This document shows, piece by piece, positions 1 to 39,661 of a stretch of 39,661 nucleotides of DNA. The stretch's first letter is position 1; each line of letters begins with the position of its first letter. Source of the DNA: a bacterium (lineage in GTDB: Bacteria > Patescibacteriota > Minisyncoccia > JAHIHE01 > JAGLIN01); the NCBI GenBank assembly GCA_030638825.1, contig DAOWDU010000056.1:1-39661 (forward strand). Direction: 5' to 3'. Both the position numbers and the translations under genes were made by a program. The notes below the pieces were generated by a model. It searched no databases, was not told the origin of the DNA, and was given only the letters and a program-made list of their open reading frames with translations.

Positions 1-955
1 AACTACAAACAATGTCTCAAATATCGCTTTGCCTGAAACCTGCAAACAGTTGACCTATACTAACTTTAAAAACAATCCGTCAACTATTTCAGATACCAAC
101 ACTATTAACTTAGTATCGCACAGAGGAACATTTTTATTAAAAAGCGATGGGGGATCCTCTCTTCCCACCTGCGCTTCACAATCAGGCGATTGTTGCGACC
201 CGCTCCAATTCTGCCAAGGAGGCTCTTCTGTTGGTTCGTCTGATTGTCCCAATGTCTGCTGTGTTGGAGGAACTTGTAAAGATGTTGCTCCCGCTACTAC
301 TTGCCAAAGCGAAGGCTATCAATGTTGCGCTATTTGTTATACAAAAGCTTATCCAGAATATAATGGCAATTGTTCTGGGCAAAAATGCTGCGCAGTTTGT
401 TCTGTGTCAACCATTGTAGACCTAATCGCTCCGACCGTTCCCGCTAATTTGGAAGCTACTGGATTTATGATAACTCCAAAAATTGGTTTAAAGTGGATTT
501 TCTCCACAGACAATATAGGAGTAGCGGGGTATAGAATTTATAGAGACGGGGTTGAAATCGCGACAACAGGTCGTACTTATTATGAGGATCACGATATTTC
601 TTTTAACATAACTTATACTTATACAGTGAGCGCGTACGATGCGGCAGGAAACGAATCGGCTCAATCAAATTCTGCTTCCGCTATGAGTGTTCCTCTTGGT
701 GTTGAGTTTAAAAAGGGCGTTTCAGTTTCAAATCTCACGGAACTTGTTGGGAACCTTTTAACTTGGGTATTGTCAATAGCAGGTTCGCTGGCTCTTCTTG
801 TAATTATTTTCGGAGGAGTTATGTATATGGGATCTATCGGAGATGAACAAAAAATTATAAAAGCAAAAAAGATTGTTTACTGGGCCGTGGGCGGACTTCT
901 TTTGATTCTCGTCGCATATTCAGCAGCATTGGTGTTGGAAAAGATTCTGAATTAA
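1..955 (+). CDS. Secreted/membrane protein, 5'-truncated by window edge; Cys-rich segment, fibronectin type III-like domain and C-terminal pair of TM helices
   Basis: Frame is open from base 2 to the edge (the TTG at 29 is not needed as a start). FN3-like stretch DLIAPTVPANLEATG...YRIYRDGVEI...YTYTVSAYDAAGNES. C-terminal GGVMYMGSIGDEQKIIKAKKIVYWAVGGLLLILVAYSAALVL. Confidence 0.75.
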   Translation, partial: TTNNVSNIALPETCKQLTYTNFKNNPSTISDTNTINLVSHRGTFLLKSDGGSSLPTCASQSGDCCDPLQFCQGGSSVGSSDCPNVCCVGGTCKDVAPATTCQSEGYQCCAICYTKAYPEYNGNCSGQKCCAVCSVSTIVDLIAPTVPANLEATGFMITPKIGLKWIFSTDNIGVAGYRIYRDGVEIATTGRTYYEDHDISFNITYTYTVSAYDAAGNESAQSNSASAMSVPLGVEFKKGVSVSNLTELVGNLLTWVLSIAGSLALLVIIFGGVMYMGSIGDEQKIIKAKKIVYWAVGGLLLILVAYSAALVLEKILN

Positions 956-985
956 GTTTGTAATTTTAATCATTAAAAAAATAAT

Positions 986-1369
986 ATGAATTCAAGCAAA
1001 AATAGAAAGATACTTGTGATAGAGGACGAAGCTACTCTGCAAAGAGCTCTCAACGAAGTTTTATCAAAAGAGGGTTATGAAGTTGTATCCGCGCTGGATG
1101 GATTAAAGGGGCTGGAACTTGTTCAAAGAGAAAATCCTGATTTAATTCTTCTGGATATAATTTTACCAAAAATGGACGGATTTGAAGTTTTGAAAAAAAT
1201 AAAGGAAAATGGTGAAATTTCTAAAATCCCGATTATTATCTTAACTAATCTTAGCGATGTGAATGACATTCAAAAAGCGTTAGACTTGGGCGCGACCACT
1301 TATTTAGTTAAGGCGGATTTTCACATAGAAGATGTTTTGAAGAAAATAGAAAAAGTGCTGAGCATATAA
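986..1369 (+). CDS. CheY-like response regulator receiver domain protein
   Basis: KILVIEDEATLQRALNEVL...PDLILLDIILPKMDGFEVL...PIIILTNLSD...GATTYLVKADF: receiver DD/D/T/K motif order. Confidence 0.93.
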   Translation: MNSSKNRKILVIEDEATLQRALNEVLSKEGYEVVSALDGLKGLELVQRENPDLILLDIILPKMDGFEVLKKIKENGEISKIPIIILTNLSDVNDIQKALDLGATTYLVKADFHIEDVLKKIEKVLSI

Positions 1370-1518
1370 ACATATAAACATATAAACATATAAACAAGCT
1401 GTGCAATAAAAAATTCAACTCAAGAACAGAGATTGATGATTTCTTTTTTATTTTTTACTAAAATCTTTATTCTAAAATTTGTTTAAATGCTTAAATGTTT
1501 ATATGTTAAAATGACACT
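1363..1518 (+). repeat. Copy 1 of octamer inverted-repeat element: (CATATAAA)n left arm, internal hairpin, (TTTATATG/TTAAATGC)n right arm
   Basis: catataaacatataaacatataaacatataaacaagctgtgcaat ... aaatctttattct ... gtttaaatgcttaaatgtttatatg; same architecture at 12301-12490. Confidence 0.85.
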
Positions 1519-3315
1519 ATGCAAGTTGAAAATCAACAACTAAAATTATTTTTACTTGACTTCGGGCTTATTTCGAAGAAGGATGTTAATGACGCGCTGA
1601 AAGAAGCTCAAAAAAGCGACGAAGATCTGGAAAAAATAATTTTGAAAAGAAAATTGATTTCTCAGGAAGAATTGAATAAACTAAAAGCTTATATTCTGGG
1701 AATACCATTTATTGAGCTTAAAGATAGTGAAATTGATCCAGAAGTTTTGAAAATAATTCCAGAGTCAATGGCCAGGCAGTATAACGCAGTCGCCTTTGAT
1801 AAAAAGGGAAATCAACTGAAGGTTGCGATGTTAGATCCGAACGATCTTCAGTTCCTGGATTTTATCGGCAAAAAGACTGGTTTAAAAATCATTCCTTGTT
1901 TTACCTGCAAGGATAGCATAAAAAAAGCGTTGCAGTTTTTTCAGAAAAGCTTAAAGGCGGAATTCGGCGACATTGTCAAAGAAGTCGGCGGCGTTAAAGA
2001 AGATGCTGAAATTGATGAGAAATTGATCATAAAATCAGGAGAAGACAACAAGGAGAAAGGGGTTGATCTAAAAAAAGCGGCGGAGGATTTGCCCGTTGTG
2101 AAAATCGTAGACACCTTGCTTAAACACGCAATTCTGCAAAGCGCTAGCGATATTCATATTGAACCAGAAGAAAAGGATGTTGTTATTAGGTACAGAATAG
2201 ACGGTGTTTTGCGGGATGCGATGACGCTTCCTAAAATTATTTTACCTGGAATTGTCGCTAGAATAAAAATTCTCTCCAATCTTAAAATAGACGAACATCG
2301 TTTGCCTCAAGACGGTCGGTTTAAAGTTGAAACCTCTGATTACAAGATTGCTTTTCGGGTTTCTATTATCCCTGTTTTTGACGGCGAGAAAATTGTGATG
2401 CGTCTTCTTAATGAATCTTCTGGCGTTTTGACTTTAGAGCAAATAGGATTTTATGGCCGGGATTTAAAAATTATTCAAAACGAAGTTAAAAAACCAAATG
2501 GGATGATCCTTGTTGTGGGACCGACTGGGTCGGGAAAAACAACTACGCTCTATACTATTTTGGGAATCCTGAATGTTCCAGAAGTTAACATCAGCACTTT
2601 GGAAGATCCTGTGGAATACAGGATGCCAAGAATTAATCAATCGCAAATCAACACAAAAATAAATTTTACTTTTGCTTCTGGCTTGAGAGCGCTTTTGCGT
2701 CAAGACCCCGATATTATTATGGTTGGTGAAATCAGAGATGGCGAGACAGCCGAACTCGCTGTCCATGCTGCTTTAACTGGACATCTGGTTCTTTCTACTT
2801 TGCATACAAACAGCGCGGCGGGAACTTTGCCGAGAATTACTGATATGGGAATAGAACCGTTCTTAATCGCTTCTACCGCAAATATCATCATATCTCAAAG
2901 GTTAGTTCGCAAAATTTGTCCCGAATGCAAAAAGAAATATGTTTTAGATGAAAATACTTATAATGGTATTGCGCAGAATTTTGATGTTGATTCGGTCGCG
3001 GAATTATTCAAAAGAGAAAAGATAGTAAAAAAAGAATACGCAAGCAGTAAAGAGATGTGGCTTAATCTTAAATTTTCCAAAGGAGTCGGTTGTGATAAAT
3101 GCAGAAAAGAGGGCTATAAGGGAAGGATTGGAATTTTTGAAGTTTTGGAAATAACTGACAAAATAGCGAAATTAATAAACAGCGGAGCAACCAGCGCGGA
3201 AATAGAAGAAGGAGGAATAAAAGAAGGGATGACGACTATGTTAGAAGACGGACTTATCAAAGCGGCGCAAGGAATTACGACAATAGAAGAAGTGATGAGA
3301 GTGACGAAAGAATAA
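1519..3315 (+). CDS. pilB: Type IV pilus assembly ATPase PilB/GspE family
   Basis: N-terminal MshEN-type region; Walker A GPTGSGKTTTLY; RQDPDIIMVGEIRDGETAELAVHAALTGHLVLSTLHTN; CxxC pairs CPECKKKY and CDKCRKEGYKGRIGIFEVL. Confidence 0.96.
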   Translation: MQVENQQLKLFLLDFGLISKKDVNDALKEAQKSDEDLEKIILKRKLISQEELNKLKAYILGIPFIELKDSEIDPEVLKIIPESMARQYNAVAFDKKGNQLKVAMLDPNDLQFLDFIGKKTGLKIIPCFTCKDSIKKALQFFQKSLKAEFGDIVKEVGGVKEDAEIDEKLIIKSGEDNKEKGVDLKKAAEDLPVVKIVDTLLKHAILQSASDIHIEPEEKDVVIRYRIDGVLRDAMTLPKIILPGIVARIKILSNLKIDEHRLPQDGRFKVETSDYKIAFRVSIIPVFDGEKIVMRLLNESSGVLTLEQIGFYGRDLKIIQNEVKKPNGMILVVGPTGSGKTTTLYTILGILNVPEVNISTLEDPVEYRMPRINQSQINTKINFTFASGLRALLRQDPDIIMVGEIRDGETAELAVHAALTGHLVLSTLHTNSAAGTLPRITDMGIEPFLIASTANIIISQRLVRKICPECKKKYVLDENTYNGIAQNFDVDSVAELFKREKIVKKEYASSKEMWLNLKFSKGVGCDKCRKEGYKGRIGIFEVLEITDKIAKLINSGATSAEIEEGGIKEGMTTMLEDGLIKAAQGITTIEEVMRVTKE

Positions 3316-3324
3316 ATTAAATTT

Positions 3325-4533
3325 ATGCAATTTTCTTACAAAGCAAAAGATTCAAACGGAAATGTTAAAAGCGGAAAGATTGACGCTAAAAATAAAAACG
3401 AGCTAGAAAGAAAGCTTGGCAATTTAGGGTTGTCTGTTATTTTTTCCAAAGAGGAAAAGGACAAGAAATCGGTAATAGAAATATCAAAAATTTTAAAAAG
3501 AGTGAGCGTCGTAGATAAGATGCTTTTTACGCGGCACTTGGGAGTTATGTTGAAAGCTGGTCTGCCCTTTTCCAGATCAATCGCGGTTTTAGCTGAGCAG
3601 ACAAGCAATGCGTATTTTATAGAAATTCTGCAATCAATTCAGGAAGATATTCAGAAAGGAAATTCTCTGGCTGACAGTTTGTCAAAATATCCTAAAGTTT
3701 TTGATAATTTATTTGTTAGTATGATCAGGGTTGGAGAGATGGGAGGAAATTTGGAGGAGGTGCTAAATATTCTTTATATCCAGTTAAAGAAAGAGCACGA
3801 ATTATCTTCCAGAATAAAAGGAGCGATGATGTATCCCGCAGTCATAATTTTTGCGATGACTGTCATTGGCACCTTAATGATGATCTTTGTTGTGCCGTCT
3901 CTTCTTAATATTTTTACGGAGATGGAAGTTGAGCTTCCGCTCTCAACTCAAATAATCGTGTTTATCAGCGACGCCTTAAAAAATCACGGAGTCTTTGTTT
4001 TTTTAGGATTGATTATTTCAGCGGTCTCGTTTTTTAAAATCGTTAAAACTCCAAAAGGAAAAAAAGGCTTTGATTATTTTCTATTGCGCTTGCCGACGAT
4101 AAATGGAATAATCGGCAAAGTTAATATGGCGAGATTTTCAAGAACTCTCAGCTCTATGATTGCCAGCGGCATTTCAATTGTGGAGGCGCTGAAAATTATT
4201 TCTGGCACTTTGGGAAATACTTATTATCAGGAATCAGTGCAAGACGCTTGCCAGCATATTCAAAAAGGGATAGAACTAAGCGAGGTAATCGGCAAATATG
4301 ATAATCTCTATCAGCCGCTAATGATTCATATGATTGAAGTCGGCGAAGAAACTGGAACTTTGGAGGAAACTTTAAAACAGGTCGCTGAATTTTACGAGGA
4401 TGAAATTGAGCAAATTACTTCTAATTTGTCTTCTATTATTGAACCAATCCTAATGCTCGTCATCGGCGGAGCAGTAGGATTTTTTGCCATCTCTATGATC
4501 CAGCCGATGTATGGGATTATGGAATATATGTGA
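3325..4533 (+). CDS. pilC: Type IV pilus inner membrane platform protein PilC/GspF family
   Basis: MQFSYKAKDSNGNVKSGKIDAKN...FTRHLGVMLKAGLPFSRSIAVLAEQT...; second repeat FSRTLSSMIASGISIVEAL; C-terminal EPILMLVIGGAVGFFAISMIQPMY. Confidence 0.95.
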   Translation: MQFSYKAKDSNGNVKSGKIDAKNKNELERKLGNLGLSVIFSKEEKDKKSVIEISKILKRVSVVDKMLFTRHLGVMLKAGLPFSRSIAVLAEQTSNAYFIEILQSIQEDIQKGNSLADSLSKYPKVFDNLFVSMIRVGEMGGNLEEVLNILYIQLKKEHELSSRIKGAMMYPAVIIFAMTVIGTLMMIFVVPSLLNIFTEMEVELPLSTQIIVFISDALKNHGVFVFLGLIISAVSFFKIVKTPKGKKGFDYFLLRLPTINGIIGKVNMARFSRTLSSMIASGISIVEALKIISGTLGNTYYQESVQDACQHIQKGIELSEVIGKYDNLYQPLMIHMIEVGEETGTLEETLKQVAEFYEDEIEQITSNLSSIIEPILMLVIGGAVGFFAISMIQPMYGIMEYM

Positions 4534-4566
4534 TTTAAAATTTTATTTTATGGAAAAAGACAAAAT

Positions 4567-4595
4567 TTGACATTTTCAAAAGTTTAAGATACACC
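4567..4595 (+). promoter_or_regulatory. Possible sigma70-type promoter TTGACA-17-TACACC upstream of the DUF4143 relic
   Basis: TTGACA 4567-4572, TACACC 4590-4595. Same layout (TTGACA-17-TACACT) precedes the intact DUF4143 ATPase at 5963. Confidence 0.4.
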
Positions 4596-4634
4596 TGAAA
4601 ATAATAGATAAATCATTAAAAGTTTAAGGTGTGA

Positions 4635-4949
4635 TTGAAATATTCAAGTTTTGATTATGGCTTGAGCGGACATTTGGAAAATATTATTTATCTTCACTAT
4701 CGTTCGCTGGGATATAAAATTTATGTTGGCAGGATGGGCAAAGTGGAAATTGATTTTATTATTGAAAAAGGGAAAGAAAAAAAGTATATTCAAGCGGCTT
4801 ATTCTTTGTCAAGCAAGAAGGTTATTGAAAGAGAATTTGGCAATTTGGAAAAAGCGCGCGACGCTTATGAAAAAATAGTAATTAGTTTGGATGATATTTC
4901 TTTGGGAAACAGAAATGGCATAAAGCACCTGCGGGCATGGGAAATATAA
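4635..4949 (+). pseudogene. Relic of a DUF4143-type AAA ATPase (C-terminal domain only)
   Basis: LENIIYLHYRSLGYKIYVGRMGKVEIDFIIEKGKEKKYIQAAYSLSSKKVIEREFGNLEKARDAYEKIVISLDDI...GIKHLRAWEI resembles the C-terminal end of DUF4143 ATPases. No Walker A/B, only a TTG start, in-frame TGA immediately upstream. Confidence 0.7.
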
Positions 4950-4985
4950 AATTTTAGAATTTTTTAAATCACTAAAAACAAAAAC

Positions 4986-5918
4986 ATGAAAAAAGAATCT
5001 TTACAAATCACAACAGTCAAAACGCTTTTAGCGATTTTATTATTTGTGGGAATGGGAACGATTATTATTAGAGGGGGGTATATTATTTGGGAGTATTCTA
5101 AAAATGGAGAAAATAATAAAATGACAAAACCAATTGTTCAGGAAACTGAAAATTACTATGACGTTTTGGAAAAGAAATGCGGTAGCGATAATTGTTGCGT
5201 GTTTTCTCTAAAAACAATGAGAGAGAATAATTACAAAGAAGCTGATAAAAACGGAAAATGTCCAGAAGGTTTTAATAGAGATATGATGGCATGTATAACT
5301 TCTTATCATTGGTGCGTACCGATGGAAGAAATTGGATGGGAAAGTTGCGATAAAGATAATGATTGCGAAGTTCGCTTTTCGCATTGCGATTGCCGATATC
5401 ATTGTGTAAATAAAAACATAGAAGCAGATGATTGTGCGGTTGAATGTGATGAAACTGGACCAATAATTTCTGAATGTATTTGCGAGAATAATAAATGTGT
5501 TGAAAAAAAATCCAACATTTCCAATTGGCAGACTTATCAACATGAAATAACTGGAGTAAAACTTCAACATCCAAGAGATTGGCAAGTGGCGCAGGACCAA
5601 TCTGAAAATTATATGATTTTTAATAAATTTTATTTGCGTAGAGATTCTCAAGAGATAGAAATTTTAAAAACTTCTAGTCTTTCTCCAGAAACAATGGATA
5701 TGAAATCGATAGGAACACACAAAGTTTTAGTTGATGGATATGCATCAAATATAGAATTGTTTCAAGGAAAATTTGATAACAATAAGGATAAATATTATTT
5801 AAGAGTTTTTATTTCTGAAAAAAATATTTGTTATCATGCGGAAACTGATAAAGATAATTTAGAAGAATTATCATTAATATTTAATCAGATTCTCTCTACT
5901 TTCAAATTCATAGACTAA
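4986..5918 (+). CDS. Membrane-anchored Cys-rich protein with C-terminal PsbP-like/anchored domain (paralog of 7251-8453)
   Basis: N-terminal TM TLLAILLFVGMGTIIIRGGYII; Cys cluster CDKDNDCEVRFSHCDCRYHCVN...CAVEC...CICENNKC; NWQTYQHEITGVKLQHPRDW; terminal LSTFKFID. Confidence 0.75.
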   Translation: MKKESLQITTVKTLLAILLFVGMGTIIIRGGYIIWEYSKNGENNKMTKPIVQETENYYDVLEKKCGSDNCCVFSLKTMRENNYKEADKNGKCPEGFNRDMMACITSYHWCVPMEEIGWESCDKDNDCEVRFSHCDCRYHCVNKNIEADDCAVECDETGPIISECICENNKCVEKKSNISNWQTYQHEITGVKLQHPRDWQVAQDQSENYMIFNKFYLRRDSQEIEILKTSSLSPETMDMKSIGTHKVLVDGYASNIELFQGKFDNNKDKYYLRVFISEKNICYHAETDKDNLEELSLIFNQILSTFKFID

Positions 5919-5927
5919 AGTTTGCCA

Positions 5928-5956
5928 TTGACAAAAAATCAAATATAATATACACT
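5928..5956 (+). promoter_or_regulatory. Candidate promoter TTGACA-17-TACACT for the DUF4143 ATPase
   Basis: TTGACA 5928-5933, TACACT 5951-5956; predicted +1 about 5962-5963, the ATG itself. Confidence 0.45.
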
Positions 5957-5962
5957 TTAGAT

Positions 5963-7192
5963 ATGCAAGGTAAAAATAAAGTATTGTTTAGATATTTAGA
6001 TAAGGAAGTTGCTTCTGTTATTAAGAAAAAGCAATCCTGTCTTATTTTAGGACCAAGGCAGGTTGGTAAAACCACTTTGGTTGATTTTTGTTTACGAAAA
6101 GAAAAAAATGTGATCAGGTTTCCTTTGCAAAATCCCAGTGTTAGAATAAAGTTGGAATCTGACCCAGGACTGCTTGTTAGAACCGTAGAAGCTGAAAAAA
6201 CTAAACCCATTGTATTCATTGATGAAGCGCAGAAAGTTCCGGAAGTCTTTGACGCGGCGCAATATTTAATTGACAATAAAAAGGCGCAATTTATTTTAAC
6301 AGGCTCTTCAGCAAGAAAATTAAAAAAAGCGGGCGTTAATTTGCTTCCAGGAAGAGTAAGGCATTTTTATTTAGATCCTTTTTTATGGGGAGAAATGGGG
6401 CTTGTTAAAGAAAATTATATTAGTTCGTTTAAAATAAAAAATATCAACAAAAATAAAATATATTCTTTTGAGGAATCTTTGATTTACGGCTCGCTTCCTC
6501 AAATAATTACAGAGCCACAAAAGGAGAGAGAAAGTCTGTTGCGGTCATATTCAGAAATTTATTTAGAAGAAGAAATTAGGGCAGAAGCGTTAAGCAGAAA
6601 AATTGGAGCATTCTCCAGATTTTTGGAATTAGCGGCGTTGGAATCAGGAACCTCCCCGAATTTTTCAAAATTATCCCAGCAGTCCGGCGTGAGCCAGCCA
6701 GCCATTAAAGAGTTTTATAATATTTTAGAAGACACTTTGGTTGCTGAGCGCGTGGATCCATTTTTAAAAAATGCTCGCAAGCGAATTATGTCTTCGTCCC
6801 GTTATTATTTTTTTGACTTAGGAGTTAGAAATGCTTTAGCAAGGTTGCCATTAGAAAAAAGGTTGATCAATGCCCAAAAAGGAATCCTTTTTGAAAATGC
6901 TATTATGTTAGAAATTATTAGAAGGACAAGGGCTTTAAATAAAAATTATAAAATAAATTATTGGCGGACGCAGGCAGGCGCCGAAGTTGATTGTATTATA
7001 GATATGGGCGATAAAGTTATTCCGATAGAGATTAAAGCGTCTAAAAGTATTTCTTTAGGCAAACTTAAAGGATTAAAAATCTTTTTAAGCGATTATAAGG
7101 ATATAGCTAAGCAGGGATATGTGATCACGATGGGAGAAAGAAAAGAAAAATTAGCTGATAATATAACAGCAATACCTTGGTTTTGTTTGTAG
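5963..7192 (+). CDS. AAA ATPase with DUF4143 C-terminal (PD-(D/E)XK-like) domain
   Basis: Walker A LILGPRQVGKTTL; Walker B PIVFIDEAQK; ILTGSSARKLK; C-terminal RTQAGAEVDCIIDMGDKVIPIEIKASKS. Confidence 0.93.
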   Translation: MQGKNKVLFRYLDKEVASVIKKKQSCLILGPRQVGKTTLVDFCLRKEKNVIRFPLQNPSVRIKLESDPGLLVRTVEAEKTKPIVFIDEAQKVPEVFDAAQYLIDNKKAQFILTGSSARKLKKAGVNLLPGRVRHFYLDPFLWGEMGLVKENYISSFKIKNINKNKIYSFEESLIYGSLPQIITEPQKERESLLRSYSEIYLEEEIRAEALSRKIGAFSRFLELAALESGTSPNFSKLSQQSGVSQPAIKEFYNILEDTLVAERVDPFLKNARKRIMSSSRYYFFDLGVRNALARLPLEKRLINAQKGILFENAIMLEIIRRTRALNKNYKINYWRTQAGAEVDCIIDMGDKVIPIEIKASKSISLGKLKGLKIFLSDYKDIAKQGYVITMGERKEKLADNITAIPWFCL

Positions 7193-7250
7193 ATTATAAT
7201 GGCAATATTATAGTTTTTTAAATATTTTTAACTTTTTTAAACTCAAATTT

Positions 7251-8453
7251 ATGAAAAATCAAAATAAAGAATCTTTACAAACTACAATAATCAAAACTTT
7301 TTTAGCGGTTTTATTATTTGCAGGAATAGGAACGATTATAATCGGCGGGGGATATATTATTGGGGAGTATAGTAAAACGCAAAATAGTAATAATAAAATC
7401 ATAAAGGAATTGCCTGATGAATGGGGGGTTTGCAATCAAAATTCTGATTGTGTTGGAATTAGATTGGGTTGTGCTTGCTATATAGAAAATGCAATTAATA
7501 AAGTTTATCTAAACGCTTGGACAGATATTTTACAAGAAAAATGTGGTGATAATTGTATGATTGATTTAAGGCTTCGGCTTCCCTCTGATAATATAATTGA
7601 TAAAGCTGTTTGTGAAAATAACAGATGTGAGCTTAGGCAGAAAAAAGAAATTGCTTGTACTCAAAATGCTGCTTTAGATTTTCTTGATGATAAACAGAGC
7701 GACGATCCTTGCGATAGATCATGCGAATTTGACAGCGACTGCAAATTAGAATGTGGCTGCGAATGCATTTCAAAAGACGAGAAGTGTATATATACAGGAC
7801 TTGAATGTGAACGACCTAATCCCGATTATGACTGCCAGTGCGTTAATCAAAATTGTAAATATAATTATATAGGAACTGACACTGACACTTCCAACTGGCA
7901 GACTTATCGGAATGAGGAGTTTGGGTTTGAGTTTCAGTATCCTGCAGAGTTTGGAGAAGTTGCCTTTGAGATAACTCCTGAAATAAGTCTTCCTGTAGAA
8001 GGAGAGAAGGTTGGAATGAAGATGGAGGGGACTTTTTCTGAGTCAGGCATGGTGTTTGGCGGAAAAACAACTACTTATAATGATGTTTCTAGGCAAATTA
8101 CTAAAATTAATTTTAAAGAATATATTAAAAATGACGAAGGTTATTTTTTTGGCTTTAATCGTTATCAAAATGAATTATATGGAGAAATGACACCAAAAAA
8201 GATTATAAATAATAATGTCTTATTGGTGGATTGTGAAAGTTTTACAAAACGATGTCTTATTGTTGATACATACATGTCAAGAACAATAAATGAAGATTTA
8301 GAAAACTCAATAGCAGGTTTAATCAATTTGAGAAAAGGTGAATTCAAAGGTTTAATGATATTGGCAAATAATAGATATAATAATAAGCATTATGAATATA
8401 TAAGCGAAGACGAATTTATCAAAATTCTCTCCTCGTTTAAATTCATAGACTAA
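7251..8453 (+). CDS. Membrane-anchored Cys-rich protein, paralog of 4986-5918
   Basis: KESLQTTIIKTFLAVLLFAGIGTIIIGGGYIIGEYSK aligns with KESLQITTVKTLLAILLFVGMGTIIIRGGYIIWEYSK; SNWQTYRNEEFGFEFQYPAEF; terminal ILSSFKFID. Confidence 0.75.
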   Translation: MKNQNKESLQTTIIKTFLAVLLFAGIGTIIIGGGYIIGEYSKTQNSNNKIIKELPDEWGVCNQNSDCVGIRLGCACYIENAINKVYLNAWTDILQEKCGDNCMIDLRLRLPSDNIIDKAVCENNRCELRQKKEIACTQNAALDFLDDKQSDDPCDRSCEFDSDCKLECGCECISKDEKCIYTGLECERPNPDYDCQCVNQNCKYNYIGTDTDTSNWQTYRNEEFGFEFQYPAEFGEVAFEITPEISLPVEGEKVGMKMEGTFSESGMVFGGKTTTYNDVSRQITKINFKEYIKNDEGYFFGFNRYQNELYGEMTPKKIINNNVLLVDCESFTKRCLIVDTYMSRTINEDLENSIAGLINLRKGEFKGLMILANNRYNNKHYEYISEDEFIKILSSFKFID

Positions 8454-8458
8454 AAAAA

Positions 8459-8487
8459 TTGTCTAAATATAAAAATATTGTTATAAT
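8459..8487 (+). promoter_or_regulatory. Candidate sigma70-type promoter TTGTCT-17-TATAAT upstream of prepilin cluster
   Basis: TTGTCT 8459-8464, 17-bp spacer, TATAAT 8482-8487. Confidence 0.5.
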
Positions 8488-8533
8488 ATAAAAAGACAGA
8501 AAAGTCAAACTAAAAACGAAAAATAAAAATAAA

Positions 8534-9412
8534 ATGTTTCAAAACTCAAAATTCAAAACTCAAAATTCAAACGGGTTTACGCTTTTGGAAGTTTTGATTG
8601 TGATTGCTATTTTTATGGTTATGTTAGGTATCGCGATTGCGATCACAAAATCTTTTAGCAATACCGTCAATTTAGATAATTACGCAAAAATAATCGGAAC
8701 AAACATAAAGCTTGCGAAGACTCGTTCAATCGGCGCTTTTAATGACACTAATTATGGAGTTCATTTTGAAGGCGACAAGATAACTGTTTTTGCTGTGGAT
8801 GGATCAACTAATAAAGTTGTAAATTTGTCAGATGATGTGGAGATATGGGATATCAGTCTTACCGAGTATCCTGTTGGGAGCGGATCTAATATGGTATTTG
8901 ATCGTTTAACTGGCGCGACTAAGAATTTTGGAACTATCGGAATTAGGCTTGTGAATAATCCATCTGAAAAAAGACAAATTGTAATCAATGAGGAAGGACA
9001 GATTGATTATGTTTCGTTTCAAACAAGTTCTGAGTCTCCAATCAAAAATGCCAGACATGTCCATTATAATTTAGGGTGGGATATCAATAGTTCTACAATT
9101 TTGCGTTTTGAGAGGGTTGATGGTGGAACTACTACTAATGATATTGACGCAACAGCGTATTTTAATGCGGGTGAATTTAACTGGAGTGGCGAGATAATCG
9201 TTGGATCTTCCCGAACAGCAAAAGTGCATGGATGGTTGGACGGAGGTAGTACTATGCTTTGCGTGGTGCTTGATCAAACGGTAAGCGATACTTTAAATAT
9301 ATATTTTATTCACGAAGGAACAACAAAAAAAATTACTACCTATACGAATGTCGGCGGAGTAATAACTGTAACGCCAGATCCAACTTACGGCGGAACAAAA
9401 GATATTAGATAA
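8534..9412 (+). CDS. Prepilin-type N-terminal cleavage/methylation domain protein (GspH/FimT-like)
   Basis: NSNG/FTLLEVLIVIAIFMVMLGIAIAI type III signal sequence. Confidence 0.9.
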   Translation: MFQNSKFKTQNSNGFTLLEVLIVIAIFMVMLGIAIAITKSFSNTVNLDNYAKIIGTNIKLAKTRSIGAFNDTNYGVHFEGDKITVFAVDGSTNKVVNLSDDVEIWDISLTEYPVGSGSNMVFDRLTGATKNFGTIGIRLVNNPSEKRQIVINEEGQIDYVSFQTSSESPIKNARHVHYNLGWDINSSTILRFERVDGGTTTNDIDATAYFNAGEFNWSGEIIVGSSRTAKVHGWLDGGSTMLCVVLDQTVSDTLNIYFIHEGTTKKITTYTNVGGVITVTPDPTYGGTKDIR

Positions 9413-9424
9413 TATTTTATTATT

Positions 9425-9904
9425 ATGAACAATTCCAAACAAAATGGCTATGGATTGATTGAAATACTTGTAGTCGCAAGTATTGGGATAATGGTTTTTT
9501 TGGGTGTGAGCGGATGTTTGAATACTTTTTTGAAAATTACTATGCAGAATGTTAGCACAACTGAAGCTTTATTTTTAGCAAAATCATCATTGGAACAAGC
9601 GCGCGTTGTCCGTGATGAAGACTGGGCAAATATTTCAAGTCTGAATATAGGCGATTCATATCACTTTGATTCAAATGGAGCCAGTCCTGAAAAATGGATA
9701 GCGCAGTCGGGAACAAAAAGTGAGGATAAATATACAATCTGGATAGTTGTTTCAGAGGTTCAGCGCGACGGCAGTGATGATATTGTTTCTGCCGGAACAT
9801 ATACCGATTCAAATACTTTAAAAATTACTTCCAATGTTTCATGGCTGACGGCAGATGGAACAAAGCAAATTACTCTATTTGAATACTTAACTAATTTTAG
9901 ATAA
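9425..9904 (+). CDS. Prepilin-like protein
   Basis: KQNG/YGLIEILVVASIGIMVFLGVSGC: prepilin-type signal with Glu at +5. Confidence 0.85.
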   Translation: MNNSKQNGYGLIEILVVASIGIMVFLGVSGCLNTFLKITMQNVSTTEALFLAKSSLEQARVVRDEDWANISSLNIGDSYHFDSNGASPEKWIAQSGTKSEDKYTIWIVVSEVQRDGSDDIVSAGTYTDSNTLKITSNVSWLTADGTKQITLFEYLTNFR

Positions 9905-9911
9905 ACGCTAT

Positions 9912-10448
9912 ATGAAACAAAACAAAAATAGCGCTGGCTATACATTAATAGAAATGATTATTTATGTCGCTTTGGTTGGAATTATAACATTGTTTATTTA
10001 TGGTATTATTTTGTTTGTTTATAGTAATAATAAACAAACAGTCAATTTGGTTAAAATCAATTCAAACGCTTATAGCGTGATGGAGCGAATAAGATACGAG
10101 GTGGAAAATTCAAACTATATTTATCTTCCTACAAGCAGTACGGCGAATTATGATTATAAGACTGGAGTAGATCAGCTTTCTTTGGCAACAGGAATTGGTG
10201 TTTCGTCTCCTGAAGATATTGCGTTTGTTGATATTTATCTTGAGAACGGCGCAGTCTTTATAAAAAAAGAAGAGTCAGTTCTTCCAATAGCGCTCACTTC
10301 TTCTGGCGTCGTAGTTTCTGATTTAAGTTTCTTCTATTATAAAAACGATTCAAGAGAATCGGTGACGATAGATATTACGATTGAGCCAAAGAATAATTCA
10401 AACTCATCTATTAATTTAATTAGCACGATAGCGCTCCGGTCGCTTTGA
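9912..10448 (+). CDS. Prepilin-like protein (PilW/GspJ-like)
   Basis: NSAG/YTLIEMIIYVALVGIITLFIYGIILFVYSNNK. Confidence 0.87.
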   Translation: MKQNKNSAGYTLIEMIIYVALVGIITLFIYGIILFVYSNNKQTVNLVKINSNAYSVMERIRYEVENSNYIYLPTSSTANYDYKTGVDQLSLATGIGVSSPEDIAFVDIYLENGAVFIKKEESVLPIALTSSGVVVSDLSFFYYKNDSRESVTIDITIEPKNNSNSSINLISTIALRSL

Positions 10449-10451
10449 TTT

Positions 10452-12302
10452 ATGCATATGAACAAGAAAAAAATAAATAATAAAGGCTTCGCGACTCTGA
10501 TGGCTCTTTTAGTGGTGATAAGCCTGATTTTGGTTGTTTCGCTTTCAATGGTTATTATTGTCATTAATGAAAATCAGATTGATAAAAGTCTAATTCTTTC
10601 AACGCAATCCTATTATTCCGCCGAGTCGGGAGTTGAAGACGCGCTGCTGAGAGTTATAAATAGTAATGATTATACTTATCCCGTAAATAATTTGAATCTG
10701 GGCGATTCTGTGGTAAACCGAATTATAACTCAAAATGGCAATTCAACTATTATAGAATCTGTTTCTTCTCACCATAGTAATAGGAGAAAAATTGAAACTG
10801 AACTTGTTATAACTACAAGTGATATCTCTTTTCATTATGGCGTTCAAGTCGGAGAAGGAGGATTAACGATGGGTAACGGCTCTTCCATTAATGGAAATTT
10901 ATATTCTGATGGTCCTGTGTCTGGTTCTATATCTAAAGGCGGAACGATAACGAGAGATCTTATTGTCGCTACGGGAATGAGTCTGGACGCTAATGGAACA
11001 TGGGATACATACGATGACGATATGATATTTGGGGAAGATGATAAGCCAACTGATATTGCGATGAGTTTTACTCCGACTTCCACGGGAACGCTATCTCAGG
11101 TTTCTCTTTATATTAAAGCCAGCAGTCCTGCTCACGGAAATGGAGTAATTAAAATTGTTGAAGACGATTCAGGCTCTCCTTCATCCGCTGCAGCGTTGGC
11201 AACGGATACTTTTTTAGCTTCAAAAATCGGTTCATCTTACGGCTGGGTCAATTTTAGTTTCTCCACTCCCGCGAATTTGACGGGCGGCACTACTTATTGG
11301 ATAGTCATTGATCTTAATTCAGAAAATAAGAAACATTTTTCTATCGGAAGAGGGCAGGGGAATGCTAATAGCGTTTCTAAATATATTCCCTGGGGCGGCG
11401 GATCCTGGGAATCTGATACTTTGGGAGATTATGAATATAAAGCGTGGATTGGCGGACTTGCAACTTCGGTTTATGGGTTAAAGGTAGAGGGAAATACTCA
11501 CGCTCACGAAATAGAAAATTGTGATGTTGACGGAAATGCTTACGCCAAAACGATAAAAGACAGCACGATTATTGGCGAGGCTCATTACGAAACATTTGTT
11601 AATTCAACAGCTGGCAGTGAATTTGCGGATAATCCTGACGATCCGCCTTTTGTGGCTTTGCCGATTTCTGACAGCAATATCGCTGAATGGAAAACGGACG
11701 CGCTTGGCTATGGAATGTTAGATTCTTCTTTATGTGATATATCAACTGACACAACAATAAATGGTGGAAAATTAGTATGTACAGGTGCAGATGGTTTTAA
11801 TCCTACTGGCAATTCAACTATAATATTAAAAGGAACCTTATGGGTTGAAGGAAAAATAACATTAGGAAATAATACTATTTTAATACTGGATAGCAATTAC
11901 GGAAGTAATAGCGGCATAATTATTGCCGACAATCCTGGCAGTGAATCTACTGATGGGAAAATTGTTGTTGAAAACGGCACAGTTATTTGCGGTTCACAAG
12001 GGCTTAATGGGGCTGTTTGCGCTGAATCTAACGGCAGTTATATTTTAATGTTATCTACCCATTCTGGGACGGGGACTTCTTACGCTATTGAAGTAAAAAA
12101 TAATGCAAGCGGGGCTATATTTTACGCTCATAGCGGCATCGCCCATGTTATAAATGGCGCCGATCTTAAAGAAGTGACAGCTTATAAATTGAGTCTGGAA
12201 GAGAATGCCGATGTTACTTATGAAAGCGGATTAGCCAGCGCGAGTTTTACAAGCGGTCCAGGAGGAGGATGGGTTATAAGCAGTTGGAATGAGACTCAGT
12301 AA
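10452..12302 (+). CDS. PilX-like pilus protein with large C-terminal extracellular region
   Basis: NNKGFATLMALLVVISLILVVSLSMVIIV...QSYYSAESGVEDALLRV is PilX_N-like; a beta-rich domain follows (MSFTPTSTGTLSQVSLYIKASS...TYWIVIDL). Confidence 0.82.
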   Translation: MHMNKKKINNKGFATLMALLVVISLILVVSLSMVIIVINENQIDKSLILSTQSYYSAESGVEDALLRVINSNDYTYPVNNLNLGDSVVNRIITQNGNSTIIESVSSHHSNRRKIETELVITTSDISFHYGVQVGEGGLTMGNGSSINGNLYSDGPVSGSISKGGTITRDLIVATGMSLDANGTWDTYDDDMIFGEDDKPTDIAMSFTPTSTGTLSQVSLYIKASSPAHGNGVIKIVEDDSGSPSSAAALATDTFLASKIGSSYGWVNFSFSTPANLTGGTTYWIVIDLNSENKKHFSIGRGQGNANSVSKYIPWGGGSWESDTLGDYEYKAWIGGLATSVYGLKVEGNTHAHEIENCDVDGNAYAKTIKDSTIIGEAHYETFVNSTAGSEFADNPDDPPFVALPISDSNIAEWKTDALGYGMLDSSLCDISTDTTINGGKLVCTGADGFNPTGNSTIILKGTLWVEGKITLGNNTILILDSNYGSNSGIIIADNPGSESTDGKIVVENGTVICGSQGLNGAVCAESNGSYILMLSTHSGTGTSYAIEVKNNASGAIFYAHSGIAHVINGADLKEVTAYKLSLEENADVTYESGLASASFTSGPGGGWVISSWNETQ

Positions 12303-12490
12303 CATATAAACATATAAACATATAAACATATAAACATATAAACAAGTTGTGCAATGGAAAGTTTAGTTCAAGAATAAAGATTAGTGGTTTTTCTTTTATT
12401 TTTACTGAAATCTTTATTCTGAAATATGTTTAAATGTTTAGATGCTTAAATGCTTAAATGCTTATATGCTTATATGCTTATATGCTGAGA
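12301..12490 (+). repeat. Copy 2 of octamer inverted-repeat element
   Basis: Five CATATAAA-type units, aacaagttgtgcaat, perfect 12-bp internal hairpin AGAATAAAGATT/AATCTTTATTCT, then TTTAAATG TTTAGATG CTTAAATG CTTAAATG CTTATATG CTTATATG CTTATATG. Confidence 0.87.
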
Positions 12491-13549
12491 CTTAACAACA
12501 ATCTAAACGCTTTTGGAATTGATTTTAGCGATCGGTCTATTAAGGTTGCTCAGATTAAAAAAAACAATAACAGATTACAGCTTTACGCTTATGGGCGCGA
12601 AGATATTCCGAAAGGATTAATAGTGGATGGAGAAATAAAAGAGCCAGGGGAAATTATTAGATTAATAAAAAAAACATTATCAAATTCAAAAATAAATCCA
12701 ATCAAATCAAAACTTGCTATCTATTCAATACCAGAACCAAAAGGATTTATACGCGTTATGGAAATAAAGAAAGTTGCGGAAAAAGATATTGAAGATGTTG
12801 TCAGATATGAAGCGCAGCAATTGTTTCCAATAAATATAGAAGAATCATATTTGGATTGGCAGATCTTGCCAGACGAAAATAATCAAAAGGAAACTATGAA
12901 AATTCTCATAGCTGTTGTGTCTCAAAAATTAGTAGATTCCTATTCAGCAGTCTTAAAGGATGCTGGATTAAAACCGGTGGCTGCTGAAATTGAATCAATT
13001 GCGATAACGAGAAGTTTAACTAATAAAAACCAATCATCAAGACCAATCCTCGTCATAGATTTAGGAAGGGACAGGACGAGCTTTATAATATTTAAAAATC
13101 CAGCCGTTCAATTTACGGCCAGTATTCCCGTCTGCGGAGAAGAAATTATTAAAGCGGTATCTAAGAGAATGGATATCAGCGAAAGAAAATCAGAAAAGAT
13201 AATAAAAGAATGCGGGTTGGTTTTTAAAGACGATTGCAAAGATGTTTACAGGGCGATTCAACCTTCTTTATACGAAATGATAAAATATATAAGCAAATTA
13301 ATTAATTTTTATAAAGAACATTATAAATCAGAAGCGGATATAGCCAAAGTTATTATTTGCGGAGGCGAAGCGAAAATACCGGGAATGAGCTCTTTCTTGT
13401 CGTTAAGAGTGAAAAAAGAAGTTGAAAAAGGAAATCCCTGGATAAATATAACTTCTTCCAATAAAAAAGAACCCCCTCTTTCTAGAAATGAGTCAATGGT
13501 CTTTGTGACGGTTTTAGGATTAGCATTGAGAGGAGTGGAGGAGTATTAA
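12482..13549 (+). CDS. pilM: Type IV pilus assembly protein PilM (actin-like ATPase)
   Basis: FGIDFSDRSIKVAQIKKN...; ILVIDLGRDRTSFIIF; VIICGGEAKIPGMSSFL. Start placed at ATG 12482; ORF-track start 12458 reads through the repeat. Confidence 0.93.
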   Translation: MLRLNNNLNAFGIDFSDRSIKVAQIKKNNNRLQLYAYGREDIPKGLIVDGEIKEPGEIIRLIKKTLSNSKINPIKSKLAIYSIPEPKGFIRVMEIKKVAEKDIEDVVRYEAQQLFPINIEESYLDWQILPDENNQKETMKILIAVVSQKLVDSYSAVLKDAGLKPVAAEIESIAITRSLTNKNQSSRPILVIDLGRDRTSFIIFKNPAVQFTASIPVCGEEIIKAVSKRMDISERKSEKIIKECGLVFKDDCKDVYRAIQPSLYEMIKYISKLINFYKEHYKSEADIAKVIICGGEAKIPGMSSFLSLRVKKEVEKGNPWINITSSNKKEPPLSRNESMVFVTVLGLALRGVEEY

Positions 13550-13628
13550 AAAGTAATTGATTGTAATTTGTAGTAATTAATAATTGTAACTAATTGTAAT
13601 TTATGGAAATTAAGAAAAATTATATTTT

Positions 13629-14234
13629 ATGATAAAAATTAATCTACTTTCTCCCGCTGACAGGTTAAGCGCGAAGTGGGAAAAAATAAATAATTCAGTT
13701 GTTTCTAATTTCCTGATTTTAATTATTGGGCAGTTTGTTTTGGTATTTATATTTTTAGCTTCAATTAAATATCTTGATCTTGAAAATAACGATTTAAATA
13801 AACAGTTAGAAAATATGCAAGTGCGAGCAGAGATTAGGGAAGTTGAGGAAATAAAAACTATGATCGGAAAATATGATAAACAATCAAAGATTATCTTAGA
13901 GCTACAGGAAGATCGTTTTGCGTTTGCAGAGATTTTAGCTGATTTTGGCGGGATTATTCCCATTGGGGTAAAAATAAACAGTATTGATATCAAGCCGAAA
14001 GTAGGTGAAATTGTAAAAAAAACAAAAAGAGACAGCAGTGAAAAAGAAAATATTGATAATGCTGGTAAATTTGATTTTAATATAACTGGAACGGTTAAAG
14101 ACCGAGAAAGTCTTTTAAGATTTGAAAATAATCTCAGAGATTCAGAAGTTTTTGTTGATTTAATTATTAATCTCTCAAATTACGACAATAAAAATAGTGA
14201 TTTCAGATACAGTATGACGGTGGATATGAATTAG
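13629..14234 (+). CDS. pilN: PilN-like pilus assembly protein
   Basis: INLLSPADR near N-terminus, single TM helix, periplasmic coiled coil; position directly after pilM. Confidence 0.75.
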   Translation: MIKINLLSPADRLSAKWEKINNSVVSNFLILIIGQFVLVFIFLASIKYLDLENNDLNKQLENMQVRAEIREVEEIKTMIGKYDKQSKIILELQEDRFAFAEILADFGGIIPIGVKINSIDIKPKVGEIVKKTKRDSSEKENIDNAGKFDFNITGTVKDRESLLRFENNLRDSEVFVDLIINLSNYDNKNSDFRYSMTVDMN

Positions 14235-14244
14235 AGTTTAACGC

Positions 14245-14273
14245 TTGACAATAACTATACCAAGCAGTATAAT
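14245..14273 (+). promoter_or_regulatory. Consensus sigma70-type promoter TTGACA-17-TATAAT for the inserted ATPase gene
   Basis: TTGACA 14245-14250, 17-bp spacer 14251-14267, TATAAT 14268-14273; ATG at 14296. Confidence 0.75.
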
Positions 14274-14295
14274 ACCAGCAAGTATAAACAACTTT

Positions 14296-15693
14296 ATGAG
14301 GAAATTTTATAATAGAAAAAATGAATTAGCGATGCTGGACAAGCATTTTAGGATTGCTAAAAATAATATTTTTACGGAAGTTATTATTGGCAGGCGCAGA
14401 ATAGGAAAAACAGAGCTTATTAAAGAGCATCTTGAAAAAAAACCAGCGCTTTATTTTTATGTCACCAAGAAAAGTTCGCAAATTACTTTAAATGATTTTA
14501 CCGCGACTTTGAAAGAGCGTTTTCCTTTTGTCCCGTCAATAATAAATAACTGGGAGGATTTTTTTAATCTAATTTTTGAATTAAGCGGGAAGCAAAGGAT
14601 GGTTGTCGTTTTTGATGAATTCCAAAATTTTAACAGTATTGATAAATCCGTTTTTTCTATTTTGCAGAAAAAAATTGATGAGTATAAAGACAAATCTAAA
14701 ATGCAGTTGATTTTTATCGGCAGCATTCAAACTTTGATGGAAAAAATATTTATGCGGAAAGAGCCGCTTTATGGACGAGTTGATAATTTTATTTATTTAA
14801 AACCGTTTAGTTTTGGCGAGGTAGCTGTGATTTGCAATGATCATAAAGTTAAAAATATAGAAAGCGTTTTCAACTTGTTTTCTATTTTTGACGGTGTTGC
14901 TAAATATTATGATTTTTTGGAAAAATTTAATTTATTTAATAAACCGCTAGAAATAATTTTAAAAGAGCTGTTTATTAGCAGAGACACCCCGTTGTATAAA
15001 GAGGGGAAGAATTTATTAATAGAGGAATTCGGACAAGATTATGAAAGGTATTTTGATATCCTGTTTTGTTTGAGTATTGGTAAAACAAAAACAAGCGAAA
15101 TCGCTTCTGTCATGCAGCTGCCGGTAACAACCGTAAGTAAATATTTATCGGTTTTGGTTAAAAAATATAAATTGGCGGAAAAAAGAAATTTGCATAATAA
15201 AAAAAATAGTAAAGATAACCGTTATTATTTAAGGGATATATTTCTAAGGTTTTGGTTTCGTTATGTTTATAAAAATTACACTAAAATAGAAATAGGCAGT
15301 TATCAGCCAATTCTATCTGATTTCAAAAAGACATTTGATTCGCATCAGGGATTAATTTTTGAGGAGCTGGCAAGAAAACTTTTATATAAAAAAATGTTAG
15401 AGGAAAAAATATTGCCCTGTCAGGCAATGGAGATTAGCAACTATTGGGACAAGAAATATGAATTTGATATTTACGGACAAGAGAATAAGAATTTTATTAT
15501 TGGTGAAATCAAATTGAACAGCAAGGCGGTAGATAAAAAGTTGATTTATAAAATTGAAGAGTTTGCCGATTTCAGAAATAAAAATGCGATTAAAGTGATA
15601 ATTACTTTTGATAAAATTACTAATTTAAAAATGAAGAAATTATTAAAGGAAAAGAATTTTTATATTTTTGATCTGATGCAGTTAAATTCGTAG
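14296..15693 (+). CDS. AAA ATPase, ATPase_2 family with DUF234-like C-terminus
   Basis: MRKFYNRKNELAMLDKHF...EVIIGRRRIGKTELIKEHL; MVVVFDEFQN; FIGSIQTLMEKIF; YYLRDIFLRFWFRYVY; C-terminal EFDIYGQENKNFIIGEIKLNSK. ORF-track TTG start at 14245 is the promoter -35 element. Confidence 0.9.
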   Translation: MRKFYNRKNELAMLDKHFRIAKNNIFTEVIIGRRRIGKTELIKEHLEKKPALYFYVTKKSSQITLNDFTATLKERFPFVPSIINNWEDFFNLIFELSGKQRMVVVFDEFQNFNSIDKSVFSILQKKIDEYKDKSKMQLIFIGSIQTLMEKIFMRKEPLYGRVDNFIYLKPFSFGEVAVICNDHKVKNIESVFNLFSIFDGVAKYYDFLEKFNLFNKPLEIILKELFISRDTPLYKEGKNLLIEEFGQDYERYFDILFCLSIGKTKTSEIASVMQLPVTTVSKYLSVLVKKYKLAEKRNLHNKKNSKDNRYYLRDIFLRFWFRYVYKNYTKIEIGSYQPILSDFKKTFDSHQGLIFEELARKLLYKKMLEEKILPCQAMEISNYWDKKYEFDIYGQENKNFIIGEIKLNSKAVDKKLIYKIEEFADFRNKNAIKVIITFDKITNLKMKKLLKEKNFYIFDLMQLNS

Positions 15694-15731
15694 TTAAAGC
15701 TAAAAAAGGAGCGCGGTAAATAAAATAATAA

Positions 15732-16289
15732 ATGCGTATGAACAAGATTAAACAAAAAACATATTTTAATATAGCTGCATTTTTTTCTATAGTAGTGATG
15801 GTTTTTTATATCGGAAACTCTTATTTAATAGAAACAGTAAAAAATTTAAGTCTGGAAGTGGTTAGCAAAAAACAAAAAATTGAAAGATTAAACGAACAAA
15901 GCAGTCAAGTGGATAGTATTAAAATAGGATATGAATATATGCAGGAAGAAATGAACGAAGTTTCTGATTTGATAATTGATTATCCGAATATAATAGATTT
16001 TATTGTTGAAATTGAAAGCGTTGCCGCAAAAAGCGAGATTGATTTAGACATAAGCGTTTCAAATAAAAAAGGGGAATATTTAAACGACGATTTATCTTCT
16101 GTCAGTTATGACGTGGCGGTGGCGGGAGATTTTGATAAGTTAATGCATTTTTTAGTATATTTAGAAAATTTGAAGTATCTTAGCAAGATAGAAAATATCA
16201 GAATATATTACGATGATAGAATTGACGCGAGAGAAATTATTTTAAACGCAAACTTAAAAGTTTACGTAAAAAACAAAGACCTCAATTAA
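15732..16289 (+). CDS. pilO: PilO-like pilus assembly protein
   Basis: N-terminal TM followed by coiled coil and a small alpha/beta domain (IIDFIVEIESVAAKSEIDLDI...SVSYDVAVAGDFDKLMHFLVYLENL) typical of PilO. Confidence 0.75.
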   Translation: MRMNKIKQKTYFNIAAFFSIVVMVFYIGNSYLIETVKNLSLEVVSKKQKIERLNEQSSQVDSIKIGYEYMQEEMNEVSDLIIDYPNIIDFIVEIESVAAKSEIDLDISVSNKKGEYLNDDLSSVSYDVAVAGDFDKLMHFLVYLENLKYLSKIENIRIYYDDRIDAREIILNANLKVYVKNKDLN

Positions 16290-16304
16290 TAATAGTTATT
16301 TAGC

Positions 16305-16739
16305 ATGCAAAAAATAATACCAAAAATAAATCTCAATAAAAAAAATCTTATCAAGATTTTAGCCAAATGCGCTGGCTGCAAAAGGCTGCTTTTTATAATA
16401 TCTTTTGGAGCATTGTTGATTTTTACATTTGATATTGTATATCAGCACGCCTTTATAAATATAGAATTTATTGATTATAAAAAAGATAGCAGTTTTATAA
16501 TTACAAATGGAAAAATAAATAATGTAAATCTTAATAGGGTGTTGAAAAATATAAATGAAGACAAGAAAAAAATTGAAATAGGAATTAAACAGGAATATGA
16601 AAACCCTTTTAAATTTAAAGTTCCTAAATGGTTAGATGAATTTGATTATGAAATTGAATACGACAATCATAATAGTAATTTAGATATTGACAGAGATCTG
16701 GATAACGATAAAAGTAATGAAGGCGAAAGCGCTGACTAA
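16305..16739 (+). CDS. Small single-TM protein at the end of the pil locus, function unknown
   Basis: TM LLFIISFGALLIFTFDIVYQ; acidic C-terminus; positional association only. Confidence 0.55.
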   Translation: MQKIIPKINLNKKNLIKILAKCAGCKRLLFIISFGALLIFTFDIVYQHAFINIEFIDYKKDSSFIITNGKINNVNLNRVLKNINEDKKKIEIGIKQEYENPFKFKVPKWLDEFDYEIEYDNHNSNLDIDRDLDNDKSNEGESAD

Positions 16740-16782
16740 TTCTTGCTGCTGCTTGCTTTTTGTATAGCGGAGTGTTAGTATG

Positions 16783-16810
16783 TTAAAATGTTTATGTGTT
16801 TATATGTTTT
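16783..16810 (+). repeat. Solo right-arm octamer repeat (TTAAAATG/TTTATGTG/TTTATATG) abutting tRNA-Arg
   Basis: gttaaaatgtttatgtgtttatatgttt directly before gtccccg; no left arm found upstream. Confidence 0.6.
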
Positions 16811-16882
16811 GTCCCCGTAGTTCAACGGATAGAACGGGAGCCTTCTAAGCTCTTAATGTGGGTTCGATTCCTGCCGGGGACA
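16811..16882 (+). tRNA. tRNA-Arg (anticodon TCT)
   Basis: Cloverleaf: GTCCCCG/CGGGGAC acceptor, GTTC/GAAC D stem, GGAGC-CTTCTAA-GCTCT anticodon arm, GTGGG-TTCGATT-CCTGC T arm; CCA not encoded. Confidence 0.93.
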
Positions 16883-16887
16883 CCCCG

Positions 16888-16916
16888 TTGACAACTGTAT
16901 TATTTTATGTTATACT
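16888..16916 (+). promoter_or_regulatory. Sigma70-type promoter TTGACA-17-TATACT for the giant surface protein
   Basis: TTGACA 16888-16893, 17-bp spacer, TATACT 16911-16916. Confidence 0.7.
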
Positions 16917-16945
16917 TGAAGCATAAAATAAAAAACAAAAACAAA

Positions 16946-17104
16946 ATGACTGGAGGGTCAGAGCAAAAATACAATTTTAAAAATATAAAAAATATAAAAG
17001 AGATGTCTATCGCTGATTTTTTTGGAGCGATTTTTTTGTGGACAATTAATTCTGTTTCAACAACTTTAAATAATAATTTTAATCATTTAAAAAAACAAAA
17101 ATGA
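16946..17104 (+). CDS. Possible 52-aa upstream ORF overlapping the giant gene by ATGA
   Basis: MTGGSEQKYNFKNIKNIKEMSIADFFGAIFLWTINSVSTTLNNNFNHLKKQK; stop TGA overlaps ATG of 17101. Confidence 0.35.
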   Translation: MTGGSEQKYNFKNIKNIKEMSIADFFGAIFLWTINSVSTTLNNNFNHLKKQK

Positions 17105-20100
17105 AAAACTTAAAAAGAAAAATCAAAAAAAGCGCGCGGAAAATAATGGCGTCTTTTTTATTGGTGACGACTTTAGTTTGGTCGTTGGGAGTTCCCTTAA
17201 CAACACTAATTCCAGAAGCAAATGCTTCTACGCCGACTATTGTGGTTGTGGAATTGGTCAATCCATCCGCGGTGGAAGTTATTTTTTCCGAAGCGATGAC
17301 TTCAGCAAGCGCGCAAGATTCTGGGAATTACACTTTTAACGGAGGGCTTACAGTAATAGATGCGGTTCAACAAGGTTCGCCTAATGTTTTTAGAATAGTG
17401 GCAAGCGGAAGCATTACGCCCGGCGCAACAACTTTGACTGTTAGCAGCAGTGTTTTAGCTCTTAGTGATAATGATCCGAACACTTCTACATTAGCGCAAG
17501 CGATTATTAATCCGGTCAGAGTAAAAATTAGCGAAGTCGTGGCAGGATTAGACGGCGCCGCGAATAAAGAATTTGTTGAGTTGTATAACGCGGGGGGTCA
17601 GGCTATTGATTTGTCAGGATATAAATTGCATTTCAGAGATGGCTCTGAGACGGATACAAATAAGACGCTGGATTTTGCTTCTAACAGCGCGAGCGATACT
17701 ATTCCCGCTTATGGTTTCTTTTTAATCGCTTCATCGCAATATACTGATATCGGAACAACTCCTGACGCGACATACACAGCTGAAAGCAATGACTTAGCAG
17801 ATAATGGTTCTGTTTATCTTAGCACTAGCGACACTGCTTTAACTGATGTTATAGACAAAGTTGGTTTTGGCAGTCAGCCAAGCAATGGCTATGAAGGAAC
17901 TGCGGTCGCAAATCTTTCTGCTGGGCAATCTATAGAAAGAAAATCTTTCGGCGGATCGCAAGCAACTGATATGGCGACTGGCGGAATGGACGCGGGAATG
18001 GGAAATGGGTGGGATACTAGCGGCAACAGTTTTGATTTTGTTGTTCAGGCAACTCCAAATCCGCAAAATTCTTCTTCTGCGACAGAACAGCCAAATTTTG
18101 ATGACTACGACGGCGCGGCTGGAGATGGTCCGATGATTATGCATATGCCGATAAATTCCGCTGTGACTGGAGGGGATTTAAGCGTAACCGCGCAGATGGG
18201 AGATCCAACAACTCCTCTTGATCAGATAGTCGCGGAACTTCATTATATGATTGGCGATAGCAATTCAGGCGCTATTACTGGTTTAACAGATTTTACAACT
18301 ACCTTAGGAGCTCATCAATCAAATGGATTTTTTAATTTTACAGTTCCGCAAGCCGCTATGGATCACGCAGATACAGACACTTATGGTTTATTTTATTATC
18401 TAAAAGTTGTTACAGATGGCGGGACTGGTTTTATGTCCGCAAGTCCAAGCGCTGATACAGGGACTTATGATACGGTGGCTTTGCAAGAAGCGGCGGTCGC
18501 GATTAACCCTTTTATTATTAGTGTTGATGCTGCGGGAGATACCTTCGCGATTTCAGGAACAATAACAGATGATACTCCAGTAGCGATTGAAAGCGTTTCT
18601 GTATTTATAGAAGGAACAGGTTATAGCGCGACCACAAATGGAAGCGGTTTTTATACTATTTCAGTTCCAAACGGCATCTATAATATTACAATGGCAAAAA
18701 CAGGATATTATGAAGAAATGATAAACGATATATTTGTTAATGGCGCGGCGGTAACAGGAGTTGATAGAACGATGTATCTTGGAACTGGCGGGGGAATGAC
18801 CGGGGATAGCGAGAAACCGATGGTGATGTGGACTGGTCCGATGGATGGAATGATGGGCGTTCCATCAGGAATGGATGATTTCAAAGTGTTTGTCGGATTT
18901 TCTAAAGATTTAGACACTTCAACTTTTAATCCCACGAGTGTTATTTTAACCAGCAATCCCTCAGGAGACGCAATGGCTGGATATAGCGCTCAATACAATC
19001 CAACCAGAACTGAGTATATGCCTCCCGAAAGTATGGATCCATATTTAGGAGTGATTAGTTTGCCAAACGGCGGGGGAGGATTTGCGGAAAATACAACTTA
19101 CTATTTAATAATGAACGGCACTATCCGCGATACTGCTGGAAACGCGTTGCAAGGCAATCGTCCTGACGGCGGACATATGATTTCATTTACCGCTGGCGGA
19201 ACTTTTACGGAGCAAGATATGATGGGCGATGATTTTGGAACAGGCGCGATGATGCCTCCGTTTGTGGTTGGCACAAATCCGTATGACGGCGCGATGGGTG
19301 TTATGACAAACGCAAAAATAAATATCAATTTTTCTGATACAATGGATTCAACAACTGTTACTTCCACAAATATAAAATTATACAAAATTACTTACGCTAA
19401 TTACGCAGAGACAAAAACGGCGGTAGCTTTATCGTCAGTATCTCTTGACACTGTTGGACAAAACGCAACCCTAACTCCAGCAGAAGTTCTGACGGCTGGG
19501 GCAAAATACAGAGTTGTTGTTTCAGGAGCGTTAAAAAGCGCGACTGGAATTTGGATGGGTGATCCCGGACAATCGCAAAACACGGCTGCTTACGAATTTT
19601 ACTGGTCAGAATTTGAAGTTGGAACGAGTTCAGATTCCGCGGCGCCAACAGTTCTTGGAAGCTGGCCGGCAAATGGCGCGACAGGCATTACTGTTAATCC
19701 CGGAATGATGACAATCCAATTTTCAGAAGGGATGGATCCAGCAACAATAAATTCAAATACGATCACTTTAAAAAGAGGAACATCCGCGGTAACAGGAAAT
19801 ATCAATTACGACCCAATGTCGCAGTCCGCGTCATTTTCTCCAAGCGTGGTTTTGGCGACAAGCACAGATTACACCTTGACTGTAACAACAAGTGTTACTG
19901 ACGCAGTTGGGAACGCGATTGCTAGTAATGTAATTATATTTACCACTGGCAGCGATGGCGATGACACTGATCCTTCAATTATGTTCGCGAATGGCGACGA
20001 ATACGGCGTAGCGATCACTTTTTCAGAAGCGATGAATTCCGCGAATGTCGCTGACGCTACCGGCTATTTAACTTCTGTCTTAAATCCCGCGAATTATGTT

Positions 20101-23100
20101 ATCAAACAGGGACCAGCAGGAACGACTGACTGGTCTGGTATAAGCGGGCTTGTTTTAACAAGTGCTCAATTCCAATATGACGGAATGGGGAATACAATAA
20201 TGATTGATAATATACCGGGAACTACTATTGGAAATGATTATTACATTGATACAACATCTACAACTGTTTCAGGAGCTGGTGTTGCCGATCTTTCGGGAAA
20301 TGATATGACTTCTAATTCAACTTTTCAAATGCCAATCAATAATAGTTTTGACACGCAAGGAATGCTTGGTCCAATGATGGGCGGCGATATGATGGGACCA
20401 GATATGGGAATGATGGGCATGATGGGCGCGGGAGTTTTTCCAATGAATGGAATGGCGGGACAGACTACAATTTATTTTGTTGATGTGCCGACGACAAAAG
20501 CGATTCCAAACACAGGAACATTAGTGCTGACTTTTCCGGTTGGCTTTGATGTGAGCGGGGCAAAAAAGGATCCTTACTCTCCTATTAATAATGATGTCAA
20601 TGAATGGAATTCTGGAACAATCGCGTTTGGGAGCGCTGCTGAAACGAGCGGCGGAGCGGATAACGACGGCGTGACTGTTAATTCTACAACCAGAACAATC
20701 ACAATTACATTCGCAGTTTCGGGAGATGCGGTTCCAACGGCTGATTTCCTGCATTTAGATCTTGCTGGAATTGTGAATTCATCTATTCCGCGCGGGTTTG
20801 AAACTTCTGGATACACAGTTGATATGAAGACGATGGACGCGAGCGGAAATTTATTAGAAACAATTAACGCAATGCCTTTCTTTATCAACGCGGGCGGAGA
20901 TTCTTCTTTATCGGGAAATATTACTGGAATTGAGGGAGGCGATGTTGACGGAACAGGCGACACTGTGATGGTATTTCTTGGTTCGCCAATGACAGGTCCA
21001 ATGGAAGCGACAGCCACAATCGTTGACGCGGGAACAGGATCTTATTCTTTTTCAGGATTAACCACTGGCCAGTATATGATTTTTACAGATCCGACAATTA
21101 CGCTTGATAACAATGATTATGAGGGAATGCCAATGCCTCAACCAATTACAATTACTTCTGGAGCTAACACAAAACATATTGCTTTAACCAAAGCTGGCAC
21201 GGGCGATGTTGCCACGATTACCGTAAATATAACCGGCGAATTTGGAACTGACGACATTGATATTTTTGCGGGCAGTCCGACGGGATTTAAAGTTAAAACT
21301 ATTAACAGCGCTGGAACTAATCCAAATCCAATAACTCTTTATCTTACTGATGGAGACTGGATGATAGGAATGGGACCTGCTATGCCGAAAGGTCCAATGG
21401 CTGGTCCTCCGCCAATGCCAGATTGGATGCCTCCAATGCCGACAAATATAGTAGTAAGCGGAGACGGAGCTACTATTCTTGAAAAGAGCAATAGCGCAAG
21501 TATTACTGGCGGAAACACCGCTGATGGAACAATAACTTTTGCTATTTCAACAGCGGATATGATGAATATTATCGGGTATGTGACTGACGGCGTAGCCACT
21601 GACGCATATCCTAACGGAACTCCGATTGCTGACGCCGAAGCGTTTGCGTATCAGCCGATGGGAATGGGAATGGGATCTCATTCTAAAACTGACACAGATG
21701 GAAAGTTTACTTTGAAAGTCGCCAGCGCTGGAACATATTCAGTCGGCGTATTTAAACCAGGACTGCCAGGCGTGCCTGACAGAACCGTAAAAGTTAGCGC
21801 TAACGCCGGCGCTGTTGACGGCAACGACACCGCTGATATTACAGTTGACAGCGTTTCAATCACAACCGCGAATAAATTCATCTTTAAAATTCAAAAACCA
21901 GACTGGACTATTTCAGGAAAAGTGACGAATGGGACAAATCCTGTTTCTTACGCTCCTGTTTGGGCGTATCAGCCAAATGGAATGGGGCACGCCGACACAA
22001 TGACGGACGCTTCTGGAAATTATATTCTCTATGTCGCTAATGGAAATTGGACTGTCCAATCCTACATTCCCGGTTATGGAGATTCAGAATTGCAGACAGT
22101 TGTTGTCAATGGCGCGTCAATGACGCAAAATTTGGCGCCTGATTCTTCCGTCACTTATTATACTATTTCAGGAGAAGTAAGTCTCAATAATTCCGCGCAA
22201 ACATATATGCCGATCAGAGCGGTTAAGTATGATAATAATGGAAATTACACCGGGCAGGAATATGGCGGACAAACGGATGCGTCTGGAGATTATTCAATCT
22301 CTGTTCCTCCTGGAAAATACAGAGTTGATATTTGGACGCCGGAATTTGGCGAAGTAGAATTAACGGTGACAGATGAAGTGGCAAACAGTCCCGCTAATGT
22401 TCTGGTTGTGAACGCTAATAAAACTGGGAAAAATATTATAATTTCAGAAGATAATCTAAAACCAGTAGCGATTAAATTTACGAACGGAACAGCTACTCAA
22501 ACAGGAATTGTAAATGTTGACGGACTTAGCTGTTCTGGAAATATCTGCAATCCAACTGGTTTTCATAAGACAATAAAATTATCCGCGCTAAACGCTGATT
22601 CCAGTGTCAAACTTCCAGTCGGCGATTATCTGTTTTTCTTAGATGTTCAAGGCGCAGGATTCTTTATTCCAGACGAAGCGGACGCTGTTGGAAATACAAA
22701 ACATTGTATTACCGTGGTCGGTGGTACGCCTGCTACTTGGGTTGAAGGCGTGGTAAGTCTAACAGACAACACAGTAGAATTTGACTTGCCAGCAACGACA
22801 GGAGGAAGTCAGGAAATATTTACGATCAGCGGAACTATTACGGACAGCGCTGACAGCAGCAATATTGACGGCGCGTGGGTCTGGATGGGAAATCCAACAA
22901 CAGGCGTTCACACTGGCGCGACAACAAATAGCAGCGGAGTTTATAGCATTACCGTCAAAGAGGGAACATATAAGATGGGTGTGGAAGTTCCTGAATATAT
23001 GCCGCAACAGCCGACCGAAATTATAGTTGCTACTGATGTGACAGAACAAGATTATTCTTTAACATCTGCGAGCCAATTTATAACAGGCGTGATTTACGCT

Positions 23101-25236
23101 GACGCTGACGATGACGATACTTATGACAGTAATGAGGAAATTGCTGATGGCTGGGTCTGGGTTGAAGAAACAACAACGAAACAAATCGCGGGCGCTCCCG
23201 CAGATGTTGACGGAGTGTTCTCAATTGGCGTTGTTAATGGAACATACATTTTAAGAGGCGTGGCAGAAGGTTATCAAGAAACAAAATTCGGCGCTCCGAT
23301 AACAGTTGGCGGAGCAGGGTCAACTGGAAACAATATCAATTTAACAGTTGATTCAAATTGGAGTTCTAAACTTAAATCAAGACCAATGACCCCCGCGTCT
23401 GGCGGAACAATAGATGACAGCTTAAGCGCGGGAACAGGAATTAAAGTTGTCGCTCCGCCTAACGCGCTTGGAAGCGGAACATCTGCTGGAAACATTAACA
23501 CAAAAGAAATAAGCAGTGTTTCCAAAACAAGTTCAGCTGATCCTTTCGGAGGAAAAGGAAAAGAAATCACAGCGCAGGACAATTCAGGACAAGCAATCAC
23601 AACTTTAAACAGCGACATAGAAATAGAATTAAATTATTATAAAGGAGATGTTACAGACGCGGGAACAACGGATCTTGGCAAATTAAAATTGATGACAAAT
23701 TCATATTGGGACGCGTCAATTGGGGATTGGGTGCCAATGTCCACAACGAAAAAAGCGTTCACAAAAGCGGTTGGCGCGGCAGATGACGCAGAGTGGGTAA
23801 TGCAACCGAATTTTGATACCTTTGTTAACGAGTTAATTACTGACACGGACGCTTACGGCGATTACAAAATTACGCTTCAATCAACTGTAGGACATCTTAC
23901 CATTTTTGGAGCAACGACGCCGTCTGATTTAATCGCGCCATCCGCGCCTTCTAATTTATCCCAGACTTCAGGCAACGGAACTTCTGTAGTGTTAGATTGG
24001 GACAATAATTCAGAAATAGATCTGTTAGAATATGAAATTTATCGTTCTGATTCATCTGGCGTTACTGCCATTGACGCCAATCAAAAAAATACTTCTCAAG
24101 TAACCGCCTCAACATTTACCGATTCAACAACAATGGCTGTCTGGACATCTTACTATTACACCGTAACCGCAGTTGATGATAGCGGCAACGAGTCTGGAGT
24201 AGCGACTGAAATTCAGGTTTGTTCAAACAGCACTGTTTCTAACGGGACAGTAGACACGGCTTGTTCTATTACTTGCGATAGTGGCTATAATCAAAGCGGC
24301 AATAGTTGTGTTGCTCAGGGCGGCGGCGGTTCAGCTGGTGGTTCTACGCCAACTTCTACTATTGGCCAGGCAGTTGCCACTCCTTCTGCGGGGGGAACAA
24401 TAAGCAGAACTAATTCTGACGGCAGCAGCGCGAAAGTTGTTTTCCCAGTTGATGCCTTATCTGAGAATGCAACAATAACTGTTTCGCCGAAAACTAAAAC
24501 TTCAATTATCGCTTCTCGTCCAGTCTCGTCTGGTAAAAGCGTCGTAGGAAATTATGTTTATCAGCTTACCGCGGTTTCGGGAATTGCCGCAGTCAGTTCA
24601 TTTCAGAAAGCGGTCAGATTAACATTTACTTATACCAACCAGCAGGCGGAAGGTTTCGGCGAGGAAAATTTCAGAATTCATTATTGGAATGAAACTTCTA
24701 AGCAATGGGTTGCTCTTGAAGATAATGTAGTTGATACGGTTAATAATACTGTGACAGCGACTGTTGATCACTTCACTTATTTTACGATTTTAGGAACGCA
24801 GACTGAGGGCGGAGAAACCACTGGCGGAGAAACCACTTCCGATATCATAGACGGCGACATTATCCAGTGCCAAAATTCTTCTAATCCTTTCGCAGTCTAC
24901 ATTGTCAAAATAGTCGGCGACACCAAATACATCCGTCACATTGTTTCTCTTGAAATCTTCAATTATTATGGACATCTTCAATGGGAAAATTTAGAGCAGG
25001 TTAATTCTTTAGACGAGTATTCTTTATCAGGCTGGGCAAGAGTGAACACCGGACCAAACGGAACTCCCGGACCAACTGATAAGGTCTACGAAATCAACGG
25101 CGATCAATCCAAGCACTGGATCAATATGACCGCCGAAGATTTCTTAACTCACGGCGGATCAGAGCCAGCAATCTACAGTGTTAATCAGGGAGAGTTAAAT
25201 CTCTATACAACTGGGGCTGATGTGATGAGCCTATAA
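17101..25236 (+). CDS. Giant (2711 aa) secreted multidomain surface protein: lamin-tail-like, SbsA/Big_5-like Ig, carboxypeptidase-regulatory-like repeats, FN3, Met-rich patches
   Basis: Signal peptide KIMASFLLVTTLVWSLGVPLTTLIPEANA; LTD-like VKISEVVAGLDGAANKEFVELYNAGGQAIDLSGYKLHF; SbsA-like PTVLGSWPANGATGITVNPGMMTIQFSEGMDPATINSNTI; repeated ISG.(I/V)T......GA.V......T.G.Y.I.V..G.Y; FN3 DLIAPSAPSNLSQTSGNGTSVVLDWDNNSEIDLLEYEIYR. Confidence 0.93.
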   Translation: MKNLKRKIKKSARKIMASFLLVTTLVWSLGVPLTTLIPEANASTPTIVVVELVNPSAVEVIFSEAMTSASAQDSGNYTFNGGLTVIDAVQQGSPNVFRIVASGSITPGATTLTVSSSVLALSDNDPNTSTLAQAIINPVRVKISEVVAGLDGAANKEFVELYNAGGQAIDLSGYKLHFRDGSETDTNKTLDFASNSASDTIPAYGFFLIASSQYTDIGTTPDATYTAESNDLADNGSVYLSTSDTALTDVIDKVGFGSQPSNGYEGTAVANLSAGQSIERKSFGGSQATDMATGGMDAGMGNGWDTSGNSFDFVVQATPNPQNSSSATEQPNFDDYDGAAGDGPMIMHMPINSAVTGGDLSVTAQMGDPTTPLDQIVAELHYMIGDSNSGAITGLTDFTTTLGAHQSNGFFNFTVPQAAMDHADTDTYGLFYYLKVVTDGGTGFMSASPSADTGTYDTVALQEAAVAINPFIISVDAAGDTFAISGTITDDTPVAIESVSVFIEGTGYSATTNGSGFYTISVPNGIYNITMAKTGYYEEMINDIFVNGAAVTGVDRTMYLGTGGGMTGDSEKPMVMWTGPMDGMMGVPSGMDDFKVFVGFSKDLDTSTFNPTSVILTSNPSGDAMAGYSAQYNPTRTEYMPPESMDPYLGVISLPNGGGGFAENTTYYLIMNGTIRDTAGNALQGNRPDGGHMISFTAGGTFTEQDMMGDDFGTGAMMPPFVVGTNPYDGAMGVMTNAKININFSDTMDSTTVTSTNIKLYKITYANYAETKTAVALSSVSLDTVGQNATLTPAEVLTAGAKYRVVVSGALKSATGIWMGDPGQSQNTAAYEFYWSEFEVGTSSDSAAPTVLGSWPANGATGITVNPGMMTIQFSEGMDPATINSNTITLKRGTSAVTGNINYDPMSQSASFSPSVVLATSTDYTLTVTTSVTDAVGNAIASNVIIFTTGSDGDDTDPSIMFANGDEYGVAITFSEAMNSANVADATGYLTSVLNPANYVIKQGPAGTTDWSGISGLVLTSAQFQYDGMGNTIMIDNIPGTTIGNDYYIDTTSTTVSGAGVADLSGNDMTSNSTFQMPINNSFDTQGMLGPMMGGDMMGPDMGMMGMMGAGVFPMNGMAGQTTIYFVDVPTTKAIPNTGTLVLTFPVGFDVSGAKKDPYSPINNDVNEWNSGTIAFGSAAETSGGADNDGVTVNSTTRTITITFAVSGDAVPTADFLHLDLAGIVNSSIPRGFETSGYTVDMKTMDASGNLLETINAMPFFINAGGDSSLSGNITGIEGGDVDGTGDTVMVFLGSPMTGPMEATATIVDAGTGSYSFSGLTTGQYMIFTDPTITLDNNDYEGMPMPQPITITSGANTKHIALTKAGTGDVATITVNITGEFGTDDIDIFAGSPTGFKVKTINSAGTNPNPITLYLTDGDWMIGMGPAMPKGPMAGPPPMPDWMPPMPTNIVVSGDGATILEKSNSASITGGNTADGTITFAISTADMMNIIGYVTDGVATDAYPNGTPIADAEAFAYQPMGMGMGSHSKTDTDGKFTLKVASAGTYSVGVFKPGLPGVPDRTVKVSANAGAVDGNDTADITVDSVSITTANKFIFKIQKPDWTISGKVTNGTNPVSYAPVWAYQPNGMGHADTMTDASGNYILYVANGNWTVQSYIPGYGDSELQTVVVNGASMTQNLAPDSSVTYYTISGEVSLNNSAQTYMPIRAVKYDNNGNYTGQEYGGQTDASGDYSISVPPGKYRVDIWTPEFGEVELTVTDEVANSPANVLVVNANKTGKNIIISEDNLKPVAIKFTNGTATQTGIVNVDGLSCSGNICNPTGFHKTIKLSALNADSSVKLPVGDYLFFLDVQGAGFFIPDEADAVGNTKHCITVVGGTPATWVEGVVSLTDNTVEFDLPATTGGSQEIFTISGTITDSADSSNIDGAWVWMGNPTTGVHTGATTNSSGVYSITVKEGTYKMGVEVPEYMPQQPTEIIVATDVTEQDYSLTSASQFITGVIYADADDDDTYDSNEEIADGWVWVEETTTKQIAGAPADVDGVFSIGVVNGTYILRGVAEGYQETKFGAPITVGGAGSTGNNINLTVDSNWSSKLKSRPMTPASGGTIDDSLSAGTGIKVVAPPNALGSGTSAGNINTKEISSVSKTSSADPFGGKGKEITAQDNSGQAITTLNSDIEIELNYYKGDVTDAGTTDLGKLKLMTNSYWDASIGDWVPMSTTKKAFTKAVGAADDAEWVMQPNFDTFVNELITDTDAYGDYKITLQSTVGHLTIFGATTPSDLIAPSAPSNLSQTSGNGTSVVLDWDNNSEIDLLEYEIYRSDSSGVTAIDANQKNTSQVTASTFTDSTTMAVWTSYYYTVTAVDDSGNESGVATEIQVCSNSTVSNGTVDTACSITCDSGYNQSGNSCVAQGGGGSAGGSTPTSTIGQAVATPSAGGTISRTNSDGSSAKVVFPVDALSENATITVSPKTKTSIIASRPVSSGKSVVGNYVYQLTAVSGIAAVSSFQKAVRLTFTYTNQQAEGFGEENFRIHYWNETSKQWVALEDNVVDTVNNTVTATVDHFTYFTILGTQTEGGETTGGETTSDIIDGDIIQCQNSSNPFAVYIVKIVGDTKYIRHIVSLEIFNYYGHLQWENLEQVNSLDEYSLSGWARVNTGPNGTPGPTDKVYEINGDQSKHWINMTAEDFLTHGGSEPAIYSVNQGELNLYTTGADVMSL

Positions 25237-25252
25237 AGTTTTACAAGATTAG

Positions 25253-25287
25253 AAAAAAACGGCGTTTTAATAACGCCGTTTTTTGAA
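25253..25287 (+). terminator. Intrinsic (bidirectional-looking) terminator after giant gene
   Basis: aaaaaacggcgtt-ttaat-aacgccgtttttt. Confidence 0.92.
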
Positions 25288-25418
25288 TTTTTTACTTATC
25301 AATTATAGTGCTTAAACCCTGGTCGTTTTTATTGATTATAATAATTTGAAAAGCGCGTCTTGATTTATTAAGCAAGGAATGATAGAGTAAAAATAGATTT
25401 GAAAAATTAAATTAAATA

Positions 25419-28142
25419 ATGAATAAAGAACAAGCGAAAGAAAAAATTAAAAAGCTGGTGGAAAGATATAAAAAATTATCGGAAGTTGAGAAGAAAAGAT
25501 ATAATGAACAGCAGACAAAGGATCATTTTATCCGTCCTTTATTTGAAGCGTTGGGTTGGAATTTTGAGGAGGATGTTTGGCCAGAAACAGATGTCTCTGG
25601 CAAGAGAGTGGATTATGCTTTTAAGACCGATGGGATTACAAAATTTTTTATAGAAGCGAAAAAGATAGCTGTCAATTTAGACGAGGAAAAATGGGCGAAG
25701 CAGGCGATTGATTATTCTTGGCATAAATCTGTGCCTTGGGTTATTTTAACTGACTTTGAAGCGATTAAAATTTTTAATACCGAGTGGGACACTCCAGATA
25801 TTCAGAGCTGTCAGTTTATTGAAATACCATGGACTGAATATTTAACAAGCGAAAAGTTGTGGTGGTTGTCTAAAGAATCTTTTCAAAAAGGAATTTTAGA
25901 ACAAGAAGCGGACAAATTAAACCGTCGTCCTAAAAAAATTATTGATGAACAATTGGCGAAGGATCTAATTAGATGGCGAGATTTATTACGCAAAGATTTA
26001 GAAGGATATAATCTAAAAATTGACAAGCAAAAAATCGCTGAATATGTTCAGAAAATTTTAGACAGGTTGATTTTTATCAGGACGCTTGAAGACAGAAAAA
26101 TTGAAGATGTAATTTTACAGCCCCTGGCGAGAGAGTGGGAAGAAAAAGAGGGAGTTAAAGCAAATAAATTATTGTCCGCTTTGAATAAAACTTTTCGCAG
26201 AATTGACAAAACATATAATAGCGGACTATTTGCCGAAGGGGCTTGCGATTATTTGGGCGATAAAATAGATGGCGATGATAATACTTTTGTAGAGATTATC
26301 AATGAATTATACAAAACGAAAGACAAGGGAATCAGATATAACTTTGCCGACATCCCAGCGGATATCTTCGGCGGAATTTACGAACAGTATTTGGGTTATA
26401 TTCAAAAAGAGGATTTGAAACAAAAGAAAACAAGCAAGAGAAAATCGCAGGGGATTTATTACACTCCTCGCTATATTGTTGATTATATCGTTCAAAATAC
26501 TTTGGGCGAGGTTCTGAAAAATAAAACACCAAATGAAATCAGAAATCTTAAAATTCTAGATCCCGCTTGCGGTTCTGGTTCTTTTCTAATTACCGCTTAT
26601 CAATCCTTAATTGATTATTGGCAAAAACAGGATAGAAAACGATTTAAACAGGAAAGCGATAAATTAAGAAAAATAGAGCAGGCGTTTAAAAAGCGAAATG
26701 GCAATTTAATTTCTTCGCAGGAGAAAATGAGGATTTTGTTGAATAATATTTATGGCGTTGATTTGGACAAGGAAGCGGTTGAACTGGCAAAACTGAATTT
26801 GCTTATGAAAATGGTTGGCAGCAAAATCAAACTGCCGAAATTGGGCAGTAATATTCAAGAGGGCAATTCTTTAATTTCGGGGAGCGAGAAGGAATTGAAG
26901 AAGTATTTTGGGAGGGGATGGAAAAATAAGAAGGCGTTTGAGTGGAAGGGGAAGTTTGATGTAGTGATTGGGAACCCGCCGTATATACAATCAAGAAATT
27001 TAAATGATGAAGAAAGATATTTTTATTGGAATAAATATTTAACGGATACTAATCATTCTGATATCTATTCTTTTTTCATTGAAAGATCAATTGATTTACT
27101 AAACGAAAAAGGAGTTTTGGGATTCATAGTGCCAAGCACATGGCTACAACTTCCAAGTTTTAAATCTCTTAGAAAAAAGATTTTTAACGAGTGTAGGGTT
27201 TTAAATATATTGTTTTTTGCTGAAAATGTAAAAATATTTAATGATGCTCAAGTTTTAAATATAGTATTGATTTTACAAAAAGAATCAGATGAAAAATTTA
27301 TTCAAAGTCATTCTATAAATATAATAAAAGGAACAATTGATCAAAAAAATGTTTTATACGGTAAAATAAAACAAAAAGATATTAAAGCCGAAGAAGGATT
27401 TAATATCTTTACTAATCCTGTGCTTAGAAAAATATTAGATAAGATATTAAAATGTTCCGTTGATTTAATTTCTGTAAGCAAGATTGTTGGAGGTTTAAGA
27501 ACGGGAGATGATAATAAGTTTTTGAAAGGCAAATTTGATAATAAAGATGATAAAAAATTATTAAGAGGAAGAAATGTGGGACGCTATTATCTAAAATGGA
27601 ATAATGAATATGTTTGGTATAAACCAGAATTAATGAAAGTAAAACAGGCGGCAGCGCCAAAAGAGGCGAAAATTTTTGAGAACAAAGAAAAGTTGTTGAT
27701 TAGAATGATAACTGGCGACGCAATTGTGGCAACTTATGATAATAAGGGATATTATTTTTTGCAGGATAATCTTATTTTGCCTAAAGATAAATATGATGTT
27801 AAATATTTATTGTCAATTCTAAATTCAAAATTATCTAGATTTATAATCAAAAGCACGATGTCTAATATTGCCGTAACACAGTCATTGTTAAAAGTTTTCC
27901 CGATTTACAAAATAGATTTCTCTGACAAAAAAGAAAAAGCCAAGCATGACAAATTAGTAAAGTTGGCTGATGAGATGTTGAAACTAAATAAAGAGCTGCA
28001 AAAATTTGATCCGATGTTGGATGAGGTGGAGTATAAAGAGATAAAAGAAAAGATTGAAAAGACGGATAGGGAGATTGATGGGAGGGTTTTTGAGTTGTAT
28101 GGGTTGGGGGAAGAGGAGATTGGGATAATTGAGAAAAATTAA
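25419..28142 (+). CDS. Type IIG-like restriction-modification enzyme (Eco57I-like N6-adenine MTase with N-terminal nuclease-like domain)
   Basis: PD-(D/E)XK-like VDYAFKTDGITKFFIEAKK; MTase motif I ILDPACGSGSFLI; motif IV VIGNPPYIQS; C-terminal TaqI-like specificity region. Confidence 0.9.
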   Translation: MNKEQAKEKIKKLVERYKKLSEVEKKRYNEQQTKDHFIRPLFEALGWNFEEDVWPETDVSGKRVDYAFKTDGITKFFIEAKKIAVNLDEEKWAKQAIDYSWHKSVPWVILTDFEAIKIFNTEWDTPDIQSCQFIEIPWTEYLTSEKLWWLSKESFQKGILEQEADKLNRRPKKIIDEQLAKDLIRWRDLLRKDLEGYNLKIDKQKIAEYVQKILDRLIFIRTLEDRKIEDVILQPLAREWEEKEGVKANKLLSALNKTFRRIDKTYNSGLFAEGACDYLGDKIDGDDNTFVEIINELYKTKDKGIRYNFADIPADIFGGIYEQYLGYIQKEDLKQKKTSKRKSQGIYYTPRYIVDYIVQNTLGEVLKNKTPNEIRNLKILDPACGSGSFLITAYQSLIDYWQKQDRKRFKQESDKLRKIEQAFKKRNGNLISSQEKMRILLNNIYGVDLDKEAVELAKLNLLMKMVGSKIKLPKLGSNIQEGNSLISGSEKELKKYFGRGWKNKKAFEWKGKFDVVIGNPPYIQSRNLNDEERYFYWNKYLTDTNHSDIYSFFIERSIDLLNEKGVLGFIVPSTWLQLPSFKSLRKKIFNECRVLNILFFAENVKIFNDAQVLNIVLILQKESDEKFIQSHSINIIKGTIDQKNVLYGKIKQKDIKAEEGFNIFTNPVLRKILDKILKCSVDLISVSKIVGGLRTGDDNKFLKGKFDNKDDKKLLRGRNVGRYYLKWNNEYVWYKPELMKVKQAAAPKEAKIFENKEKLLIRMITGDAIVATYDNKGYYFLQDNLILPKDKYDVKYLLSILNSKLSRFIIKSTMSNIAVTQSLLKVFPIYKIDFSDKKEKAKHDKLVKLADEMLKLNKELQKFDPMLDEVEYKEIKEKIEKTDREIDGRVFELYGLGEEEIGIIEKN

Positions 28143-28157
28143 AACATAAATAAGAAT

Positions 28158-28952
28158 ATGACAATGTCTACAATAATTGGTGCTTTATATAATTGGCAAA
28201 CATTAGCTGGCTCAGCTATTGGGATTATTTTACCTATTACATTTTGGTATGCAAAAGAATTGTATGAAGCGAAAAAAGAACATGAAAAAAATTTGATTTA
28301 TTTAGAAAAGTATCTTGTTAATGCTGTAAATAGTATTTATGACACAAGATGCACTATTGAAAAATTTCTAAATAATCAATTTCAAAAGTTAAAAGAAAGT
28401 GTTGAAGCAAGAGGCGATAATTGCTATTCAGTAGATTACACATTTTTTCCTTTTATTGGAACAGAGTTTATTGATCATAAGATTTTATCAATAAATACCA
28501 AAAGTGGATATTTGGATAATAAAATGGCATTAGTATTAAGAAATTTAAAAGATTTTACTGTAAGCATAGATGATTCACGAAGACAATTTACTCATACTGT
28601 TGATACGAATAAGATGATGGCTTTACAAAAACTTAATCTGCCTTCTGTGCAGAACGGTATGTATAAAAAGAATTTGAAAGAATTTGAGGAAATGATTAGA
28701 GAAACAATATTAGATAAAAATACTAAAACTGTAATTTATACGCTTGTATCATCAAATATTGTATTATTAGAATTTAGTAAAATGGGAACAATAAAATGGA
28801 GAAGGAAATTTGCGAGAGTTTCTTTTAGATATTTCAAAAATAAGAAAGAGTTAAATAAATTCAAAGAAAGTGCTACGGATAGAATAGGCAGATATTTTAA
28901 AGAAAAAATAGATAAACAAATAGAAAATTTAGAAAAAGATTATAAAAAATAA
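28158..28952 (+). CDS. Uncharacterised N-terminally membrane-anchored protein downstream of the RM gene
   Basis: N-terminal TM TLAGSAIGIILPITFWYAKELYEAKKEHEKN; start 15 nt after RM stop. Confidence 0.6.
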   Translation: MTMSTIIGALYNWQTLAGSAIGIILPITFWYAKELYEAKKEHEKNLIYLEKYLVNAVNSIYDTRCTIEKFLNNQFQKLKESVEARGDNCYSVDYTFFPFIGTEFIDHKILSINTKSGYLDNKMALVLRNLKDFTVSIDDSRRQFTHTVDTNKMMALQKLNLPSVQNGMYKKNLKEFEEMIRETILDKNTKTVIYTLVSSNIVLLEFSKMGTIKWRRKFARVSFRYFKNKKELNKFKESATDRIGRYFKEKIDKQIENLEKDYKK

Positions 28953-28999
28953 TAAATTACAAAATCAAATTCTAAAAACCAAAATAAAAAAACACGCGT

Positions 29000-29033
29000 G
29001 TCGTAGGGGCGGGTCGCGACCCGCCCCTACGAC
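29000..29033 (+). repeat. REP-like perfect 34-bp palindrome
   Basis: gtcgtaggggcgggtcg|cgacccgcccctacgac. Confidence 0.95.
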
Positions 29034-29058
29034 GGGATAAAACGGAAATTATTACATT

Positions 29059-29076
29059 GCGACCCGCCCCTACGAC
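29059..29076 (+). repeat. Half-copy of the REP-like palindrome
   Basis: gcgacccgcccctacgac, identical to the right half of 29000-29033 plus one base. Confidence 0.9.
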
Positions 29077-29119
29077 AGCGGGATGAATTTCAAATTAAAA
29101 TGAATAATAAAAACAAAAA

Positions 29120-29686
29120 ATGCCAAACAAAAATTACAATCCCAAAATTCATCATCAATCAATGCGATTGAAAGATTATGATTATTCGCAAGACGGATAT
29201 TATTTTGTGACAATTTGTGTGAAAAATAAAACCGAATATTTTGGTGAAATAATCAACGGGAAAATGATTTTGAATGAATATGGAGAAATTGCGAAAAAAC
29301 AATGGTTATGGCTGACAGAACAATATAATTATGTAAAATTAGACGAATGGATTATCATGTTAAATCATCTGCACGGAATATTGATTATTGAAAATGGCAT
29401 TAAAAATATTGGAACAGATCGCGTTGTCGTAGGGGCAGGTCGCGACCTGCCCCTACGACCGCAAACGCAAAAAATCAAACCATTGTCTGAATTAATCGGC
29501 GCATTTAAAACTACATCATCAAATTTAATTCATCAGAACAGTTTATCCGAATTTCAATGGCAACGAAATTATTACGATCGCATTATCCGCAATGAAAAAG
29601 AATTAGATAAAATCAGAAAATACATTTTTGAGAATCCGTTAAAATGGGAATTAGACAGAAATAATCCAGAGAATTTATTTATGTAA
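29120..29686 (+). CDS. REP-associated tyrosine transposase (RAYT / Y1 HUH family)
   Basis: HUH motif in MLNHLHGILIIE; YYDRIIRNEKELDKIRKYIFENPLKWELD typical of RAYT C-terminus; flanked by and containing REP-like palindromes. Confidence 0.93.
   Translation: MPNKNYNPKIHHQSMRLKDYDYSQDGYYFVTICVKNKTEYFGEIINGKMILNEYGEIAKKQWLWLTEQYNYVKLDEWIIMLNHLHGILIIENGIKNIGTDRVVVGAGRDLPLRPQTQKIKPLSELIGAFKTTSSNLIHQNSLSEFQWQRNYYDRIIRNEKELDKIRKYIFENPLKWELDRNNPENLFM
29426..29459 (+). repeat. REP-like 34-bp palindrome inside the RAYT coding sequence
   Basis: gtcgtaggggcaggtcg|cgacctgcccctacgac, read in frame within RVVVGAGRDLPLRP. Confidence 0.95.
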
Positions 29687-29785
29687 ATTTTATTATCGGT
29701 AGTTTAGTCTCTACAGGAAAACATAAACAAATTCATAAGAATAGAAATGAAAGAGGAAAAATATAATATTTGAATTTAAAAACAT

Positions 29786-29808
29786 AATCGCCTTTAACGG
29801 CGATTTTT
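29786..29808 (+). terminator. Candidate intrinsic terminator
   Basis: aatcgcc-tttaac-ggcgattttt. Confidence 0.65.
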
Positions 29809-29894
29809 GTTATGACAAATTAGGGGATTCTTCACGAAAAATTTAGCATTTTATAAGGAATAAAAAAGAAAAAGCGTTTTCCTTTCTTCAATTT

Positions 29895-29996
29895 TCCAAG
29901 TTTATCTTTTTTAAAAATCCCCCAGTCCCCTTTGCGAAAGGGGGAGACGAAAAAGATAAATTTAGAAAAACTCTTGAATAACTTATAACAAGTTTG
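29895..29996 (+). repeat. Two-hairpin element copy 1, with a CCCCTTT-GCG-AAAGGGG palindrome nested in its first loop
   Basis: ttttccaagtttatctttttt...aaaaagataaatttagaaaaactcttgaataacttataacaagtttgagagttt. Confidence 0.75.
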
Positions 29997-30001
29997 AGAG
30001 T

Positions 30002-30036
30002 TTAAAAACAAAAGGCTCCACACAGAGTATGGAGCC
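30002..30036 (-). terminator. Intrinsic terminator for the minus-strand HEPN/MNT pair
   Basis: Minus strand reads GGCTCCA-TACTCTGTG-TGGAGCC-TTTTGTTTTT. Confidence 0.8.
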
Positions 30037-30061
30037 AGCGAGTGTTCCTTGAAATAAAACA

Positions 30062-30403
30062 CTAACAATCTTTAATCGGGATTTCAATGCCAGTGGTTTT
30101 GATCTCGTGGATTAGAGAATTATATTTATCATTAAAATCCCGCGGACAGAAACCGATTGGTTCAATGGAATATTTCATATCAAAAATTTCTCGCTTTGAC
30201 CATAAATATTCCAATGCCTTCCAACTATTTTGAAATTTGGGAGAAACGACACAAATATCAACATCACTCCACTTATGTTGCTTGCCTTTGGCGTAAGATC
30301 CAAAAAGAATTACCTTTTTAATTGGCAATTTGTCGGCTCTTAAAATCTCAACAAACTCATCTATTTTGTTTATTACTCCTTTTGGTATTCTTTTTTTAGA
30401 CAT
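30062..30403 (-). CDS. MNT-type nucleotidyltransferase (antitoxin-like)
   Basis: KKVILFGSYAKGKQHKWSDVDICVV: GSX10DXD minimal nucleotidyltransferase motif; overlaps upstream HEPN gene. Confidence 0.9.
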   Translation of the reverse strand: MSKKRIPKGVINKIDEFVEILRADKLPIKKVILFGSYAKGKQHKWSDVDICVVSPKFQNSWKALEYLWSKREIFDMKYSIEPIGFCPRDFNDKYNSLIHEIKTTGIEIPIKDC

Positions 30404-30771
30404 AAATATAATTCTTTAGAGATGTTAAAATATTCTTCAATATAAGATTTATCGCATTGTTTATAAAACGCGAATTTTATATCATCATAACGCTCAGCCA
30501 TATTAAATTTAGAAATAATCCTCAAGTTTTCTATTTGTTCATCTGTTAATTTCGCTTCCGCTAAAATCGCTAATTTTTTAAGATCATGAATATAAGGAAC
30601 TGGCTTCTCAGTTTGCTTGACTACTAATCCTTTCAATGATTTCTCCAAAGTCAAATGACAAAAGAAAAGACAAGCATCGTAGCGTTTCAATTTCAACAAC
30701 CCTTGAGCAGTCTCCCAATTTCTATCAGCCGATGTTTTCCAATAAGCGATTTGTTTTTCTAAATTACTCAT
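30373..30771 (-). CDS. HEPN domain protein (toxin-like partner of the MNT)
   Basis: IAYWKTSADRNWETAQGLLKLKRYDACLFFCHLTLEKSLKGLVVKQTEKPVPYIHDLKKLA; paired with MNT. Confidence 0.9.
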   Translation of the reverse strand: MSNLEKQIAYWKTSADRNWETAQGLLKLKRYDACLFFCHLTLEKSLKGLVVKQTEKPVPYIHDLKKLAILAEAKLTDEQIENLRIISKFNMAERYDDIKFAFYKQCDKSYIEEYFNISKELYLCLKKEYQKE

Positions 30772-30807
30772 AATCTAATTATACTTTTATAAAAACCTAA
30801 TGTCAAT

Positions 30808-30876
30808 TCTTCCAAGTTTATCTTTTCAAAAGGTAAATTTAGAAAAGCTCTTAAATAAAAATTTGAGAGTTTAAAC
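30808..30876 (+). repeat. Two-hairpin element copy 2
   Basis: attcttccaagtttatcttttcaaaaggtaaatttagaaaagctcttaaataaaaatttgagagttta. Confidence 0.75.
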
Positions 30877-30909
30877 GCACATTGAAAAATTGAATAAATA
30901 AATTCTTTG

Positions 30910-31011
30910 GTGGCGAAATGGTTATTACTAAATATTTATCAGTAATAGCTAATTTGCCGCTAAGGAATAATCCTTGGCGAGTAAAATTTGGCCCATTTTA
31001 ATATAATGGGC
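30910..31011 (+). promoter_or_regulatory. Structured leader with three successive hairpins upstream of 31024
   Basis: GTGGCGAAATGGTTATTACT/AGTAATAGCTAATTTGCCGC (G-U rich stem), AAGGA/TCCTT, GCCCATT/AATGGGC just before GAGGTG ribosome-binding site. Confidence 0.55.
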
Positions 31012-31023
31012 GAGGTGAAGAAA

Positions 31024-31929
31024 ATGAACAATAAAAAATTTTTAGACATGTTAGACGTGTCAAAAAAAACAACCCTCACTCGTGAGGGAAAGTTAGAATA
31101 TGTTTACGAAAGATACGGGACTCCTCATCACTCTTTCCGTATCATGGAGTGGTCAGAGGAAATCGCCGCAGAGGAAATTACTTCTGATCTAAAGAGAGAA
31201 GGATTAGAGGGAATTCTTGGAGATTTCATTTATTTGGAATCACAGAACCTCAGCGCGTTCGCTTTGCCAGAGAATGTTGTCATCCGTCTTTCCGACGATG
31301 ACTGCGGCATCGTGACCAGAGGAGATTCCTTGATGATATTCTATCTTCTTCTCAAGGCTAAGTGGGTCTTCGGAGAAGGAAGAGGAGGGATCTTTGAAAC
31401 TTCTGACGGGCAAAAGTTTCTGGTTGGGGGATCAAAGGGGGACCCCTATACTACGAGTAGTATGTCCTTTTCTCCTCTTTCTGACGAGGAGGTTGATGAT
31501 TACATCAACCGAAAGGAAGAAGAAAAAAGAGCCGAAAAAGCTGCTTTGGAAGAAGCTCAGAAAATCAGGGAAGAGGAAAGGGAGAAAGAGTATCTCCAGT
31601 ATCGTTCTTCCATCCGTGGTCTCACGGAGGCCTTAGGGCTCAGTATCCTCGAGCGGAAGAATATTGCCACAAGCATGCCTCCCGCCTATATGGTTTGTAA
31701 GAATGTGGAGGATTTCTCAAACGACGAGTATCAAATGTCGTTTGAGCTTGTGGCTTCCTTCTGTTCACCAGAAGGTCCTTATGCCTTCCTCCGGAGTATT
31801 GTCAAATATGTCCGCCAGACAAACGACGGGCAGATTAGTAGGAAGGCTTGGGACAGTCTCAACCTTGACGATGCCTTGAATTTCGCTCATAAGGAGCGAG
31901 AAAGGTATGAGGAAAAAATGGATCGTTAG
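31024..31929 (+). CDS. Uncharacterised protein (about 301 aa), possible orphan
   Basis: ATG at 31024 preceded by GAGGTG Shine-Dalgarno; ORF-track TTG at 30988 lies in the leader hairpin. Less AT-rich than neighbours. Confidence 0.75.
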   Translation: MNNKKFLDMLDVSKKTTLTREGKLEYVYERYGTPHHSFRIMEWSEEIAAEEITSDLKREGLEGILGDFIYLESQNLSAFALPENVVIRLSDDDCGIVTRGDSLMIFYLLLKAKWVFGEGRGGIFETSDGQKFLVGGSKGDPYTTSSMSFSPLSDEEVDDYINRKEEEKRAEKAALEEAQKIREEEREKEYLQYRSSIRGLTEALGLSILERKNIATSMPPAYMVCKNVEDFSNDEYQMSFELVASFCSPEGPYAFLRSIVKYVRQTNDGQISRKAWDSLNLDDALNFAHKERERYEEKMDR

Positions 31930-31957
31930 TAACGATTCCAAAAATTAACATTTTTTA

Positions 31958-32030
31958 GGAGCGGGAAAACAATGGCAAAAGAGAAACAATTTGTAAGAAA
32001 AGTTTCTTGATTATCTCGTCTCTCGCTCCT
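31958..32030 (+). other. 12-codon ORF (MAKEKQFVRKVS) whose Shine-Dalgarno lies in a 10-bp hairpin stem
   Basis: AGGAGCGGGA at 31957-31966 pairs with TCTCGCTCCT at 32021-32030; ATG 31972, TGA 32008-32010. Confidence 0.45.
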
Positions 32031-32033
32031 CCA

Positions 32034-32099
32034 CTTTTCCAAGTTTATAAATTAATTTTATAAATTTAGAAAAATCCCTGAATAAAAAATTCGGAGATA
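32034..32099 (+). repeat. Two-hairpin element copy 3
   Basis: ttttccaagtttataaattaattttataaatttagaaaaatccctgaataaaaaattcggagata. Confidence 0.75.
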
Positions 32100-32105
32100 T
32101 AAATC

Positions 32106-32218
32106 AGAATCTTCTTTCAAAACCAGGCAGGCAGTTTTTTGCTAAAGCTCTAAATTTTTAAAATTAAGAACTTCAGCAAATCTCTCTCCAAACTGCTTGC
32201 CTGATTTTGGAAGAGAAT
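32106..32218 (+). other. Long imperfect hairpin (about 110 nt), candidate structured RNA
   Basis: tcttctttcaaaaccaggcaggcagttt pairs with aaactgcttgcctgattttggaagaga; inner ttgctaaagctct/agaacttcagcaa. Confidence 0.6.
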
Positions 32219-32278
32219 TAATTAACTCTGTCTTATTTATTAAAATAGTTTAGTGGTATAAATATTTCATCAATAAAA

Positions 32279-32306
32279 AATAGCCGCTAACTTAAGCGGT
32301 TATTTT
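32279..32306 (+). terminator. Intrinsic terminator preceding conserved repeat copy 1
   Basis: aatagccgct-aactta-agcggttatttt. Confidence 0.75.
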
Positions 32307-32312
32307 AGACCA

Positions 32313-32420
32313 GGGTGGCACAGTGGAGGATATTAGAACTGTGTTTAAAAATTCTGGAAAGTTTATTTATATACCGGATTTGAGATAGGGGTTGTACTTC
32401 CTATTGTTACTCACTATATA
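32313..32420 (+). repeat. Post-terminator repeat, copy 1 (75-bp core)
   Basis: gggtggcacagtggaggatattagaactgtgtttaaaaattctggaaagtttatttatataccggatttgagata; core differs by 1 base from 39050-39124. Confidence 0.93.
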
Positions 32421-32616
32421 TATTGTTTATACTTTAATTATAAGGATTTTTTGAGAAAGACCAAGTTTTTTTCAGCCTTTAACTTATCTATTTTTTAGAC
32501 ACATAGTAATGTAATACATTATTAATAATACTATTATTATTATCACTATTTTTGGCAATGATAAAAAAATAAAAAAATGAGTAGGACATTATTTTTTCGT
32601 TGTTTTTATTTTCATT

Positions 32617-33720
32617 TTATAAAACATAGCCCTTTGCATCTTCAGTTAAACCAAATCCCGAACCTAACTCACTTGTATTTATATCACAGCCCCCCATAGA
32701 GATATCTGTAACTTCGCTTAAATATTCAATATAGGTGAACCTGCCGATTTTTTCAAAGATGAATTTATGCGAAGAATAAGATTTCAAAGAAACAAAAACT
32801 TTCTCTTTATTCGCCGTGATTATCCATCGCGGATTTATTTTCCCGAACTTATTCACGGTTAAACCTTGAAAAGTGTATGTCTTGTCTTTTGTATTGTCAT
32901 AAAATTTTAATTCAGAACTTATCTTATGATTAAGCATTGATATTTCTATTCTTGGTTCAAAATAAGTCAAGATTGAACCGTTTGAGAATACGATTCTTCC
33001 CCAATACCAAGGAATAAAAGGACCAATTACAATAACTTTTTGAACATAGCATTTCCCCGCGAATTCTTTCCCATTCAATGTTCCCGTAAAATCAAAATAC
33101 AAATTTATTAAGGCAAAGCCAGCAAATGATTTAAAATGACTGCCGAACTCAAACGAATTTGAATTATTTTTTGGCTTTGTTATTTTAAAATCAGCAATTT
33201 CTTTATTTTCTTTAGACAAGTTAAAAAAATAATTAGGAAACTTACCGCTGTAATTTATTCCATCTTGTCTATTAGACGCTAAAATATTATTTGTTTCTAT
33301 TGAGATTGAACTTTCTCCGTCTAATATTAAATCTTTTTTATCATTGTAGGACCATGCTGTCATATATCCTTTTCTTTTTCCTTTCTCTTTTTCGCCTTTT
33401 ATTTTTTTCTTATTAATTTTCATCGGCTCAGAGCTGTCTCCGAACATTGCAAGAAGTTGTCTTTTGTCTTTAGACTCTGTTGATACAAATTTCATAAACC
33501 AATATTCTTTTCCCGCGGGAGGCAGATCTTCAAAACAAAAAAACATTGGGTCAATTTCACGCGCGGAATTTTTTGTTTTTTTAAGTTCTATTAAAGAATT
33601 ATATCTTGAACTAATCCGTTTGATCTTTTCTTTCAGTTTTTTTGTTTCAATACTAGACAATGTCTCAATATCTTGATTGAGGGTGTTAAATACATCGTCT
33701 GTTATTTTTTTTATTTTCAT
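32617..33720 (-). CDS. AttH/CrtC lipocalin-like protein (tentative)
   Basis: YVQKVIVIGPFIPWYWGRIVFSNGSILTYFEPR resembles the conserved W/G-R region of the CrtC/AttH family; beta-rich; co-directional with ABC transporter genes. Confidence 0.45.
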   Translation of the reverse strand: MKIKKITDDVFNTLNQDIETLSSIETKKLKEKIKRISSRYNSLIELKKTKNSAREIDPMFFCFEDLPPAGKEYWFMKFVSTESKDKRQLLAMFGDSSEPMKINKKKIKGEKEKGKRKGYMTAWSYNDKKDLILDGESSISIETNNILASNRQDGINYSGKFPNYFFNLSKENKEIADFKITKPKNNSNSFEFGSHFKSFAGFALINLYFDFTGTLNGKEFAGKCYVQKVIVIGPFIPWYWGRIVFSNGSILTYFEPRIEISMLNHKISSELKFYDNTKDKTYTFQGLTVNKFGKINPRWIITANKEKVFVSLKSYSSHKFIFEKIGRFTYIEYLSEVTDISMGGCDINTSELGSGFGLTEDAKGYVL

Positions 33721-33742
33721 AATTTATCGCATTAATTTTTGC

Positions 33743-34426
33743 TTAAGATGCAGATCTTTTTTCAATCAACCCGTCCTTAATCCAAATAACCCTATCAACA
33801 TATTTTTGATCATCCGGTTCGTGCGTTACCATAACAATTGTTTGCCCCAATTCTTTATTCAATTTTTGAAAAAGTTCTAAAATTTGCTTTGAAGAGCTAG
33901 TATCTAAATTCGCCATTGGCTCATCAGCAAACAAAATCTTTGGATTGTTAATCAGCGCTCTCGCAATCGCCACTCTCTGTTGTTCACCGCCGGATAGTTC
34001 ACAGGGGCGATGATCAGCCCGTTCTTTTAACCCAACCTTATCAAGCATCTCAATCGCTCTTTCTTTATAACTCCGCTGTGAGCCATTCAAAGCAAATGCT
34101 GGCAATAAAACATTTTCCACCGCTGTCAATTCAAGAATTAGGGCATATTCCTGAAAAACATAACCCAAACGCTGAAGTCGAAATAAAGTTTTTTCATGAT
34201 CTTTTAATTTTGAGACCTCAATATCATTGATTAATAGCGCGCCCTCCGTAGGAGTATCTAAGAGTCCCAGTTGGTGAAGCAGGGTTGATTTTCCACTGCC
34301 GCTCTTACCCATGATTGCCCCATATTCAGCTTCTTTAATATCAAAAGTAACACCTTTTAAAGCGTGCGTTGGCACTCTGCCCGGATAAGTTTTTTTTAAA
34401 TTTTTTACTTCGATATCAATACTCAT
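33743..34426 (-). CDS. ABC transporter ATP-binding protein (MacB/LolD type)
   Basis: Walker A GKSGSGKSTLLHQLG, signature LSGGEQQRVAIARALINNPKILFADEPMANLD. Confidence 0.95.
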   Translation of the reverse strand: MSIDIEVKNLKKTYPGRVPTHALKGVTFDIKEAEYGAIMGKSGSGKSTLLHQLGLLDTPTEGALLINDIEVSKLKDHEKTLFRLQRLGYVFQEYALILELTAVENVLLPAFALNGSQRSYKERAIEMLDKVGLKERADHRPCELSGGEQQRVAIARALINNPKILFADEPMANLDTSSSKQILELFQKLNKELGQTIVMVTHEPDDQKYVDRVIWIKDGLIEKRSAS

Positions 34427-34434
34427 ATTTTTAT

Positions 34435-35667
34435 TTATGCCCCCCAAATAGCTTTTAAGATATTTTCTTTGGCCGCGCGCCATGCTGGAATAAGACCTGC
34501 TATAAAAGCGGCAAGCAAAAGTCCAAAGACGCCTTGAAGAACCTGAAATCCTTTTATAGTTAAAGTAATATCGCCAACAGGAAACGATAGGGGGTGATTT
34601 ATAAAATACGGTTCAACAAAATAAAAAATTATAATCAAGCCAAGTATAATACCAAAAATTGCGTAAAAAAGCGCCTGCAGAATGTATGAAATAATGATGG
34701 TATTCTCTTTAATGCCGATTGCTTTTAAAATTCCAATTTGGCGTCTTTTATTAATTGCGTTGACATAGATTAAAATAAAAATTGTAACAGCGGCGACAGA
34801 TAAACCGATAAGGCTGATTATTGCCGATATTAAGTCAAAACTTTTTGTGAGATCACCAGCTACGCTGGTATATTCTGTCCATTTTCTAACTTTTAAATTA
34901 GGCGCCATTTCTTTGATTTTTTCAATGTACCAATCTTCATTGCCGGTTTTATCAATTTTAACTAGGATTTGTGAAGCTCTGTCATCGGGGATTTGCAAAA
35001 TTGTTTTTGCTTCTTTTGCGGTAATGTATGCTATATTATCGATAAGAGCGAAGCGAACTTTAGAAATACCTTGAACGGTATATTTTCTTGCTGTCCCATT
35101 GCCAAAATTAAGTTTTACTTTTTCACCAACCTTTACGCCGCCAAGACTTCTAAATTCTTCCATTGCTCCGTAATCGCCAGCAATATCAGATCCTAAAATG
35201 ATATCACCGCTTCCTCGTCCTTCTAAATAACGACCTGCGATAATATGATTTGAAATTCCAGTTACCAGTGGTTCTTTTTCTGGATCAACGCCAATAATCT
35301 CCCAAGTGCCATATTTGAATTCCCCGTCTTTATTTTTGTCGTAGGTGAGAGTGGCAACCATTTTATAATGCGCGACAGTCGCAACTACGCCTGGCAAACT
35401 TTCAATTTGTTGCCGTAATTCTTTTGTATGTACAATATACTTATTTCTTGTCGGTTCCTCTTGAGGGTCAATAACAATATGAGCCACCGAATTATTAATA
35501 ATCTGTTTATTGATGGTAGTGGTAATGCCATTTAAAATAGAAGCAACAAAAACCAAATTAACAAAAGCCAAGGAAAGAATAAAAATCATTAAAGCAATTG
35601 TACTTTTGTGTCCGTTTATAATTGATTTATATCCCAAAAATAAAGCAAGTTTTAAATCTTTTATCAT
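34435..35667 (-). CDS. ABC transporter permease, FtsX/MacB type
   Basis: N-terminal TM, MacB-PCD-like periplasmic region, three C-terminal TM helices, RRQIGILKAIGIKENTI. Confidence 0.92.
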   Translation of the reverse strand: MIKDLKLALFLGYKSIINGHKSTIALMIFILSLAFVNLVFVASILNGITTTINKQIINNSVAHIVIDPQEEPTRNKYIVHTKELRQQIESLPGVVATVAHYKMVATLTYDKNKDGEFKYGTWEIIGVDPEKEPLVTGISNHIIAGRYLEGRGSGDIILGSDIAGDYGAMEEFRSLGGVKVGEKVKLNFGNGTARKYTVQGISKVRFALIDNIAYITAKEAKTILQIPDDRASQILVKIDKTGNEDWYIEKIKEMAPNLKVRKWTEYTSVAGDLTKSFDLISAIISLIGLSVAAVTIFILIYVNAINKRRQIGILKAIGIKENTIIISYILQALFYAIFGIILGLIIIFYFVEPYFINHPLSFPVGDITLTIKGFQVLQGVFGLLLAAFIAGLIPAWRAAKENILKAIWGA

Positions 35668-35737
35668 ACAAATTTTTCCAATAGTCAATTATTTAACAGC
35701 CCTTCACTCCTGTTTTTTTTATTGCTTTTTTTATAAA

Positions 35738-36775
35738 TTATTTTAGATTAGATTCAATAATGGTTTCTATCTGCTTTTTAGTTTTGATAATTTGAGGCGA
35801 CATTCTTCTAAAAAAATAGATGTGTTTTTCTTTTTGTAAAAACAGAGGCGCAAAATGCAAAGCCAAATGAATTAAAAACATAAAAAATGCTATAAAAAGC
35901 AAAAAGGGCAAAGTTTGATAAATATTAGTCACTATTAAACTAATCATAAAAAATAAATGCATGGCTGTTAAAATACTAAAAGAAAGAATATCAAAACGCC
36001 ATTGAATAATATTCTTGGATCTTAACACTTTATAAGCCATAATATTAATCATCTCTACAACAAGGATAATTAAAATAATCATTTTCCAAAACTGCACTTG
36101 AGGATTATACAAAATTGAAAAATCCTCTCTGGAATACAAATTCAAAAGGTGAGACCAATCTCCTAAATAATTAATTTGGAAAGGCATAATCGCCAAAGTT
36201 AGAAAAAGCATTAATCCAAAAAATAAAAGGACATAAGCAATTAGAGGACTTAGGCATTGAAGTATTTTAGTTAAAAATCTTTTAGGACTAAGCGTGCGAA
36301 TGAAACGAATAATAAACGAAAAAATAAAAACAATAGCTATCCAACCAAATAAATTTTCAAAAGGAACGCCATACCACTCCTGATCAAGAGGGATTTTCCA
36401 ATTCCAAAAATGTAATCTAATAGCCACTGTATCCATAGACAAGTCCAAAATTAAAGCGGTAAAAGCATCAAAAATAGGTTTGATTGTCCAAGAAATTCTA
36501 TATTGGTCCGATAAAAGCATGGCGCTGTAAATAATTACTGCCCAACCCATACCAATTACCATAGGCACATCAAAGATTTTTAATAAAAATTGCTCGCTGT
36601 AATAATAGGAATGAGAAAAATAAATATTAACTATTTCTAAAAGTAAACCAAAAGCAAAGGCAGCTAATAATTCAAAAACAGTTTGCCTGTTTTTTTGATA
36701 AGCAGCTCTTGAAAAAATAAGCAGAAAGGATGTTATAACTAAGATTTCAAAAGCGAGGTAAAAATTTAATTCCAT
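35738..36775 (-). CDS. Polytopic membrane protein, carotenoid biosynthesis (DUF422/CruF-like) family
   Basis: FDVPMVIGMGWAVIIYSAMLLSDQ; DLSMDTVAIRLHFWNWKIPLDQEWYGVPFENLFGWIAIVF matches the D..P.A...G.W.W...YGVP..N..GW pattern of that family. Confidence 0.65.
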   Translation of the reverse strand: MELNFYLAFEILVITSFLLIFSRAAYQKNRQTVFELLAAFAFGLLLEIVNIYFSHSYYYSEQFLLKIFDVPMVIGMGWAVIIYSAMLLSDQYRISWTIKPIFDAFTALILDLSMDTVAIRLHFWNWKIPLDQEWYGVPFENLFGWIAIVFIFSFIIRFIRTLSPKRFLTKILQCLSPLIAYVLLFFGLMLFLTLAIMPFQINYLGDWSHLLNLYSREDFSILYNPQVQFWKMIILIILVVEMINIMAYKVLRSKNIIQWRFDILSFSILTAMHLFFMISLIVTNIYQTLPFLLFIAFFMFLIHLALHFAPLFLQKEKHIYFFRRMSPQIIKTKKQIETIIESNLK

Positions 36776-36801
36776 TGTTTTCTAATTATTTTAATTTCTT
36801 T

Positions 36802-37389
36802 TTAAAACAACATCGCAATAATTTGATTTGATACTTTTTCCGAATCAACCTTTTTATTTAAAAATGAATATTCTAAAAGCAGTCCGTCCATCATGCCAGT
36901 CAGCAAAGAAGTGGCTAATTTGCTGTCTACTTTATGTGTTAATTTTTTGTTTGCAATCATTTCCTTGATCAGTGGTTGGATTAAATCAGCGGTTTGTTCC
37001 CTTAGTTGGATAATATATTTTTTTATCTGGGAATCGCCTGGTGATAATTTAAACATCAACGCCTTAATAAGATTCTTTTCTTTAAAACCAAAATCCAGAT
37101 AATTTTTGATAAGTTTGCGCAGTTTCTTGTCAGTTGTTTTTTCATTAAGCGCCTCAGTGATAGACAAGGTTAAATTATCAAAGACCTCGTCAAGCACTTT
37201 TATATAAATTTCCACTTTGCCAGCAAAATGATAGTAAAGAGCAGCTTTGGTAATATTGAGTTTCTTGGCAATATCATTCATTGAGACCCCTAAATAGCTA
37301 TATTCCGAAAAAAGCCTGCGAGCGGTTTCAATAATATGTTTTTTGGTGTCTTGAATAATATCTTCCTCTTGTTTTTCAACTGTTGTCAT
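36802..37389 (-). CDS. TetR-family transcriptional regulator
   Basis: HIIETARRLFSEYSYLGVSMNDIAKKLNITKAALYYHFAGKVEIYIKVLDEVF. Confidence 0.96.
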   Translation of the reverse strand: MTTVEKQEEDIIQDTKKHIIETARRLFSEYSYLGVSMNDIAKKLNITKAALYYHFAGKVEIYIKVLDEVFDNLTLSITEALNEKTTDKKLRKLIKNYLDFGFKEKNLIKALMFKLSPGDSQIKKYIIQLREQTADLIQPLIKEMIANKKLTHKVDSKLATSLLTGMMDGLLLEYSFLNKKVDSEKVSNQIIAMLF

Positions 37390-37412
37390 AATTTTAAATT
37401 ATTTTTAATTCA

Positions 37413-37428
37413 CTTACCGAGCGGTAAG
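37413..37428. promoter_or_regulatory. TetR-type operator palindrome CTTACCG-AG-CGGTAAG
   Basis: Perfect 7-bp inverted repeat 24 bp upstream of the TetR start codon, immediately downstream of the promoter -10. Confidence 0.8.
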
Positions 37429-37440
37429 CTACTGTGGACA

Positions 37441-37468
37441 AGTATATCTCAAACAAAAAGTTTGTCAA
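37441..37468 (-). promoter_or_regulatory. Promoter TTGACA-16-TATACT for the TetR-led operon
   Basis: On minus strand: ttgaca aactttttgtttgaga tatact. Confidence 0.75.
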
Positions 37469-37523
37469 CCTTTCTCTTGTGGTTAAAATTATCTTGTAGT
37501 TCCAATCTATAATTTGAGTATAA

Positions 37524-37551
37524 AAATAACCGTTAATATAAACGGTTATTT
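37524..37551 (+). terminator. Intrinsic terminator-like hairpin
   Basis: aaataaccgtt-aatata-aacggttattt. Confidence 0.65.
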
Positions 37552-37655
37552 CAGCTGGGTCTAATAGTGGACGCGTTCAGAACTTTGGAGTGAGGTAGGA
37601 TTAGGAAAGAATTGGTGGAAATTGATACTTGGAAGCGGAATGTAGGTTGTGCGCA

Positions 37656-37683
37656 TTGACAAACTATTTGACTGTGCTATAGT
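37656..37683 (+). promoter_or_regulatory. Promoter TTGACA-16-TATAGT for DEAD-box helicase
   Basis: ttgaca aactatttgactgtgc tatagt. Confidence 0.65.
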
Positions 37684-37731
37684 CAATTATCTTAATCAGT
37701 AGACCTGCCTATTTCTTTTTCAGTTAAACAT

Positions 37732-37764
37732 CTGACCTTGAGATTTACGGGTCAGAATTTTTTT
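37732..37764 (+). promoter_or_regulatory. Terminator-like hairpin in 5' UTR of the helicase gene (candidate attenuator)
   Basis: CTGACC-ttgagatttacg-GGTCAG-aaTTTTTTT immediately before ATG 37773. Confidence 0.55.
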
Positions 37765-37772
37765 ATTATTAT

Positions 37773-38987
37773 ATGACACAAACAACATTTGATGGACTTG
37801 GTATCGCGCCTAAAATTTTGGAAATTTTAGATCGCCTGCGCTTTACAGTTCCTACTCCAATTCAATTTCAATCAATTCCAACCGCTCTTAGCGGAAAGGA
37901 CATTATGGGCATTGCTCAAACTGGTACTGGCAAAACCTTGGCTTTTGGCGTACCGATGATTCAAAGATTGGCAACATCCGGCGGCACCGGACTTATTATT
38001 CTTCCAACGAGAGAGCTGGCTTTACAAGTAGATGAAACGATTAACAAAATTAGCAAAGGTTTAAATATTAAAACAGTGGTTTTGATTGGAGGACAAAATA
38101 TGAATCGCCAAATTGGTCTCTTGCGTAGAAAACCTGATATAATAATTGTCACGCCAGGAAGACTTGTTGATCATCTTAAGAGAAAAACAATAAATTTATC
38201 TAAAACTTCAGTCTTGGTTCTTGATGAAGCGGATCGGATGCTGGATATGGGTTTTGCGCCGCAAATAAAAAAGATATTGTTAAGTGTGCCGAAAGAAAGA
38301 CAAACGATGTTATTTTCTGCGACTATGCCGTCCAACATTATCCAAATCGCCAAAACATATATGAGACTTCCCGTGCGAGTTGAAGTAGCGCCTTCTGGAT
38401 CTGCCGCGGCCAATGTTACGCATGAAATATTCATTGTGAGAAGAGAATCAAAACTGGCTTTGCTGGAAACCGTTCTCAAAGAATATAACGGAAGCACGCT
38501 CATCTTTTCCAGAACAAAATTCGGCGCGAAAAAGATCGCCCATGCTATCAGAAAAATGGGCTGGACAGCTTCTGAGATCCATTCTGACAGGAGTCTTCAT
38601 CAGCGTCTTAGAGCACTCTCGGGGTTTAAGAAAGGCGCTTATCAATTTTTGGTTGCGACAGATATTGCCGCGAGAGGAATAGATGTGACCAATATTGAAC
38701 TTATCATAAACTTTGATATGCCCGATAATGCTGAAGATTATGTTCATAGGATAGGAAGAACCGGACGAGCGGGGCACTCTGGACACGCGATTTCATTTGC
38801 GATGCCGAATCAAAAATATGATATAAAAATGATTGAACGCTTAATTAAAAAACAATTGCCAATTTCTAAACTCCCAGATTTACCAAAGGTTGATGAAAGT
38901 AAGAATAGGCGAAATTATTCCAGTCGTCTAAATGAAAGTTATAGAAAGTCTGGAAATCGTTCAGTAAATAAACGCAAGAAACGGTAA
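37773..38987 (+). CDS. DEAD-box ATP-dependent RNA helicase (RhlE-like)
   Basis: AQTGTGKTLAFGVP, PTRELALQV, TPGRLVDHL, VLDEADRMLDMGF, SATMP, ATDIAARGIDV, HRIGRTGRAG; basic C-terminal tail. Confidence 0.96.
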   Translation: MTQTTFDGLGIAPKILEILDRLRFTVPTPIQFQSIPTALSGKDIMGIAQTGTGKTLAFGVPMIQRLATSGGTGLIILPTRELALQVDETINKISKGLNIKTVVLIGGQNMNRQIGLLRRKPDIIIVTPGRLVDHLKRKTINLSKTSVLVLDEADRMLDMGFAPQIKKILLSVPKERQTMLFSATMPSNIIQIAKTYMRLPVRVEVAPSGSAAANVTHEIFIVRRESKLALLETVLKEYNGSTLIFSRTKFGAKKIAHAIRKMGWTASEIHSDRSLHQRLRALSGFKKGAYQFLVATDIAARGIDVTNIELIINFDMPDNAEDYVHRIGRTGRAGHSGHAISFAMPNQKYDIKMIERLIKKQLPISKLPDLPKVDESKNRRNYSSRLNESYRKSGNRSVNKRKKR

Positions 38988-39013
38988 TTGTTTTTCAAAT
39001 AAAAATTTAGATA

Positions 39014-39042
39014 AAAAAGCAGGGCTTTCGCGCCTGCTTTTT
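39014..39042 (+). terminator. Intrinsic terminator after DEAD-box helicase
   Basis: aaaaagcagg-gctttcgcg-cctgcttttt. Confidence 0.92.
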
Positions 39043-39049
39043 CCGATTG

Positions 39050-39160
39050 GGGTGGCATAGTGGAGGATATTAGAACTGTGTTTAAAAATTCTGGAAAGTT
39101 TATTTATATACCGGATTTGAGATAAAGTTTATTTTACTTCCAATGCTACTCGCTACATAT
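39050..39160 (+). repeat. Post-terminator repeat, copy 2
   Basis: gggtggcatagtggaggatattagaactgtgtttaaaaattctggaaagtttatttatataccggatttgagata, then weaker similarity (acttcc..tg.tactc.cta.atat). Confidence 0.93.
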
Positions 39161-39273
39161 CTATTTTAAAAAATCAACCCGCAATCTTTTTTAAATGATA
39201 AAAGAAAATTTGAAATTGACATTTTTTTCACTTCCTGTTATTTTTAAATTAAGAATAACGAAGTTTCAAAACT

Positions 39274-39661
39274 ATGTTCAAAAAATCAATTCCAATTATT
39301 TTTATGGGATTAAGCGTGATTGTTGCCGCGTTAGTTTTGGGGTGGGTTGTTTTCGTGAAACAAGAACCATCTGTTCCAGTTAAACCGCAAGTGAATAATA
39401 ATAATCAGAATAATGAAGATGATGAAGTCATAAATAGTAATAATGATTCTGAAATTGATATTTCTAATTGGGAAAATGATAATGTTTTGGAAGTTAATAC
39501 TTCCGATTGGAAAACTTATTGTAATGAAATATATGGATATGAAATGAAATATCCTCAAAATTGGGTTATTGAAACATATGATGGAAAATATGGAAAGGAG
39601 ATTAAAAAACCGCAAGAGAAAGCAGATTGGGTACAATTAGCGCTTCATACAAAAGATAAAC
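39274..39661 (+). CDS. Membrane-anchored protein, 3'-truncated by window edge; C-terminal domain shared with 4986 and 7251 products
   Basis: ATG 39274 opens a frame with no stop to the edge: MFKKSIPIIFMGLSVIVAALVLGWVVFVKQEPSVPVK...TSDWKTYCNEIYGYEMKYPQNWVIETYDGKYG. Absent from the ORF track because it has no stop. Confidence 0.8.
   Translation, partial: MFKKSIPIIFMGLSVIVAALVLGWVVFVKQEPSVPVKPQVNNNNQNNEDDEVINSNNDSEIDISNWENDNVLEVNTSDWKTYCNEIYGYEMKYPQNWVIETYDGKYGKEIKKPQEKADWVQLALHTKDK

Follow-up and report, generated by a model that had tools for sequence, protein, structure and literature searches.

A two-hairpin RNA motif between the genes of Paceibacteria arrays, with possible parallels to rRNA operons

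Integrons are the textbook system in which captured genes are lined up, and they need a DNA recombinase. REP/REPIN sequences with an associated RAYT gene are short repeated hairpins, and the put RNAs of phage HK022 consist of two adjacent hairpins, about 65-70 nt, in the nascent transcript. The rrn operons combine boxB, boxA and boxC with a leader-trailer helix, and their pre-rRNA is laid out as boxA, leader strand, unit and trailer strand (PMC10250234).

The locus described here, at positions 29,892-32,212 of an analysed stretch of 39,661 nt (the window), can be set beside each of these systems. With integrons it shares same-orientation arrays, a structured repeat 3' of each gene, a content rich in orphan and toxin-antitoxin (TA) genes, reversed TA modules and an empty/occupied site; in contrast to integrons, it has no adjacent integrase and no attC core boxes, the sense RNA folds, loop length is free, and a boxA and promoter platform takes the place of attI. 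The likeness to REP/REPIN lies in the short repeated hairpins and the RAYT-like gene adjacent in the window, whereas the low copy number, the position at gene ends and the covariation are different, and the RAYT gene is accompanied by another palindrome. The put RNAs, compared here by description and not by sequence, have a similar two-hairpin build and a role in antitermination of the kind we infer below, but in our case no phage genes lie nearby, the repeats stand between chromosomal genes, and boxA is 3' of the element. Parallels to the rRNA operon leader (boxB-boxA-boxC, rrnTAC) are a promoter, a boxA near the start, a second boxA before the next unit, and complementary 5' and 3' flanks; here, however, each unit carries protein genes, which vary from species to species, the H1-H2 hairpins are additional, a single bacterial order is involved, and Nus binding is putative. 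The arrangement as a whole is new, and its component parts are known from elsewhere. Our literature search, which took in few subscription journals, found no paper on Patescibacteria integrons of such a kind or on such an RNA.

The three copies in the window and their surroundings

The window corresponds to contig C50 in a genome of 1.15 Mb and 57 contigs. As the preliminary description had reported, with starts that were off by 0-3 nt and with correctly quoted stems, it carries three copies of a two-hairpin element in one orientation, all on the plus strand, at 29892-30006, 30808-30875 and 32035-32103. They belong to an RNA motif, H1-H2, that covaries very strongly and is read from the same strand as the genes beside it. 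Hairpin H1 has the form TTTTCCAAGTTTAT..ATAAATTTAGAAAA, and H2 follows directly 3' of it (H1 29892-29969 and H2 29970-30001 in copy 1; 30808-30846 and 30847-30870 in copy 2; 32035-32073 and 32074-32098 in copy 3). Copy 1 is unlike the others in that its H1 loop contains a 37-nt C-rich repeat. A fourth copy in the same genome (C22:28124-28194) has an orphan gene on one side and an opposite-strand TumE-type TA pair on the other.

The bracketing of genes described earlier is also correct: copies 1 and 2 enclose a minus-strand HEPN/MNT TA pair, and copies 2 and 3 enclose a plus-strand orphan gene. Copy 1 is followed on the plus strand by a third hairpin, GGCTCCA..TGGAGCC (30014-30036), a module that in other genomes occurs 3' of H2 or 5' of a domain named CORE5, and by the boxA-like sequence TGTTCCTTGAAA (30043-30054, an 11/12 match). 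The TA pair consists of the MNT nucleotidyltransferase (30062-30403, assigned by its NTP_transf_2 domain match) and the HEPN-domain protein (30373-30771), and its perfect sigma-70-type promoter (TTGACA-17-TATAAT, 12/12; 30778-30806, minus strand) adjoins H1 of copy 2. On the plus strand, copy 2 leads into a boxA-like leader, CGCACATTGAAAAATTGAATAAATAAATTC (30876-30905, 9/12), that resembles the boxA region of the rRNA leader in sister genomes, and then into predicted leader hairpins (30909-30975) that lie between boxA and the orphan gene (31024-31929; the frame is also open from a TTG at 30988), for which no Pfam or PADLOC match was found. Directly 5' of copy 3 a further predicted plus-strand hairpin, H0 (AGGAGCG...CGCTCCT, 31957-32030), holds a 12-codon mini-ORF in its loop; comparable H0 hairpins stand 5' of H1 in other genomes. 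Beyond copy 3 lies a 3' module (32112-32212, plus strand), a long stem with a bulged-out AUCUCUCUCC, which is also found beside arrays of genomes G012 and G001.

Such 3' modules adjoin arrays and expose CUCUCUCC, complementary to GGAGAG. At the opposite end, several arrays open with a long noncoding stretch, in which a sigma-70-type promoter is combined with a GAGGAGAG-bearing boxA-like leader, a terminator-like hairpin and the CORE5 domain, which carries GAGGAGAG too. A model of CORE5 matched 11 of the 18 genomes of the order, with one to three matches per genome, and none of the other genomes drawn from the class; with double changes in only 1 of 27 pairs, the domain is too conserved for a covariation test. 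A start platform of this type was sought for the window array and not found: CORE5 is absent, though the 3' module is present. In L063 the CORE5 domain is duplicated in tandem (6000-6098 and 6425-6523), and each of its copies carries GAGGAGAGAG, largely outside stems and complementary to the CUCUCUCC exposed by the 3' module.

On the 5' side of copy 1 the window holds restriction-modification, RAYT and REP sequences. An Eco57I-type restriction-modification gene (25419-28142) lies shortly 5' of the array region, and a RAYT-like (Y1_Tnp) gene (29120-29686) has GTAGGGGC palindromes upstream (29003-29073) and one within the gene (29429-29456); these palindromes are unrelated to the two-hairpin element.

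Distribution, covariation and strand of the motif

A first covariance model, A3, was built from the three window copies and C22:28124-28194, in an alignment whose loops were trimmed by hand so that MAFFT held the stems in register. Chance can be excluded, because A3 recovers copies outside its training set in other genera, with E-values down to 5e-15; it matched 13 of the 14 genomes of the same family. A second model, derived from 25 matches, found the element in 14 of the 18 genomes of one Paceibacteria order. This second model had no match in the 366 other genomes drawn from the class; there, as in the CORE5 scan of other orders, the stricter filters may miss weak copies. The resulting catalogue of 67 sense copies was assembled by hand, antisense mirrors being removed and weaker matches inside arrays being admitted, and its weakest entries (E above 0.01) are likely to be genuine members. 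The named records in which further members occur are metagenome assemblies that bear the label Paceibacterota, Parcubacteria or Patescibacteria; the DNA pattern also matches a record with the label Clostridia (L095). In Rfam the element has no match at the gathering score, the sole match in the window being a tRNA elsewhere, and targeted scans for known Rfam RNAs gave sub-threshold chance matches only. Scans of viral contigs, made with a virus origin in mind, gave one chance match in a tRNA-rich phage (L096), and this origin was rejected.

That the stems vary between copies and still pair, as noted from the three copies, holds for the family: double-sided changes occur at 19 of the 28 pairs among the 51 stronger aligned copies. 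In this alignment, which was fitted to the model and thus leans towards structure, 91.7% of cells pair, as against at most 58% once the strands are slid, and the covariation score was reached by none of 500 shuffles.

Several features bear on the choice between RNA and DNA. Independently of the alignment, RNA folding energies favour the sense strand in 54 of the 61 copies (p=4e-10), and DNA energies favour it in 43 copies against 16. Two H1 pairs (model columns 9 and 14) are mostly G-U, and H2 contains 44 G-U versus 4 A-C cells in 25 copies, a count somewhat biased by alignment with the sense-strand model. The H1 loop ranges from 1 to 121 nt and exceeds 20 nt in 12 of 51 copies, the stem being kept. 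Strand bias, G-U pairs and free loop length fit an RNA hairpin rather than a protein-bound DNA site of fixed spacing. The suggestion of a repeated regulatory RNA in the preliminary description is thus backed by covariation, G-U tolerance, sense-strand stability and loop insertions, together with the adjoining boxA-like signal considered below.

Long H1 loops often hold MITE-like repeats. Repeated GTCATTCTGAA...TTCAGGATGAC sequences, for example, are found within H1 loops in L069 (G005), L115 (G007) and L063, and it looks as if the loop can accommodate insertions of small mobile repeats.

Arrays, gene-content breakpoints and boxA-like signals

The element forms same-orientation arrays of up to eight copies (e.g., G013:C31, G012:C64, G001:C72 and G016:C160) and usually stands 20-150 nt 3' of an ORF stop codon. 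For 48 of 64 copies the closest ORF on the 5' side shares the strand of the element, and the median distance to H1 is 54 nt; control positions gave 238 same-strand versus 286 opposite-strand cases. Opposite-strand genes between copies include TA pairs (HEPN/MNT, AbiE, PIN/AbrB-like) and a putative tRNA nucleotidyltransferase-like gene, named by reading its sequence. The other array genes are mostly orphans, with GNAT, radical SAM, SAVED, DEAH helicase, MoxR/vWA, Csx3 and methyltransferase genes among them, and related cassette proteins recur in arrays of different genomes. Some elements have core genes as neighbours, and no cassette is apparent there. In G001 an H1-H2 element separates Csx3 from its AAA partner (L062:15961-16266 and 15034-15597); the PADLOC model has the two as one fused protein, and the split pair suggests co-transcription across the element.

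Cassette proteins of four genomes (L061:1618-1971, L062:4795-5442, L069:7160-7891 and L059:3-344) resemble one another weakly, with E-values of about 1e-5 to 1e-6. In at least three of the four an HxH....YWHPxxRVH-type motif can be seen by eye, and it might serve in targeting or as a tag. Tiny ORFs ending in DYPDGDDLIAPKNN and DYPNGDDIMSPKNN lie directly 5' of the element in L067 (G003) and L069 (G005), at different loci of two genera.

The covariance search yielded, besides further copies, an association with gene content: the copies mark gene-content breakpoints, because the locus upstream of infB and other shared loci differ in the genes they carry. The infB locus was compared directly in four species of one genus, so that the empty/occupied comparison is of one locus in one genus. 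Here G006 and G007 carry one element each, whereas G005 has two elements around a 243-aa gene and G004 two around a 174-aa gene, and these two genes have no detectable similarity to each other. G005 and G007 are near-identical as far as the leader strand and Shine-Dalgarno (SD) sequence, then diverge into different small ORFs (MTAGDYPNGDD.. and MATKPWEESPD..), and identity resumes at the trailer strand and H1. Gene content also differs at yraN (G000, G003) and htrA-clpB (G001, G012), the gene names being read from the sequences.

For boxA we used the general boxA-like consensus TGYTCTTTRAMA, and counted as strong any match of at least 11/12 within 300 nt. Such a sequence stands 3' of the element in 26 of 65 copies and 5' of it in 5 of 65; on the reverse strand there was none (0/65). 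Strong matches thus follow only about 40% of copies, and window copy 2 reaches 9/12. The sister genomes G010, G011 and G012 have a boxA-like sequence of the same kind in their rRNA leaders, about 200 nt 5' of 16S and soon after the promoter. NusB is encoded in 15 of the 18 genomes of the order, the window's included; the search gave no NusB for G001 and G016, both of which bear arrays and may have contigs missing.

In many units a AAAAAGGGGAAG-like sequence lies right 3' of boxA and its complement just 5' of H1. A leader-tail test with 160-nt leaders of all 34 units gave p=0.005, and, because this version was noisy, the test was repeated anchored on boxA; in the 29 boxA-anchored units cognate leader-trailer pairing exceeds that of permuted partners (permutation p=0.0002). 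Examples of covarying leaders and trailers are AAAAAGGGAAGTGT/ACACTTCCTTTTT and AAAAAGGGAGAAAAT/ATTTTCTCCCTTTTT. The pairing is significant for the set and clear in roughly one third to one half of the units; others have a local hairpin (H0) instead of the trailer strand, as at window copy 3, and the units of the window itself belong with the weaker examples, outside the clear cases. This patchiness of boxA and end pairing across units is the main weakness of a reading modelled on the rRNA operon.

Competing readings and the proposed mechanism

On balance, and by a little more than an even chance, we regard H1-H2 as an RNA motif of the sense strand that stands where rRNA-operon-like transcription units with exchangeable protein genes meet. 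One alternative sees in the elements no more than the usual hairpins between the genes of operons, acting as terminators, processing sites or 3' mRNA stabilisers where gene content varies, and gives boxA and antitermination no part. Such hairpins commonly stabilise 3' ends, the distance of 20-150 nt from stop codons suits them, and the copy on G000:C22 has a terminator-like second hairpin with a T tract. Most H2 hairpins, however, lack a T tract, the H1 sequence is conserved beyond the needs of a generic hairpin, and both the boxA enrichment and the cognate leader-trailer pairing would go unexplained, and we consider this reading rather unlikely. A mobile hairpin of the REP/MITE type, mobilised for example by the RAYT transposase at 29120-29686, would account for the RAYT-like gene adjoining copy 1 and for the common MITE-like inserts in H1 loops. 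The elements, however, number four to ten per genome, cluster at ORF ends and are oriented with the ORF, the RAYT gene has palindromes of its own, and base-pair covariation across genera points to function. A REP/RAYT origin was rejected on copy number (4 copies in 1.15 Mb in the window genome) and position, and we give the wider REP/MITE-like reading very little credence.

The preliminary description had also offered a recombination site that organises cassettes. Cassette organisation stands as a description, given the same-orientation arrays and the sister species with an empty versus occupied site; a recombination site in the integron sense finds no support. Such a site would consist of hairpins of folded single-stranded DNA, between which cassettes would be moved by a tyrosine recombinase, and this would suit the arrays, the interchangeable genes, the empty and occupied sites, the reversed TA modules, the abundance of orphan, TA and GNAT genes in the cassettes, and the likeness of motifs within a genome. 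A search for Xer-like genes, however, found no integrase next to the arrays, with the one exception given below: there is usually one full-length Xer-like recombinase per genome, on contigs without arrays (the contigs are fragmented). The best fold is that of the sense strand, as opposed to the bottom strand in attC, G-U pairs are tolerated, and H1 loops vary from 1 to 121 nt. The attC core boxes R'' (RYYYAAC) and R' (GTTRRRY) are absent from the alignment, in which the conserved ends are TTTTYYAA/TTRRAAAA. We therefore hold an integron-like site to be improbable. The sole Xer-like gene near an element (G002:C94:11407-11967, with the element at 12617) is about 0.3 kb away and divergent from it, an integron-like arrangement; this element matches the motif weakly.

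Under the reading that we prefer, of H1-H2 as an RNA junction, a unit would open with a boxA-like Nus site and the leader strand, run on through a structured leader and an SD sequence to the ORF(s), and close with the trailer strand or H0, then H1 and H2, before the next boxA, with some arrays starting from a conserved CORE5-type platform and some carrying the CUCUCUCC-exposing 3' module. NusB/S10 on each boxA would make RNA polymerase resist termination along the array, and would keep hold of the 5' end of the unit until the trailer emerges and pairs with it. The H1-H2 element may then punctuate the RNA, setting a limit for processing or for stability, and each ORF would end up in a folded segment of its own. 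As the motif recurs at every junction, ORFs could be swapped, gained or lost by recombination between direct copies with the transcript logic unbroken; homologous recombination would be the simplest route. Toxin-antitoxin modules would travel reversed, in the window with a promoter of their own.

A more far-reaching proposal, which we put forward tentatively and regard as possible rather than probable, is that a lineage with reduced genomes has repurposed the transcription machinery of rRNA operons (boxA antitermination and the leader-trailer helix) to express, in modular fashion, protein genes that are exchanged horizontally. H1-H2 would be the joint common to all units, and the whole would be the counterpart, built on RNA, of the integron. 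What joins the captured genes appears to be RNA, a motif that deals with expression rather than with cutting, and an ORF inserted between two such joints would acquire antitermination and end pairing with its place. This would be a large set of protein genes with rRNA-style antitermination, and it would give a handle on how Paceibacteria, with genomes of about 1 Mb, keep changing their orphan, toxin-antitoxin and defence-like (SAVED, Csx3-AAA) genes.
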